Positions 1-58,468 of a stretch of 58,468 bases of DNA are shown here, one piece after another (position 1 is the stretch's first letter; each line of letters opens with the position of its first letter). The notes below the pieces were generated by a model, which saw nothing but the letters and a program-made list of their open reading frames with translations, was not told where the DNA came from and did no database searches. A program made the translations under genes and the position numbers. This DNA is from Senegalia massiliensis (GTDB lineage Bacteria > Bacillota > Clostridia > Tissierellales > SIT17). Where the stretch lies: NCBI RefSeq assembly GCF_009911265.1, contig NZ_QXXA01000017.1:1-58468 (forward strand). The letters are read 5' to 3'.

Positions 1-2
1 AA

Positions 3-683
3 GAAGAGTATAGAGCATTTATATTAAAAGAAAAGAATGATATTACATTATCATTTTTATCATATACTTATGGATTAAATGGAAATGATAGTAGATTAAA
101 CTCTAACGAGTTAGATAATATGGTTAATTTAATTGATGAGGATAAAATGCAAGAAGATATCAAAAAGGCTAAAAATGTATCAGATAAAGTAGTGGTTTTT
201 ATACATTGGGGTAATGAATATAGTAGAGAACCAAGTGAATCTCAAATGGAATTAGCAGATAAAATGTTTGAGTGGGGAGCAGACATTATATTAGGTAGTC
301 ATCCTCATGTTATTCAAAGATCAGAAATAATAAAGAAAAATGGGGAAAATAAATTTATAATATATTCAATGGGAAATTTCATATCAAATCAAAGAAGAGA
401 AACTCTACCAAACACTAGGAATAATATTTATACAGAAGATGGTGTGATTGTTAATATTGATTTTAAAAAGGATTTAGAGACTAATGAAGTTATAATAGAG
501 GATATAAGATATATTCCTACTTGGGTACATAAGTATCCGGAAAATGGTAAAGATGAATATAGAATACTTCCTATAGCAGATTTTATAGATGATAATACTT
601 TGTCAAAAGCAACAATAGAAAGATTAAAAAATTCGCATAAACAAACTATGGATTTAATGGAGAAGATAGAGATAGTAGAATAA
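3..683 (+). CDS. CapA/PgsA-like metallophosphatase-fold protein, C-terminal part
   Basis: The reading frame is open from the window edge, so the gene starts upstream and only its last 226 or so residues are seen. The ATG at 120 is internal. CapA-family hallmarks are visible: IHWGNEY, then LGSHPHVIQ and IYSMGNFISNQ, which carry the His/Asn residues typical of this metallophosphoesterase-like fold. Family members take part in poly-gamma-glutamate or capsule synthesis, or are uncharacterised envelope proteins. No other capsule gene is adjacent here, so the role is open. Family assignment is firm, substrate unknown. Confidence 0.85.
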   Translation, partial: EEYRAFILKEKNDITLSFLSYTYGLNGNDSRLNSNELDNMVNLIDEDKMQEDIKKAKNVSDKVVVFIHWGNEYSREPSESQMELADKMFEWGADIILGSHPHVIQRSEIIKKNGENKFIIYSMGNFISNQRRETLPNTRNNIYTEDGVIVNIDFKKDLETNEVIIEDIRYIPTWVHKYPENGKDEYRILPIADFIDDNTLSKATIERLKNSHKQTMDLMEKIEIVE

Positions 684-722
684 TTTAAGATATATTGTAA
701 TTTTTTAAGGAACACGTTTAAA

Positions 723-752
723 AATGGTATTTAGGATATCCTAAATACCATT
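723..752. terminator. Perfect 15-bp inverted repeat between convergent genes
   Basis: AATGGTATTTAGGAT is followed directly by its exact reverse complement. It lies between the CapA-like gene (plus) and the VCBS-repeat gene (minus) and overlaps the latter's stop codon, so it probably terminates both transcripts. Confidence 0.6.
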
Positions 753-1437
753 AAATATTTGCACCATTAATAGCTACATATTGATTGAAAACATCAAACT
801 TTTTACCAGACCATTGTAATCCAGTTTGAATATAACCTAAGGAATCAGCATTATATAATCCGGCGATTCTTTGATATCCTATAAGTTCATATATACCATC
901 TAAATCAAAATCTATAGGATAAAGTCCACTTAATGGATTCACAAAGCCTTCTATTTCAGATTTAAGTTTGCCATTAGAATCATAAATTTCATTTAAATAT
1001 TCTTGCCCTTTATATGATATATCAATTATATATTTAATTTTATCTGTAATATTTATAACATCAACTTTATAAAAATCTTTATATATTACTTTATATTTAT
1101 AAGTTTCATTGAATATATTATAATCAAATAATAATTTAGGTATATTATTTATAGCTGAATATATATAGTAATACATAAATCCTCCACTTCCACCAGATGC
1201 AATACTTATTAGTATATCTTTTACTCCATCTCCAGTGAAATCTCTAAGGGTAATAGTAGGTTCATATCCAGAATCAGATTTAAATGATACATAATTTCTC
1301 ATACCTGTTTTACCATCTTGAATTACTAAAGTAATGTTTTGTACAAATGGACTGTCTATAGTTTTTATTCCAGTCAAATATATATTATCAGGTATCCTAT
1401 CACCAGTTACATCTCCACGTGCATATGAAATTATCAT
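751..1437 (-). CDS. VCBS/FG-GAP repeat-containing protein
   Basis: A 228-residue protein with three Asp-rich, calcium-loop-like motifs: DVTGDRIPD (residues 9-17), DFTGDGVKD (66-74) and DFDLDGIYE (176-184). Such motifs occur in FG-GAP/VCBS beta-propeller repeats. There is no evident signal peptide; the protein begins directly with a repeat. Similar short proteins occur in spore formers, but a spore role here is only a guess. A GGAGG-like ribosome site precedes the ATG on the minus strand (AATTCCTCC on plus, 1440-1448). The gene stands alone. Confidence 0.7.
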   Translation of the reverse strand: MIISYARGDVTGDRIPDNIYLTGIKTIDSPFVQNITLVIQDGKTGMRNYVSFKSDSGYEPTITLRDFTGDGVKDILISIASGGSGGFMYYYIYSAINNIPKLLFDYNIFNETYKYKVIYKDFYKVDVINITDKIKYIIDISYKGQEYLNEIYDSNGKLKSEIEGFVNPLSGLYPIDFDLDGIYELIGYQRIAGLYNADSLGYIQTGLQWSGKKFDVFNQYVAINGANI

Positions 1438-1657
1438 AAAAATTCCTCCAAATAATTTGATTTTATAATATTATATGATTCTATGAATTATATGTGATGA
1501 GATGAACTAAATTGAATATTATATTTTGTTTAGTTATAATATAATAAAATATGTATAATGGAAAGTAGTGATTTAATTGGCACCATTTATAAAATGTTTA
1601 CTTTGTGATTCTAAAACAAACTTATTTAAGGTTTAAAAAGGTGGAAGTATATCTTGT

Positions 1658-1780
1658 ATGACTAATTTGTATTATGATAGTATAGATTTTGATAGTTGGT
1701 ATTATAAAAATGACAATACTCATGTGTTTTTTTATCATAAAAAAGGTTTGGAATGGATAAAAATAAATTTGACTTTTTAA
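1658..1780 (+). CDS. Possible 40-residue small protein
   Basis: An ATG at 1658 follows AAAGGTGGAAG by about a dozen bases and opens a 40-codon frame ending in TAA at 1778-1780. The peptide is rich in Tyr, Asp and Phe (begins MTNLYYDSIDFDSWYYKN) and has no recognisable domain. The perfect palindrome starting 33 bp later could be its terminator. Coding status is uncertain; no homology evidence is available from the sequence alone. Confidence 0.3.
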   Translation: MTNLYYDSIDFDSWYYKNDNTHVFFYHKKGLEWIKINLTF

Positions 1781-1812
1781 ATATAAAAATTGATAATAAT
1801 TTTATAAAATTT

Positions 1813-1858
1813 ACAAATAAGAACTGATTAGTCATATGACTAATCAGTTCTTATTTGT
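1813..1858. terminator. Perfect 23-bp inverted repeat
   Basis: ACAAATAAGAACTGATTAGT plus CAT is followed immediately by its exact reverse complement. It sits just past the stop codon of the minus-strand cupin gene and probably forms its terminator. A double-stranded binding site is a less likely alternative. Confidence 0.6.
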
Positions 1859-1865
1859 AGTATTT

Positions 1866-2399
1866 TTATTCATCAGCCTCAGCATCTGATTTAGTCTTGT
1901 GAATAGTACCATATGGATGTTGTGGAGGTGCATAAATAGAATATAATTTAATCGGTTCACATCCTGTGTTAATAAGGTTATGCCATTTTCCTGCAGGTAT
2001 TATAAATGCATAATCATCATAAACTTTTTTTCTGAAATATAAATTATCTTTTTTATCTCCCATTAATACAAGTCCTTGACCTTGCTCTATTCTTACGAAT
2101 TGATCAAGATTTGGGTGAATTTCCAATCCTATATCTTCTCCAGGCTTTATCTCCATTAGAGTTAATTGTAAATGTTCTCCTGTCCATAAGGCAGTCCTAA
2201 AGTTATTATTTTGTTTAGTTATATCTTCAATATTAACAACAAAAGGATTAGGACCATAATCTTTTAATTCATAATATTTGTCTTGATTTTTATCACCCAT
2301 TGGATCATTCCAATAATTATAAGTATAGTTGTGATAAGGGTTATAATTATATGGTCTGGAACAATAAGGACATACATAATATCTATAATATTTATTCAT
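1866..2399 (-). CDS. Cupin-domain protein with Tyr-rich N-terminus
   Basis: A 177-residue protein with one conserved cupin barrel at about residues 70-160. Cupin motif 1 is degenerate (IHPNLDQFVRIEQGQG, a single His); motif 2 is good (IPAGKWHNLIN). Residues 1-35 are unusual, dominated by Tyr, Asn and Pro with a CPYC pair, like many spore-coat-associated proteins. I choose the ATG at 2399: AAGGAG lies 8 bases upstream, whereas the in-frame GTG at 2408 overlaps that site. Such cupins are often annotated as mannose-6-phosphate-isomerase-like, but no sugar role is shown here. Confidence 0.75.
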   Translation of the reverse strand: MNKYYRYYVCPYCSRPYNYNPYHNYTYNYWNDPMGDKNQDKYYELKDYGPNPFVVNIEDITKQNNNFRTALWTGEHLQLTLMEIKPGEDIGLEIHPNLDQFVRIEQGQGLVLMGDKKDNLYFRKKVYDDYAFIIPAGKWHNLINTGCEPIKLYSIYAPPQHPYGTIHKTKSDAEADE

Positions 2400-2622
2400 A
2401 TATTTCACTCCTTTCTTTATTGTATAAGATTATTATATGTAAAATAATAAAAATCGGTGATTTAGTACTATTTACTGTTAATATTGGTTACAGTATAATT
2501 TTATTAAGCCAAATACTTTTATGAATAAACTATATTTGATTAAATAAAATTTAGAATGATTATTTAATTATGGGAAAACCTATTGACATGAGTAAAAATA
2601 TTAATATTGAGGTGATTTCATA

Positions 2623-3636
2623 ATGTTTAAACCTAAGCAAGTATTATTTGAAAAAGATGCTTTAGAATATCCATTAGGGAAAGAAATATATGATAAGTTT
2701 AAAAAAGAAAATATTCAAATAGTTAAATTAAATGCAAATAGAGTACCAAGCATAAAGTCAGATGATTTAAAAGAAAAATACAGTAAAGCTAAACAAACGT
2801 TAGTAATTGGTGTAAGGAGAAGCTTTAAATTTCAAACATGTAAGCCATCAGCTCATTATCAATTACCTCTTGTAACTGGATGTATGGGACAATGTGAATA
2901 TTGTTATTTAAATACACGATTTGGAAATAAACCTTATATAAGAACTTATGTAAATGTAGAAGAAATACTTAATCAAGCAAAAAAATATATTGAAAAAAGG
3001 GAAGGCATCACTATTTTTGAAGGTGCAGCTACTTCAGATCCTTTGCCAGTAGAACCTTATACTCATGGACTACAAAAATCAATTGATTATTTTTCTAGAA
3101 TTCATAATGCTCGATTTAGATTTGTAACAAAATATGATAATATTAATAGTCTTTTAGATTTGGACCACAAAGGGCATACAACTATTAGATTTAGTTTAAA
3201 CACTGAAAAGATTATAAAGAATCATGAACACTTTACTTCATCAGCAAAGAATAGAATCGAAGCTGCATCTAAAATATATAAAGCAGGATACCCTTTAGGA
3301 TTTATCATAGCACCTGTATTTTTATATGATGGTTGGAAAAATGAATATAGAAAGTTGATTGAAGATATATCTAAAGCTATAGAACCTAATAATTCAAATG
3401 ATATTACTTTTGAAGTTATATCTCACAGATATACACTTAAAGCCAAAGAAGTAATCACTAAAATATTTCCTAATACAACTCTCTCTATGAAAGAAGCAGA
3501 TAGAAAGTTTAAATATGGTCAATTTGGTTATGGAAAATATATGTATACTAAGGAACAAATAAATGAAATAGAAGAATTCTTTACAAAAGAAATTAGTAGA
3601 ATTTTTACAGACAAGAGTATTAAATATATTATTTAA
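2623..3636 (+). CDS. splB: Spore photoproduct lyase (radical SAM)
   Basis: A 337-residue radical SAM enzyme that reverses the UV-induced thymine dimer (spore photoproduct) in DNA during germination. The cluster-binding CX3CX2C motif is CMGQCEYC (C87, C91, C94), followed by the typical YLNTRFG. The region aligned with the Bacillus active-site Cys reads FEGAATSD (residues 132-139), with Ala in that place; a separate Cys lies at residue 73. This matches a clostridial variant of the family. GAGGTGA precedes the ATG. The gene is monocistronic or leads into the SigI-like gene 32 bp downstream. It indicates an endospore former. Confidence 0.92.
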   Translation: MFKPKQVLFEKDALEYPLGKEIYDKFKKENIQIVKLNANRVPSIKSDDLKEKYSKAKQTLVIGVRRSFKFQTCKPSAHYQLPLVTGCMGQCEYCYLNTRFGNKPYIRTYVNVEEILNQAKKYIEKREGITIFEGAATSDPLPVEPYTHGLQKSIDYFSRIHNARFRFVTKYDNINSLLDLDHKGHTTIRFSLNTEKIIKNHEHFTSSAKNRIEAASKIYKAGYPLGFIIAPVFLYDGWKNEYRKLIEDISKAIEPNNSNDITFEVISHRYTLKAKEVITKIFPNTTLSMKEADRKFKYGQFGYGKYMYTKEQINEIEEFFTKEISRIFTDKSIKYII

Positions 3637-3668
3637 TACTCTAATATATTTAAAGGGGTCATAATTAT

Positions 3669-4161
3669 ATGCGAGAATTAGATGAGATGGTATTGAATAT
3701 TGCAGATAGTCCTGAAAAATTCCATGATTTTATAAATAAATATGAAAATTTCATATTGAAAAGTGCCTCAAAAATCTCAAAAAAATACATATCAAAAAAT
3801 GATGATGAGTGGTCAATTGCATTAGCAGGATTTTCTAAGGCTATAAAAGAATATGATTACAAAAAGGGGAGCTTTATTTCTTTTGCAGAATTATTAATAC
3901 GTAGAAATATTATTGATTATTATAAAAAACAAAATAAATATAACTCAGAGATACAAGTTGAATGGATTGAAGATGCTGCAATTATGGAAAATAATTCAAA
4001 TAACTTGAAGCTGGAAATTGAATCAATAACAGAAGTTTTTACAAATTTTAGAAGAAGCAAGAGAAAGAGCTGAAGAAAAAGCTGAAAGAGAAAGAGAGAA
4101 AGAAGAGGAAGCAAGAAAAAGGGCCGAAGAAAAAGCTGAAGAAAACGAAGATGAAGATTAA
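3669..4161 (+). CDS. SigI-like sigma region-2 protein with coiled-coil tail, frameshifted
   Basis: Residues 1-100 resemble the region-2 core of sigma-I factors (DDEWSIALAGFSKAIKEY; SFAELLIRRNIIDYYKKQ). The original frame runs into TGA at 4071-4073 after 134 codons. If one T of the T5 run at 4036-4040 is skipped, the protein continues for 40 more residues as LQILEEARERAEEKAERE and onward to TAA at 4159, giving about 163 residues. That tail is a charged coiled coil with an 18-residue near-repeat (EEARERAEEKAE / EEARKRAEEKAE). No DNA-binding region 4 is present in either frame, and no anti-sigma RsgI gene follows. It may be a frameshift mutation, a sequencing error or a recoded gene. Confidence 0.6.
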
Positions 4162-4180
4162 AAATGAAAAAAATTTAAAA

Positions 4181-4217
4181 AATAAAGCGTCAATCAATTG
4201 ATTGATGCTTTATTTTT
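4181..4217. terminator. Rho-independent terminator
   Basis: AATAAAGCGTCAATCAA pairs with TTGATTGATGCTTTATT (one G-T pair) followed by a T run. It lies between the SigI-like gene and the convergent membrane protein gene and can serve both. Confidence 0.75.
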
Positions 4218-4229
4218 CGTTTCACAATA

Positions 4230-4763
4230 CTAATATATTCCATATTTCTTAGTGTTATTATCCATAAATAAAGGAAGCTTAGGTGGAAAAAAAGTAAAAA
4301 AAGAAAGTATAAATCCAAATGATATAAACCCTATTAATCCTAAAATATTAGCTTTTTTATTTATACTTGTTTTTAGAACTTTAATACTTATTAATTGACA
4401 TAGGATAGCACCTATTATAAAAGATGAGATATCAACTATAAGTGATGATTTATTGAAAACAAAGTGATAAGAATAATGTATAAGTAATATAGTAATTTCC
4501 ATAGATAATATTCCTAGAAATTTACCAACAAAAAAACTATTAGTTTTAGTTTTTAGAAATTTATATTCTATAGGAATAAAAAATAATAGTGAAAAATATC
4601 CTAACTTAAGATGTTCCCAAACACTTTCGTTAACTGGTGAAAATAAGGCAACAAATTTTGAATTTCCTGACCATTCGTATGTAAAATGAAGCAAAGATCC
4701 TATTATTATAATCCAAAACATACCTATAATTTCCCACTTTTTAATTGGATCTAATTTATTCAT
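4230..4763 (-). CDS. DUF6512-like integral membrane protein
   Basis: A 177-residue protein with five probable hydrophobic segments. The stretch FSPVNESVWEHLKLGYF, just after the first segment, is the characteristic motif of this uncharacterised clostridial membrane family. No catalytic residues are evident. AAGGAGAT lies upstream of the ATG on the minus strand. It stands alone between two terminator-like structures. Function unknown. Confidence 0.65.
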   Translation of the reverse strand: MNKLDPIKKWEIIGMFWIIIIGSLLHFTYEWSGNSKFVALFSPVNESVWEHLKLGYFSLLFFIPIEYKFLKTKTNSFFVGKFLGILSMEITILLIHYSYHFVFNKSSLIVDISSFIIGAILCQLISIKVLKTSINKKANILGLIGFISFGFILSFFTFFPPKLPLFMDNNTKKYGIY

Positions 4764-4900
4764 ATTTTTAATCTCCTTTCACTTTTAAAATATATTATAT
4801 CCTTAATAATAATATTTATAAATTTATTATATGGAACTTTAAATATATTGATAGAATATCCTTAATAAGGGTATATATTTATGTATAAGGAGTGATAATT

Positions 4901-5254
4901 ATGGATAATAATAAAAATCAAAAAACTTCTATTGGATTAGAACAAAATATTGCAGCAATGTTATCTTATATATTAGGTTTTATTACAGGAATAATATTTC
5001 TTCTAGTTGAAAAAGAAAATAAATTTGTGCGTTTTCATGCAATGCAATCAATAGTTGTTTTTGGTGCAATATTTTTAATAGGAGTAGTTATAGGATGGGT
5101 GCCAATAATAGGATGGTTAATAGGAGCTTTAAGCAGTCCTATAATCTTAGTTATATGGATTATACTTTTGATAAAATCATATAAAAATGAATGGTATGAA
5201 TTCCCTATAGCTGGTAAGATAGCTAAAGAACAAGTTAATAAGATCAATTTATAA
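4901..5254 (+). CDS. DUF4870/Tic20-like small membrane protein
   Basis: A 117-residue protein with three or four hydrophobic segments. It opens with IGLEQNIAAMLSYILGFITG and has the family motif KFVRFHAMQS after the first pair of segments. Homologues are widespread small membrane proteins of unknown function. The ATG at 4901 is preferred because AAGGAG sits 8 bases upstream; the in-frame GTG at 4892 overlaps that site. A hairpin terminator follows at 5279. Confidence 0.75.
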   Translation: MDNNKNQKTSIGLEQNIAAMLSYILGFITGIIFLLVEKENKFVRFHAMQSIVVFGAIFLIGVVIGWVPIIGWLIGALSSPIILVIWIILLIKSYKNEWYEFPIAGKIAKEQVNKINL

Positions 5255-5278
5255 TTATACATTAGATTAACAATATTA

Positions 5279-5314
5279 AAATATGAACTTTTATATAAAA
5301 GTTCATATTTTTTT
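5279..5314 (+). terminator. Rho-independent terminator
   Basis: AATATGAACTTTTATA pairs with TATAAAAGTTCATATT, followed by a run of T. It ends the DUF4870-like gene. Confidence 0.75.
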
Positions 5315-5344
5315 GAGCAATATAATATATTTTTCAAAAATAGC

Positions 5345-5373
5345 TTGACTTATTTTAATATACTTGTTACTAT
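5345..5373 (+). promoter_or_regulatory. Predicted sigma-A promoter of the purine operon
   Basis: TTGACT (5345-5350) and TACTAT (5368-5373) are separated by 17 bp. They sit about 30 bp upstream of the guanine aptamer, as expected for a transcript that begins with the riboswitch. Confidence 0.6.
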
Positions 5374-5400
5374 CTAAGTATATTAAATAATCGAATAAAT

Positions 5401-5469
5401 GCTCATATAAGTTCCATAATAAGGTTGGAACGTTTCTACTAGGTGACCGATAATCATCTGTCTATGAGC
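5401..5469 (+). ncRNA. Guanine (purine-class) riboswitch aptamer, unit 1
   Basis: P1 is GCTCATA/TATGAGC. P2 is GTTCCA/TGGAAC and P3 is TAGGTGA/TCATCTG. The junction carries GTTTCTAC, L3 has CCGATAA and the L2 GG can kiss the L3 CC. The specificity base in the P3-P1 junction (GTCTATG) is C, which marks guanine rather than adenine. It is followed directly by a PRPP aptamer and a terminator. Confidence 0.93.
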
Positions 5470-5557
5470 GAGAGTGTGCCTAGGGTTCCGAAGAATTTTC
5501 TTGCTGGTCCAAGCGGCACAAATACTTATAGTATTACACCGAAGGGATAAAAGCCCA
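5470..5557 (+). ncRNA. PRPP riboswitch aptamer (ykkC subtype 2b), unit 1
   Basis: The ykkC-class conserved blocks CCTAGGGTTCCG, TGGTCCAAGCG and ACACCGAAGGGATAAAAGCCC-like end are present in order. ykkC RNAs bind guanidine, ppGpp or PRPP. Location before purine genes, directly after a guanine aptamer, points to the PRPP subtype. In described tandems PRPP favours expression and guanine opposes it. The final GCCC shares bases with the terminator stem. Confidence 0.88.
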
Positions 5558-5598
5558 GACGGGTAGGTTTCGCTCGAAACCTACCTGTCTGGGCTTTT
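5549..5598 (+). terminator. Riboswitch-controlled intrinsic terminator, unit 1
   Basis: AAAGCCCAGACGGGTAGGTT opens a long stem closed by its near-exact complement around a GCTC loop, ending in CTGGGCTTTTT. The GC-rich arm is conspicuous in this AT-rich genome. It overlaps the 3' end of the PRPP aptamer, which allows mutually exclusive folding. Confidence 0.9.
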
Positions 5599-5618
5599 TC
5601 AACTTTTATTTAATAAAA

Positions 5619-6326
5619 ATGAAAATTATAGGAGGGATTATTATCAAGCTTATTTATAAAGGTAAAACTAAAGATGTACATGAATTAGATAGTGACAAAG
5701 TATTATTAAAATTCAAGGATGATGTTACAGGAAATGATGGAGTATTTGATCCAGGTGCTAATACTGTAGGACTTAGTATAGAAGGCATGGGTAATTTAGG
5801 ATTAAGACTTACAAAATTTTTCTTTGAGAAATTAAATGATATGGATATTCCTACTCATTATGTAGATTCAGATTTAGATAATCAAAATATGACAGTATTA
5901 AAAGCTAAACCATTTGGTAAAGGTGTAGAAGTAATTTGCAGATACAAAGCTGTAGGGAGCTTTATTAGAAGATATGGTATGTATATAGAAGAAGGACAAG
6001 AATTAGATGCTTATGTAGAGATCACTTTGAAAGATGATGAAAGAAATGATCCTTTAATAACTGATGAAGCATTAGAAATGTTAAATATAATGACTAAAAA
6101 AGAATATGAAATTTTAACAAGTCTTACTAGAAAAATTAGTAAAGTAATAAAAGATGAACTTTCTAAAAAAGATTTAGAATTATATGATATAAAATTAGAA
6201 TTTGGGAGAGTAGGTAATGATAATCACATAGCTCTTATAGATGAGATATCAGCAGGTAATATGAGAGTCTATGGAGATGGCAAATATATAGAACCATTTG
6301 AATTAGGTAAAATAATATTAAGTTAA
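5619..6326 (+). CDS. purC: Phosphoribosylaminoimidazole-succinocarboxamide synthase
   Basis: PurC joins aspartate to CAIR with ATP, forming SAICAR. The family signatures KLIYKGKTKDVH, KDDVTGNDG and the C-terminal DEISAGNMRVYGDGK are all present over about 227 residues. The start is odd. The only canonical start in frame is ATG 5619, but it has no ribosome site and would add nine residues (MKIIGGIII). A strong AGGAGGG lies inside that extension at 5630-5636, and six bases later comes ATC at 5643, exactly where homologues begin (M)KLIYKGKTKD. Initiation at ATT 5640 or ATC 5643 is therefore likely. First gene of the purine operon, behind riboswitch unit 1. Confidence 0.93.
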   Translation: MKIIGGIIIKLIYKGKTKDVHELDSDKVLLKFKDDVTGNDGVFDPGANTVGLSIEGMGNLGLRLTKFFFEKLNDMDIPTHYVDSDLDNQNMTVLKAKPFGKGVEVICRYKAVGSFIRRYGMYIEEGQELDAYVEITLKDDERNDPLITDEALEMLNIMTKKEYEILTSLTRKISKVIKDELSKKDLELYDIKLEFGRVGNDNHIALIDEISAGNMRVYGDGKYIEPFELGKIILS

Positions 6327-6333
6327 TAGAAAT

Positions 6334-6402
6334 GCTCATATAAGTCTCATAATATGGTTGGGACGTTTCTACTAAATGACCGATAATCATTTGTCTATGA
6401 GT
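6334..6402 (+). ncRNA. Guanine (purine-class) riboswitch aptamer, unit 2
   Basis: Close copy of unit 1, starting 8 bp after the purC stop. P3 is TAAATGA/TCATTTG, with paired changes relative to unit 1, so the helix is conserved by covariation. GTTTCTAC, the L2 ATATGG and L3 CCGATAA are present. The specificity base in GTCTATG is again C, indicating guanine. Confidence 0.92.
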
Positions 6403-6488
6403 GAGAGTGTGTCTAGGGTTCCGAAAGCTACTTTGCTGGTCCAAGCGACACAGATACTTCTGTATTACACCGAAGGGATAAAAGCCCA
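6403..6488 (+). ncRNA. PRPP riboswitch aptamer (ykkC subtype 2b), unit 2
   Basis: Contains TCTAGGGTTCCG, TGGTCCAAGCG and ACACCGAAGGGATAAAAGCC in the same order and spacing as unit 1, with variable loops differing. It lies between purC and purL, so it would set purL and all downstream genes separately from purC. Confidence 0.87.
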
Positions 6489-6528
6489 GGCGGGTAGGTT
6501 TCACTCGAAATCTGCCCGTCTGGGCTTT
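6480..6528 (+). terminator. Riboswitch-controlled intrinsic terminator, unit 2
   Basis: AAAGCCCAGGCGGGTAGGTT pairs with AATCTGCCCGTCTGGGCTTT around a short loop; G-T pairs replace some pairs of unit 1. The T tract is shorter (TTTTATCTT) than in unit 1, so it may leak more. Confidence 0.85.
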
Positions 6529-6547
6529 TATCTTAAAGGAGGAAAAT

Positions 6548-9500
6548 ATGAAATATAGTAGAGTATTTATTGAAAAAAAACAAGGGTTTAATTCAGAATC
6601 TAAAAATCTTTTAGAAGAGTTTAAAAATTATTTAGAGATTAAAAGGTTAGAAGAAGTTAGGGTTATAAATGTTTATGATTTAGTAAATGCAAATGAGAAA
6701 GAGGAAAAAGAAATTATAGAAAAGTTTCTATATGAACCTGAAATAGATAATTTATATAAAGAATTAAATATTAGTGAAGATGAAAAAGCATTTAGAATAG
6801 AAGATTTAAAAGGGCAATACAACAAAAGAGAGTTTTTTTCAAATAAGCTTATAAATACTCTTTTTCCAGATAAAGATATAAAAATTTTGCAATCAAAAGT
6901 AATAATATTAAAAGGTATAAATGATGAAGAATTTAAGATTATTAAAGATTATCATATAAATCCAATAGAAGTAGCAGAGATTTTTTTAGATAAAGTTACT
7001 TTTATGGAGGAAAAAGAAAAAGCAAATGATATTGAAATAATAGATGGTTTTATAGATTTTAGTGAAGAAAAAATGAAGAAATTTAAAGCTAATTATGGTA
7101 TAGGACTAGATTTAGAAGATTTATTATTTGCTAAAAAATATTTTAAAGATGAAAATAGAAATCCATCTATTACAGAAATAAAACTAATAGATACTTATTG
7201 GTCTGATCATTGTAGACATACTACATTCATGACAGAAATTAAAGATATAAAATTCAATGAAGGAAAATATAAGGAAGTTTTTGAAGAAGCTTTAAAGAAA
7301 TATTTATCTTCGAGAAATTACACTTATGAAGATGAAGATAAAGCTATATCTTTAATGGATTTAGCTACTATAAATATGAAAGAATTAAAGAAAGAAGGAC
7401 TTTTAGAAGATAAAGAACAAACAGATGAAGTAAATGCAGCAAGTATAGAAATAGATGTAGATATTGATGGTAAAGCTGAAAAATGGTTACTAATGTTTAA
7501 AAATGAAACTCATAATCATCCTACAGAAATGGAACCATTTGGAGGTGCTGCTACTTGTCTTGGAGGAGGCATTAGAGATCCACTATCTGGTAGAAGTTAT
7601 GTATATCAAGCAATGAGAATTACAGGTTCAGCTGATCCTAGAAAAAAATATGATGAAACTTTAAAAGGAAAATTACCTCAAAGAAAAATAACTAAAACTG
7701 CTATGAAAGGATATAGCTCATATGGAAATGAAATAGGTGCAAGTACTGGATATGTAAGAGAAATTTATGATGAAGGATTTTTAGCAAAGAGAATGGAATG
7801 TGGTGCATTAGTTGCAGCTGCTCCTAAAGAATGGGTTTATAGAGGTAATCCAAGTGAGGGAGATTTAGTACTTTTAGTAGGTGGGAGAACTGGAAGAGAT
7901 GGCCTTGGAGGAGCTGTAGGTTCATCTAAAGAACATACAGAAAAATCACTTCATACAAGTGGAGCGGAAGTGCAAAAAGGTGATCCTTCATTAGAAAGAA
8001 AGATAATAAGATTATTTAGAAAAGAAAATGTATCTAAGATGATAAAAAAATGTAATGATTTTGGAGCAGGAGGAGTAGGAGTTGCAATAGGAGAATTAGC
8101 CGATGGATTAACTATAGAATTAGATAATGTAAAATTAAAATATCCTGGTCTTGATGGAACTGAAATAGCTCTTTCTGAATCTCAAGAAAGAATGGCTGTT
8201 TTAATAGATAAAAATGATTTAGATAAATTTTTAAAAGAAACAAATAAAGAGGATTTAGAAGCTACTGTAATAGCTAAAGTTACAGAAGAAAGAATATTAA
8301 AAATGTTCTGGAAAGATAAAGAAATAGTAAATATTAAAAGGGATTTTTTAGACACAAATGGCATAAGAAAAAATACTAAAGTAGAAGTAGAAAATCCTTC
8401 TAATAATAGTTATTTAGAAGAAATTCCAAGTAAATTAAATAATAAATCCAAAATGGATAGTTTGAAAATGACTCTTAAAGATATCAATAACTCTAGTCAA
8501 AAAGGACTTTTAGAAAACTTTGATACTACAGTAGGAGGTACTACTGTACTGATGCCTTATGGAGGAAAATATATGTTAAGTCCTATAGAAGGAATGGTAT
8601 CAAAAATACCTGTTCTAGAAGGTGAAACTTCTACTTGTTCCATAATGACTTATGGATATGAACCAAAATTAGCTAAATGGAGTCCATTTCATGGAGGATA
8701 TTATTCAGTAATAGAATCTATTGCAAAAGTGGTAGCTTTAGGAGGAGATTATAGGAATATTAAACTAACATTCCAAGAATACTTTGAAAGATTAGGAGAA
8801 AATTCTATTAAATGGGGTAAGCCTTTTTCAGCTTTACTTGGAGCATATTTAGTTCAAAAGGAACTTGATATAGCAAGTATAGGTGGAAAAGATAGTATGA
8901 GTGGTACATTTGAAGACATTGATGTTCCACCTACACTTATAAGTTTTGGAGTAACAACTGAAAAGTTAGAAAATATCGTATCAAATGAATTTAAATATGA
9001 AAATAGCAATGTATTATTAATTCCTTTAGAAATAGATGATAAAGGTCTAATAGACTTTAAACAATTAAAAAATAATTATAGAAAAGTTAAAGAACTAATC
9101 CATAACAAAAAAATAAAAGCTATCCAAAGTATAAAAGAAGGTGGAATAGCTAGAACTATTTGTGAAATGGCCTTTGGAAATAAAATGGGATTTAAATTTA
9201 ATGATATAGAAAAGGCAAAGTTATTCAGACCTTTATTTGGATCCTTAGTAATTGAAATATCCAAAGATGAAGATATAGAAAAATTATTTCAAGATGTAGA
9301 CTATGAAATATTAGGTAAAACTATAAATGAAAGTAAAATTTATATAGATAATGATGATGAATCTATAGATGAACTTATAAATATATGGGAAAGTCCTTTA
9401 AAAGATATATTTCCTATAAAAAATAAAAATTTAAAAGAAAAAATAGAGATGAAAAATGATAAAAAAATCATATTTAAATCTAATAAATCCATAAAACCTA

Positions 9501-10222
9501 AAATATTGATACCTATATTTACAGGAACTCATGGGGAATATACTTTAGCTAATTCTTTTAAGGAAGCTGGGGGTGAAGTAGATACTTTTGTATTTAAGTT
9601 TTCTAATAAAATTAGTGTAGAAGATTCTTTTAAAGAATTCAGAAGAAGAATAGAGAAAAGTCAAATTATTGCCTTTCCTCATGGAGCTGTATTTGGTGGT
9701 GAACCTGAAACTGGTGGAAAACTTATTAAATATATTTTAAATGAAGATTATATAAAAGAAGAAATACAAAACCATTTAAATTTAAGAGATGGACTTATTC
9801 TTGGAATAGGTGATGGTTTTCAGGGACTTATTAAATCAGGTTTAATAGCTGATTCAGTAACTTTAGCAGAAAATGAAAGTGGGGAATTTATATCTACTAC
9901 TTGCGATATAGTGGTAGAAAATGATTCATCTCCTTGGTTTAATTCTATGAATATAGGAGATATTTACACAGCACCAGTAGCTACAAAAGAAGGAAGATTA
10001 ATTTTAACAGATGGAAATAATTTAAGTGAACAAATACCAACAACATTTTCAAATGAAAATCCTACTGGATCTTTAGGAAATATAGAATCCTTAACAAGTA
10101 AAGATGGAAGAATACTTGGAACAATTTCTTCTATTGATAGAATTCATAAGGATTTATATAAAAATATAGAAATAAAAGGAACACATAATATATTTAAATC
10201 AGGCGTTAAATATTTTGATTAG
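6548..10222 (+). CDS. purL: FGAM synthase (large PurL) with apparently inactive glutaminase domain
   Basis: A 1224-residue one-chain FGAM synthase, which converts FGAR plus ATP and an amide nitrogen into FGAM. The synthetase half looks intact: TYWSDHCRHTTF near residue 217 and NETHNHPTEMEPFGGAATCL near 318. The C-terminal class I glutaminase domain (about 975-1224) is present but its active site is altered. The nucleophile elbow usually read GxCNG is GIGDG, so Cys is Gly1088. The usual HSE near the end is SID, so His is Ser1195 and Glu is Asp1197. The usual PGG oxyanion segment is PHG. The enzyme probably uses ammonia. The gene follows riboswitch unit 2 and AAAGGAGG; purE starts 12 bp after its stop. 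Confidence 0.95.
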   Translation: MKYSRVFIEKKQGFNSESKNLLEEFKNYLEIKRLEEVRVINVYDLVNANEKEEKEIIEKFLYEPEIDNLYKELNISEDEKAFRIEDLKGQYNKREFFSNKLINTLFPDKDIKILQSKVIILKGINDEEFKIIKDYHINPIEVAEIFLDKVTFMEEKEKANDIEIIDGFIDFSEEKMKKFKANYGIGLDLEDLLFAKKYFKDENRNPSITEIKLIDTYWSDHCRHTTFMTEIKDIKFNEGKYKEVFEEALKKYLSSRNYTYEDEDKAISLMDLATINMKELKKEGLLEDKEQTDEVNAASIEIDVDIDGKAEKWLLMFKNETHNHPTEMEPFGGAATCLGGGIRDPLSGRSYVYQAMRITGSADPRKKYDETLKGKLPQRKITKTAMKGYSSYGNEIGASTGYVREIYDEGFLAKRMECGALVAAAPKEWVYRGNPSEGDLVLLVGGRTGRDGLGGAVGSSKEHTEKSLHTSGAEVQKGDPSLERKIIRLFRKENVSKMIKKCNDFGAGGVGVAIGELADGLTIELDNVKLKYPGLDGTEIALSESQERMAVLIDKNDLDKFLKETNKEDLEATVIAKVTEERILKMFWKDKEIVNIKRDFLDTNGIRKNTKVEVENPSNNSYLEEIPSKLNNKSKMDSLKMTLKDINNSSQKGLLENFDTTVGGTTVLMPYGGKYMLSPIEGMVSKIPVLEGETSTCSIMTYGYEPKLAKWSPFHGGYYSVIESIAKVVALGGDYRNIKLTFQEYFERLGENSIKWGKPFSALLGAYLVQKELDIASIGGKDSMSGTFEDIDVPPTLISFGVTTEKLENIVSNEFKYENSNVLLIPLEIDDKGLIDFKQLKNNYRKVKELIHNKKIKAIQSIKEGGIARTICEMAFGNKMGFKFNDIEKAKLFRPLFGSLVIEISKDEDIEKLFQDVDYEILGKTINESKIYIDNDDESIDELINIWESPLKDIFPIKNKNLKEKIEMKNDKKIIFKSNKSIKPKILIPIFTGTHGEYTLANSFKEAGGEVDTFVFKFSNKISVEDSFKEFRRRIEKSQIIAFPHGAVFGGEPETGGKLIKYILNEDYIKEEIQNHLNLRDGLILGIGDGFQGLIKSGLIADSVTLAENESGEFISTTCDIVVENDSSPWFNSMNIGDIYTAPVATKEGRLILTDGNNLSEQIPTTFSNENPTGSLGNIESLTSKDGRILGTISSIDRIHKDLYKNIEIKGTHNIFKSGVKYFD

Positions 10223-10234
10223 GAGGTAATGTAA

Positions 10235-10714
10235 ATGAAAGTAAGCGTAATAATGGGAAGTATTTCAGATAAAGAGATAGCTAAAAAGACAATAGAAATT
10301 TTAGAGAAATTTAATATTGAATATGAGGTAAAGGTAATTTCAGCCCATAGAACACCAGATAAGGCAGTGGAATTTGTTAAAGATGCTGAAGAAAATAATA
10401 CAGAAGTAATTATAGCTATAGCAGGTAAAGCAGCTCATTTAGCAGGAGTTTTAGCAGGACTTAGCACATTACCTGTAATTGGTATTCCTGCAAAATCATC
10501 TACTATGGATGGATTAGATTCTTTACTTTCAACAGTTCAAATGCCAAAAGGAGTACCTGTAGCAACTGTTGCAATTAATGGTGGAGAAAATGCAGGGTTA
10601 CTTGCAGTACAAATGCTATCACTTAAATATCCAAAACTAAAAGAAGCATTAAAAGAATATAAAGTGGAATTAAAAAAACAAGTTGAAGAAATGAATGGAT
10701 CTCTAAACTTTTAA
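10235..10714 (+). CDS. purE: 5-(carboxyamino)imidazole ribonucleotide mutase / AIR carboxylase PurE
   Basis: A 159-residue PurE giving CAIR. MGSISDKE, SAHRTPDKA and the DSLLSTVQMPKGVPVATVAI stretch are class I-like. The usual class I AGGAAHLPGM reads AGKAAHLAGV (Lys65, Ala70); class II enzymes, which fix CO2 directly onto AIR, have a basic residue (AGRSN) at this place. No purK is in the operon, so the direct CO2 reaction is possible. AGGAGGTAATGTAA precedes the ATG. Class assignment is uncertain; the PurE identity is not. Confidence 0.94.
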   Translation: MKVSVIMGSISDKEIAKKTIEILEKFNIEYEVKVISAHRTPDKAVEFVKDAEENNTEVIIAIAGKAAHLAGVLAGLSTLPVIGIPAKSSTMDGLDSLLSTVQMPKGVPVATVAINGGENAGLLAVQMLSLKYPKLKEALKEYKVELKKQVEEMNGSLNF

Positions 10715-10726
10715 GGGGGGATTATT

Positions 10727-12073
10727 TTGAGTGGTGTTTTAGGTATTTATGGAAAAGATATAGAAGAAATATCAGGGATGATGTACTATGGCCTCTATGC
10801 TCTTCAGCATAGAGGGCAAGTTAGTACTGGAATTGCAATAAATAATAATGGATTCATAGATTATCACAAAGATATGGGACTTGTAAATGAAGTATTTGAA
10901 AAAGAAATTTTAAATAGATTTAGAGGAAATATCTGTATTGGACATGTAAGATATGCTTTTTCAGATGAAGAAAAGAATAGAAAAAATACAGAACCTTTAG
11001 TAGTAGGATATAGAAAAGGCGCTTTAGCATTAGCACATGATGGTAAAATAGCAAATTATCTAGAGTTAAAAGACAAATTAGAAGATGATGGAACTATATT
11101 TCAAACAGATTTAGATGCAGAATTAATAGCCAATTTAATAGCAAGACATCATAAAGATGACTTAGAAGATGCTATAAAAAATGCCTTGGAGAAATTAAAA
11201 GGTTCTTTTTCAATAGCTATAATGACAAATGATAAATTAATAGGAGCAAGAGATTCTTTTGGTATCAAACCATTATCTATTGGAAAATTAAGGGATAACT
11301 ATATATTATCTTCAGAAACATGTGCCTTTGATACCATAGGAGCAGAATTTATTAGGCATGTAGAGCCAGGTGAAATAGTAGTAATTGATGATGAAGGTAT
11401 TAAAAGCATATATAAGAAATCTAAAAAAAGAGCTTTATGTTTATTTGAAAGTATATATTTTGCTAGACCTGATAGTGAAATAGATGGAAAAAGCATTTAT
11501 CTATCTAGAATTAAAGCAGGAAAAACTCTTTTTAAAGAATCAAAAATAGATGCAGATATAGTAATAGGTGCACCAGATTCTGGAATTATCGCTGCAATAG
11601 GATATGCAGAAGAGTCAAAAATTCCATATGCAGAAGGATTAATCAAAAATAGATATGTAGGAAGAACATTTATTAGTCCTACAAAAGAATTAAGAGAACA
11701 AGGTGTAAAGATTAAATTAAATCCTTTAAAAGAAAATATAGTAGGTAAAAAAGTAATATTAGTAGATGATTCTATTGTGAGAGGAACCACAATAAAACAA
11801 ACTGTAAAAATGTTAAAAGATTCAGGAGCAAAAGAAGTTCATGTAAGAATTGCATCTCCTAGAGTAACTCATTCCTGTCATTTAGGAATGGATACTCCAA
11901 ATAAAGATAATTTAATAGGTGCAAATAAAACTCCTGAAGAAATAACAGAAATAATAGGTGCAGATTCACTATATTTCTTATCATTAGAAGGATTATTACA
12001 ATCTGTAGGTGAAAATAATGGTTTTTGTAAAGGGTGCTTTACAGGTAATTACCCAATAGAAAGGATGGATTAA
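10727..12073 (+). CDS. purF: Amidophosphoribosyltransferase PurF with altered glutaminase site
   Basis: A 448-residue PurF, making phosphoribosylamine from PRPP. The phosphoribosyltransferase half is intact, with VILVDDSIVRGTT (residues 343-355). The four Cys that bind [4Fe-4S] in Bacillus PurF are kept: C238, C384, C434 and C437. The N-terminal Ntn glutaminase is altered: the expected Cys-Gly-Val-Phe-Gly start is (M)SGVLGI, so the nucleophile is Ser; the HNGN oxyanion motif is HDGK (104-107). Arg29, Arg75 and Asp130 remain. There is no propeptide. The start is TTG behind AAGGGGGG, and no Cys codon lies upstream in frame. Ammonia use is inferred. Confidence 0.95.
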   Translation: MSGVLGIYGKDIEEISGMMYYGLYALQHRGQVSTGIAINNNGFIDYHKDMGLVNEVFEKEILNRFRGNICIGHVRYAFSDEEKNRKNTEPLVVGYRKGALALAHDGKIANYLELKDKLEDDGTIFQTDLDAELIANLIARHHKDDLEDAIKNALEKLKGSFSIAIMTNDKLIGARDSFGIKPLSIGKLRDNYILSSETCAFDTIGAEFIRHVEPGEIVVIDDEGIKSIYKKSKKRALCLFESIYFARPDSEIDGKSIYLSRIKAGKTLFKESKIDADIVIGAPDSGIIAAIGYAEESKIPYAEGLIKNRYVGRTFISPTKELREQGVKIKLNPLKENIVGKKVILVDDSIVRGTTIKQTVKMLKDSGAKEVHVRIASPRVTHSCHLGMDTPNKDNLIGANKTPEEITEIIGADSLYFLSLEGLLQSVGENNGFCKGCFTGNYPIERMD

Positions 12074-12074
12074 T

Positions 12075-13103
12075 ATGTCTTTAACATATAAAGATGCTGG
12101 AGTAGATAAACAAGCAGGATACAAACAAATTAGTTTAATAAAAAATATTATTAAGAATACTCATACAAAAGGAGTAGTATCTGACTTAGGAGGATTTTCT
12201 GGATTATTTGGATTAGACATGAAAAATTATAAAAATCCTGTACTAGCATCTGGCACAGATGGTGTAGGAACTAAACTTAAAATAGCCTTCATGATGGATA
12301 AACATGATACTATAGGTGAAGATTGTGTGGCTATGTGTGTAAATGACATATTATGTCAAGGTGCAAAACCATTGTTTTTCTTAGATTATATATCTACGGG
12401 GAAACTTATACCAGAAAAAATGTCAAGTATAGTAAAAGGTGTGTCACAAGGTTGTATCAAGGCAGGAGCAGCTCTAATAGGTGGAGAAACAGCTGAAATG
12501 CCAGGACTTTATGAAGAGGATGAATATGATTTAGCAGGTTTTTGCGTTGGTATAGTTGATAAGGAAAATATAATTAATGGAATAGATACAAAAGAAGGAG
12601 ATATTGTAATAGGACTTCCTTCTAATGGGCTACACAGTAATGGATATTCATTAGTTAGAAAGATAGTATTTGAAAAAGAAAATTTAAAAATTGATAGCTT
12701 TATAGATGAGTTGAAAACTACTATAGGAGAAGAATTACTAAAACCTACTCGTATATATAAAGAACCAGTATTAGAATTAATAGAGAAAATTAATATAAAA
12801 GGAATAGCTCATATTACAGGTGGAGGATTATATGAAAATGTTCCAAGAATTTTACCTAAAGGATTAACTGCTCATATGGATATTTCCAGAATAGATACTC
12901 CAGTTATATTTAATCTATTACAAAAATGGGGTGACATTAGTATTTGTGAAATGTATTCTACTTTTAATATGGGAATTGGAATGATAATTGTAATTTCAAA
13001 AGATGAATTAATAAAAGCTGAAGATCTATTAAATGAATTAAATGAAAAGTATTATATTTTAGGAGAAATCAAAAAAGGTGATGAAGGAGTAGTACTGTGC
13101 TAA
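12075..13103 (+). CDS. purM: Phosphoribosylformylglycinamidine cyclo-ligase (AIR synthase)
   Basis: A 342-residue PurM, closing the imidazole ring of FGAM with ATP. Conserved segments include LASGTDGVGTKLKIA, VNDILCQGAKPLFFLDY, LIGGETAEMPGLY and LPSNGLHSNGYSL. Length is typical. Its ATG follows the purF stop by one base and AAGGATGG is the ribosome site, so the two genes are translationally close. The 3' end overlaps purN by 7 bp. Confidence 0.97.
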   Translation: MSLTYKDAGVDKQAGYKQISLIKNIIKNTHTKGVVSDLGGFSGLFGLDMKNYKNPVLASGTDGVGTKLKIAFMMDKHDTIGEDCVAMCVNDILCQGAKPLFFLDYISTGKLIPEKMSSIVKGVSQGCIKAGAALIGGETAEMPGLYEEDEYDLAGFCVGIVDKENIINGIDTKEGDIVIGLPSNGLHSNGYSLVRKIVFEKENLKIDSFIDELKTTIGEELLKPTRIYKEPVLELIEKINIKGIAHITGGGLYENVPRILPKGLTAHMDISRIDTPVIFNLLQKWGDISICEMYSTFNMGIGMIIVISKDELIKAEDLLNELNEKYYILGEIKKGDEGVVLC

Positions 13104-13726
13104 AAATAGGAGTTTTAATTTCAGGAAGTGGCACAAATTTTCAAGCTATAGTTGAAACAATCGAAGATGAAAATATAAATGCAAAAGTAGAATTAGTAAT
13201 ATCAAATAAAAAAGATGCCTATGGACTTAAAAGAGCTGAATCAAGAGGAATAAGGGCTTTGTATTTAGATTCTAAGGATTTTAATAATATAGAAGACTAT
13301 GATTTAAAATTAATAGAAGAATTTAAAAAAAGAGATATAGAATTAATAGTTTTAGCAGGTTATTTAAAAGTTTTATCTAGTGATTTTATTGAAGCTTTTA
13401 AAAATAAAATAATAAATATACATCCTTCATTACTACCAAGCTTTGGAGGAAGAGGATGTTATGGAGAGAAAGTACACGAAAAAGTATTAAATTATGGATG
13501 TAAATATAGTGGAGCTACAGTACATTTTGTAGATAATGGAGTAGATACAGGTCCTATAATATTACAAAAAATAGTTGAAATAGATGAATATGAAACTATA
13601 AATAGCTTAAAACAAAAAGTACTTACTATAGAACATAAGATATTACCTATGGCAGTAAAACTATTTGCCGAAGAAAGAATTGTTTTAAATAGTAGGAAAG
13701 TAAAAATATTGGGGGAGATGAAATGA
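13097..13726 (+). CDS. purN: Phosphoribosylglycinamide formyltransferase
   Basis: A 209-residue PurN, moving a formyl group from 10-formyl-THF to GAR. It starts LKIGVLISGSGTNFQAI. The catalytic set is present: Asn and His in INIHPSLLP and Asp in DNGVDTGPI. It starts with GTG inside the end of purM, an overlap suggesting coupled translation, and overlaps purH by 4 bp (ATGA). Confidence 0.96.
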   Translation: MLKIGVLISGSGTNFQAIVETIEDENINAKVELVISNKKDAYGLKRAESRGIRALYLDSKDFNNIEDYDLKLIEEFKKRDIELIVLAGYLKVLSSDFIEAFKNKIINIHPSLLPSFGGRGCYGEKVHEKVLNYGCKYSGATVHFVDNGVDTGPIILQKIVEIDEYETINSLKQKVLTIEHKILPMAVKLFAEERIVLNSRKVKILGEMK

Positions 13727-15255
13727 AAAGCGCTTTAATAAGTGTATACGACAAGGAAGGAATAGTAGAATTTGCTTCTTCCTTAAAAAAATTAGGTTGG
13801 AAAATAATATCAACTGGTGGCACAAAAAAATTATTAAGTAAGTCAGGTATAGATGTGTTAGAAGTAGAAGATATAACTAAATTTCCAGAAATATTAGATG
13901 GGAGGGTAAAGACCTTAAATCCATATATACATGGAGGATTACTTTTTAAAAGAGAAAACAAAGAACATATAGAAACTATTGAAGAAATGGGAATACAATC
14001 AATAGATATGGTAGTAAATAATCTATACCCATTTGAAGAAACTATAAAAAATGCAGATTCAGGTCATGAAGATATTATAGAAAATATAGATATAGGTGGT
14101 CCATCTATGATTAGAGCTGCTGCAAAGAATTATAAAGATGTTACTGTTATAGTGGATCCAAAAGACTATAGTTTAGTTTTAGAAGAACTTAATAATAATG
14201 ATGATACAAACCTTTCAACTAGAAGATATTTAGCTAGGAAAGTATTTAATTATACTTCATATTATGATACTTTAATTTCTAATTATTTTAATGAATTAGA
14301 AAAGGTAAAGTTTCCAGAGAATATTACTCTTTGCTATAAATCTAGAAAAAGTTTAAGATATGGAGAAAATCCTCATCAAAATGCAGCGTTTTATGAAGAA
14401 ATAAAAGAAACTAATGGAACATTATCTAAAAGTAAACAAATTCATGGGAAAGAGTTATCTTTTAATAATATAAATGATTCAAATGGAGCATTAAAGATAT
14501 TAAAAGAATTTGATGAACCTACTATAGTAGGAGTAAAACACGCTAATCCAAGTGGAATAGGTAGTGGTGAAAAAATAGAAGATGCATATGTAAAAGCTTA
14601 CGAATGCGATACAAAATCAATATTTGGAGGTATTATAGCTTCTAATAGAGAAATAAATAAAGAAATTGCAGAGAAAATAAATCAAATTTTTATAGAAGTG
14701 GTACTTGCTCCTTCATTTAGTAATGAAGCTTTAGATATACTTACTAAAAAGAAAAATATAAGGCTTATAGAGATAAAGGATATAATGAAAAAAGATTATA
14801 ATGAATTTGATATAAAGAAAGTTTTAGGTGGAATACTTATTCAAGAAAAGGATAATAAACTTTTATTAGATGATATACAAATTGTAAGTAAAAGAAAGCC
14901 AAATGAAGAAGAATTAGAAGATTTATTATTTGCCTTTAAATCTGCAAAACATATTAATTCTAATGGAGTTGTAATAGCAAAAAATAAAGCAACTATAGGT
15001 ATAGGATTAGGAGAAGTAAATAGAGTTTGGGCTGTAGAAAATGCAATAGATAGATCACAAAATAAGGTTTCTGAAAGTGTTATAGCTTCAGATGGATTTT
15101 TCCCATTCAGAGATTCTATAGAACTACTTGCAAAAGCTGGTGTAAAAGCTATTATTCAACCAGGAGGCTCTATAAGAGATGAGGAAGTTATAGAAGAAGT
15201 AGATAAAAATAATATGGTAATGGTATTTACAGGTATTAGACATTTCAAACATTAA
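13723..15255 (+). CDS. purH: Bifunctional AICAR transformylase / IMP cyclohydrolase
   Basis: A 510-residue PurH carrying the last two steps to IMP. The cyclohydrolase part shows LISVYDKEGI, STGGT and GRVKTLNPYIHGGLL. The transformylase part has the catalytic Lys-His in VGVKHANPSGIGSG (many homologues have Cys instead of Ser after Pro) and SDGFFPFRDSIE near the end. GGGGGAG precedes the ATG, which overlaps the purN stop. Confidence 0.97.
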   Translation: MKSALISVYDKEGIVEFASSLKKLGWKIISTGGTKKLLSKSGIDVLEVEDITKFPEILDGRVKTLNPYIHGGLLFKRENKEHIETIEEMGIQSIDMVVNNLYPFEETIKNADSGHEDIIENIDIGGPSMIRAAAKNYKDVTVIVDPKDYSLVLEELNNNDDTNLSTRRYLARKVFNYTSYYDTLISNYFNELEKVKFPENITLCYKSRKSLRYGENPHQNAAFYEEIKETNGTLSKSKQIHGKELSFNNINDSNGALKILKEFDEPTIVGVKHANPSGIGSGEKIEDAYVKAYECDTKSIFGGIIASNREINKEIAEKINQIFIEVVLAPSFSNEALDILTKKKNIRLIEIKDIMKKDYNEFDIKKVLGGILIQEKDNKLLLDDIQIVSKRKPNEEELEDLLFAFKSAKHINSNGVVIAKNKATIGIGLGEVNRVWAVENAIDRSQNKVSESVIASDGFFPFRDSIELLAKAGVKAIIQPGGSIRDEEVIEEVDKNNMVMVFTGIRHFKH

Positions 15256-15269
15256 TTAGGGGGGGTAAT

Positions 15270-16523
15270 ATGAATATATTAGTCATAGGCAGTGGAGGAC
15301 GTGAACATGCTTTATGCTGGAAGATTAATAAATCTAATAAAGTAAAAAAAATATATTGTGCTCCAGGTAATGGAGGAACTTTAGAAGTTGCTGAAAATGT
15401 AGATATAGCCTCAAATGATATAGATACATTACTTGAATTTGCATTAAATAACAAAATAGATTTAACAATTGTAGGACCAGAAGAGCCACTTGCATTAGGT
15501 ATAGTAGATAAATTCAAAGAAAATAATTTGAAAATATTTGGACCTAATAAAAAATCTAGTCAGTTAGAATCTAGTAAGGAGTTCTCTAAAAAATTTATGA
15601 GGAAATATAATATACCAACAGCTAAATATAAAGCTTTTTTAGAATATGATGAAGCAGTAAAAGGAATAAAAGAATTTACTTACCCTCTTGTAATAAAAGC
15701 AGATGGATTGTGTCTCGGAAAAGGAGTTGTAATTTGTGAGAATGAAACAGAGGCTTTAAATACTTTAAAAGATATATTGGAGAAAAAAATATATGGAAAA
15801 GAAGGAGAGAAAGTAATCATAGAAGAATTTTTAGAAGGAACAGAAGCATCTCTTCTTTGTTTTGTATCTGGAAATGATATAATTCCAATGGAAAGTGCAA
15901 GAGACTACAAGAAAATCTTTGATGGAGATAAGGGACTTAATACAGGAGGCATAGGGGCATATTCACCTAATGAATTATTTACAGATGAATTAAATAACAA
16001 GATAGGAAAAGAAGTATTAAAAAAGATTAGCAGAGGATTAAAAGAAGAAGAATTAGAGTATAATGGTATATTATTCATTGGATTTATGGTAGAAGAAGCT
16101 GATATTAAAGTATTGGAATTTAATGTGAGATTTGGGGATCCAGAAACAGAAGTATTAATGCCAAGACTTAAAAGTGATTTAATAGATATATTTGAAAAAA
16201 CAATAGATAATAAAATAGCAGAAAATGATTTGTTGTGGAGTAATAATTCTTGTGTTACAGTAGTTACTACTTCAAAGGGTTATCCTAAACAGTATAAAAA
16301 AGAACTTCCAATTACAGGAACACAAGATATAAATAAATCTTTAATACTTTTTCATAATGGTACAAAATATAACAATAGAGATTTAGTTACCAATGGTGGT
16401 AGAGTTTTAAGTATTACTTCTTTGGAATCTAATAGGGCTGAAGCTAGAGAAAAAATTTATGAAGAGATATCTAAGATTTATTATAATGGAATGTATTTTA
16501 GGAAAGATATAGCTTATAAATAA
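15270..16523 (+). CDS. purD: Phosphoribosylamine-glycine ligase (GAR synthetase)
   Basis: A 417-residue ATP-grasp enzyme joining phosphoribosylamine and glycine. It starts MNILVIGSGGREHALCWK and has VGPEEPLALGIVD, IKADGLCLGKGVVI and EFNVRFGDPETE. Last gene of the operon, behind AGGGGGGGTAAT. A strong terminator follows. purB, purK, purQ and purS are not in the window. Confidence 0.97.
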   Translation: MNILVIGSGGREHALCWKINKSNKVKKIYCAPGNGGTLEVAENVDIASNDIDTLLEFALNNKIDLTIVGPEEPLALGIVDKFKENNLKIFGPNKKSSQLESSKEFSKKFMRKYNIPTAKYKAFLEYDEAVKGIKEFTYPLVIKADGLCLGKGVVICENETEALNTLKDILEKKIYGKEGEKVIIEEFLEGTEASLLCFVSGNDIIPMESARDYKKIFDGDKGLNTGGIGAYSPNELFTDELNNKIGKEVLKKISRGLKEEELEYNGILFIGFMVEEADIKVLEFNVRFGDPETEVLMPRLKSDLIDIFEKTIDNKIAENDLLWSNNSCVTVVTTSKGYPKQYKKELPITGTQDINKSLILFHNGTKYNNRDLVTNGGRVLSITSLESNRAEAREKIYEEISKIYYNGMYFRKDIAYK

Positions 16524-16552
16524 AAAAACGGACTCTTAGAGTCCGTTTTTTT
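16523..16552. terminator. Bidirectional terminator after purD and dps
   Basis: AAAAAACGGACTC and GAGTCCGTTTTTT form a hairpin with T runs in both directions, between convergent purD and dps. Confidence 0.9.
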
Positions 16553-16987
16553 CTATGAAAGCATTGATTTTACAAACCATAAGTTTTTACTATAACCTGA
16601 AACATGATCTTCAAACATAGCTACTACTTCAAAATCATTTTCTTCATCAGCAGAGTTTCTGATTTCTGTAGCTAAATTTTTCATTAATTCTAAATCACCT
16701 TTAACAATTTCAAGAACTTCATCAATAGAGAATTGTTCTTTGTCTGATTCTTTTACAGAAGCATTGTCTAAATAATCCTTTATTTTAACTAGTGGTTTTT
16801 GATCTTTCATTTTTAAGATTTCTGCTACTTCATCATATTTTTCAAAGAAATCATCATATAATGATTCTGTAAACTCATGTACTTGCACAAATTGTTTACC
16901 CACTACATTCCAATGTAAATTGTGAAACTTTATGTTTAAAACAGCTAAATTTGATAAATATTCATTTAATTTTTTTATATCTTTCAT
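16553..16987 (-). CDS. dps: Dps-family ferritin-like protein
   Basis: A 144-residue DNA-protection/iron-storage protein. The intersubunit ferroxidase pattern is seen in KFHNLHWNVVG followed by HEFTESLYDDFFEKYDEVAE. Dps cages oxidise and store Fe(II) and protect DNA from peroxide. The N-terminus has a short Lys-containing stretch only. AGGAGGTTACT precedes the ATG on the minus strand. It is a single-gene unit. Confidence 0.93.
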   Translation of the reverse strand: MKDIKKLNEYLSNLAVLNIKFHNLHWNVVGKQFVQVHEFTESLYDDFFEKYDEVAEILKMKDQKPLVKIKDYLDNASVKESDKEQFSIDEVLEIVKGDLELMKNLATEIRNSADEENDFEVVAMFEDHVSGYSKNLWFVKSMLS

Positions 16988-17215
16988 AGTAACCTCCTTA
17001 AATTTTTAAAAATTTCTTTCATAACTATACTACCCAATATCAAATATACTTAAACAATATTTTATAAATTAAATCTTATATAGTTTAAGTATAGTCTTTA
17101 TAAATATTTACATATCTATGATGAATATATCTTTTTATATTGACTATGAAAAATTTCTATGCTAATCTATTTCAGTATGAGAAATATAACTTTAAATCTA
17201 AAGGAGCGCTTATAT

Positions 17216-17962
17216 ATGTTACATGAATTTTCACGTACAGAAATGCTTATAGGAACTGAAGGGTTAGAAAAATTAAAGAAAAGTACTGTAGCTGTTTTTG
17301 GAATAGGTGGAGTAGGTACTTTTGCAGTAGAAGGACTTGCAAGAAGTGGGGTAGGAAAGTTTATACTTGTAGATGATGATGATATTTGCCTTACAAATAT
17401 AAATAGACAAATACATGCCACAAGAAAAACTGTTGGCAAATCAAAAGTACAAACTATGAAAAATAGAATACAAGAAATAAATCCTAAAGCAGAAGTAATT
17501 TGTTTTCATGAGTTATATAATAGTGAAAGTGCAGAAAAACTTTTATTTGATAAATTTGATTATGTAATTGATGCTATAGATATGGTTTCTTCTAAACTTG
17601 ATCTAATAGAAAGATGTAATAAGAAAGGGATTCCAATTATAAGCAGTATGGGAGCAGGAAACAAGTTAAATCCTACTATGTTAGAGGTATCTGATATTTA
17701 CAAAACTTCTATTTGTCCATTAGCAAGAGTGATGAGAAAAGAACTTAAAAGAAAAGGAATTAAAAAATTAAAAGTAGTATATTCAAAAGAAAAACCTATA
17801 ACTCCTAAACAATTAGGTGGAAATTGTAAAACTGATTGTATATGTCCTAATAAAGATAGAACATGTGCTGAAAGAAGGCAAATTCCTGGTAGTACTTCTT
17901 TTGTGCCACCAGTAGCAGGTTTAATTATTGCTTCAGAGGTAGTTAAAGATATAATTAAATAA
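17216..17962 (+). CDS. tcdA: tRNA threonylcarbamoyladenosine dehydratase (TcdA/CsdL family)
   Basis: A 248-residue E1-like enzyme that forms the cyclic ct6A modification of tRNA A37 with ATP. GIGGVGTFAVEGLARSGVG is the nucleotide-binding loop, followed by DDDDICLTNINRQI. Four Cys near the end (NCKTDCIC, RTC) may bind a metal. ATG 17216 is chosen because AAAGGAG is 9 bases upstream; an upstream in-frame ATG at 17159 has no ribosome site. A terminator follows. Confidence 0.9.
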   Translation: MLHEFSRTEMLIGTEGLEKLKKSTVAVFGIGGVGTFAVEGLARSGVGKFILVDDDDICLTNINRQIHATRKTVGKSKVQTMKNRIQEINPKAEVICFHELYNSESAEKLLFDKFDYVIDAIDMVSSKLDLIERCNKKGIPIISSMGAGNKLNPTMLEVSDIYKTSICPLARVMRKELKRKGIKKLKVVYSKEKPITPKQLGGNCKTDCICPNKDRTCAERRQIPGSTSFVPPVAGLIIASEVVKDIIK

Positions 17963-17969
17963 TATATTT

Positions 17970-17998
17970 AAAAGCTAGAAATTCTCTGGCTTTTTTTA
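17970..17998 (+). terminator. Rho-independent terminator after tcdA
   Basis: AAAGCTAGA pairs with TCTGGCTTT (one G-T) followed by seven T. Confidence 0.75.
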
Positions 17999-18135
17999 TT
18001 GCGCAAAAATAAACTATCCTATTATTTCAATGTAACTAATATAATTTAATATTATAAGTTTTCATTTTTTAATTATTATAATTTATTTATACCTTAAAAA
18101 TAATTATAGTTATTGAAAAAATAGAGGAGGATTTT

Positions 18136-18930
18136 ATGATTGAATTTGAAAAGTTTCATGGTACTGGTAATGATTTTATTATAATTAATGGATTAACACA
18201 AAATTTTTATAAATATTCATCTTTAGCAAAGTCTATATGTGATAGAAACTATGGAGTTGGAGCAGATGGAATGCTAATAGTTGAATCATCAAATAAGGCA
18301 GAAATTAAAATGATTTTTTATAATGCAGATGGCAGTGAAGCTCCTATGTGTGGAAATGGCCTTAGGTGTTTTTCTAAATTTATATATGACAATGAAATTA
18401 TAAGAGATAAGAAGTTTACTGTAGAAACTTTAGGAGGTGTTATGGAAGTTGAAATTAAACTTATTCATAATACATTAAAACATGTAAAAATAAACTTAGG
18501 AAACCCTAAAATAAATTTTATTAATAAAGAGGTAGAAATAGATAATATAATATATAAAATTTCAACATTATTTATTGGAACCATACATACAGTTATAAAG
18601 GTGGAGAATTTAGAAAAAATTCCTTTAGAAGATATAGGGAATAAAATAGAAAATCTAAATATCTTTCCAAAAAAAACTAATGTAAATTTTTATGAAGTAA
18701 TAGATGAGAACAATTTAAAAGTTATAACTTGGGAAAGGGGAGTAGGTAAAACATTATCATGTGGAACAGGTGCAGCTGCAACAGCAATTATTAGTTCTAT
18801 TCTTAACAATACAAATACAAAAGTAAATATACATATGATAGGGGGTGAATTAGAAGTAGAAGTAATTGATAATTCAGTGTATTTAACAGGTCCTGTTGAT
18901 TTTATTTGTAAAGGATACTTTAATTATTAA
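18136..18930 (+). CDS. dapF: Diaminopimelate epimerase
   Basis: A 264-residue enzyme converting LL- to meso-diaminopimelate for peptidoglycan and lysine. Both catalytic Cys are seen, in MCGNGLRC and LSCGTGAAAT, with NADGSEAP before the first. The usual GNPH segment is GTIH here. GAGGAGGATTTT precedes the ATG. First gene of a five-gene DAP operon; no lysine riboswitch or T-box is recognisable in the 170 bp upstream. Confidence 0.95.
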   Translation: MIEFEKFHGTGNDFIIINGLTQNFYKYSSLAKSICDRNYGVGADGMLIVESSNKAEIKMIFYNADGSEAPMCGNGLRCFSKFIYDNEIIRDKKFTVETLGGVMEVEIKLIHNTLKHVKINLGNPKINFINKEVEIDNIIYKISTLFIGTIHTVIKVENLEKIPLEDIGNKIENLNIFPKKTNVNFYEVIDENNLKVITWERGVGKTLSCGTGAAATAIISSILNNTNTKVNIHMIGGELEVEVIDNSVYLTGPVDFICKGYFNY

Positions 18931-18943
18931 TAGGAGGTATAAA

Positions 18944-19714
18944 ATGATTAATATAGCTATAAATGGGTGTAATGGGAAGATGGGTTTGGTATTAACTAAT
19001 ATGATAAAGGAAAGTGAAGGTATAAAAGTTATTTCTGGAATAGATAGAAATCCTGGAAAGTCAAATAGAGAATATCCAATATATAAAGAAATATGGGATA
19101 TAAAAGAAAAGATCGATGCTATAATTGATTTTTCACATTATAGTAATTTGAACAATCTATTAGATTATGGAACTAAAAACAATATACCTTTAGTAATAGC
19201 TACATCAGGATTTATACAAAAGGATGAAAAGTTAATAGAAGAAGCTTCTAAAAAAATTCCTATACTATATTCTAAGAATATGTCTTTAGGGATAAATATA
19301 TTGGTTGAATTAGCTAAAAATATATCTAATATACTAGGTGAAAATTTTGATATAGAAATTATTGAAAAACATCATAATACTAAAGTAGATGCTCCTAGTG
19401 GTACTGCCTGTATGATAGCAGATGGAATTAATAAATCATTTAATAATACTAAAAACTATGTTTTTGGAAGAAAAGGTCATAAGCAGTTAAGGACAAAAAA
19501 TGAAATTGGCATACATTCCATAAGAGGTGGAACCATGTCAGGAGAGCATACTGTATTATTTTCTGGATTAGATGAAATCATAGAAATAAAACATACTGCA
19601 ATTACCAAAAATATATTTGCATTAGGAGCTATTAAGGGAGCTAAATTTGTAATAAATAAGAAAAATGGATTATATTCAATGTTAGATATTTTTAACTTTA
19701 TAGAAAGTAATTAA
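18944..19714 (+). CDS. dapB: 4-hydroxy-tetrahydrodipicolinate reductase
   Basis: A 256-residue NAD(P)H-dependent reductase of the DAP pathway. It begins [17 protein letters not shown] (dinucleotide loop), and has [17 protein letters not shown] with the catalytic His and Lys. ATG 18944 follows AGGAGGTATAAA. The in-frame ATG at 18896 lies inside dapF and lacks a site. Confidence 0.96.
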
Positions 19715-19734
19715 ACATAAGAGGTGAAATAATT

Positions 19735-20454
19735 ATGAAAAATGAAATAAATTTTACTAATTCAAATGAAATTATTAAATTTATAAAATCATCAAAAAAG
19801 ACTACACCAGTTAAAGTTTATATAAAAGGAAAACTAGATTATATTGATTTCAAAAATCTAAGAAATTTTGGAGAAGGTAATTCAAGGATAATTTTTTGTG
19901 AATACAAAGAAATATGTGAATTTATAGAAAAAAATAAACATATAATAGAAGACTATCATATTGAAAATGACAGAAGAAATTCTGCTATTCCTCTTTTAGA
20001 TATTAAAAATATTAAAGCCAGAATTGAACCAGGGGCAATTATACGAGAGGGAGTTAGAATAGATGAAAAAGTTGTAATTATGATGGGATCAGTTATTAAC
20101 ATAGGAGCAGAGATTGGAAAGAGTTCTATGATTGATATGAATGCAGTAATAGGTGCTAGAGGAATAATAGGGGAAAATGTACACATAGGAGCTGGAGCAG
20201 TAGTAGCAGGAGTATTAGAGCCACCTAGCAAAACACCTGTCATTATTGAAGATAATGTATTAGTTGGTTCAAATGCAGTAATACTTGAAGGTGTTAAAAT
20301 AGGAAAAGGGGCAGTAGTGGCTGCTGGATCTGTAGTTACAAAAGATGTACCTAGTAACTCCGTAGTTGCTGGTTCTCCTGCAAAGGTGATAAAAACCAAA
20401 GATCATAAGACATTGGAAAAAGTTCAAATTGTAGAAGACCTAAGAGGTAATTAA
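19735..20454 (+). CDS. dapH: Tetrahydrodipicolinate N-acetyltransferase
   Basis: A 239-residue left-handed beta-helix acyltransferase. Hexapeptide repeats run from about residue 85 to the C-terminus ([28 protein letters not shown]). The segment [17 protein letters not shown] is typical of the acetyl-type DapH/DapD of Firmicutes. It commits the pathway to N-acetylated intermediates, consistent with the aminotransferase and deacetylase genes that follow. RAGGTGAAATAATT precedes the ATG. Confidence 0.93.
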
Positions 20455-20455
20455 A

Positions 20456-21643
20456 GTGGAAAATATTTTTAAAGAAGATAAAAAGTATATTTTAAATGTT
20501 TACAATAGAATAAACTTAGAAATTGTTAAATCAAAAGGTTCATATTTATATGATAAAGATGGTAATAAGTATTTAGATATGTTTAGTGGTCTCTCAGTGA
20601 ATAATATAGGTAATAGCAATGAAAAAATTATTCAGGCTATATTAAAACAAAGTTCCGATTACATACATCTTTCAAATTATTTTGTGAGCAAATCAGTAGT
20701 TAACTTGGCTAAATTATTAGTGGAAAATACTTATGCATCTAAAGTGTTCTTTACTAATTCAGGAACAGAATCTAATGAAGCAGCAATAAAGATTGCTAGA
20801 AAATTTGGAAGTTCTATTAACAAAGGAAAAACTCATATATTATCAGCTTATAATTCTTTTCATGGAAGAACCCTAGGAAGTCTTTCTTTAACAGGACAAG
20901 AAAAATATCAAAAAAGTTTCCAACCTCTTTTATCAAATATAGATTATTTTACATACAACAATATTAAAGATTTAAAACAAAAAGTTAATGAGAAAACATG
21001 TGCTGTATTTATTGAACTTATACAAGGAGAAGGAGGTATAATAGAGATAGATAATTCTTTTGTAAAGTGTTTAAATGAATTATCAAAGCAGTATAATTTT
21101 TTAATTATTGTTGATGAAATACAAACTGGATTAGGTAGAACAGGAGAGTTATTAACATCTAATTATCATGATATTAAACCTCATATTACTACACTTGCAA
21201 AATCATTAGGTGGAGGACTACCTTTAGGTGCCGTCCTTGTAAGCAAAAAAGTGGAAGATATTCTAAGTAAAGGAGACCATGGCAGTACATTTGGTGGCAA
21301 TCCTGTTTCTTGTGCGAGTGGCGAAGTTGTAGTAAATAAAGTATTAGAAAAAGACTTTAAAAAAAGTTTAAGAAGAAAAAGTAATTATTTATTGAATAAA
21401 CTATATATACTTAAATACAAATATCCAGATATAATTAAAGATATAAGAGGTAAAGGTTTGATGATTGGTATTGATGTAGGTAAATATGCCTTTATTATAA
21501 AAGAAAAAGCATTGGAGCAAAAATTAATTATTAATATTACAAATGAAACAGTAATTAGATTATTACCTCCACTAAATATAGATACTAAAGAAATAGATGA
21601 ATTTTTAGATATATTTGAGGTGATAATCAGTGAAAGAATATGA
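20456..21643 (+). CDS. Class III PLP aminotransferase, probable N-acetyl-LL-DAP aminotransferase
   Basis: A 395-residue ArgD/acetylornithine-type enzyme. Motifs include FFTNSGTESNEAAIKIAR, SFHGRTLGSLSLTG, IVDEIQTGLGRTGE and TLAKSLGGGLPLGA, the last carrying the PLP Lys. Its place between dapH and an M20 deacetylase indicates transamination of N-acetyl-2-amino-6-oxopimelate. A role in arginine synthesis is the alternative, but no arg genes are near. It starts with GTG just after the dapH stop, with AGAGGTAATT upstream. Confidence 0.88.
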   Translation: MENIFKEDKKYILNVYNRINLEIVKSKGSYLYDKDGNKYLDMFSGLSVNNIGNSNEKIIQAILKQSSDYIHLSNYFVSKSVVNLAKLLVENTYASKVFFTNSGTESNEAAIKIARKFGSSINKGKTHILSAYNSFHGRTLGSLSLTGQEKYQKSFQPLLSNIDYFTYNNIKDLKQKVNEKTCAVFIELIQGEGGIIEIDNSFVKCLNELSKQYNFLIIVDEIQTGLGRTGELLTSNYHDIKPHITTLAKSLGGGLPLGAVLVSKKVEDILSKGDHGSTFGGNPVSCASGEVVVNKVLEKDFKKSLRRKSNYLLNKLYILKYKYPDIIKDIRGKGLMIGIDVGKYAFIIKEKALEQKLIINITNETVIRLLPPLNIDTKEIDEFLDIFEVIISERI

Positions 21644-22790
21644 GGACATTTTATATAAAGAAATAAATAAAGAGATGATAAAAGTAAGAAAGTACCTTCA
21701 TCAGATTCCAGAAATAGGGTTTAAAGAATTTAAAACATCATCATTTATAAAATCAAAACTAAAAGAATTTGGGTATGAGGTAGAGATTACTGCAAAAACA
21801 GGAATTATAGCATTTATTAAAGGCAAAACAACTGGTGAAGCTATAGCATTTAGAGCAGATATGGATGGGTTGATGATTAATGAAGACTCAGAAATAGATT
21901 TCTCTTCAGAACATCCAGGAAGAATGCATGCATGTGGTCATGATGGACATATGGCTGTTTTACTTGGGTTAGCAATGTTTTTATCAAGATTAAATAATAT
22001 AAATAAAGATATATTATTAATATTTCAGCCAGCAGAAGAAGGACCTGGTGGAGCAAATATTATTGTAAATGAAGGTATTTTAGATAAATATAATGTTAAG
22101 TATATTTTTGGGTTACATATTTTCCCGGAAATAAAAGAAGGTAAAATTGGTATTGCTTCAGGACCTATAATGGCTCAAAGTGGTGAATTTGATATTTTTA
22201 TTAATTCTAAAAATAGTCATGGTGCTATGCCACACTTAGGAATTGATGGTATATATATATCTAGTTTATTAATACAATCTTATCAAAGTATTATAAGTAG
22301 AAATATAGATCCCAATGAAACTGCAGTATTAACTATTGGTAAAATTTCAGGAGGCAGTGCTAGAAATATAATTGCTGGTAAAATTAAATTAGAAGGAACA
22401 ATAAGAGCCTTTAATTTAGATATTTATAATAAAATTAAAAGTAGAATTCATGAAATAAATAAAGGGATTGAACTAATGTATCATATTAATATTGATACGC
22501 AAATAAGAGATTTTTATCCCCCAGTTATAAATGATAAGTATTTATATAATATAGTTAAGAAATCTTTAAGTAGTAAAGAGGTAATAGAAATGGAACCCCT
22601 TATGATATCTGAAGATTTTTCTTACTATCAAGAGAAAATAGCAGGTTTTTTCTTTTTATTAGGTTCAAAAAATGAAATTAAAGGTTATGATTATCCTCTT
22701 CATAGTTCTAAATTCAACTTTGATGAAAAAATATTGTTAACTGGTTTAAAAACTTATATAAAAATATTAAAAACATTAAAAATAACTTGA
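21630..22790 (+). CDS. M20 amidohydrolase, probable N-acetyldiaminopimelate deacetylase
   Basis: A 386-residue M20D metallopeptidase-fold hydrolase. Metal ligands lie in FRADMDGL, MHACGHDGHMAVLLG, QPAEEGPGGA and the C-terminal PLHSSKF. In this operon it would release acetate from N-acetyl-LL-DAP. The start overlaps the aminotransferase by 14 bp; AGGTGATAATCA precedes. dapA, dapB's substrate supplier, and lysA are not in this operon. Confidence 0.9.
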   Translation: MKEYEDILYKEINKEMIKVRKYLHQIPEIGFKEFKTSSFIKSKLKEFGYEVEITAKTGIIAFIKGKTTGEAIAFRADMDGLMINEDSEIDFSSEHPGRMHACGHDGHMAVLLGLAMFLSRLNNINKDILLIFQPAEEGPGGANIIVNEGILDKYNVKYIFGLHIFPEIKEGKIGIASGPIMAQSGEFDIFINSKNSHGAMPHLGIDGIYISSLLIQSYQSIISRNIDPNETAVLTIGKISGGSARNIIAGKIKLEGTIRAFNLDIYNKIKSRIHEINKGIELMYHINIDTQIRDFYPPVINDKYLYNIVKKSLSSKEVIEMEPLMISEDFSYYQEKIAGFFFLLGSKNEIKGYDYPLHSSKFNFDEKILLTGLKTYIKILKTLKIT

Positions 22791-22817
22791 AAGTCAGAAA
22801 AAATTTCTGGCTTTTTA
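22790..22817 (+). terminator. Rho-independent terminator after the DAP operon
   Basis: AAAGTCAGAAA and TTTCTGGCTTTTT form a hairpin with T run. Confidence 0.75.
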
Positions 22818-22899
22818 TTTAATATAGCTTGATTAAGGTCATAATTATCGAATAAAATATAAGTAAGATATATTAATAATATTAAAAAAGGAGAAATTA

Positions 22900-23940
22900 A
22901 TGAATAATTATATTGATTTACGGTCTGATACTGTTACTCAACCTACTCAATCTATGAGAGATGCAATGTATAATGCAGAAGTAGGAGATGATATATTAGG
23001 AGATGATCCTACTGTAAAAAAGCTTGAAAAAATATCGGCTGACATTTTAGGTAAAGAAGATGCTTTATTTGTAACTTCTGGAACACTTGCAAATCAGATA
23101 GCCGTCATGACATTTACAAACAGAGGGGAAGAAGTGATTGTTGGTAATACTTCTCATATATATAATTTGGAAGTAGGAGCCCTTGCAGCAATTTCTCAGG
23201 TTCAAACTAGACCTATAGATGTAGAAAATGGATATTATGATATAGATAAAATGGAAAATTTAATTCAAAATAAAGGAATTCAAAATGCAAAAACAGGACT
23301 TATTTGCATTGAAAACACAAATAACTTAAATGCAGGTTTTATTGTACCTATAGAAAATATAAATGAAGTATGTAAATTAGGAAAAAAACATGATATACCA
23401 GTTTATATGGATGGAGCTAGAATTTTTAATGCAGCAGTAGCTTTAGATATAGAGGTTAAAGATATAGTGAAGAATGTAGATGCAGTAATGTTTGCCCTTA
23501 CAAAAGGACTTTGTGCACCTTTTGGAGCAATACTTGCTGGAGATAGAAAGTTTATAGAAAAAGCAAGGTGGATAAAACAAAGATTAGGAGGGGGATTTAG
23601 ACAAATTGGATTTTTAGCAGCTCCTGCTATAGTGGCACTTGAAACAATGATACCTAGATTAAAAGAAGATAATAAAAATGCAAAATTATTAGGGGAAAGG
23701 TTAGCGGGAATAGAAGGATTAGATGTAAATGTAGATAATATCCATACATCAATATTAACAGCTTCAGTAAGAGGGTTACCAATAACTATAAATGAATTTT
23801 TAGATAAGTTAAAAGAAAATAAAATTAAAGCAAAAAGAATATCGGATGATAGATTTAGGATGGTTACTCATTTAGGAGTTGGAGAAAAAGAAATAGAACA
23901 AGTTATAAAGGTGGTTAGAAAAATAATAAATGACATATAG
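22900..23940 (+). CDS. ltaE: Low-specificity L-threonine aldolase
   Basis: A 346-residue PLP enzyme cleaving threonine to glycine and acetaldehyde. It starts IDLRSDTVTQPTQSM; other marks are EVGDDILGDDPTV, VTSGTLANQIA, MDGARIFNAAVAL and the PLP-Lys region ALTKGLCAPFGA. The following aminotransferase gene begins 15 bp after, so the two are likely co-transcribed, a glycine-forming pair. Confidence 0.94.
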   Translation: MNNYIDLRSDTVTQPTQSMRDAMYNAEVGDDILGDDPTVKKLEKISADILGKEDALFVTSGTLANQIAVMTFTNRGEEVIVGNTSHIYNLEVGALAAISQVQTRPIDVENGYYDIDKMENLIQNKGIQNAKTGLICIENTNNLNAGFIVPIENINEVCKLGKKHDIPVYMDGARIFNAAVALDIEVKDIVKNVDAVMFALTKGLCAPFGAILAGDRKFIEKARWIKQRLGGGFRQIGFLAAPAIVALETMIPRLKEDNKNAKLLGERLAGIEGLDVNVDNIHTSILTASVRGLPITINEFLDKLKENKIKAKRISDDRFRMVTHLGVGEKEIEQVIKVVRKIINDI

Positions 23941-23955
23941 ATTGGAGGGAGTAAA

Positions 23956-25116
23956 ATGGAAAGAAGAAAATATTTACAAATACCAGGTCCAACAAATGTA
24001 CCAGATAGAATTCTTAGAAGTTTATCTAAGCCATTATTGAATCATAGAGGAAAAGAATTTGAAAAATTGGTAGATTATTGTGTAAAAGGATTAAAAAAGA
24101 TCTATAGGACAGAAAATGATATTTTGATATTTCCAAGTTCAGGAAGTGGAATATTAGAAGCTTCTATAGTTAATTTATTTTCTAGAGGAGATACAATAGC
24201 TATAGTTAAATTAGGTGTATTTAGCGATAGAATGGATTCAATTGCAGAGAGTCATGACTTAAATATAATACCAATAGAAAAAGAATGGGGAGAAGCTGTA
24301 ACTAAAAGTGATATAAAAAAGGTTCTAGAAAATGATAAAGATAAAGAAATAAAAGCAATATGTTTACCACATAATGAAACATCAACAGGAGTTAAAAATG
24401 ATATTAAAAGCATTTCTGAAATTATAAAAGAATTAAATCATCCAGCATTAATTGTTGTAGATGCAATAAGTTCTCTTGCCTCCTTAGAGCTTGAAACAGA
24501 TGGCTGGAACTTAGATGTAGTTGTATCTTCATCACAAAAAGGACTTATGTTACCACCAGGACTTGGTATAGTATCAATTAGTAAAAGAGCATGGGACTTA
24601 ATAGAAAAATCTACTATGAGTAAATGGTATTGGGACTTTAAAGCAGTAAAAGAAAGAATGAAAGGAAATCAATTCCCATATACACCTTCAACTTCATTAT
24701 TATTTGGCTTAAAAGAATCTATAGATATGCTTTTAGATGAAGGATTAGAAAATGTATGGAATAGACATGGACTCATGACTACTGCTATTAGAAATTCATC
24801 TAAAGCAATGGGACTTAAATTACTTGCAAGGGATAAAGATGCTTCAAATACAGTTACAGCCATATTTTTACCGAAAGGAATTAAATATATTGATTTAGCT
24901 AGAGTGTTAAGCGAAGATTACAATATAATAATTGGTGGTGGGCTTAAAAAGCTAAGGGAAAAAATATTTAGAATTGGGCATTTAGGATCTCTTCACCATG
25001 TAGAAGTATATGGAATAATGGGTGCATTAGAAATGGCCCTATATAAATTAGAATATGAAGTAGAATTAGGAACTGCTGCAAAATCAGTTGCTGAAACATT
25101 TTTAGAAGATAAATAA
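23956..25116 (+). CDS. Class V aminotransferase, alanine-glyoxylate / serine-pyruvate type
   Basis: A 386-residue class V PLP enzyme. It begins YLQIPGPTNVPDRIL, has NHRGKEF, FPSSGSGILEAS, VVDAISSLAS and SSSQKGLMLPPGLG (PLP Lys), and ends with FRIGHLGSLHHVEVYGIMGALEMAL. Members transfer amino groups to glyoxylate or from serine; a ureidoglycine-glyoxylate role is also known. With ltaE just upstream, glycine/glyoxylate metabolism is the simplest reading. GGAGGGAGTAAA precedes the ATG; a terminator follows. Confidence 0.9.
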   Translation: MERRKYLQIPGPTNVPDRILRSLSKPLLNHRGKEFEKLVDYCVKGLKKIYRTENDILIFPSSGSGILEASIVNLFSRGDTIAIVKLGVFSDRMDSIAESHDLNIIPIEKEWGEAVTKSDIKKVLENDKDKEIKAICLPHNETSTGVKNDIKSISEIIKELNHPALIVVDAISSLASLELETDGWNLDVVVSSSQKGLMLPPGLGIVSISKRAWDLIEKSTMSKWYWDFKAVKERMKGNQFPYTPSTSLLFGLKESIDMLLDEGLENVWNRHGLMTTAIRNSSKAMGLKLLARDKDASNTVTAIFLPKGIKYIDLARVLSEDYNIIIGGGLKKLREKIFRIGHLGSLHHVEVYGIMGALEMALYKLEYEVELGTAAKSVAETFLEDK

Positions 25117-25127
25117 CTTGAAAATTC

Positions 25128-25160
25128 AAATATCCTTAAACAATTGTTTAAGGATATTTT
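25128..25160 (+). terminator. Rho-independent terminator
   Basis: AAATATCCTTAAACAA and TTGTTTAAGGATATTTT form a near-perfect hairpin followed by T. Confidence 0.8.
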
Positions 25161-25219
25161 CATTATGTTATAATATATTTATTATAGTTAACTCAAAATA
25201 ATTTTAAAAGGAGAATACT

Positions 25220-25786
25220 ATGTCATATAAATTTAATCCAAAAAATAAGAAAAAATTAGATAATATTGATAGAAGAAGATCTTTACCACCAAAAGAAACT
25301 TTGGAAAAATTATATTTAAAAGAAGGAGACTATATTGCCGATATTGGTTGTGGAATAGGATATTTCACATTTCCAGCTTCAGATATAGTTAAGAGTACAG
25401 GGAAGGTTTATGCTATTGATATATCACAAGATATGCTTCAAGATGTAGAAGAAAAAATAAATAATAAGGATATAGATAATATTCAGGTTATAAAAGGAGA
25501 AATATCAGAATTAAAAGATAATAGTGTAAATTATATTTTTATAAGTAATGTTCTTCATGAAATTGATAATAAGGATAAATTTTTTAATGATTTAAAGAGA
25601 GTATTACAGAGTAACGGTAGAATTTCAATAATTGAGTGGAAAAAAATCAAAATGGATATTGGTCCATCATTAGAACATAGAGTATCTCAGGAATGGTTAA
25701 AGGATAAATTATTCTATATAGGTTTTAAGGATTTGGAAATTATTAATATAAATGATAATTTATATTCAGTGACAGGAAAATTATAA
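25220..25786 (+). CDS. Class I SAM-dependent methyltransferase
   Basis: A 188-residue protein with SAM motif I IADIGCGIGYFTFPA (about residues 37-51) and the motif-II-like acidic VYAIDISQDML. The post-motif FISNVLHEI is typical. Substrate unknown; it resembles UbiE/small-molecule methyltransferases. AAAGGAGAATACT precedes the ATG. It leads a short operon with a threonine-aldolase-like gene and a second methyltransferase. Confidence 0.85.
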   Translation: MSYKFNPKNKKKLDNIDRRRSLPPKETLEKLYLKEGDYIADIGCGIGYFTFPASDIVKSTGKVYAIDISQDMLQDVEEKINNKDIDNIQVIKGEISELKDNSVNYIFISNVLHEIDNKDKFFNDLKRVLQSNGRISIIEWKKIKMDIGPSLEHRVSQEWLKDKLFYIGFKDLEIININDNLYSVTGKL

Positions 25787-25806
25787 AAAGTATTGGAGGA
25801 ATGAAA

Positions 25807-26829
25807 ATGTATAGTTTTATGAATGATTATAGTGAAGGTGCTCATCCAAAAATATTAGAAAATCTTACTAAATATAATTTAGAGCAAAACATAGGATATG
25901 GACAAGATAAACATAGTGAAAAAGCAAAAAAACATATAATAAAATTCATTCAAAATGATAATGTGGATATTCATTTTATACCAGGTGGAACACAAACTAA
26001 CTTGCTTGCAATATCAAGTTTTTTAAGACCTCATGAAGCTGTAATAGCTGCTGATACTGGACATATTAATGTACATGAGACAGGTGCTATTGAGACTACA
26101 GGACATAAGGTAATTGCTATGGAATCTAAAAATGGAAAATTAAGTATAGAATCTATTAAAAAAGCTTTGGATTATCATAGTGATGAGCATATGGTAAAAC
26201 CTAAAATGGTATATATATCTAATTCTACAGAGTTGGGTACTATATATACAAAAAGAGAATTAAATGATATAAAGAAAATATGTAATGAAAATAATTTGTT
26301 ATTATTTTTAGATGGAGCACGCCTTGGTTCTGCTCTTACTTGCAAAGAAAATGATTTATCTTCAAAAGAAATATCTAATTTGGTAGATGCTTTTTATATA
26401 GGAGGAACTAAAAATGGAGCATTACTTGGTGAAGCTTTAGTTATATGTAAAGATGAATTAAAAGAAGATTTTAGATATCTTATTAAACAAAGAGGAGCTC
26501 TTATGGCTAAAGGTTTTGTAGCTGGGATTCAATTTGAAACATTATTTGAAGATGACCTATTTTTTTCCCTAGCAAATCATGCTAATAAAATGGCAGAAAA
26601 AATAGCAAATTCACTAGAAAATCTAGGCTATAATTTTTATGCACCACCTATGACAAATCAATTATTTCCTATATTATCAAACGACATATTAGAAAATTTA
26701 TCAAAGGAATTTTTATATTCAATTGAGGCAAGAGTAGATAAAGACAATAGTGCAGTACGATTTGTAACATCATGGGCAACTACTGAAGAATCAGTTAATA
26801 AATTAATAAGCTTTTTTAAAAGTTTATAG
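25807..26829 (+). CDS. Threonine-aldolase / beta-eliminating-lyase family PLP enzyme
   Basis: A 340-residue fold-type I PLP enzyme, distinct from ltaE upstream. It begins MYSFMNDYSEGAHPKIL and has FIPGGTQTNLLAI, ADTGHINVHETGAIE, LDGARLGSALT and YIGGTKNGALLGEA with the PLP Lys. This subfamily is annotated as low-specificity threonine aldolase; true substrate unproven. ATG 25807 is used since GGAGGA is six bases before it and touches the ATG at 25801. Confidence 0.88.
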   Translation: MYSFMNDYSEGAHPKILENLTKYNLEQNIGYGQDKHSEKAKKHIIKFIQNDNVDIHFIPGGTQTNLLAISSFLRPHEAVIAADTGHINVHETGAIETTGHKVIAMESKNGKLSIESIKKALDYHSDEHMVKPKMVYISNSTELGTIYTKRELNDIKKICNENNLLLFLDGARLGSALTCKENDLSSKEISNLVDAFYIGGTKNGALLGEALVICKDELKEDFRYLIKQRGALMAKGFVAGIQFETLFEDDLFFSLANHANKMAEKIANSLENLGYNFYAPPMTNQLFPILSNDILENLSKEFLYSIEARVDKDNSAVRFVTSWATTEESVNKLISFFKSL

Positions 26830-26842
26830 TGGAGGTAATTGT

Positions 26843-27559
26843 ATGTCAAAATTTTATGCAGAAATAGCTAGATATTATGATTATATTTTTCCTTTATCAG
26901 TAGAGAAATTAAACTTAATAAATGATTTGGCTGGAAACAATTCAAAAGACATTTTAGATGTGGCCAGTGGTAGTGGTTTATATTCAAAAAAATTAAGTGA
27001 TAATGGATATAATGTAACTGCTATTGATTTAGACAATGAAATGATAAATAAATTAAAAGAAAAAGATAAAAAGATAGATGCAAAAGTTTTAAATATGCTA
27101 GATATAGAAAAGTTAAATAAAAAGTTCGATTTAATTTTTAGTATTGGTAATTCTATAGTTCATTTAGAAAATAATGAAATGATAAAAAAGTTTTTGTATT
27201 CAGTTAAAAATTCTTTAAATGAAAATGGGAAATTATTAATACAAATAGTTAATTACGATAGAATATTAGAAAAAAATATTAAAAGACTACCAACTATAAA
27301 AAATAATGAAGAAAGTTTAGTATTTGAAAGATATTATGAATATTTAGAGCAAGAACATAAAATAAATTTTAAAACCATATTAAAAGTAAATAATAGCACT
27401 TTTGAAAACAATGTATTATTACATCCAATAACATCTGAAGAAATAAAAGGACTATTAAAGGAAGTAGGATTTTCTAGTATTAATTTTTATGGAGATTTTA
27501 CTCAAAGTAATTATGAACCTATAGATTCATTTCCTTTAATAATAATAGCTAAAAAATAA
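26843..27559 (+). CDS. Class I SAM-dependent methyltransferase
   Basis: A 238-residue methyltransferase. It begins FYAEIARYYDYIFPLS and has motif I ILDVASGSGLYSKKL, then VTAIDLDNEMI and the Asp-containing KFDLIFSIGNSIVHL. Substrate unknown. GGAGGTAATTGT precedes the ATG, 13 bp after the preceding gene, so it is in the same operon. Confidence 0.85.
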   Translation: MSKFYAEIARYYDYIFPLSVEKLNLINDLAGNNSKDILDVASGSGLYSKKLSDNGYNVTAIDLDNEMINKLKEKDKKIDAKVLNMLDIEKLNKKFDLIFSIGNSIVHLENNEMIKKFLYSVKNSLNENGKLLIQIVNYDRILEKNIKRLPTIKNNEESLVFERYYEYLEQEHKINFKTILKVNNSTFENNVLLHPITSEEIKGLLKEVGFSSINFYGDFTQSNYEPIDSFPLIIIAKK

Positions 27560-27592
27560 TACAAAATCTTATATGAAAGAGAGAGAATAAAT

Positions 27593-28396
27593 ATGAAGTT
27601 AAGCAATGACAAATTAAAATTATTAACTAATGATTTAGTGAAATGGATAAGAGAAATGATGAGTAGTACTGGTGGAGAAAAAGCTATAATTGGTATATCA
27701 GGTGGAAAAGATAGCTCTGTGGTTGCAGGACTATGTGTAAGAGCATTGGGAAAAGAGAATGTGTTAGGAATTTTAATGCCTCATGAAGTGCAATATGATA
27801 TAAATTATTCTCATGAAATATGTGATTTTTTGGGTATAAAATATAAAGAAGTATCTATTACTCCTATGATGAAAAGTTTTTATGAAGTTTTAGAAGATAC
27901 AAAAGGTGATTTTATAGATAATATATCGGAACAAACAAAATTAAATTTACCTCCAAGAATTCGTATGACTTTACTTTATGCTATAAGTCAATCTATATAT
28001 AATGGTAGGGTAATAAATACAAGTAATTTATCTGAAGATTGGGTAGGGTATGCCACAGTTTATGGAGATACTACAGGAGCATTTTCACCTCTTGCAACTC
28101 TTACAACTGATGAAGTTATACAAGTAGGTAGATATATAGGAATTCCAGAGAAATTTATTATTAAAACTCCAGAAGATGGACTTACAAAAAAAACAGATGA
28201 AGATGTACTAGGATTTAGTTATGACACTTTAAATCGTTATATAAGAGAAGGGAAAATAGATGATAAAGGTATAAAAAATAAGATTGATAAAATGCATAAA
28301 TATAGTAGATTTAAATTTACTCCAATTCCTATATATAATTCATATTTACCTATAAAAGCAAAAGAATTAGGAAATTTTTATAATGATAAAAAATAA
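27593..28396 (+). CDS. nadE: Ammonia-dependent NAD synthase
   Basis: A 267-residue NadE, amidating deamido-NAD. The PP-loop SGGKDSS (residues 36-42) and the TSNLSEDWVGYATVYGDTTG stretch are typical. There is no nitrilase-type glutaminase domain, so the nitrogen donor is ammonia. This is common in anaerobes but agrees with the ammonia theme of the purine operon. AGAGAGAATAA precedes the ATG; the exporter gene overlaps its end by 14 bp. Confidence 0.94.
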   Translation: MKLSNDKLKLLTNDLVKWIREMMSSTGGEKAIIGISGGKDSSVVAGLCVRALGKENVLGILMPHEVQYDINYSHEICDFLGIKYKEVSITPMMKSFYEVLEDTKGDFIDNISEQTKLNLPPRIRMTLLYAISQSIYNGRVINTSNLSEDWVGYATVYGDTTGAFSPLATLTTDEVIQVGRYIGIPEKFIIKTPEDGLTKKTDEDVLGFSYDTLNRYIREGKIDDKGIKNKIDKMHKYSRFKFTPIPIYNSYLPIKAKELGNFYNDKK

Positions 28397-29321
28397 AATA
28401 GTATATTTAGCAGCTGTAATATTTTCTATAATTACAGGACTATCTTATTTTTTTAATAAAGTTGCTCTTGAAACTTCAGAACCTATAGATATATTAGCCC
28501 ATAGGTTTACTTCAGCATTTTTAGGACTTTTAATAGGCATATTATTTGGCTTTATAAAAGTGAATTTAACAAAAGAAAAAATCAAAAAAATATTACCCCT
28601 TGCACTTTTTAATCCATTATTATATTTTGGACTCCAGACAACAGGACTCCAGTATGCTACTTCAGTTGAAGGAGGAATATTGTTAGCATCATCACCAATA
28701 TTTACATTACTATTAGCTTCTTATTTTTTAAAAGAAAAAAGTACATTAAGTCAAAAAATATTCATTATTTTATCTGTATCTGGAGTTGTTTATATAACTA
28801 TTATGAAAGGTGTAACATTTGATTTTAATAATATTTTAGGAGTGGTACTTTTACTTTTATCAGCAATATCAATTGCATCATATAATGTAGTTGGTAGAGT
28901 ACTTAATAAGAACTTTTCAAATATGGAAATAAGCTTTGTGATGATATCTATTAGTTTTATAATATATAATATTATTGCTATAGTAAAACATATAATGTCA
29001 AATGATTTATTAAATTATTTTACCCCATTTACAAATATTGATTTCACTATTTCTGTAGTATATCTTGGAGTATTATCTTCTTTGGTTTCATCGCTTATTA
29101 ATAATTATGTATTATCAAATATTGAAGCTTCAAAAATGAGTGTATTTGCTAATTTAGCGACGGTTATATCTATCTTTGCAGGAGTTATATTTTTAAATGA
29201 GCATTTATATTATTATCATATTATAGGATCCATTTTTATAATTGGAGGAGTATTAGGGGTTAATTTTAGTGAAAGTATAAAGTTTAAAATAGTAAAATTC
29301 AATAAAGGTACAGACTATTAA
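28383..29321 (+). CDS. EamA-family (DMT) exporter
   Basis: A 312-residue protein with ten hydrophobic segments in two EamA repeats, the usual drug/metabolite transporter layout. The end of repeat one reads EGGILLASSPIFTLLLASYF and of repeat two ANLATVISIFAGVIFL. Substrate unknown. Its start lies inside the end of nadE, suggesting coupling. Confidence 0.88.
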   Translation: MIKNKIVYLAAVIFSIITGLSYFFNKVALETSEPIDILAHRFTSAFLGLLIGILFGFIKVNLTKEKIKKILPLALFNPLLYFGLQTTGLQYATSVEGGILLASSPIFTLLLASYFLKEKSTLSQKIFIILSVSGVVYITIMKGVTFDFNNILGVVLLLLSAISIASYNVVGRVLNKNFSNMEISFVMISISFIIYNIIAIVKHIMSNDLLNYFTPFTNIDFTISVVYLGVLSSLVSSLINNYVLSNIEASKMSVFANLATVISIFAGVIFLNEHLYYYHIIGSIFIIGGVLGVNFSESIKFKIVKFNKGTDY

Positions 29322-29417
29322 AAACTGATAGCATATTATAAGTTTTTAATAAATAATCTAAATCATATGGTATAATAAAATAGACTTTTAATTATTTAAA
29401 TATAAGAGAGGTAAAAA

Positions 29418-30953
29418 ATGAAATTTATTAAAAAGATTTTATTAAATAGGATATTAGTCATAGGTATCTCTATATTGGCACAGCTTTTTGCTCTTATATG
29501 GGCAACATTGAAATTTCAAGATTATTTTGTGCTCTTTTATGCAATTAGCATTATAATTAGTATAGGAGTCGTATTATTTATAATAAACGACCCAATAAAT
29601 CCTGCTTATAAAATAGCTTGGATAATACCTATATTATTATTTCCTATATTTGGAGGATTATTTTATATATTTTTTGGCGGCAATAAAGTAAATAAAAGAG
29701 ATAAAAAAAGGATGAAATTTATAGAACATAAAATGAAACAATGTTTACCACCTGATAGAGATATATTAAAAGAAATAGAATTAATTGATAAAGATGCAAT
29801 GAATCAATCTAGTTATTTACAAAATTCTGCTTATGGACCACCTTTTAAAGATACCTTCACTGAATATTTTCCTATTGGTGAGCTAAAGTTTAAAAGATTA
29901 AAGGAAGAATTAAAAAAAGCTAAAGAATTTATATTTTTAGAGTACTTTATTATTTCTGAAGGAAAGATGTGGGATGAAATATTAGAAATATTAAAGGAAA
30001 AAGCATCAGAAGGTATAGATATTAGAATAATATATGATGACTTTGGGTGTGTATTAACTTTGCCTTATGGATATGATAAAAAATTAGAAAGTATGGGCAT
30101 AAAGTGTGCAATTTTCAATCCACTTATACCAGTTTTATCGCCAAAACTTAACAATAGAGATCATAGAAAAATAGCAATAATAGATGGTCATACTGGTTTT
30201 ACAGGTGGAATAAATCTAGCAGATGAATATATAAATGTTATTGATAGATTTGGACATTGGAAAGATTCAGCTATTATGCTTAAAGGAGATGCTGTATGGT
30301 CTCTTACTGTAATGTTTTTATCTATGTGGGATTATATGAAAGGAATAGATGAAGATTTTAATAAATTTAAAAAAGAAAAAGTACATATTGATTATAAGAA
30401 ACAAAAAGGATATATACAACCCTTTACTGATAATCCATTAGATGATGAAACTGTTGGTGAGATAACATATCTTAATTTAATAAATAAAGCAAAAGATTAC
30501 ATATATATTACTACACCATATTTAATTATAGACAATGAAATGGTAGTAGCTCTTACTTCTGCTGCAAAAGCTGGAATAGATGTGAAGATTATTACACCTC
30601 ATAATCCTGATAAATGGTATGTTCATGCAGTTACACGTTCTTTTTATAAATTGCTTATTGAAAAAGGAATAAAAATATATGAATATATTCCTGGGTTTAT
30701 TCATTCTAAAAATTTTGTTGTTGATGATAATTATGGAGTAGTAAGTACAATTAATATGGATTATAGAAGTTTATATTTACATTTTGAATGTGGAGTATGG
30801 ATGTATAAAACAGACAGCGTTTATGATATGAAAAAAGATTTTTTAGATACACTAGAGCTTTGTAAGGAAATTACTTATGAAGAAGCAACTGATATTAAGC
30901 TTCATAGAAGATTAGGCAGATCAATACTAAGAGCATTTTCACCTCTTATGTAA
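29418..30953 (+). CDS. cls: Cardiolipin synthase
   Basis: A 511-residue membrane phospholipase-D-type enzyme joining two phosphatidylglycerols into cardiolipin. Two or three N-terminal membrane segments precede two HxKxxxxD motifs: HRKIAIID starting at residue 249 and HSKNFVVD starting at residue 429. NFVVDDNYGVVSTINMDYRSL is the normal C-terminal signature. AGAGAGGTAAAAA precedes the ATG. Single-gene unit. Confidence 0.94.
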   Translation: MKFIKKILLNRILVIGISILAQLFALIWATLKFQDYFVLFYAISIIISIGVVLFIINDPINPAYKIAWIIPILLFPIFGGLFYIFFGGNKVNKRDKKRMKFIEHKMKQCLPPDRDILKEIELIDKDAMNQSSYLQNSAYGPPFKDTFTEYFPIGELKFKRLKEELKKAKEFIFLEYFIISEGKMWDEILEILKEKASEGIDIRIIYDDFGCVLTLPYGYDKKLESMGIKCAIFNPLIPVLSPKLNNRDHRKIAIIDGHTGFTGGINLADEYINVIDRFGHWKDSAIMLKGDAVWSLTVMFLSMWDYMKGIDEDFNKFKKEKVHIDYKKQKGYIQPFTDNPLDDETVGEITYLNLINKAKDYIYITTPYLIIDNEMVVALTSAAKAGIDVKIITPHNPDKWYVHAVTRSFYKLLIEKGIKIYEYIPGFIHSKNFVVDDNYGVVSTINMDYRSLYLHFECGVWMYKTDSVYDMKKDFLDTLELCKEITYEEATDIKLHRRLGRSILRAFSPLM

Positions 30954-31031
30954 ATTTAATATTTAAACTATTTTACTTATGAATAAAGTTTTAAAACATA
31001 GGAAAAATAAGTTTAAGGAGGTGTATTTTAT

Positions 31032-31490
31032 ATGCTAAGTTTAACCCAAAAAGAACAGACATTATTACAAGATCAAAAAAGTCATGAAGAAATGTGTATT
31101 AAGAAATATACAAAATATGCAAATGAAGCTGGAGACCCAGAATTAAAACAGCTTTTTAATGAATTGGCATCTCAAGAGAGAGAGCATTTAAATACTGTAA
31201 ATCAAATATTAAATGGTCAAGTACCAAATGTAAACTCACAAAGTAATTCTAATAATTCACAAAATAAAATAACACAATTTAGCGGTAATAATATGAATAA
31301 TCAGCAAGATGCTGATTTATGTCAAGATTTACTTTCAACAGAAAAATATGTTTCAAGCACATATAATACAACGATATTTGAATGTAAAGATACTAATGTA
31401 AGAAAAGCATTAAATCACATTCAAAAAGAAGAACAAGAACATGGTGAAAAGATATATAATTATATGCAGGCTAATGGAATGTATAGTTAG
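31032..31490 (+). CDS. CotF-like spore coat protein
   Basis: A 152-residue protein of the coat F family. Helix 1-2 (DQKSHEEMCIKKYTKYANEA, SQEREHLNTV) and helix 3-4 (LLSTEKYVSSTYNT, QKEEQEHGEKIYNYMQANG) are joined by a Gln/Asn/Ser-rich linker at about residues 64-95. Paired Glu-x-x-His motifs suggest a ferritin-like fold, though metal binding is not shown. GGAGGTGTATTTTAT precedes the ATG. A terminator follows. Confidence 0.82.
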   Translation: MLSLTQKEQTLLQDQKSHEEMCIKKYTKYANEAGDPELKQLFNELASQEREHLNTVNQILNGQVPNVNSQSNSNNSQNKITQFSGNNMNNQQDADLCQDLLSTEKYVSSTYNTTIFECKDTNVRKALNHIQKEEQEHGEKIYNYMQANGMYS

Positions 31491-31500
31491 TAACAAATAA

Positions 31501-31531
31501 TAAAGGATGTATGAAAATCATACATCCTTTA
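31501..31531. terminator. Bidirectional terminator
   Basis: TAAAGGATGTATGA and TCATACATCCTTTA flank an AAA loop, between the CotF-like gene and convergent fba. Confidence 0.85.
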
Positions 31532-31535
31532 TTAT

Positions 31536-32399
31536 TTAAGCTTTATTTATTGAACCAAAAAGCTCCATTTTTTCTTTTACTATTTCTTTAACAGCTTCTG
31601 TACCAGGAGCGAGAAGTTTTCTAGGATCAAATCCTTTACCTTCTAAATCTTTTCCTTCTTCAATATATTTACGAGTTTCAGCTGCAAATGCCCATTGACA
31701 TTCAGTATTTACGTTTATTTTTGCAACTCCAAGACTTATAGCCTTTTTAACCATATCTTCAGGAATACCTGTTCCACCATGTAATACTAAAGGAACATCA
31801 TTTGTAATATCATCAATTTGTTTTAATACATCGAAATCTAGACCTTTCCAATTTTCAGGATATTTACCATGTATATTACCAATTCCAGCCGCAAGTATAG
31901 ATACACCTAAGTCAGCAATAGTTTTACATTCATTAGGATCAGCTACTTCACCAGAACCTATAACACCATCTTCTTCACCACCAATTGAACCTACTTCTGC
32001 TTCAACTGAAATTCCTTTAGATTGTGCAATTCTTATAATTTCTTTTGTTTTTTCTATATTTTCATCTATATCATAATGAGAACCATCAAACATTACAGAT
32101 GAAAATCCAGCATCCATAGCTTTTTGTGCACCTTCATAGCTACCATGATCTAAGTGAAGTGCTACAGGAACAGTTATATTTAACTCTTCAAGCATACCAT
32201 TTACCATACCTACTACAGTTTTAAATCCCCCCATATATTTTCCTGCACCTTCAGATACACCTAAAATTACTGGAGAACTATTTTCTTGTGCTGTAAGTAA
32301 TACAGCCTTAGTCCACTCTAAATTATTTATATTAAAGTGTCCTACAGCATATCCTTCCTTATGTGCTTTTTTCAACATATCATCTACTGTAACTAACAT
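31536..32399 (-). CDS. fba: Class II fructose-bisphosphate aldolase
   Basis: A 287-residue zinc-dependent aldolase of glycolysis. Marks include YAVGHFNINNLEW, LHLDHGSYEGA (Asp/His of the active site), VMFDGSHYD, EAEVGSIGGEEDG and LVLHGGTGIP, ending with GFDPRKLLAPG. GGAGGTTTTTTA precedes the ATG on the minus strand. It is divergent from a TetR gene; the shared upstream region holds the TetR operators. Confidence 0.94.
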   Translation of the reverse strand: MLVTVDDMLKKAHKEGYAVGHFNINNLEWTKAVLLTAQENSSPVILGVSEGAGKYMGGFKTVVGMVNGMLEELNITVPVALHLDHGSYEGAQKAMDAGFSSVMFDGSHYDIDENIEKTKEIIRIAQSKGISVEAEVGSIGGEEDGVIGSGEVADPNECKTIADLGVSILAAGIGNIHGKYPENWKGLDFDVLKQIDDITNDVPLVLHGGTGIPEDMVKKAISLGVAKINVNTECQWAFAAETRKYIEEGKDLEGKGFDPRKLLAPGTEAVKEIVKEKMELFGSINKA

Positions 32400-32477
32400 T
32401 AAAAAACCTCCTAAAGTTTACTGAATACCTACATATATATTACCACATATAAAGAAAATATAAAACTTAAAATTTTA

Positions 32478-32527
32478 TTGACCAATATAGTCAGAGTATG
32501 CTATAATTAAACTGACCAGTAAAGTCA
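32478..32527 (+). promoter_or_regulatory. TetR-gene promoter with two palindromic operators
   Basis: TTGACC (32478-32483) and TATAAT (32502-32507), 18 bp apart, form a promoter. TGACCAATATAGTCA (32479-32493) overlaps the -35 and TGACCAGTAAAGTCA (32513-32527) lies just past the -10. Both have TGAC/GTCA arms with the same spacing, as expected for an autoregulating TetR dimer. Confidence 0.75.
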
Positions 32528-32542
32528 ATATAAAACAAAAGG

Positions 32543-33169
32543 ATGAATAATAATATGGAAACAATATTAGAGAAAATTGATATAGAAAAAAGAGATAGAA
32601 TAATAAATAGCGCATTAGAAGAGTTTAGTAAGAACAATTTTGAAAAGGCTTCAACAAATAATATTGTAAAGAGAGCTCAAATATCTAAAGGATTACTATA
32701 TCATTATTTTGGAACAAAACAAAAACTTTATGAATTTTTAAAAGAATTTAGCATAAAAAAAACAATAGAGAATATAGAAAGTAACATTAATTGGGATGAA
32801 AAAGATTTTTTATTAAGATTAAAACAAGTTGGAATCATAAAGCTTAAAATGAGTGATAGATATCCTTATTTGTTTAATTTTTTTTCAAGAATATTTGAAA
32901 ATGCATCAGTTGAAGACATGAAAAAATTAAGTGATAAATATTCTTTAGGTTTAATAGATAAGATATATACTCAAAATATTGATTTTTCTTTATTTAGAGA
33001 TGATATTGATAAACAAAAGGCTTTTACTATAATAAATTGGACATTTGAAAAATATGGTGAGCAAAAAATTTTAGAGATTAGAAATTCTAATGAAAAAATA
33101 AATTATAAAATCATTGAAAAGGAAGTAGATGAATATATTGAAATATTTAGAAAATCTTTTTATAAATAA
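32543..33169 (+). CDS. TetR-family transcriptional regulator
   Basis: About 208 residues. The N-terminal helix-turn-helix shows RIINSALEEFSKNNF, ASTNNIVKRAQISKGLLYHY and FGTKQKLYEF, the classic TetR pattern. The C-terminal ligand domain is unassigned. Two starts are possible (32543 and 32555); neither has ideal ribosome-site spacing. It precedes an ABC exporter operon, which it probably represses along with itself through the two operators upstream. Confidence 0.9.
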   Translation: MNNNMETILEKIDIEKRDRIINSALEEFSKNNFEKASTNNIVKRAQISKGLLYHYFGTKQKLYEFLKEFSIKKTIENIESNINWDEKDFLLRLKQVGIIKLKMSDRYPYLFNFFSRIFENASVEDMKKLSDKYSLGLIDKIYTQNIDFSLFRDDIDKQKAFTIINWTFEKYGEQKILEIRNSNEKINYKIIEKEVDEYIEIFRKSFYK

Positions 33170-33211
33170 TAGTATTAAACAAACTTAAGTATTTAAAAGG
33201 GGGTAATATAG

Positions 33212-34066
33212 TTGATTAGTGTAAAAAATTTATATCATTCATACAATAAAGATGATAATTATTCAGTAAAGAATGTAAGTTTTAATGTGGATAAAGGTGA
33301 AATATTTGGATTTTTAGGTCCATCTGGAGCAGGAAAATCAACTACTCAAGGTATTCTTACAGGACTTTTACAATTACAAAAAGGTGAAGTTGAAGTTGCA
33401 GGATACGATATAAAGAATATTTCATCAAAAATGTTTAATAAAATAGGAATGAGTTTTGAACAATCAAATGTATATAGTAAACTTACAGCAAAAGAAAATC
33501 TAGACTTTTATAGTAAATTATTTGACGTAAAAACTGTAGATAGTATGAAATTACTTAAACTAGTAGGATTAGACGGTAAAGAAAATATTAGAGCAGGAGA
33601 TTTTTCAAAGGGAATGAAACATAGATTAACATTTGCAAGATCTATGATAAATAATCCTGAACTTTGGTTTTTAGATGAGCCTACAACTGGCCTTGATCCT
33701 GCTATAGCTTCAAATATAAAAGATATTATAAAGCAAAAAAACAAAGAAGGAGTTACAATATTTTTAACTACTCATAATATGTTTATAGCAGATGAGCTTT
33801 GTGATAGAGTAGCATTTATTGTAGACGGTGAAATAAAATTAATAGATTCACCTAAAAACTTAAAATTACAATATGGAGAAAAACTTGTAGAAGTTGAATA
33901 TATAAAAGAAAAAGAGATAATCACAGAAACTTTTTCAACTATTTTAGATAAAGATAAAAATTCTATTAAAAATATAATTGAAAATTATCAAATACAAACA
34001 ATGCATACAAAAGAAGCTACACTTGAAGAAATCTTTATAAAAGTTACAGGAAGGGAGCTAAAGTAA
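33212..34066 (+). CDS. ABC-2 exporter ATP-binding protein
   Basis: A 284-residue ATPase. Walker A is GPSGAGKSTT, the signature is variant (FSKGMKHRL in place of LSGGQ) and Walker B is LWFLDEPTTGLDPA, followed by the H-loop TTHNM. The architecture of TetR, ATPase, two permeases resembles operons annotated as fluoroquinolone exporters; the substrate here is unknown. It starts with TTG behind AAAGGGGGTAATA. Confidence 0.92.
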   Translation: MISVKNLYHSYNKDDNYSVKNVSFNVDKGEIFGFLGPSGAGKSTTQGILTGLLQLQKGEVEVAGYDIKNISSKMFNKIGMSFEQSNVYSKLTAKENLDFYSKLFDVKTVDSMKLLKLVGLDGKENIRAGDFSKGMKHRLTFARSMINNPELWFLDEPTTGLDPAIASNIKDIIKQKNKEGVTIFLTTHNMFIADELCDRVAFIVDGEIKLIDSPKNLKLQYGEKLVEVEYIKEKEIITETFSTILDKDKNSIKNIIENYQIQTMHTKEATLEEIFIKVTGRELK

Positions 34067-34067
34067 A

Positions 34068-35174
34068 ATGAAATTATGGCATAGCTTTCTAAAGGAAATG
34101 AAGTTAGCTTTTCGTGGGTTTTATATTTATATAGAAATTTTCATAGCAATATTACTTCTTGTAATAGTTCTAACAGTAGTGCCTGAAAATTTTAGTTCAA
34201 AGAGTGAAGAGTATATTTATTTAAATTTACCTGATAACATAAGAGAGAATTATATAGGTGGTATAAAACAATTAGATTTAGATAATAAAAAGGAAGTAAA
34301 AAAGATTGGAATAGATGATAAGGAAATAGAGGCAGATATTTATGAAACTAGCGATAAAGAAATATATATATTAAATAGTGAACAACAAATCAGAGATATA
34401 TCAGAAAAGGACCAAAAATTTGGTGTGGTAGTTAATATGAAAGACAATAAACTACATTATGAATATTATATTCAAGGTTATGAAAAAGAAAAACTTAAAA
34501 ATTTATATCTAATAAGCAATGTAGAAAACACAGAGGCTTTAAGAGAAAGTATAGATAATCAAGATATCAGACCTTTATCTATAGGTGAAGAAAAATTAAC
34601 TGATAGAGAAAATTTACTTCCTACATTTTTAACTTTTAATGGAAGTTTAATGGGACTTTTTATAATAGCAGCATATGTATTTCTAGATAAAGATGAAGGT
34701 GTAATAAAAGCTTATGCAGTTACAGCATCTAGTGTAAAAGAGTATCTTTTAAGTAAGACAATGGTCCTTTTATTAACTACTTTAGTGACTAGTTTAATAA
34801 TGGTTATACCTGTTATGGGTTTAAGAGCAAATTATTTTTTAATGATATTATTTTTAATAGCAACAACATTATTTTCCTCATCATTAGGGTTATTAATAGC
34901 AAGCTTTTATGATAATATAATGCAAGCATTTGGTACTATTTATATAATTATTATAATATTAATATTACCAGCTATTGCTAATATGATACCTTCTTGGAAT
35001 CCAGGTTGGATGAAATTTTTTCCTACTTATCATATGATAGCAGTTTTTAAAGAGATTATTTTAGAGAATCAAGATATAAGATATGTATTGTTAGCTTCTT
35101 TAGGTTTCTTATTATTAGGTATAGTATTATTTACACTAGCTAATAGAAGATATAAATCTACGCTTACAGTTTAA
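34068..35174 (+). CDS. ABC-2 exporter permease
   Basis: A 368-residue membrane protein with an N-terminal segment (about 20-40), a large hydrophilic loop of about 150 residues, then five or six membrane segments from about residue 188. This is the ABC-2/linearmycin-type layout. It starts one base after the ATPase stop, so the subunits are coupled in translation. Confidence 0.88.
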   Translation: MKLWHSFLKEMKLAFRGFYIYIEIFIAILLLVIVLTVVPENFSSKSEEYIYLNLPDNIRENYIGGIKQLDLDNKKEVKKIGIDDKEIEADIYETSDKEIYILNSEQQIRDISEKDQKFGVVVNMKDNKLHYEYYIQGYEKEKLKNLYLISNVENTEALRESIDNQDIRPLSIGEEKLTDRENLLPTFLTFNGSLMGLFIIAAYVFLDKDEGVIKAYAVTASSVKEYLLSKTMVLLLTTLVTSLIMVIPVMGLRANYFLMILFLIATTLFSSSLGLLIASFYDNIMQAFGTIYIIIIILILPAIANMIPSWNPGWMKFFPTYHMIAVFKEIILENQDIRYVLLASLGFLLLGIVLFTLANRRYKSTLTV

Positions 35175-35190
35175 AAGAAAGGGGGATATT

Positions 35191-36192
35191 ATGATTAAGA
35201 AAATATGGAATATCTTTAAACGAGATTTAAAAGTTAATAAAAGGAATTTTTTATCACTATATTTAATATTATTTCCTATAATAATAGCAATAGGAATAAA
35301 CATATTTGCTCCAGGGATAGAAGATACTACTGTAAATTTAGCTCTTTTAAAAGAACAAAATGAAAGTCAAATTAGATTCTTTAAAGACTTTGCAAATGTA
35401 GAAACCTTTAAAACAAAAGAGGATATAGAAAAAAGAGTACGTGAAAGGGACAATATAATTGGTATAATTCCTGATGGTAACGACTATTATATAATGCCAG
35501 AAGGAGATGAGCCACAAGAATTAATAGATCTTGCTAAAACATTAAATTCTCTTTATGAATTAGATGTAAATATAGAAGATACAAATGTAGAATTAATTGA
35601 TTTAGGAAAAGAAGTTCCACCATTAAAACAAACTTTAGTAAACGGAGTGTTGCTTTTAATTGCAGTTCTCGGTGGTATGTTAATATCTTTTAATATAGTA
35701 GAAGAAAAAACAGATAATACAACAAGTGCCATAAATGTAACCCCTACCACAAGGAATCAATTTATTTTAGGTAAAAGTATAATCGGTATATCTTTTGTAA
35801 TATTTGGTTCTCTTTCAGTGGTTTTAATTACAGGATTTACTGATATTAATTATTTGCAATTGTTAACAATGATTTTAGTAGGTTCAATTATAAGCTTACT
35901 TTTAGGTTTTATTCAAGGTATCAATAATAGTGATGTAATGAGTGCAGCAGCAAGTATAAAAGTACTGTTTTTACCACTGATAGGTTCAGTATTAGCTATA
36001 GAATTATTATCAGATAAATGGCAGAATTTTTTTTACTGGATACCATTTTATTGGTCTTATAAAGGAAATAAACTAGTTTTAAGTGGAACAGGTAATTGGT
36101 CACAAATATTGATTTATTCTGCTATAGTCTTAATTATTTCTTTTGTAGTATATTTAGCTCTTCATAAAAAAATAAGGAAAGGGCTTGAATAA
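35191..36192 (+). CDS. ABC-2 exporter permease, second subunit
   Basis: A 333-residue protein with one N-terminal membrane segment, an extracytoplasmic loop and five or six C-terminal segments (GVLLLIAVLGGMLISFNIVE onward). Pairs with the preceding permease. AAAGGGGGATATT precedes the ATG. Confidence 0.88.
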   Translation: MIKKIWNIFKRDLKVNKRNFLSLYLILFPIIIAIGINIFAPGIEDTTVNLALLKEQNESQIRFFKDFANVETFKTKEDIEKRVRERDNIIGIIPDGNDYYIMPEGDEPQELIDLAKTLNSLYELDVNIEDTNVELIDLGKEVPPLKQTLVNGVLLLIAVLGGMLISFNIVEEKTDNTTSAINVTPTTRNQFILGKSIIGISFVIFGSLSVVLITGFTDINYLQLLTMILVGSIISLLLGFIQGINNSDVMSAAASIKVLFLPLIGSVLAIELLSDKWQNFFYWIPFYWSYKGNKLVLSGTGNWSQILIYSAIVLIISFVVYLALHKKIRKGLE

Positions 36193-36211
36193 AATAAAGG
36201 GAGGAATTTAT

Positions 36212-36418
36212 ATGAATATTTATCCACTTTTAGGACTACTTGCAATAGTATATGCTTTATTTGTATTATATATAGCAATAAAAAAACCAAATTCAATTTG
36301 GAATATGACAAAGATTAAATTATTTAAAAAGCTGTTAGGTGAAAAGGGTACAGTTACATTCTTTGTTATTTGGGGAATATTGTTTATAGGACTTGGAGTT
36401 TGGTTATTTACTCTTTAA
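36212..36418 (+). CDS. Small two-helix membrane protein
   Basis: A 68-residue protein with a membrane segment at each end (LLGLLAIVYALFVLYIAI and TFFVIWGILFIGLGVWLF) and a basic middle. I do not recognise a family. ATG 36212 follows GGGAGGAATTTAT; the in-frame start at 36185 overlaps the permease and lacks a site. It ends the exporter operon, so an accessory role is possible. A terminator follows at 36431. Confidence 0.7.
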   Translation: MNIYPLLGLLAIVYALFVLYIAIKKPNSIWNMTKIKLFKKLLGEKGTVTFFVIWGILFIGLGVWLFTL

Positions 36419-36430
36419 AGAATATGTAGA

Positions 36431-36460
36431 AAACTATCAGAAAATTTCTGGTAGTTTTTT
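36431..36460 (+). terminator. Rho-independent terminator of the ABC exporter operon
   Basis: AAACTATCAGAAA and TTTCTGGTAGTTTTTT form a hairpin with T run. Confidence 0.8.
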
Positions 36461-36564
36461 ATTTTATTTAAAAAATGATATAATGAAAATATTTAGTAAA
36501 GAATATAAATTGAAAAAGAAATATGTTGATTTATTAATTAATAATATATAGGATGTGAAAAATT

Positions 36565-36756
36565 ATGAATGGTACCATAAGAGACAATGTAAAAAAAGGA
36601 ATAAAAGTAAAGGTTGTTCAAAAACAAGATCAAAAAACTGGAAAACTTACTGAAGGAATTGTAAAAGATATTTTAACTAATTCAAGAAAACATCATCATG
36701 GTATAAAAGTAAGATTAGAAAGTGGTATTGTAGGTAGAATAAAAGAAATATTATAG
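36565..36756 (+). CDS. ywbE: YwbE-family protein (DUF2196)
   Basis: A 63-residue basic protein. The start NGTIRDNVKKGIKVKVVQK, then QDQKTGKLTEGIVKDILT and HHHGIKVRLESGIVGRI, match the YwbE family. It is small, beta-rich and of unknown function. The length is that of the family. It stands alone; GGATGTGAAAAATT precedes the ATG. Confidence 0.85.
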   Translation: MNGTIRDNVKKGIKVKVVQKQDQKTGKLTEGIVKDILTNSRKHHHGIKVRLESGIVGRIKEIL

Positions 36757-36912
36757 TTAATTGATATAAAATATATTTTTTTATATAATTAATTTATAAA
36801 CAAATGATAGGGTATTTTTAATAGAAATAAAAAGATATTATTATATTTAGTGAAATGAATGAAATATTAGTTATAGCTGTAATTAAATAAAATTGTTAAG
36901 AAGGAGAGTTTT

Positions 36913-37572
36913 ATGGGAAAACATTATGGTAACTTACAAAGAATTGTAGGTGGAATAAGAAAATATGCAATTACTCCAGATATTCCAGGTGGGTTTATAA
37001 CTGTAGAGAAATTAGAGAAGATAACACGTGTTGCTAAAAAATATAATGGGATAATTAAGCTTACTTCAGGTCAAAGAATACTTATAACAAATTTATTTGA
37101 AGAAGACTTACCTGCTATTTGGGAAGAACTTGATATGGAACCAGCAGTTTTATCTCAAAATTCAGTAAAAAATGTAGAAATGTGTCCAGCAGGGTTTTGT
37201 AAGAGAATGAAATATAATACAATTGGTCTTGGAATGAAATTATATAGAAAATACCAAAAGCAGGATATGCCTTGTAGGACAAAGATAGGTGTAGCAGGCT
37301 GTAGAAATGCATGTGGAAGTGTTTATAGTAAAGATATAGGAGTAATGACAGATTTTAATGGTTTACTTACTCTCACTGCAGGTGGATCTGGTGGATTTAA
37401 CCCAAGAATGGCAGACATAATAAAAAAAGATTTGACAGAAAATGAAATTTTAGATTTAATTGATAAATTATTCATTTATTATAAAGATAATGCTGAGATG
37501 GGTGAAAAATTGGGTTTTATGATAGATAGAATAGGTATTGAAAAATTTAAGAAAGATCTGAATAATATGTAA
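36913..37572 (+). CDS. Small sulfite/nitrite-reductase-like redox protein
   Basis: A 219-residue protein with the ferredoxin-like half-domain (residues 10-70, TPDIPGGFITVEKLEKI, IKLTSGQRILI) and the siroheme/[4Fe-4S] domain of nitrite and sulfite reductases. Cluster Cys are in MCPAGFCKR and GVAGCRNACGS. The first pair is CX4C, one residue shorter than the usual CX5C. It is about half the length of full reductases, a known short family in anaerobes whose reaction is unclear. AAGGAGAGTTTT precedes the ATG; a terminator follows. Confidence 0.82.
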   Translation: MGKHYGNLQRIVGGIRKYAITPDIPGGFITVEKLEKITRVAKKYNGIIKLTSGQRILITNLFEEDLPAIWEELDMEPAVLSQNSVKNVEMCPAGFCKRMKYNTIGLGMKLYRKYQKQDMPCRTKIGVAGCRNACGSVYSKDIGVMTDFNGLLTLTAGGSGGFNPRMADIIKKDLTENEILDLIDKLFIYYKDNAEMGEKLGFMIDRIGIEKFKKDLNNM

Positions 37573-37611
37573 GAAAATTAAGAGCTGAAAATAAACCAGC
37601 TCTTAATTTTC
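37573..37611 (+). terminator. Rho-independent terminator
   Basis: GAAAATTAAGAGCTG and CAGCTCTTAATTTTC form a 15-bp hairpin. It lacks a long T run, so efficiency is uncertain; the next gene starts 20 bp further. Confidence 0.6.
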
Positions 37612-37630
37612 TATATAGGAGGATATATAT

Positions 37631-38584
37631 ATGTTTCATAAGCCAAAAGTTGTAGTAAGTAAATGTTTAGGATTTTCTAAATGTAGATATAATGGTCAGG
37701 TAATACAAGATGATTTTGTAGATAAATTAGGAGAGTATGTACATTATATAACAGTCTGTCCAGAAGTTGAGATAGGACTTGGAATTCCTAGAAAGTCTAT
37801 TAGATTAGTATTGGAAGATAATGAAATAACTCTTTTTCAACCAGAAACTAAAAATGAATATACAAATAAAATGAAAAAGTTTACTGATGACTTTTTAAGC
37901 TCTTTAAAAGATGTAGATGGATTTTTACTTAAAGGAAGATCTCCATCTTGTGGAATAAAAGACACTAAAATTTATGATGGTAAAAAAAACCCTAATGTAC
38001 TTAGGAAAGGGGATGGAATATTTGCAAAAGAAGTATTGAAAAAATATCCTTATTTAGCTATTGAAGGAGAAGGAAGACTTACAAATTTTAAAATCAGAGA
38101 GCATTTTCTTGCACATCTATATACTATGAATAGATTTAAAATAGTAGAAAAAGAAAGAACAATGAAATCTTTAGTAGATTTTCATAGTAAGAATAAATAT
38201 TTATTAATGGCTCATAATCCAGAAATATTAAAAGAATTAGGCAGAATTGTAGCAAACCATGATAAATTAGATATAGAAACTATTTTTAAAAATTATAAAT
38301 TTAATTTAGGGAAAGCTTTGAAAGACTTACCTAAGAAAACCAATTATATAAATGCTCTTATGCATATATTTGGATATTTTTCCTATGAATTATCTAAACA
38401 AGAAAAGAAGTTTAGTTTAGATTTATTAAATAAATATAGAAATGAAAGTATAGCTTTAAGTGTGCCATTAAATGTATTTAGAACATATGCAATAAAATAT
38501 AATAAAAAATATTTATTAGAACAAACTATATGGTCATGTTATCCAGAAGGATTGATGAATTTAAAAGATAGTAAAAGAAATTAA
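37631..38584 (+). CDS. DUF523-DUF1722 protein (YbgA-like)
   Basis: A 317-residue two-domain protein. DUF523 (residues 1-150) shows VVVSKCLGFSKCRYNGQ, CPEVEIGLGIPR and LKGRSPSCGIKDTKIYDG, with conserved Cys. DUF1722 (about 180-310) follows with FHSKNKYLLMAHN. Proteins of this type have been linked to tRNA thiolation or DNA repair neighbourhoods, but no function is shown here. AGGAGGATATATAT precedes the ATG. Confidence 0.85.
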   Translation: MFHKPKVVVSKCLGFSKCRYNGQVIQDDFVDKLGEYVHYITVCPEVEIGLGIPRKSIRLVLEDNEITLFQPETKNEYTNKMKKFTDDFLSSLKDVDGFLLKGRSPSCGIKDTKIYDGKKNPNVLRKGDGIFAKEVLKKYPYLAIEGEGRLTNFKIREHFLAHLYTMNRFKIVEKERTMKSLVDFHSKNKYLLMAHNPEILKELGRIVANHDKLDIETIFKNYKFNLGKALKDLPKKTNYINALMHIFGYFSYELSKQEKKFSLDLLNKYRNESIALSVPLNVFRTYAIKYNKKYLLEQTIWSCYPEGLMNLKDSKRN

Positions 38585-38882
38585 AAGAAAATTAATTAAG
38601 GAAAATAATGAAGAAACATAAAAATAAATTCTTATAGTACTAGTAATATGCATAGATTATATTACTAGTACTTTTTTTATTGTCTAAAATTACTTTAAGA
38701 AAACTATAAACTGATAATCAAAGTGAAAGTAACACTTTATAATTATATTCATATTTTAATAAGGTAATGGACCTTTGTAGGTTATTTATAGAATTAAAAT
38801 AGTATGTATATTTCATTTGATATAAAAATCAGTAGATAAAGTAATTGAAGAATTTATAAGATTCTAAAGGGGTTTGTGATAA
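38585..38882. other. Intergenic region before the polysaccharide locus
   Basis: About 300 bp of AT-rich DNA. It holds a terminator (38636-38679) and presumably the promoter of the polysaccharide operon, which I cannot place with confidence. No ORF or known riboswitch is seen. Confidence 0.5.
38636..38679 (+). terminator. Rho-independent terminator
   Basis: AGTACTAGTAATAT and ATATTACTAGTACT form a 14-bp stem followed by seven T. Confidence 0.85.
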
Positions 38883-39542
38883 ATGAAAGGTCATCAGAAT
38901 AAAAGTAGTATATATAGAAAATTTATAAAAAGATTAATGGATTTTATTTTGGCTTTGATGGCTATTATTCTTTTAAGTCCTGTGCTTGTAATTGTAGGTT
39001 TATTAGTTAAAATAAATCTTGGAAGTCCAATAATATTTAAGCAAAAGAGGCCAGGGTTGGATGAGAAACTTTTTACTATGTATAAGTTTAGAACAATGAC
39101 AGATGAAAAGAATAATTATGGTGAACTACTACCAGATAGTACAAGACTAACAAAGTTTGGAGTTTTACTACGATCTACTAGTCTTGATGAATTACCTGAA
39201 TTATTTAATATTCTTAGAGGTGATATGAGCATAGTAGGGCCAAGGCCATTATTAGAGGAATATTTGCCTTATTATACTGAAATTGAAAAATTAAGGCATT
39301 CACTTAGGCCTGGTTTATCAGGTTTAGCACAAATAAATGGACGGAATAATATTGATTGGAATACTAGATTAAGTTTAGATGTGGAATATGTTAAAAATAT
39401 TTCCTTTATATTAGATATAAAAATTATATTAAAGACTATTGGAAAAGTAATTAAAAGAGAAGATGTAATTACTGAAGATAAGGAAATTTTCACAGATTTA
39501 CAGACTGAGAGGACTGCTTCAGATGATGATAAAAATAAATAG
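38883..39542 (+). CDS. Undecaprenyl-phosphate sugar-1-phosphate transferase (priming enzyme)
   Basis: A 219-residue bacterial sugar transferase that starts repeat-unit synthesis on the lipid carrier. One N-terminal membrane segment (LMDFILALMAIILLSP) is followed by KINLGSPIIFKQKRPGL, MYKFRTMTDE, RSTSLDELPELFNIL, DMSIVGPRPLL and RPGLSGLAQINGRN, the family's full motif set. It lacks the extra N-terminal membrane domain of long WbaP types. First gene of the polysaccharide locus; AAGGGGTTTGTGATAA precedes the ATG. Confidence 0.93.
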   Translation: MKGHQNKSSIYRKFIKRLMDFILALMAIILLSPVLVIVGLLVKINLGSPIIFKQKRPGLDEKLFTMYKFRTMTDEKNNYGELLPDSTRLTKFGVLLRSTSLDELPELFNILRGDMSIVGPRPLLEEYLPYYTEIEKLRHSLRPGLSGLAQINGRNNIDWNTRLSLDVEYVKNISFILDIKIILKTIGKVIKREDVITEDKEIFTDLQTERTASDDDKNK

Positions 39543-39577
39543 AAAGTTCTTAAATTAAATCTTAAAGGAGTTTAAGA

Positions 39578-41167
39578 ATGTACCAAACAAAAACAGTAGC
39601 AAAATCTGCTATGACAATCATGATATTTACTTTATTAAGTAAGTTGTTAGGATTTTTAAGAGAAGTACTAATAGCTACAAAATTTGGCTCAGGAATTGAA
39701 ACTGATGCATATTTTGTAGCTAATACCGCTTGTAATTTTATAATTGGGGTTATTGGATACTCATTAACTATCACTTTAATCCCGATAATTTCAAATATGT
39801 CAGGAGAGAGGTTACATACTACTAAAATAACACATAATTCTTCTAATAGTTTAAAGTGTAACACAAATATAAATAACTATATGAATAGTATTGTAAATAT
39901 AACTATTTTATTTTCTCTAGCTATTTCTATAACAACTTGGTTTATTTCACCAATACTTATAAAATTATTGGCTAAGGGCTTTGAGGGAGAACAATTTATA
40001 TTGGCAGTAAAATTAACTAAAATAGGAGTACCTATTATTATTTTAACAGCTTGTAATAGTATTTTTTCTGGATTTTTACAGGGAAATCAAAAATTTAATA
40101 TTAATGCTGCTATAGGGATACCTTCTAATGTAATATTTATTATATTTTTAATATTTTTTTCTCAGTCATTTGGTACAGAAGGATTGATGGTAGCTTCAGT
40201 TATTGCAATGTTAACTCAATTATTGTTGCAATTATACTCAGCTTATAAAATTAAATATTCTTATAAAATGAAAATAAAGTCTAAAGATGAATATGTAAAG
40301 AATACTTTCTATATGATTATACCAGTAATATTAGGATCTATGGTAAATAAAATTAATACTGTTGTAGATAAAACATTAGCTTCAGAACTAGTAAATGGAA
40401 GTATATCATCTTTAAATTATTCTAATATAATAAATTCTTTAATATTAAATATATTTGTAATAGGAATTACTACAGTAATATATCCTATACTCTCCAAAGA
40501 ATTTATGAAGAAAAATATAAAATCCATAAAAATTATTTTAAAGAAAAGTATAAATATAATATTGATAGTAATTATACCTACAACTATAGGAATTATGATA
40601 CTTTCTAAGCCTCTTATAATATTATTTTATGAAAGAGGTGCCTTTGATAGTAATGCAACTAAAATGACTTCATTAGCATTGGTGTTTTATTCAATTGGAT
40701 TAGTTGGGATTAGTATCAGAAACATACTTGATAAAACATTTTATTCCTTTAAGGATACTAAAACTCCAATGATAAATGGAATACTAACTGTAGTGGTAAA
40801 TATTATATTAAATTTAGCTTTAGTGAGATTTATGGCACATCTAGGATTAGCACTAGCTACAAGTATAGCTGAAATATTTGGTGCAATGCTACTTATTATT
40901 AGTTTAAGAAAAAAAATAGGAAGCTTTAGTATTAAATTTTATTCTAAATTTTTAATGAAATTAGGATTATCTGCAAGCATAATGGGCGTAATTGTTTATT
41001 TTACCTATAATTCATTAGACTATATGAATTATAACTTTATATTTAGATTGATAACATTACTAATTATTATTTTAATAGGTGCTATTATTTATATATTTTT
41101 ATGTTATATTTTAAGAATTGAAGAAGTGAAAGTGTTTTTTAAATATATTAAAAGAAGGTACTTATAA
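39578..41167 (+). CDS. MurJ/MviN-family lipid flippase
   Basis: A 529-residue protein with about fourteen membrane segments of the MOP superfamily. TLLSKLLGFLREVLIATKFG and TDAYFVANTACNFI at the start, and FYSFKDTKTPM later, are MurJ marks. In this locus it may flip the polysaccharide repeat unit (Wzx role) rather than, or as well as, lipid II. The stop codon lies inside its terminator. Confidence 0.88.
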   Translation: MYQTKTVAKSAMTIMIFTLLSKLLGFLREVLIATKFGSGIETDAYFVANTACNFIIGVIGYSLTITLIPIISNMSGERLHTTKITHNSSNSLKCNTNINNYMNSIVNITILFSLAISITTWFISPILIKLLAKGFEGEQFILAVKLTKIGVPIIILTACNSIFSGFLQGNQKFNINAAIGIPSNVIFIIFLIFFSQSFGTEGLMVASVIAMLTQLLLQLYSAYKIKYSYKMKIKSKDEYVKNTFYMIIPVILGSMVNKINTVVDKTLASELVNGSISSLNYSNIINSLILNIFVIGITTVIYPILSKEFMKKNIKSIKIILKKSINIILIVIIPTTIGIMILSKPLIILFYERGAFDSNATKMTSLALVFYSIGLVGISIRNILDKTFYSFKDTKTPMINGILTVVVNIILNLALVRFMAHLGLALATSIAEIFGAMLLIISLRKKIGSFSIKFYSKFLMKLGLSASIMGVIVYFTYNSLDYMNYNFIFRLITLLIIILIGAIIYIFLCYILRIEEVKVFFKYIKRRYL

Positions 41168-41182
41168 GTATCTTCTTTTTTT
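41150..41182 (+). terminator. Terminator overlapping the murJ-like stop codon
   Basis: AAAAGAAGGTACTTA pairs with TAAGTATCTTCTTTT, then T run. The left arm is the last codons of the gene. Confidence 0.75.
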
Positions 41183-41261
41183 AGTAACTAAATATTGATA
41201 TTACACATATATTAAACATATATTAAACCATAGGTCTTATAACTATATGAGGTGATAAGTT

Positions 41262-42377
41262 ATGAAAAAGGTTTTATTTGTAGCTACTATCGATGAACAT
41301 ATATTAGCTTTTCATACACCATATCTAAAATGGTTTAAAGAGCAGGGGGTTGAGGTTCATGTAGCATCCAATGGTAATTTTAATATACCATATGCAGACA
41401 TTAAATATAATATTCCATTTTCTAGATCACCATTTAAATTAGATAACTTGAAATCATATAATAAGCTTAAAAAGATTATTAATAGTAACAGTTATAACTT
41501 GATTCATTGCCATACACCTGTAGGCGGAGTATTAACTCGAATAGCAGCAATACGATCTAGAAAGAGAAAGACTAAGGTTTTATACACAGCACATGGTTTC
41601 CATTTTTTTAAAGGAGCACCACTTAAAAACTGGCTGCTATATTATCCTATAGAAAAATGGTTGTCAAAACATACAGATACTCTAATTACTATAAATGAAG
41701 AAGATTATAAATTAGCTAAAAATAATTTTAAGACTAAATCAATAAAGTTAGTGAATGGTGTTGGTATAGATTTAAATAAATTTATTTCACAAACAATAGA
41801 AAGAAAGCAAGAATTACGAAAAAAATATGGATATAAACCTGATGATTTTATTTTAATATTTGCTGGAGAGCTTAACTATGGAAAACATCAAGATTTACTA
41901 ATTAATGGAGTGAATCTATTAAAGAATAAAATGCCCAATATTAAACTATTATTAGCAGGCATGGGACCATTATATGAACAGTATAAAAAACAAATTAATG
42001 ATTTAAATATTAATGATTATATTAAGTTATTAGGTTTTAGAAAAGACATCAATAATTTAATGATGTTATCAGACATTGCAGTTTCATCCTCTAGGCGTGA
42101 AGGGTTGCCTGTAAATGTTATGGAAGGAATGGCTACTGGATTGCCATTAATTGTTACAGATTGTAGAGGCAATAGTGATCTTGTAAATGATGGCGAAAAT
42201 GGATTTATTATAGGAATTAATAACACTACTCAATTTAAAAATAAAGTTAATGAATTATTTCAATCAGAATCTCTTAGAAATAAATTTGGTAAAAGAAGTT
42301 TAGAATTAATTAAATATTATTCACTTGAAAACATACTTAATGATATGAAGGAGATATATTATGAACAATTCAGTTAA
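41262..42377 (+). CDS. Glycosyltransferase family 4, EpsD-like
   Basis: A 371-residue GT-B glycosyltransferase. The N-domain shows IHCHTPVGGVLTRIAA and TAHGFHFFKGAPLKNWLLYY, typical of EpsD/capsular GT4 enzymes. The C-domain has FAGELNYGKHQDLLI and SSRREGLPVNVMEGMATGLP with the nucleotide-sugar Glu. It acts in the cytoplasm on the lipid-linked repeat unit; the sugar is unknown. AGGTGATAAGTT precedes the ATG. Its end overlaps the next gene's start by 17 bp. Confidence 0.92.
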   Translation: MKKVLFVATIDEHILAFHTPYLKWFKEQGVEVHVASNGNFNIPYADIKYNIPFSRSPFKLDNLKSYNKLKKIINSNSYNLIHCHTPVGGVLTRIAAIRSRKRKTKVLYTAHGFHFFKGAPLKNWLLYYPIEKWLSKHTDTLITINEEDYKLAKNNFKTKSIKLVNGVGIDLNKFISQTIERKQELRKKYGYKPDDFILIFAGELNYGKHQDLLINGVNLLKNKMPNIKLLLAGMGPLYEQYKKQINDLNINDYIKLLGFRKDINNLMMLSDIAVSSSRREGLPVNVMEGMATGLPLIVTDCRGNSDLVNDGENGFIIGINNTTQFKNKVNELFQSESLRNKFGKRSLELIKYYSLENILNDMKEIYYEQFS

Positions 42378-43628
42378 AATAAACACATCTTACGAGGAAA
42401 ATATTTTTTATAACTCTAAAAAAAAACTATAGAAATATTATTGATTTTAATGGTAATCTTTTTTCACCATGGGAATAAAGACTTCGGCGCTAATATTTCA
42501 TTATCTGATCTATTATTTCCAATTATTTTATATTATTTTATTTCTAGAAATAAAATAATATTAAATGGTGCTCATTTAATATATGGTTGTTTACTTGTTA
42601 TAGTTGGATTATTAACATCATTTATATTTATTCCTATTACTATGAATATTGAACCAAATCCATCAGGTATTATTGAGGGATATATAAAATTATCTATAGT
42701 ATTTTTATATTTTATATTAGGGTACTCTATTTGTAAATCTAAGCTAATAGAAAGCATGCTGAAGTGGTATTCCATTGCTGGAGTAATAATCGGTAGTATT
42801 GGAATAATTTCTTTGTTTATTAATTTAGGAAGCTTAAATAAAATATTTTATTTTGGTGATGTAAGATTTAGAGGAATTATGATAGACCCAAACTTTTTTG
42901 CTGTATTACAAGTCACTACCTTAGCATATTTCACAAGAAATATTAGTATAAAAAAGATTTATAGAATTATTATCATAACAATAGTTGTTGCTTCTATATT
43001 GTTATCAGGTTCTAAAACAGGTTTTTTAACATTTATAATATATTTTGGTCTTAGATTATTTGAATATATTATTGTAACAAAAAAATCTTTTAAAAAAATT
43101 ATTCTAATAATCTTATTTGTTGCTTTGTTAATTCTGTCATTACCAATATTAATAAACATATTTCAATATATGTTAGAGTATATTGGTAATATTATGCCAA
43201 TTTTTAATAGAGTAAAAGTAATATTTACAGACTTTAATTCTGCAATAGGAGGAGAAGGCTCAGGTAGAAAAGAGGCCATTATGGGTGGAATACACATAAT
43301 TAAAAAATCTCCAATATTAGGTGTGGGGGTTGGTAATTATTATAATTTTATGGAAAAAACATTAGGATATTTTCAAGATGCGCATAATACTTATATTCAG
43401 TTGTTTGCTGAATATGGGTTTGTTTTAGCATTTATATACTATGCTTATATATTTATAAATATTTGTAAAAGTAGAACTATAAAAAATAAAAGTAAAAATA
43501 ATATTTTAATTCTTAGGGATATAATAGTTATTTTATTAATTGGCTCATTAGCTCTTTCACTGGACAATGCTAGAATGTATTGGTTTTATTTAGGCGCTTT
43601 CTTCTATGAAGTGAAAAAGAAAACATAA
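42361..43628 (+). CDS. Wzy-like O-antigen polymerase, start region frameshifted at an A9 run
   Basis: The membrane polymerase frame is open from 42441 to 43628 (395 residues, about eleven membrane segments; loop with GGEGSGRKEAIMGG and GVGVGNYYNF, typical of Wzy/ligase proteins). 42441 is a TTG with no ribosome site. A well-placed AAGGAG (42348-42353) and ATG at 42361 instead open a frame giving MNNSVKINTSYEENIFYNSKKK, which stops at 42430 unless the A9 run at 42418-42426 is read with one base more or two fewer. Then it continues TIEILLILMVIFF in the polymerase frame. Slippage, phase variation, mutation or a sequencing error can explain this. Confidence 0.85.
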
Positions 43629-43770
43629 TCTTTTTATTATTAGAATGAGAAATTATCTTCTGACCTATTCAAATAGTTTAAATTACAGTCAAGTCATCCC
43701 ATATTAGGTGTATTCTAATTGGAAATGAATTTTGTTATATATAAAAATTAACAGGAAAGTAGTGATTTTT

Positions 43771-44583
43771 ATGAAGGTAGATGTTTCAATAATAATGGGT
43801 ATTTATAACTGTGAAAAAACATTAAGTGACACAATTGATTCTATAATTAATCAAACTTATAAAAATTGGGAACTAATTATGTGTGATGATGGTTCTAGTG
43901 ATGCTACTTATAGAATTGCAAAAGAATATTCAAATAAGGATAATAGGATTAAAGTTATTAAAAATTCTGAAAATTTAAGGCTACCAAAAACATTAAATAA
44001 TTGTTTAGAACATGCTATGGGAGAGTATATCATGAGGCATGATGGTGATGACATCATGGTAAGTAATAGAATTGAAAAGCAATTAAAATATATGAAAATT
44101 AGCAATTGTGATGTTTGTGGGGCAGGTGCATATATTTTTGATGATTCAGGAGTATGGGGACTTCGCCAGCCTGAAAAATACCCAAGTAGTAAATCTATGG
44201 TTTTAGGGGCACCTTTTATTCATCCCACTGTAATAATGAAAAAAAGTACATTGCTTCAAGTGGACGGATATTCTGATAATGAACTAACTAGAAAGAGACT
44301 TGAAGATTATGATTTGTGGCTTAAACTACTTGAAAAAAACTTTGTTTTTCAAAATATTCAGGAACCATTGATATATTTTAGGGAAAATAAAAACTCTTAT
44401 AACAGAAAAAAGAAAAAATTCAGAATGGCAGAAACGAAAGCTAGATTAATTGCATGTAGTAGATTAAAAATACCTTATTTACAGAGAATATTCGCATTAA
44501 AACCTCTAGTTGTAATGATGATACCTAAAAAAATTCTTAGAAAATACCATATAAGAAAAGCATCTTTTAGTATAAGTAAATAA
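43771..44583 (+). CDS. Glycosyltransferase family 2
   Basis: A 270-residue GT-A enzyme. It starts KVDVSIIMGIYNCEKTL and has WELIMCDDGSSDATY, YIMRHDGDDIM (the DxD metal site) and RLEDYDLWLKL (catalytic base region). ATG 43771 is chosen over the upstream in-frame start 43732 because homologues begin here. Donor and acceptor sugars unknown. Confidence 0.92.
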   Translation: MKVDVSIIMGIYNCEKTLSDTIDSIINQTYKNWELIMCDDGSSDATYRIAKEYSNKDNRIKVIKNSENLRLPKTLNNCLEHAMGEYIMRHDGDDIMVSNRIEKQLKYMKISNCDVCGAGAYIFDDSGVWGLRQPEKYPSSKSMVLGAPFIHPTVIMKKSTLLQVDGYSDNELTRKRLEDYDLWLKLLEKNFVFQNIQEPLIYFRENKNSYNRKKKKFRMAETKARLIACSRLKIPYLQRIFALKPLVVMMIPKKILRKYHIRKASFSISK

Positions 44584-44720
44584 AAAATGTAACTACTGAG
44601 GAATAGAGATGGACTAAAGAAAAAGATAGACAACAAAAAGGTCTATATTTTTTATTGCCTATAAAAGTTAATTTAATGAGAATTTGATGGTTGAAGAAAT
44701 AAGCATAAGGGGGAGTAAAA

Positions 44721-45722
44721 ATGAAATATAATGACGTGTATTTTACAAAGAAATATGGAAAACTTTATGAGAAAATTGAGAATGGAACATTGGAAATATT
44801 TGAATATAATTCGAAAATGGGTTCTATTAAAAATATATTTTTAAAAAGAGAAATTCCAATAAATACAAATGGTGAAAAATACTATGATTTAATAACCCCT
44901 TATGGATATGGAGGACCGATAATTGTAAGTTGTAATGATGAATCTAAGAAAGATGAATTAATAAAGGGCTATTATAAGGAATTTAAAAAATTTTGTTTTA
45001 AAAATAATGTGGTTAGTGAATTTATTAGATTTCATCCTATAAATAATAACGCAAAAGATTTTATGGAAATATATGAAGTTGAATATTTAAGAAAAACAAT
45101 AGGAACTAATCTAAAAAATTATGATGATCCAATAAAAAGTGAATTTAAAAAAGGATGTAGGAAGGAAATAAGAAGAGCCTTTAATAAGGGTGTGCTATAT
45201 AAAATAAAAAAATCTCCTACTAATTTAGATACATTTAAGAAGTTGTATTATGAAACAATGGATAGAAATAATGCAGTTGATTATTATTATTTTGATGATC
45301 AATACTTTGATGATATATTAATACATTTTAAAGATGAATTATTGTTAGTGGAATTAATATATGAAAATAAAATAATTGCAAGTGAAATTTATCTTATCTC
45401 TAGTGGATTAATTCATGCACATTTACTGGGAAGTTTGGATGAATATTTATATTTATCTGCAGGATGTATATTAGAATATGCAACTGCACTTTGGGGAAAA
45501 GAAAATAATTATGATTATATTCACCATGGTGGTGGAAGAACAAATGCTGAAGCTGACAAATTATTAAAAAATAAAAGAAAATTTGGCAAGAATACAGAAT
45601 TTGATTTCTATGTAGGAAAAAAAATCTGGAATAAGAATAAATATAAAGAGCTAGTTGAAATTCGAAGAAGAGAAAAAGAGTTTAACACGAATAATTCCTT
45701 TTTCCCATTATATAGGGCTTAA
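44721..45722 (+). CDS. FemAB/GNAT-type aminoacyl- or acyltransferase
   Basis: A 333-residue protein with the FemAB-like double GNAT fold: PYGYGGPIIVS, FKKGCRKEIRRAFNKGV and HAHLLGSLDEYLYLSAGCIL are typical of the family. Relatives add amino acids to lipid II or acyl/amino-acyl groups to polysaccharide sugars. Within this locus it probably decorates the repeat unit. GGGGGAGTAAAA precedes the ATG. Confidence 0.82.
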   Translation: MKYNDVYFTKKYGKLYEKIENGTLEIFEYNSKMGSIKNIFLKREIPINTNGEKYYDLITPYGYGGPIIVSCNDESKKDELIKGYYKEFKKFCFKNNVVSEFIRFHPINNNAKDFMEIYEVEYLRKTIGTNLKNYDDPIKSEFKKGCRKEIRRAFNKGVLYKIKKSPTNLDTFKKLYYETMDRNNAVDYYYFDDQYFDDILIHFKDELLLVELIYENKIIASEIYLISSGLIHAHLLGSLDEYLYLSAGCILEYATALWGKENNYDYIHHGGGRTNAEADKLLKNKRKFGKNTEFDFYVGKKIWNKNKYKELVEIRRREKEFNTNNSFFPLYRA

Positions 45723-45914
45723 AGGTTTAATAATAATATACGTATTGTAGCATAAATTAGTAGATATTATCTATTAATTAAGTAGTAATTGTAGAAATCT
45801 TATTAGAAAGGTAAAAAAGTTCTATAGAAAGTTAAATCAAACTTATAAAAGATAATATTTATTTGGGATATGTAATATATATAGATAAAACATGTCATAA
45901 ATAAGGGTGAGAAA

Positions 45915-47018
45915 ATGATAATTAAAGTTAAAAAATATATAGAAAGTAAGAAGAAAATGCTAGAATATTTTAAATCCCATTCTGAATATTTGGAAGAGGG
46001 AGAATATAAAATAGATGATTTATTGACTTATTTGTATAAAAATGATTCTCTCACTTATAGTACAGTAAGTAATATGTTAGAAAATAGCTATACAAGAGCA
46101 GTTTTCAAGAAATCAATTCTAAAAAGACTTTTAAATTTATGCATAAAGATACTTTTTTTTAATAAGACCTTGATTGTAAAAGAGTCATCAAGATACGATT
46201 CTATATTTCAAGGAAATTTATATTTACCATCTATGAGTGGAAAAGAGATTAAAATATTTGATTTAAATACTAATAGAGTATTATTAATATTTTCTAATAA
46301 AAAAGATTATATAAATAGAGTTAAAAAATATAATAGATTTCAGGAATATTTTAATCTTCCTAAAATCTTAAGCAAGAATGACAGTGATCTAATGGCAGTT
46401 GAAAAATATATTGATTATAAGCCAAATTTTGAGTGGACTAATGAAGATTATGAAAAGGTAATAAAAAATGCATTTAAAACAGAAATAGAATATATAAAAT
46501 TATGTAAAAACTCTGGGGACTATTATTATAAGAATATAAAACAAATAACTGAAGAATTGCCCAAAATGACAGATTTTATTGATTTTCTTAAGAAAAACAT
46601 TAAAGATGAATTACTGGAGGAGGAATTTCCATATGTACAATTACATGGTGATCTTTGGACTTCAAATATATTAGTTGAAAATAATAAGAAAAGCATTTAC
46701 TACATTGATTGGGAATATTCTACGTACTTTATAATAATTTATGATTTTTGCTTTATGATTCTTAATGAAAGTTTTACTAATTCTAATAATCTTTATTTAG
46801 ATAATTATATTGATGGAAAATATGATAAATATTTTGATAAAATTTTTGAAATATTTGATATGAAGATGAAAACTGAATATAGAATTGACTATTTGTATAT
46901 GGCAATGCTACTCCAATACTTAGATAGATGGTATAAAGTTGGTTACAAGATTGAAATGAAAATTCTAAAAAATATAAAAGGAGTTTTTGAATATATTAAT
47001 AATATAAAATCTTATTGA
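45915..47018 (+). CDS. Aminoglycoside-phosphotransferase-fold kinase
   Basis: A 367-residue protein. The kinase-type catalytic motif is LHGDLWTSNIL (Asp and Asn), followed by the metal motif YIDWEYS. The N-terminal 100 residues have no recognised domain. APH-fold proteins in polysaccharide loci are thought to phosphorylate sugars or related small molecules; antibiotic resistance is unlikely here. The 192 bp upstream contains no visible gene. GGGTGAGAAA precedes the ATG. Confidence 0.78.
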   Translation: MIIKVKKYIESKKKMLEYFKSHSEYLEEGEYKIDDLLTYLYKNDSLTYSTVSNMLENSYTRAVFKKSILKRLLNLCIKILFFNKTLIVKESSRYDSIFQGNLYLPSMSGKEIKIFDLNTNRVLLIFSNKKDYINRVKKYNRFQEYFNLPKILSKNDSDLMAVEKYIDYKPNFEWTNEDYEKVIKNAFKTEIEYIKLCKNSGDYYYKNIKQITEELPKMTDFIDFLKKNIKDELLEEEFPYVQLHGDLWTSNILVENNKKSIYYIDWEYSTYFIIIYDFCFMILNESFTNSNNLYLDNYIDGKYDKYFDKIFEIFDMKMKTEYRIDYLYMAMLLQYLDRWYKVGYKIEMKILKNIKGVFEYINNIKSY

Positions 47019-47034
47019 ATTTAGGAGGTAAAAT

Positions 47035-48144
47035 ATGATTAATTTAGCACAGCCTGATATAACTCAAAAGGAAATAGATATAGTTACTGAAGTAATGAAA
47101 TCCAATATATTAAGTATTGGTCCAAAAATAAATGAATTTGAGCAAAAATTTAAAGATTATTTTCATGTAAAACATGCAATAGCTGTCAATAGTGGGACTA
47201 GTGGACTTCATTTATTGGTTAAATCTCTAGATATTAAAGAAGGAGATGAAGTAATAACAACCCCTTTTAGTTTTGTTGCATCTACTAATTGTTTTTTATT
47301 TGAGAGAGCAAAACCAGTTTTTATAGATATAGACAAAGATACATTAAATATGAATATAGATAAAATAGAAGAAAAAATAACTGATAAAACAAAAGCAATA
47401 TTAGTAGTAGATGTATTTGGACATCCAAATAATATGGAAAAAATAAAAAGAATAGGTGACAAATACAAAATTAAAATTATAGAAGATTCATGCGAAGCAA
47501 TTGGTTCAGAATATAATGGAATAAAATCAGGGACATTAGGAGATTGTGGAGTATTTGCTTTTTATCCTAATAAACAAATAACAACAGGTGAGGGTGGCAT
47601 GATTATAACTAATAATGATGAAATAGCAGATTTATGTAGAAGTCTTAGGAGCCAGGGAAGAGCTATTACAGAAATGTGGCTTCATCATGAAAGGATAGGA
47701 TATAACTATAGGATGAATGAACTACAAGCTGCTATTGGAATAGTGCAAATGGAAAGGTTAGATGAAATATTAGAAAAGAGACAAAAGGTAGCTAATATGT
47801 ATAATGAAAGATTAAAAGAAATTAAAGGAATTATAATCCCATATATAGATACTAAAGTTACAAAAATGAGTTGGTTTGTATATGTTATAAGATTAAATAG
47901 TGACATTGATAGAAATAAAGTATTAGAATATTTATCAAATAATAATATTGGATGCAAACCATATTTTAGTCCAATACATTTACAGCCTTATATGAAAAAA
48001 GTATTTGGTTTTAAACAAAATGATTTTCCTATTACTGAAAAAATAAGTAATTCTACTATAGCATTACCATTTTACAATAATTTAACCATAGATGAAATTG
48101 ATTATATTGCTGAAAAATTAGAGGAGGCAATAAATATATTATGA
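47035..48144 (+). CDS. DegT/DnrJ/EryC1/StrS nucleotide-sugar aminotransferase
   Basis: A 369-residue PLP enzyme that aminates keto-sugars on nucleotides. Marks are AVNSGTSGLHLLVKSL, TPFSFVASTNC, IIEDSCEAIGSEYNG and FAFYPNKQITTGEGGMI with the PLP Lys. It sits before a CapD-type dehydratase, which would supply the 4-keto sugar; together they suggest a 4-amino-4-deoxy or bacillosamine-like sugar. AGGAGGTAAAAT precedes the ATG. Confidence 0.94.
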   Translation: MINLAQPDITQKEIDIVTEVMKSNILSIGPKINEFEQKFKDYFHVKHAIAVNSGTSGLHLLVKSLDIKEGDEVITTPFSFVASTNCFLFERAKPVFIDIDKDTLNMNIDKIEEKITDKTKAILVVDVFGHPNNMEKIKRIGDKYKIKIIEDSCEAIGSEYNGIKSGTLGDCGVFAFYPNKQITTGEGGMIITNNDEIADLCRSLRSQGRAITEMWLHHERIGYNYRMNELQAAIGIVQMERLDEILEKRQKVANMYNERLKEIKGIIIPYIDTKVTKMSWFVYVIRLNSDIDRNKVLEYLSNNNIGCKPYFSPIHLQPYMKKVFGFKQNDFPITEKISNSTIALPFYNNLTIDEIDYIAEKLEEAINIL

Positions 48145-48172
48145 TTAATGAATTAAGTTAGGGGTTATTAAT

Positions 48173-50011
48173 ATGGGTAGAAAAACTAAAAAATTAATAC
48201 TAATTATTATAGATATTATTTTAATTAATATATCATTTTATTTATCATTTTATTTAAAGTTTGATTCTAATATTCCTTTAATATATTTAAGTTATATAAC
48301 TAATAACTTTATCATTATAACAGTTATCAAGCTTATTATATTTTCATATTTAAAGCTATATAAAAATTTTTGGAAGTATGCAAGTATAGAAGAATTAATA
48401 CAAATACTTGCAGCTGTTTTTATTTCTAATATAATTGTTTTATTTTATTTTATATTAAGGAAAATTAGTTTTCCACAAAATATATATATACTCATATTTA
48501 TTATTGATATTTTATTTGTTGGTGGAAGTCGTTTGAGTTATAGAGTGATAAGAGAATTTAAAAAGAGGAAGTTAAATTTAAAGAATAATATAAAGAGAAT
48601 TATGATTATCGGTGCTGGAGATGCTGGGGCAATGATAATAAGAGAGTTTAAAAATAATCTTAAATTAAATTATAAACCAATTGTTGTAATTGATGATGAT
48701 GAGAAAAAAATAGGTCAAAGAATAAATGGAATACCTATTTTGGGGAGAAAAACTGAAATAGTAAATGTTGTAAAAAATAAAAATATTGATGAGATAATTA
48801 TTGCTATTCCATCAGCAGATAAAAAACAAATTAGAGATATAATTGATGAATGTAAAAAAACTAAGTGTAAAATTAAGATTCTTCCTAATATGTCTGAGTA
48901 TATTGAAAGTAGAGGAAGTATTAATAATATAAGGTATGTCAAAATAGAAGACTTACTAGGGAGAGAAGAAGTAAAATTAAAAGTTGAAGAAATAAGTGAA
49001 CATTTAAAAGGTAAGAATGTTTTAGTAACTGGGGGAGGAGGATCAATAGGTTCTGAGTTATGTAGACAAATTTCAAAATTTAATCCTAAAAAAATTATTA
49101 TATTGGATATCTATGAAAATAATGCATATAATTTACTAAATGAAATTAAAAGAAAATATAAGAATATAGATATAAAAATTATAATTGCATCTATTAGAGA
49201 TAAACAAAGAATAAATGAAGTTATAAAAAATTTAATGCCAGATATAGTATTTCATGCTGCAGCCCATAAACATGTTCCTTTAATGGAAAGTAATCCAAAA
49301 GAAGCAATAAAGAATAATGTATTAGGGACAGTAAATGTAGTATTAGCAGCGCATAAATACCATGTAAAAAGATTTGTAATGATATCTACAGATAAAGCAG
49401 TAAATCCTACAAATGTAATGGGTGCATCTAAAAGATTATGTGAAATGTATATTCAATCTATAAATAATATTAGCAAAACTGAATTTGTAGCAGTTAGATT
49501 TGGGAATGTACTAGGTAGTAATGGAAGTGTAATCCCTTTATTTAAAGAACAGATATCAGAAGGTGGCCCTGTTACTGTAACTCATAAAAATGTAATAAGA
49601 TATTTTATGACTATACAGGAATCAGTTCAACTTGTAATTCAAGCAGGTGCTATGGCATTAGGTGGAGAGATATTTATATTAGATATGGGTGAACCAGTTA
49701 AAATATTAAATTTAGCAGAAGATTTAATAAAACTTTCTGGATTTGAGCCTTATAAAGATATACCTATTGTAATTACTGGTTTAAGAGATGGTGAAAAATT
49801 ATATGAAGAATTATTACTAGATGGTGAAGGAATATTATCAACAAATCATGAAAAAATTTTTATAGCTCAACCTCAATTTAAAGATTATGAATTATTAGTT
49901 GAAGAAATAGAAAAATTAAAGGAAATAACAAGTAATGGTAATGTTCAAGAAGTTAAAGATTATTTACAGAAAATAGTTCCAAATTATAAGACCTTATTTA
50001 TTAAAAATTAG
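48173..50011 (+). CDS. Membrane UDP-sugar 4,6-dehydratase (CapD/PglF/WbpM-like)
   Basis: A 612-residue protein with four N-terminal membrane segments, a CoA-binding-like Rossmann domain (MIIGAGDAGAMIIREF near 145-160), and a C-terminal SDR dehydratase domain: VLVTGGGGSIGSELCRQI, DIVFHAAAHKHVPLME, MISTDKAVNPTNVMGASKR and VAVRFGNVLGSNGSVI. The product would be a UDP-4-keto-6-deoxy sugar for the aminotransferase upstream. AGGGGTTATTAAT precedes the ATG. Confidence 0.94.
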   Translation: MGRKTKKLILIIIDIILINISFYLSFYLKFDSNIPLIYLSYITNNFIIITVIKLIIFSYLKLYKNFWKYASIEELIQILAAVFISNIIVLFYFILRKISFPQNIYILIFIIDILFVGGSRLSYRVIREFKKRKLNLKNNIKRIMIIGAGDAGAMIIREFKNNLKLNYKPIVVIDDDEKKIGQRINGIPILGRKTEIVNVVKNKNIDEIIIAIPSADKKQIRDIIDECKKTKCKIKILPNMSEYIESRGSINNIRYVKIEDLLGREEVKLKVEEISEHLKGKNVLVTGGGGSIGSELCRQISKFNPKKIIILDIYENNAYNLLNEIKRKYKNIDIKIIIASIRDKQRINEVIKNLMPDIVFHAAAHKHVPLMESNPKEAIKNNVLGTVNVVLAAHKYHVKRFVMISTDKAVNPTNVMGASKRLCEMYIQSINNISKTEFVAVRFGNVLGSNGSVIPLFKEQISEGGPVTVTHKNVIRYFMTIQESVQLVIQAGAMALGGEIFILDMGEPVKILNLAEDLIKLSGFEPYKDIPIVITGLRDGEKLYEELLLDGEGILSTNHEKIFIAQPQFKDYELLVEEIEKLKEITSNGNVQEVKDYLQKIVPNYKTLFIKN

Positions 50012-50031
50012 ATAGGGGTTAGGGGGAATAT

Positions 50032-51321
50032 ATGGAGGAGTTAGATTTAAAAGATGTCTATAATATAATGAGGAAGAGGTCATGGATAATAGCTTTATCT
50101 ATAATTATAATGCTAATAATCAGTTTAGTATTAAGTTTATTTGTTTTAGAAACTGAATATAGATCTTCTACTACTTTGATAATAAATGATGGGAAAAGTT
50201 ATGAATATAATGGTGATTTTATAAGTATTATAACAGATGAAAGAATAATTAAAACATTAAAAGAAATTGCAAAGAGTAGTTTAATAATAAACCAAGTAAT
50301 AGATGATTTATCATTAGATGAAGAGTTTTTAGATATAAATGAAAATATGAAAGTTGATATAGTTGAAAATACAGGAATTATTAAAATAGAAGTAGATTAT
50401 AAAGAAGCTAATACTTCTAGGGATATTGCTAATAGAATAGCTAGTAAATTTATAGAATATGTAGATAAGCATTCTAAAACATTAGGAATAAAAGTAATAA
50501 ATAAAGCTGAAACACCTTTAAAACCAATTAAACCAAATATAAAGCTAAATTTAGTTATAGGTGGAATATTAGGAAGTAGTATAGGAGTATTAGTGATTTT
50601 ATCTCTTGAATATATTGATAATACTTTTAAAAGTGCAAAAGATATAGAGGAAAAAACGGATTTACCTGTTATAGGGAAAATATCAAAAATTACAGAGAAG
50701 ACAGATGAGAATATTTTTAATATTGATGATTCCTATAAGATGTTAAGAATCAATATAAATTCATTAACTCAAAATAATATATATTCTATTTTAATTACTA
50801 GTTCAGAACCATTGGAGGGAAAAAGCACTATAGTATCAAATCTTGGCGTGGCAATGGCTCAAAATAATCAAAATGTATTAATTATAGATTGCAACTTAAA
50901 AAAACCTTGTATTCACAATGTTTTTGATGTCACAAATGATGGAGGACTCACTAATTTATTAGAAAACTATGATATTTCTTATAAAGAGCTTATAAAATCT
51001 ACATATGTTAAAAATCTTGACATATTAACTGCTGGTTATTTATCAATAGATCCTTCAAATTCTTCAGAATTTTTAGACTCAATTGGAATGAAATATTTAT
51101 TAGAAGAAGTTCAAAGCAATTATGATATAGCACTTATAGATTCACCATCATTACTATCAACAGCAGATGCAGCAGTTTTATCAACTATTACAGATAGTAC
51201 AATTTTAATATGTGAATCAAATAAAACAAAAATTAATAAGTTATTAGAGAGTAAACAAATATTAGAAAAATTGAATATTAATATTTTAGGAGTTGTATTA
51301 AATAAAAACACCATATATTAA
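50032..51321 (+). CDS. Fused Wzz chain-length protein / BY-kinase-like ATPase
   Basis: A 429-residue fusion. The Wzz part has membrane segments at about 20-40 and 175-195 with the PxxP-like PLKPIKPN before the second. The P-loop part has Walker A SSEPLEGKSTI, Walker A' VLIIDCNLKKP and Walker B IALIDSPSLL. BY-kinases control polysaccharide length by autophosphorylating a C-terminal Tyr cluster; here the end is VLNKNTIY, with one Tyr only. The start, ATG 50032, has AGGGGGAATAT upstream. Last gene of the locus. Confidence 0.9.
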   Translation: MEELDLKDVYNIMRKRSWIIALSIIIMLIISLVLSLFVLETEYRSSTTLIINDGKSYEYNGDFISIITDERIIKTLKEIAKSSLIINQVIDDLSLDEEFLDINENMKVDIVENTGIIKIEVDYKEANTSRDIANRIASKFIEYVDKHSKTLGIKVINKAETPLKPIKPNIKLNLVIGGILGSSIGVLVILSLEYIDNTFKSAKDIEEKTDLPVIGKISKITEKTDENIFNIDDSYKMLRININSLTQNNIYSILITSSEPLEGKSTIVSNLGVAMAQNNQNVLIIDCNLKKPCIHNVFDVTNDGGLTNLLENYDISYKELIKSTYVKNLDILTAGYLSIDPSNSSEFLDSIGMKYLLEEVQSNYDIALIDSPSLLSTADAAVLSTITDSTILICESNKTKINKLLESKQILEKLNINILGVVLNKNTIY

Positions 51322-51338
51322 TATATGGTGTTTTTATT
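51301..51338 (+). terminator. Perfect 19-bp palindromic terminator overlapping the stop codon
   Basis: AATAAAAACACCATATATT is followed immediately by its exact reverse complement. The left arm encodes the last codons of the Wzz/kinase fusion. Confidence 0.85.
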
Positions 51339-51402
51339 TAATACAAAGAAATGCATAAATAATTATAATTATGGATATAAATAAATTGGGAGGTGTTTTA
51401 AA

Positions 51403-51582
51403 ATGGAAAGACATCAACATGAAAAAGAAGAAGTAAATATGTTAAGATGTGGAATGAGCAGATCTTATGATAAAGAAAACCAACTGAGATGTGGAGTGAG
51501 TAGAACATATGAAAGTGAATATAGACCAAGATGTGGAAGAGCAAGAGAATATGTAGACACTACACAGGGAAATCTTAAATAA
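51403..51582 (+). CDS. 59-residue RCG-repeat microprotein
   Basis: An ATG at 51403 lies 8 bases after GGGAGGTG and opens 59 codons to TAA at 51580-51582. The protein is built of three near-repeats of about 14 residues: LRCGMSRSY (15-23), LRCGVSRTY (29-36) and PRCGRAREY (42-50), with a His/Glu/Lys-rich start MERHQHEKEEVN. Three Cys and conserved Arg, Tyr in register suggest selection on protein sequence. No known family. It is bounded by terminators on both sides and lies before the DUF134 operon. Confidence 0.75.
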   Translation: MERHQHEKEEVNMLRCGMSRSYDKENQLRCGVSRTYESEYRPRCGRAREYVDTTQGNLK

Positions 51583-51586
51583 ATTA

Positions 51587-51622
51587 AACCATTAGACTTT
51601 TAAAAGTCTAATGGTTATTTTT
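51587..51622 (+). terminator. Rho-independent terminator after the RCG-repeat gene
   Basis: AACCATTAGACTTTT and AAAAGTCTAATGGTT form a perfect 15-bp stem followed by a T run. Confidence 0.85.
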
Positions 51623-51632
51623 TAAAAAGTTA

Positions 51633-51683
51633 TTGACATATGTCGCAAATGTAGTATAATTATTTTATAGATGACATATGTCA
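51633..51683 (+). promoter_or_regulatory. Promoter of the DUF134 operon with paired GACATATGTC operators
   Basis: TTGACA (51633-51638) and TATAAT (51655-51660) are 16 bp apart. GACATATGTC, a perfect palindrome, occurs at 51635-51644 over the -35 and again at 51673-51682 after the start region, each within an extended TTATTGACATATGTC that is repeated in inverse. Likely operators for the DUF134 protein or another dimeric regulator. Confidence 0.75.
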
Positions 51684-51705
51684 ATAATGAATGGAGGTGA
51701 ATTAT

Positions 51706-52071
51706 TTGCCACGTCCTAAAAAAAGAAGGAGAGTGTGCTCGCTGCCAGAAAACAAAAGATTTGGACCTATGGGCATAGGGAGAATTGTTAAAGAAGTTAT
51801 AATTATGTCAGTAGATGAGTATGAAACTATAAGATTAATTGATTTAAATAATTTTACACAAAAAGAATGCTCAGAACAAATGGATATAGCTCGTACTACT
51901 GTTCAAGGAATATATGATAAAGCTAGAAAAAAACTTGCTGATTCTTTAATTAATGGAAAAGTAATAGTTATTGAAGGTGGAAATTATAATCTTTGTATAA
52001 ATTCTAATAAGCCTTGTGGGAAAGGTTGTAGAAAACGAGAGTTAATTAATAAAAAAGAAGGAGATGTGTGA
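51706..52071 (+). CDS. DUF134 helix-turn-helix protein
   Basis: A 121-residue predicted DNA-binding protein. It begins (M)PRPKKRRRVCSLPEN and has the helix-turn-helix FTQKECSEQMDIARTTVQGI at about residues 58-77. Cys near the end (CINSNKPCGKGC) may sense metal, Fe-S or redox. TTG 51706 is chosen since GGAGGTGA is 5 bases upstream and homologues start MPRPKK. It heads a NifX-MinD operon and probably regulates it through the operators upstream. Confidence 0.9.
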   Translation: MPRPKKRRRVCSLPENKRFGPMGIGRIVKEVIIMSVDEYETIRLIDLNNFTQKECSEQMDIARTTVQGIYDKARKKLADSLINGKVIVIEGGNYNLCINSNKPCGKGCRKRELINKKEGDV

Positions 52072-52073
52072 AT

Positions 52074-52466
52074 ATGAAAATAGCAATGCCAGTAAGCGAA
52101 AAATCTATAGATAGTTATATTAATAATACTTTTGGACGTGCAAATTATTTTTTGATATATGATACTGAAAGTGAATCTAGTGTTTTTATAGATAATACAG
52201 CAGCAGCAAGTCAAGGTGGAGCTGGTATAAGCGCAGCTCAAATATTAGTAGATCAAAATATTGATTCTTTAATAACTCCAAGATGTGGTAAAAATTCAGC
52301 TGAAGTATTTGAAAATTCTAATATAAAACTATATAGATCCATTGCAGGGGCTATAAAAGAAAATATAGAGTTATTAAAAGAAGGTAAATTAAATGAATTA
52401 ACAGAAATACATGCTGGTTTTCATGGGGTTGGAAGAAATAATAATAGAGGTAGAGGAAGAAGATAA
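52074..52466 (+). CDS. NifX/NifB-type dinitrogenase-cofactor domain protein
   Basis: A 130-residue protein of the NifX superfamily: MKIAMPVSEKSIDSYINN, FGRANYFLIYD, QGGAGISAAQILVDQ and ITPRCGKNSAEVF. The C-terminus is Gly/Arg/Asn-rich (GRNNNRGRGRR). No nitrogenase genes are present, so the role is likely Fe-S or metal-cofactor handling with the ATPases that follow. ATG 52074 lies 10 bases after AAGGAG; a GTG at 52068 is an alternative. Ends overlapping the next ATG. Confidence 0.88.
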   Translation: MKIAMPVSEKSIDSYINNTFGRANYFLIYDTESESSVFIDNTAAASQGGAGISAAQILVDQNIDSLITPRCGKNSAEVFENSNIKLYRSIAGAIKENIELLKEGKLNELTEIHAGFHGVGRNNNRGRGRR

Positions 52467-53317
52467 TGAATATAGCAGTATTAAGTGGTAAAGGTGGTAC
52501 TGGCAAAACATTCATATCTGTAAATTTATCTGAAGTAGCTGGCAATTCAACATATATTGATTGTGATGTAGAAGAACCCAATGGCCATTTGTTTTTTAAA
52601 CCTACTAATATAACTAGAAATAGTATATATGTAAATATTCCAGAAGTAGATAATAATATTTGTACTGGATGTAAAAAATGTGTGGGGTTTTGCAAATTTA
52701 ATGCATTAGCATATACTAATAAAGTTTTAGTATTTGAAGATGTATGCCATTCTTGTGGAGGCTGTTCTATTATTTGTCCAGCTAATGCCATAACTGAAAA
52801 GAAAAAAGAAATAGGGATAGTAGAAAAAGGCATTTCAAATAACGTAAGTGTAATATCTGGAATTATGAATATTGGTGAAGTATCTGGTGTGCCTATTATT
52901 AAAGAATCTTTAAAATATATTGATAATAATAATTATAATATCATAGATTGTCCACCAGGAAGTTCATGTATAGTTATGGATAGTATAAAAGATGCTGATT
53001 ATTGTATATTAGTAGCAGAGCCAACTATTTTTGGATCTCATAATTTGAATATGGTATATGATTTAGTAAAATTATTTAATAAGCCTCATGGTGTAGTATT
53101 AAATAAATATACAGATAAAAATAATCCCATAGAAGAATTTTGTAATGAAAAAAATATAAATATATTAGAAAAAATATATTTTGATAAATCAATTGGAAAT
53201 TTAAATTCTAATGGGGAGATTGTTTCAAGAGTAAATGATAAATATAAAGAGTTATTTTCGTCATTATTAGAAAAAGTAACTAAGGAGGTGTGGCATGCAG
53301 AAATTACTAATCCTTAG
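52466..53317 (+). CDS. MinD/ParA-type ATPase with inserted two-cluster ferredoxin domain
   Basis: A 283-residue P-loop ATPase. Deviant Walker A is LSGKGGTGKTFI (residues 5-16). An inserted ferredoxin domain at about 62-105 has CTGCKKCVGFC and CHSCGGCSIICP, each ready for a [4Fe-4S] cluster. The Walker B region is IIDCPPGSSCIV. Paired with the next gene in anaerobes; function is unproven but resembles Mrp/NBP35-type Fe-S carriers. Confidence 0.9.
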   Translation: MNIAVLSGKGGTGKTFISVNLSEVAGNSTYIDCDVEEPNGHLFFKPTNITRNSIYVNIPEVDNNICTGCKKCVGFCKFNALAYTNKVLVFEDVCHSCGGCSIICPANAITEKKKEIGIVEKGISNNVSVISGIMNIGEVSGVPIIKESLKYIDNNNYNIIDCPPGSSCIVMDSIKDADYCILVAEPTIFGSHNLNMVYDLVKLFNKPHGVVLNKYTDKNNPIEEFCNEKNINILEKIYFDKSIGNLNSNGEIVSRVNDKYKELFSSLLEKVTKEVWHAEITNP

Positions 53318-54158
53318 TGGTAAAGGGGGAACAGGAAAGACTACTATTGCAAGTAGTTTTGTAAAACTTTCAGAAGATAAAGTTTTTGCAGATTGTGATG
53401 TGGATGCCCCAAACTTACACCTTGTAATAGATGATTTAAGCAAATCTATTACTAAAGATTATTATGGAATGGATAAATCATATATCCATAGTGATATATG
53501 TATAAGTTGTGGAAAATGTTTCGATAATTGTAGATTTGATGCAATAGTAAAAAAAGAAGATAGTTATAAAATAGATACTTATAGTTGTGAGGGATGTGGA
53601 GTTTGTGAATTAGTTTGTCCAGTGAATGCAGCTAAATTACAACCTGATATAGCAGGAAGACTAGATCTTTATACTGAAGATAAAGTATTTTCAACAGCAG
53701 AACTTAAAATGGGAAGTGGGACTTCAGGGAAATTGGTAACCAAAGTAAAAGAGAGGTTAAATATGCCAATTACAAGAGGAAAATTAGCAATAATAGATGG
53801 TTCACCAGGAATAGGTTGTCCAGTTATTGCTTCAATAACTGGTGTAGATATGGTTTTAGTTGTAGCTGAACCTTCTATATCTGGAATAACTGATATGAAA
53901 AGAATTGTTGAAACATCATATAAATTTGGAATCAAAACTGCTATATGTATAAATAAATATGATGTTAATATTGATAAAAGTCAAGAAATTGAATATTTTT
54001 GCAAAAATAATGAAATACCTATGATAGGTAAATTACCATTTGATAGAAATGCCATTAAAGCTATAAATATTGGAAAGACTATTGTAGATATTGATTGTGA
54101 AATAGGGGAAAAAGTAAAAGATGTATTTAATCAAGCTATAAAAATATTAAACACATAA
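53295..54158 (+). CDS. MinD/ParA-type ATPase with ferredoxin domain, second copy
   Basis: A 287-residue paralogue of the preceding protein: LSGKGGTGKTTIASS, CISCGKCFDNC, CEGCGVCELVCP and IIDGSPGIGCPV. It overlaps the first ATPase gene by 23 bp with AAGGAGGTGTGGC upstream, so they are made together and may form a heterodimer. Confidence 0.9.
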   Translation: MQKLLILSGKGGTGKTTIASSFVKLSEDKVFADCDVDAPNLHLVIDDLSKSITKDYYGMDKSYIHSDICISCGKCFDNCRFDAIVKKEDSYKIDTYSCEGCGVCELVCPVNAAKLQPDIAGRLDLYTEDKVFSTAELKMGSGTSGKLVTKVKERLNMPITRGKLAIIDGSPGIGCPVIASITGVDMVLVVAEPSISGITDMKRIVETSYKFGIKTAICINKYDVNIDKSQEIEYFCKNNEIPMIGKLPFDRNAIKAINIGKTIVDIDCEIGEKVKDVFNQAIKILNT

Positions 54159-54174
54159 AATAGGAGGAGTTTAA

Positions 54175-54531
54175 ATGAAAATTGCAGTAGCTAGTGAAAA
54201 AGATTTAGTAACAGAGCATTTTGGTCATTGTGAGAATTTTAATATTTATGAGGTGGAAGGAAATAATATTATTAAAAATGAATCTATAACAAATCCAGGA
54301 CATAAGCCAGGATTTTTACCTAATTTTTTAAATGATTTAGGAGTTAATGTTATAATTTCAGGAGGAATGGGAGCTGGAGCTATAAATATATTTAACAATA
54401 AAAATATAGAAGTAATAACTGGAGCTCACGGTAATGCAAGAAAATTAGTAGAAAGTTATATAACTGGAGAATTAGTATCAACTGACTCAATATGTCATCA
54501 GCATATTCATCACGAAGAATGTAATGAGTAA
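54175..54531 (+). CDS. NifX/NifB-type domain protein, second copy
   Basis: A 118-residue protein: MKIAVASEKDLVTEHFGHCENF, short variable part, ISGGMGAGAINIFNNKNI, and a His-rich C-terminus (CHQHIHHEEC) that could bind metal. AGGAGGAGTTTAA precedes the ATG. Ends the DUF134-NifX-MinD-MinD-NifX operon. Confidence 0.88.
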   Translation: MKIAVASEKDLVTEHFGHCENFNIYEVEGNNIIKNESITNPGHKPGFLPNFLNDLGVNVIISGGMGAGAINIFNNKNIEVITGAHGNARKLVESYITGELVSTDSICHQHIHHEECNE

Positions 54532-54585
54532 CAAAAAATATCCATAGTAATACTATATATCATAACTATTAATAGAGGTGAGACT

Positions 54586-55857
54586 ATGGAAATTTTAAAA
54601 TTAGGTTCCAGAGGTAATAAAGTTAAGATAGTTCAAAGTGTTTTATCTAAAATAGGATATAATCCTGGAGCTATTGATGGTATATATGGTATTAATACAC
54701 AAAGGGCAGTTATGAGATTTCAAAATGATAATGGATTAATAAGTGATGGTATAGTAGGTCCAAATACATGGAGTTTATTGGAACGATTTATTTTAGGATA
54801 TGATAATTATACTATTAAGCAAGGAGATACTTTCTATAGCATAGCTAATAAATATTATACCAATGTCAATTCTATAATAGTAGCAAATCCTGATTTGGAT
54901 CCAAATAATTTAATTGTGGGGACAAAAATAGTTGTGCCATATGGTATTGATGTAGTGTTAACTGATGTAGGATATACTTATGAGTTATTAGAAAAAAATA
55001 TAGAAGGGTTAAAAGCAAGATATCCTTTTTTAGAAGTTGGAACAATAGGAAAATCAGTACTTGGAAAAAATTTATATTATATAAGATTAGGCAATGGACC
55101 TAATGAAGTATTTTATAATGCTAGTCATCATTCATTGGAATGGATAAATTCTCCAGTTATGATGAGTTTTACAGAAAATTTTTTAGAAGCTTTTGTAAAC
55201 AATAATTTTATTAGAGGATATAACATAAATGATATCTGGGAATCAAGCAGTATTTATATAGTTCCTATGGTAAATCCTGATGGAGTAGATGTTGTAATAA
55301 ATGGTATAACACCTGAAAATCCATATTATGAAGAAATATTAGAATGGAATGATACAGGTGAACCACTATCTAAAGTTTGGAATGCAAATATAAGGGGGGT
55401 AGACTTAAATAGAAATTATCCAGCTAATTGGGAAGAAGCTAAAGATCAGGAAGCTGAACTTGGAGTAACAGGACCAGGACCTACACGATATGGAGGTTCT
55501 TCTCCCTTATCAGAACCGGAAACGAAAGCTATGGTTGATTTTACTAGAGAACATAATTTTAAAATGACACTTGCTTATCATACTCAAGGAAGGGTAATAT
55601 ATTGGCAATATCTTGATTTCAATCCTCCTAATGCTAGGGCTATTGGTGAAGTATTTTCAAATATAACAGGATATAGATTATCAGATGTACCTTATGCTGC
55701 AGCATTTGCTGGTTATAAGGATTGGTTTATAAAGGAATATAACCTTCCAGGATATACATTTGAAACAGGACTTGGAGAAAATCCACTACCTATATCTCAA
55801 TTTAATAGGATATATAGTGAAAATGAAGAGGTATTATTACTTTCACCTATAATATAA
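54586..55857 (+). CDS. PG-binding/LysM/M14 carboxypeptidase
   Basis: A 423-residue three-domain protein. Residues 1-65 are a peptidoglycan-binding type 1 domain (LKLGSRGNKVKIVQSVLSKI, GIYGINTQRAV). Residues 74-118 are LysM (YTIKQGDTFYSIANKYY). From 125 on is an M14 zinc peptidase: NASHHSLEW (HxxE), VDLNRNYP, LAYHTQG and the Glu in FETGLGENPLP. It resembles gamma-D-glutamyl-L-DAP peptidase I. No signal peptide is seen, which fits a mother-cell or lytic protein. AGAGGTGAGACT precedes the ATG. Confidence 0.92.
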   Translation: MEILKLGSRGNKVKIVQSVLSKIGYNPGAIDGIYGINTQRAVMRFQNDNGLISDGIVGPNTWSLLERFILGYDNYTIKQGDTFYSIANKYYTNVNSIIVANPDLDPNNLIVGTKIVVPYGIDVVLTDVGYTYELLEKNIEGLKARYPFLEVGTIGKSVLGKNLYYIRLGNGPNEVFYNASHHSLEWINSPVMMSFTENFLEAFVNNNFIRGYNINDIWESSSIYIVPMVNPDGVDVVINGITPENPYYEEILEWNDTGEPLSKVWNANIRGVDLNRNYPANWEEAKDQEAELGVTGPGPTRYGGSSPLSEPETKAMVDFTREHNFKMTLAYHTQGRVIYWQYLDFNPPNARAIGEVFSNITGYRLSDVPYAAAFAGYKDWFIKEYNLPGYTFETGLGENPLPISQFNRIYSENEEVLLLSPII

Positions 55858-55860
55858 AAA

Positions 55861-55904
55861 TAAAGCGTATTAACTTTTATAGTTATAAAAGTTAATACGC
55901 TTTA
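55861..55904. terminator. Perfect 21-bp hairpin, bidirectional terminator
   Basis: TAAAGCGTATTAACTTTTAT plus A pairs exactly with its complement around a GT loop, between the M14 peptidase gene and convergent LysR gene. Confidence 0.85.
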
Positions 55905-56789
55905 TAATTTTAATAGAAATTCATTTAATCTTTTTTCATAATAATTTAATTCATATTTTCTTCTTTTAATAACTGAATATTTATAGCTAAGAAAATCTTT
56001 TCTATTAGCATTATTTATGTGAATTTCTTTTAATAAATTATTTTTTAATTCAATATACATGCTTGATTTGGGGAAAAATGTAAATCCGCATCCATTGATT
56101 ATAGAAGACTTTGTTATGCTTACGCAATTAGTACTGAATAATATATTAAAATTATTTATATCTAAGTCATTTGCTCGGGCAAAGTTATCTAATAGTTTAT
56201 ACATTTTAGATTGCTTTTCTCTAATTATTATAGGAATTTCACTTAATTGTTTAATATCTATTGAATCATGAGGGTAATCTTTATTTGTAAAGAGTAATAA
56301 TTCATCATTAAAAAATTCTAGCTGTTCTAGATTATCTAAAGGTAATTGACTTAAAATAATACCAATATTATAATCGTGATTCGACACTTTATTTATTACA
56401 TCTAAAGAATTATAAGTATCAATTTTAATTTGTGCTTTACTATGAATATCTTTGAAATTATGGATTTTAGATGCAAAATAGCTAGAGCCAAAACTTTTAC
56501 AAACAGCTATAGATAATAAATCTTTTAATTTGTCTAATTCTTCTATACTATTATGCATGTTTTCTTCAAGAGCAAAAATTGATTTTGAATAATCAAAAAC
56601 TATCTCTCCAGTAGCAGTAAGTAAAACACCTTTATTTGAGCGTTTCAATAATGAAGAGCCTAATTCATCTTCTAACCTATTTAATTGATTACTAAGGGCT
56701 GGTTGAGAAATATGAAGTTTTTTACTAGCTTTTGAAATACTATTAGATTTTGCAATCCAATAAAAAGATTTTAGATATTCTAAATTCAT
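55902..56789 (-). CDS. LysR-family transcriptional regulator
   Basis: A 295-residue LysR regulator. The helix-turn-helix is seen in NSISKASKKLHISQPALSNQ and LNRLEDELGSSLLKR, residues 15-52. The effector domain starts near 90. It is divergent from the YeeE/YedE transporter with 226 bp between, the usual layout for a LysR regulator and its target; a sulfur-related effector is inferred. GGAGATGGAAGT precedes the ATG on the minus strand. Confidence 0.92.
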   Translation of the reverse strand: MNLEYLKSFYWIAKSNSISKASKKLHISQPALSNQLNRLEDELGSSLLKRSNKGVLLTATGEIVFDYSKSIFALEENMHNSIEELDKLKDLLSIAVCKSFGSSYFASKIHNFKDIHSKAQIKIDTYNSLDVINKVSNHDYNIGIILSQLPLDNLEQLEFFNDELLLFTNKDYPHDSIDIKQLSEIPIIIREKQSKMYKLLDNFARANDLDINNFNILFSTNCVSITKSSIINGCGFTFFPKSSMYIELKNNLLKEIHINNANRKDFLSYKYSVIKRRKYELNYYEKRLNEFLLKL

Positions 56790-57015
56790 ACTTCCATCTC
56801 CTTAGCTTAAAATTTAACTGCTATAAATATTATCAATATTGTATAAATTTTATCTAATTTACTATTATCATCTATCAGTATATACTATAACTGTAATCAC
56901 GTAAAGCTATATATATATAAGTTAAAAATCAAACAATAAGGAGGGAGTATTTACTAATTTACAAAAATAATAACGCAACAATATGTTAATTTTAAATCAA
57001 TCGGAGGTGTATATT

Positions 57016-58341
57016 GTGATAAACACAGAAGTTTCTAGCAATAAGATAGGTGGAAAAAGAAAAAATTTAGACAGTAGTAATGCTATAGAAAATATCATTG
57101 GATTCATTATTTTACTATTAACAGTATTAATTGGAAATGTTTTTTTAAAGACGGATATGTTATTTTTTAGATTATTAATAGGATTAGCTTTAGGATATAC
57201 TCTGACTAGAGCATATAGCGGGTTTGCAGGAAGCATAAATAGAGCCTATGCAACAGGTTCAACTAAATTAATGAGAACTTTAATGTTTATGTTCTTTATT
57301 TCAGCATTTGCAACATCTGCATTTTTATATAATTCTGATCCTACTTCCTATAATTTATGGGTAAACCCAATAAATTTAGGATTGATTTTAGGAGGATTAT
57401 TATTCGGATTTGGTATGACATTTTCTGCATGTTGTGCATCAGGAGTACTTACTGATTTAATAACTGGATTACCAAGAGCATTAATAACATTAGTATTTTT
57501 TAGTTTAGGAATATTTGTAGGATTTCCAATACAAAAAACAGCATCATTTGTTACAAATTCATGGGTAGTTTCAAGTACAGGTAAAGAATTATCTGGAGGA
57601 GTATTTTTACCAGATTTATTTAAATGGGATGGACTTCAAGGTTATTTAGGATCACTTTTGCTTATAGGACTATTTTGCTTAATAGTTGTTTCAATATCAT
57701 ATAAGTATGAAAGATATAGAAAAAGAAATAATAGTTATACTCAACATCCTACTGAAAAACTTCAAGATGAATATTTAATGGAAGATAGTTCAAATTATAG
57801 TTTATTTAGTAAAGAATCATATAACAAACTTTTTATAAAACCTTGGACTTTAAAGCAAGGTGCAGTAGTAATAACATTATTATTTGTAATATTAATGGGA
57901 GTAACTAAAGCTGGTTGGGGAGCATCAACTCCTTATGGAATATGGTTTGGTAAGTTTTTAATGAATTTTGGAATATCTGCTGATTCAATTTCAGAGTTTA
58001 CTAAGATGCCAGCAGATGTATTTAACTTACCGTTTTTTGAACATCCAATAACGGTCCAAAACGTTGGAATCATAATAGGAACAGCAATTTATTTATTTAC
58101 TGCTGGTATATTTAAAAAAATGTTTACTTCAGAATTAAATATAACTGGGAAGCAATTTTTATTATTTGCATTAGGTGGAATTACTATGGGATTAGGTACT
58201 CGTTTAGCTAATGGATGTAATGTAGGAGCTTTATATACACCTATAGCTAATTTCTCTCTATCTGGATGGGTATTTTTAATCTTCATGGTAAGTGGTGGAA
58301 TTATAGGAAATATGTTTGCTAAAAAAATGTATAGTAAATAA
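57016..58341 (+). CDS. YeeE/YedE-family sulfur (thiosulfate-type) transporter
   Basis: A 441-residue membrane protein with about twelve hydrophobic segments in two YeeE repeats. The conserved Cys lie in FGFGMTFSACCASGVL and GLGTRLANGCNVGALY, as in the thiosulfate channel TsuA/YeeE. Selenium-linked YedE is an alternative. GTG 57016 is used since GGAGGTG is 6 bases upstream; an in-frame ATG at 56983 lacks a site. Likely regulated by the LysR protein and co-transcribed with the flavoprotein that follows. Confidence 0.9.
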   Translation: MINTEVSSNKIGGKRKNLDSSNAIENIIGFIILLLTVLIGNVFLKTDMLFFRLLIGLALGYTLTRAYSGFAGSINRAYATGSTKLMRTLMFMFFISAFATSAFLYNSDPTSYNLWVNPINLGLILGGLLFGFGMTFSACCASGVLTDLITGLPRALITLVFFSLGIFVGFPIQKTASFVTNSWVVSSTGKELSGGVFLPDLFKWDGLQGYLGSLLLIGLFCLIVVSISYKYERYRKRNNSYTQHPTEKLQDEYLMEDSSNYSLFSKESYNKLFIKPWTLKQGAVVITLLFVILMGVTKAGWGASTPYGIWFGKFLMNFGISADSISEFTKMPADVFNLPFFEHPITVQNVGIIIGTAIYLFTAGIFKKMFTSELNITGKQFLLFALGGITMGLGTRLANGCNVGALYTPIANFSLSGWVFLIFMVSGGIIGNMFAKKMYSK

Positions 58342-58391
58342 TCATACAATAGATAATTATATTTTTTAAATTTTTATAAGAGGTGATAGTT

Positions 58392-58468
58392 GTGAGTAAA
58401 AGAATTTTAGTAGTAGGAGGAGTAGCTGGAGGAGCATCAGCTGCAGCAAGAGCAAGAAGAATAGATGA
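58392..58468 (+). CDS. CoA-disulfide-reductase-like FAD oxidoreductase, N-terminal part
   Basis: A GTG at 58392 preceded by AGAGGTGATAG opens a frame running off the window. The 25 visible residues, SKRILVVGGVAGGASAAAR onward, are the FAD-binding N-terminus of CoA-disulfide reductases/NADH oxidases. With the YeeE transporter it suggests import and reduction of thiosulfate or persulfide. Confidence 0.8.
   Translation, partial: MSKRILVVGGVAGGASAAARARRID

Follow-up and report, generated by a model that had tools for sequence, protein, structure and literature searches.

PurF and PurL are textbook users of glutamine. Precedents for glutaminase-dead purine enzymes are carbamoyl-phosphate synthetase I and archaeal PurF'. 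Human CPS1 retains an inactive GATase-like domain in which the nucleophile Cys is replaced by Ser294, uses free ammonia, and has had an alternative ammonia entry proposed for it (PMC4655335). Crenarchaeota have PurF', a PurF-like protein that lacks the N-terminal Cys and has been suggested to be possibly ammonia-dependent, and in E. coli PurF replacement of this Cys by Ser or Ala abolished glutamine use while ammonia use was kept, the glutamine activity of the Ser enzyme being undetectable (both PMC3261824). In searches of open-access literature, judged from titles and the openings of abstracts, none of the matches listed dealt with a glutaminase-dead PurL or with the purine enzymes of the lineage described here.

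We analyzed a 58,468-nucleotide contig of Senegalia massiliensis (NZ_QXXA01000017.1, positions 1 to 58,468; hereafter the window). Its pur operon encodes both enzymes that normally use glutamine in the IMP pathway, PurF and PurL, and in each of them glutaminase catalytic residues are missing. Judging from sequence, this operon probably supports ammonia-fed purine synthesis, the old glutaminase domains persisting as structural or ammonia-port parts.

The window pur operon and the glutaminase domain of PurL

The operon lies on the forward strand. A purine riboswitch aptamer (5383..5484; Rfam RF00167, 77.4 bits, gathering threshold 37) is located 5' of purC (SAICAR synthetase, 5619..6326; PF01259, 1.1e-39), and a second one (6316..6417; RF00167, 76.6 bits) in the purC–purL gap. 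Then follow purL (large FGAM synthase, 6548..10222), purE (10235..10714; named from position and homology to pur operons), purF (amidophosphoribosyltransferase, 10727..12073), which is two genes 3' of purL, and the remaining genes purM, purN, purH and purD (12075..16523; TIGR00878, NF002049 and TIGR00877, with purN named from position and homology only).

The purL frame starts with ATG, contains no internal stops and encodes 1224 amino acids, of which residues 5–1223 match the FGAM synthase model TIGR01857 at 1456.9 bits, above the curated cut-off of 1057.05, which places the protein in this family. Its glutaminase (class I GATase) domain spans residues 978–1224 (9479..10219), with PF13507 (GATase_5) matching residues 983–1223. 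This domain is confidently predicted to keep the class I GATase fold: the AF2 model has a pLDDT of 92.3 and a pTM of 0.91, and Foldseek ranked PurQ first (3d54_D, TMq 0.75), followed by entries for Salmonella PurL (1t3t, TMq 0.82). The Cys-His-Glu triad that defines class I GATases is absent. Gly1088 (GGT, 9809..9811), Ser1195 (TCT, 10130..10132) and Asp1197 (GAT, 10136..10138) fall on the Cys, His and Glu sites, respectively, in a profile alignment with Thermotoga PurQ and Salmonella PurL; the initial annotation had read the same three codons as loss of the triad, and both our re-reading of the codons and the alignment agree. With its domain kept and the nucleophile lost, the window PurL would be an ammonia-dependent synthetase with a relic GATase domain, working in the manner of CPS1.

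Further pocket motifs are changed. The canonical PGTNCEY, whose Cys is conserved and is not the nucleophile, reads TGTHGEY with Gly996 (9533..9535) at that Cys; PGG reads PHG with His1045 (9680..9682), as originally noted; and SHGEGR reads ATKEGR with Thr1146 (9983..9985) at the His. Arg1198 (10139..10141) is unchanged and aligns with Salmonella PurL Arg1263, which PMC3815217 places at the point where ammonia is released. A Cys together with a His-x-Glu conserved elsewhere in the domain was sought and was absent; in 40 domains of this dead type no column exceeded 14 Cys or 28 His. A sequencing or frame error was rejected, as the same residues are found in a congener (G001, PurL 96% identical) and across the clade described below.

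Glutamine might instead be hydrolyzed by a separate protein that hands ammonia to both PurL and PurF. Unassigned GATase-like proteins with open frames of 244–354 amino acids are indeed present in some relatives (G009, G072 and G096), but in the window's genome PF00117 matches no proteins other than GuaA, PyrG and CobQ, and PF13507 matches PurL alone. A separate PurQ was thus ruled out as a source of glutaminase activity, there being no second match to PF13507, and open reading frames and family profile searches revealed no extra gene inside the operon. We regard a glutaminase acting in trans as quite improbable.

Distribution of the altered PurL and selection on its domain

Among 188 aligned PurL rows, the nucleophile site is Cys in 138, Gly in 46, Ser in 3 and unreadable in 1. 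As a control, His and Glu were both present in all 138 Cys-bearing rows (137 distinct domain sequences). In the PurL tree, Gly is found in 42/42 rows of a single clade (SH-aLRT 100; the window is counted twice, and four named loci duplicate genomes), the sister of which consists of five PurL of family f14. We compared 39 of the 46 Gly rows, leaving out four duplicates and three unrelated Gly rows that retain His and Glu. In these 39 dead-clade rows Gly1088 is invariant, the Glu site is Asp in 38 and Glu in one, and the His site is mostly Ser (24), with Asn in eight, Ala in four and others. Gly996 (38/39) stands against Cys in 124 and Ser in 14 of the 138 canonical rows, and Thr1146 (37/39) against His in 137/138. 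Column 1045, Gly in 138/138 canonical rows, is Asn in 16, Asp in 16 and His in seven dead-clade rows. Thr1173 is found in 38/39 of them, and Arg1198 is retained in at least 38.

The glutaminase domain of the dead clade is under purifying selection (dN/dS 0.04–0.21 in nine pairs, some of which have a member in common and several of which have dS near 1). In the window the reading frames, the predicted fold of the PurL domain, the purine riboswitches and the synthetase and transferase parts are all intact. The initial annotation had proposed that the gene works and that its glutaminase is dead or has been repurposed; the open frame, the purifying selection, the predicted fold and the riboswitches before purC and purL bear this out.

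Plain decay, with the operon drifting to loss and purines taken up from outside, would fit the slight relaxation of the domain, whose dN/dS exceeds that of the synthetase core in 8/9 dead-clade pairs vs 4/9 ordinary pairs, and the PurL of one f4 genome (G036), which is broken by stops. However, PurL matches of the dead-type genomes are free of internal stops (some end at contig ends), and the single stops in the PurF matches of three genomes (G025, G089 and G093), beside open frames of 446–461 amino acids, are probably at the gene end. The low domain dN/dS, the presence of riboswitches and the retention of the complete operon in both the window and G255 also argue against decay, which we consider very improbable.

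PurF carries a parallel change

The window PurF is homologous to the PurF-type (class II, Ntn) enzymes (TIGR01134, 474.8 bits, cut-off 350; B. subtilis 1ao0, 458.6 bits) and lacks both the N-terminal Cys and the oxyanion Asn that characterize them. A Ser (AGT, 10730..10732) follows the TTG start directly at the nucleophile site, and Asp105 (11039..11041) replaces the Asn of B. subtilis PurF at the oxyanion-hole position. A misplaced start concealing a Cys was rejected: the gap from the preceding stop to TTG holds four codons (Gly Gly Ile Ile) and no Cys. This altered PurF is the sole one found in the window's genome; PF13522 and PurF searches revealed no second.

Over 126 PurF rows the oxyanion site is Asn in 67, Asp in 56 and others in 3, and all 44 rows with Ser1 have Asp at this site. 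Two sites, one Arg and one Asp, which contact glutamine in E. coli PurF, are retained in 41/44 and 38/44 of the Ser1 rows. Ser acts as the nucleophile in other Ntn hydrolases and removal of Met would expose a free N-terminal Ser; together with the mostly retained contact residues, this raises the possibility that Ser1 PurF is still a glutaminase and that PurL alone depends on ammonia. The undetectable glutamine activity of the E. coli Ser enzyme (PMC3261824) and the change of the oxyanion Asn to Asp in every Ser1 row argue against this, and we consider it unlikely.

The same residues bear on whether the glutaminase domains were repurposed, their altered pockets binding a small molecule (glutamine, glutamate, ammonium or another metabolite) to regulate the synthetase or transferase. 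Consistent with such a role are the newly fixed PurL positions (1088, 1197, 1173, 996 and 1146), the retained glutamine contacts of PurF and the strict pairing of its Ser1 with Asp. In PurF, the starred branches require a minimum of five changes of Ser. On the other hand, PurL positions 1045, 1089 and 1195 vary freely, and relative to the core the dead-clade domain varies more (mean column entropy 1.29 vs 1.07) than does that of ordinary PurL (1.35 vs 1.45). We regard repurposing as less likely than not.

PurL and PurF changes are coupled, and the operon was probably acquired

PurF was altered in all 37 genomes that have a Gly-type PurL and a readable PurF (Ser/Asp in 29, Cys/Asp in 8, so that eight retain Cys1), and in only 14 of the 67 with ordinary PurL only. 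The latter 14, together with G034 and G102, in which Ser replaces the PurL Cys and PurF is ordinary, indicate that the two changes are not obligatorily linked. Two genomes from outside the order (G187 and G255) carry an operon with both changes. Since two congeners of the window's genome have ordinary PurL and PurF, the window operon was probably acquired from elsewhere, and the glutaminase-dead trait appears to be transferred horizontally. The alteration of PurF, the marking of a clade by the trait and its apparent transfer go beyond what the initial annotation had described.

Glutamine synthetase, other amidotransferases and ammonium transport

A PF00120 (glutamine synthetase) match was missing from 38/53 genomes with altered PurF vs 4/59 with ordinary PurF, and from 34/48 vs 2/47 at ≥90% completeness. 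Two of the 53, G066 and G111, are distant PurF-like proteins; minus both, 37/51 had no match. When only PF00120 matches of about 300 bits and above were counted (although this strict list also included G054 at 193 bits), the contrast was weaker (48/53 vs 23/59 without), one reason being the low scores of type III enzymes. PF00120 also finds proteins of 634–649 amino acids in some f5, f3 and f19 genomes, all of which were counted as glutamine synthetase present; two of them from f5 (G096 and G037) scored 132 and 150 bits with TIGR00653, below its cut-off of 429. Three lists were compiled manually: the 75 genomes with a PF00120 match, the strict list, and the 18 genomes under 90% completeness. 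PF00120 proteins are present in 10/37 genomes with Gly-type PurL, the window's included, and in 4 of the 14 with altered PurF and ordinary PurL. Altered PurF thus goes with absence of glutamine synthetase, with few independent events beneath: only four independent pairs on the tree differ in PurF state, so that the link cannot reach significance when kinship is accounted for, and for PurL state the tree pairs show no direction at all.

In addition to glutamine synthetase, the window's genome has ordinary GuaA, PyrG and GlmS; these and CobQ, its GATases found with PF00117 and PF13522, all retain Cys. [Clostridium] ultunense is reported to have neither glutamine synthetase nor an ammonium transporter and to live in high-ammonia digesters (PMC5924567); the affected group thus includes a bacterium from ammonia-rich biogas digesters. 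The nucleophile Cys of its GuaA is replaced by Gly; in alignments this replacement is found in G009, G056 and G062. GuaA of G096 is missing about 100 residues of the GATase domain, and the PF00117 search returned no match for GuaA of G072 and G116. AmtB was not found in the window's genome, an absence that is not specific, AmtB being matched in just 15/120 relatives (12 over the cut-off); we rejected the transporter as an uninformative ecological marker.

Discussion

The parallel change of PurF, the lack of a second GATase_5 protein in the genome and the association with missing glutamine synthetase in relatives back ammonia use by PurL, which the initial annotation had inferred. Without Cys, neither PurF nor PurL would form the glutamyl thioester, and we infer that both draw NH3 from solution, either via the retained domain or alongside it, as has been suggested for carbamoyl-phosphate synthetase I. 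These domains may have been retained as part of the enzyme interfaces and of the ammonia path, at whose exit Arg1198 is unchanged, and the altered pockets (Ser and Asp in PurF; Gly1088, Thr1146, Thr1173 and Asp1197 in PurL) perhaps serve as port or sensor. Most likely the change was first tolerated and later became fixed in lineages living amid abundant ammonia, many of which no longer have a recognizable glutamine synthetase. The window's genome does have one and appears to be a recipient of the operon.

A broader proposal, which we put forward tentatively, is that purine synthesis without glutamine forms a transferable module. Lineages that abandoned glutamine synthesis might have converted PurF, PurL and GuaA, every glutamine-dependent step to GMP, to ammonia; the PurF and PurL pockets might have become ammonium ports with conserved residues of their own; and the purC-L-E-F-M operon might then have spread to glutamine-makers such as the window's genome. 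Graded genomes (PurF alone, PurF plus PurL, GuaA too) make the order of these events testable.

Annotation models label such proteins glutamine-dependent from overall score: the Cys-less GuaA of C. ultunense passes NF000848, glutamine-hydrolyzing GMP synthase, at 696.5 vs a cut-off of 400, and fails the N-terminal domain model TIGR00888 (139.3 vs 172.15). If ammonia is the direct nitrogen donor for purines here, models of nitrogen in high-ammonia digesters will need revision and glutamine analogues should fail to inhibit these enzymes; the clade would then offer natural enzymes for studying ammonia delivery to a synthetase with the glutaminase switched off.

Compared with known systems, the window PurL is homologous over its full length to the large PurL of TIGR01857 and scores above its cut-off, but the glutaminase triad is absent. 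It resembles CPS1 in keeping a GATase domain without the nucleophile Cys and, as predicted from sequence, in taking ammonia. It differs in having lost Cys, His and Glu alike, and CPS1 is one animal urea-cycle enzyme, whereas in the present case the changes affect two or three enzymes of a single bacterial pathway together. The window PurF shares with PurF' the missing N-terminal Cys; Crenarchaeota, however, have a Cys-bearing PurF alongside, whereas in the window's genome PF13522 and PurF searches find the altered PurF alone, and its PurL is changed too.

Triad loss in PurL and alteration of PurF in one operon

The window's purL gene (6548–10222) is complete, encoding 1224 amino acids that score 1456.9 bits against TIGR01857 (cut-off 1057.05), with a C-terminal class I glutaminase domain at residues 983–1223 (PF13507). 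The initial annotation had proposed that this domain is kept and its catalytic triad lost. When the codons were re-read, we found Gly1088 (GGT, 9809) at the Cys site, Ser1195 (TCT, 10130) at the His site and Asp1197 (GAT, 10136) at the Glu site, bearing out the proposed loss; the sites were located by alignment with the Cys-His-Glu triads of Salmonella PurL and Thermotoga PurQ. In an alignment of 188 PurL rows, drawn from genomes with and without names, the Cys is present in 138, and every one of these keeps His and Glu. The triad loss is real, and its extent is wider than had been described. Downstream of this PurL, PurF of the same operon is altered, a change absent from the initial annotation. 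The purF gene (10727–12073) starts TTG-AGT, placing Ser after the initiator instead of the Cys nucleophile, and no Cys is encoded among the four codons from the preceding stop to the TTG. Asp105 aligns with an Asn of B. subtilis PurF that is part of the oxyanion hole. Both glutamine-dependent steps to IMP are therefore altered in one operon. In E. coli PurF, replacement of the Cys by Ser or Ala made glutamine activity undetectable with ammonia still used, according to PMC3261824. The Cys is retained in GuaA, PyrG, CobQ and GlmS of the window's genome (amidotransferases matched by PF00117 and PF13522), and this genome has no PF13507 match besides PurL. The window's pur genes form one operon with two purine riboswitch aptamers, one 5' of purC (5383–5484) and one between purC and purL (6316–6417).

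Coupling and distribution of the altered enzymes

PurL was readable in 107 and PurF in 112 of 120 related genomes, and in 37 genomes the sole readable PurL had Gly at the Cys site (Gly-type). PurF was altered in 37/37 genomes with Gly-type PurL and readable PurF, a set that counts G057 and G080, and in 14/67 with ordinary PurL alone. In the 37, the Cys and Asn sites read Ser/Asp in 29 genomes and Cys/Asp in the other 8. Genome G080 has one dead-type and one ordinary PurL (L120, L121). Genome G092 (L140–L142) has an ordinary PurL alongside both PurF types. The Cys-site/Asn-site pairs in 126 PurF rows were Cys-Asn (66), Ser-Asp (44), Cys-Asp (12), Gly-Ile (2), Cys-Ser (1) and Gly-Asn (1); Ser with Asn occurred in 0/126. 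On the PurF tree, the starred branches require at least five changes of Ser. Distant PurF-like proteins starting MGG (~27–35% identity to window PurF) were seen at four purL-bearing loci (L070, L073, L199, L200).

The synthetase-core tree (121 rows, glutaminase columns excluded; window entered twice, four named loci being duplicate genomes) contained one clade, with support 100, having Gly at the Cys site in 42/42 rows; five changes of the Cys-site state are required across the tree. Its named members are [Clostridium] ultunense DSM 10521, a Tissierella MAG, a Tepidimicrobium MAG and Clostridium sp. Cult2, joined by two less precisely named MAGs. Because the six Cys-less rows outside this dead clade (Gly in L119 of G057, L017 and L071; Ser in L149 of G034, L156 of G102 and L053) keep His in 6/6 and Glu in 5/6, complete triad loss marks the clade. 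In its sister family, f14, PurF is altered in 5/5 readable cases yet PurL Cys is kept in 4/5, which suggests that PurF changed before PurL. Among the matches listed in a literature search, no precedent was found for coordinated PurF and PurL change; precedents are known for single enzymes.

A wider search with a 40-row dead-domain alignment, covering 391 genomes of the class sampled from a larger group, left a gap between dead-type domains (at least 377 bits) and all others (at most 329 bits). Only two genomes from outside the order, G187 and G255, had the dead type, both with Ser and Asp in PurF and the window's purC-L-E-F-M order. Motifs were read in the best 30 loci only, so isolated losses like that of L017 would escape detection. 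Locus L185 (389–5302, minus strand) encodes a 1638-aa PurD-PurL fusion, with TIGR00877 and TIGR01857 both above cut-off in the one genome tested; other genomes of its family, f4, have similar open frames of ~1640 aa, and in L210 (G036, f4) several stop codons break PurL.

Fold and selection of the PurL glutaminase domain

The AlphaFold2 model of the window's domain was confident (pLDDT 92.3, pTM 0.91; input alignment of 72 sequences). Foldseek placed PurQ on top (3d54_D, TMq 0.75), followed by Salmonella PurL entries (1t3t, TMq 0.82). Across nine pairs within the dead clade, dN/dS was 0.04–0.21 for the glutaminase domain and 0.08–0.15 for the synthetase part, as calculated by a purpose-written Nei-Gojobori script from pairs of which some had a common member and several had dS near or above 1. 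The domain value was the higher in 8/9 dead-clade versus 4/9 ordinary pairs; the dead domain is therefore under selection, mildly relaxed. By these measures the domain is no decayed remnant. Four duplicates and three rows from outside the clade were removed from the 46 Gly rows; the remaining 39, compared with the 138 ordinary rows, showed fixed replacements at Gly1088 (39/39), Asp1197, Gly996 and Thr1173 (38/39 each) and Thr1146 (37/39), and freed positions at 1045, 1089 and 1195. Arg1198 is retained in dead-type PurL; its aligned counterpart, Salmonella Arg1263 (numbered from chain position), is placed by PMC3815217 atop the glutaminase site, close to the ammonia release point.

Glutamine supply and other amidotransferases

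Glutamine synthetase (PF00120) was matched in 75/120 related and 14/14 control genomes. The match was missing from 38/53 altered-PurF versus 4/59 ordinary-PurF genomes, and from 27/37 genomes with Gly-type PurL alone versus 13/70 others. At completeness of at least 90%, the corresponding fractions were 34/48 versus 2/47 and 24/33 versus 12/60. The PurF contrast shrinks under a stricter glutamine synthetase rule, and kinship weakens the association: in only four independent pairs on the tree, glutamine synthetase followed PurF in 1.9 and opposed it in 0.4 on average. PurL state showed no direction in such pairs. Two glutamine-synthetase-like proteins, L287 614–2515 (634 aa, 132 bits) and L288 141–2087 (649 aa, 150 bits), scored far below the GlnA cut-off of 429.

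The PurL core of G056 is identical to that of C. ultunense, and we took the two as the same strain. PMC5924567 describes C. ultunense as having neither a glutamine synthetase nor an ammonium transporter gene and assimilating via glutamate dehydrogenase; our PF00120 result agrees on the missing synthetase. In a survey of the window's own genome and eight others, with GuaA readings leaving out G072 and G116, the GuaA nucleophile site was Gly in G056, G062 and G009, GuaA of G096 (L268 454–1695, minus strand; 414 aa) had ~100 residues of its amidotransferase domain missing, and GuaA was ordinary in G000, G001 and G002. PyrG kept its Cys in 7/8 genomes, the exception being G072 (L259), with Ser at the nucleophile site (GISLG). 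By PF13522, the class II amidotransferases of G009, G056, G062 and G072 comprised PurF only, with no GlmS-like protein; G000, G001 and G002 differed. Amino-sugar synthesis may be changed too in those four genomes.

The window's genome is an informative exception to the glutamine synthetase pattern. Its glutamine synthetase is a true one (TIGR00653, 537 bits), and its ammonia-type pur operon is shared with its congener G001. PurL and PurF of congeners G002 and G003 are ordinary, ~50% identical to the window's and elsewhere in the trees; between 37 kb of G003 and 27 window ORFs, only pur genes were common. The simplest reading is that the window's operon was replaced through transfer.

Proposed nitrogen donor and closest known system

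The PurL triad and the PurF Cys and Asn are lost together in otherwise complete enzymes. A glutamyl thioester cannot form when the nucleophile is missing, and NH3 can in general be used by amidotransferases at their synthetase site. Judging from sequence, ammonia would be the in vivo nitrogen donor of window-type PurF and PurL. The kept glutaminase domains may act as ammonium ports or as sensors, or may be passive relics. In its way of working, the nearest known system is carbamoyl-phosphate synthetase I, in which, according to PMC4655335, Ser294 replaces the Cys and the amidotransferase-like domain is inactive.
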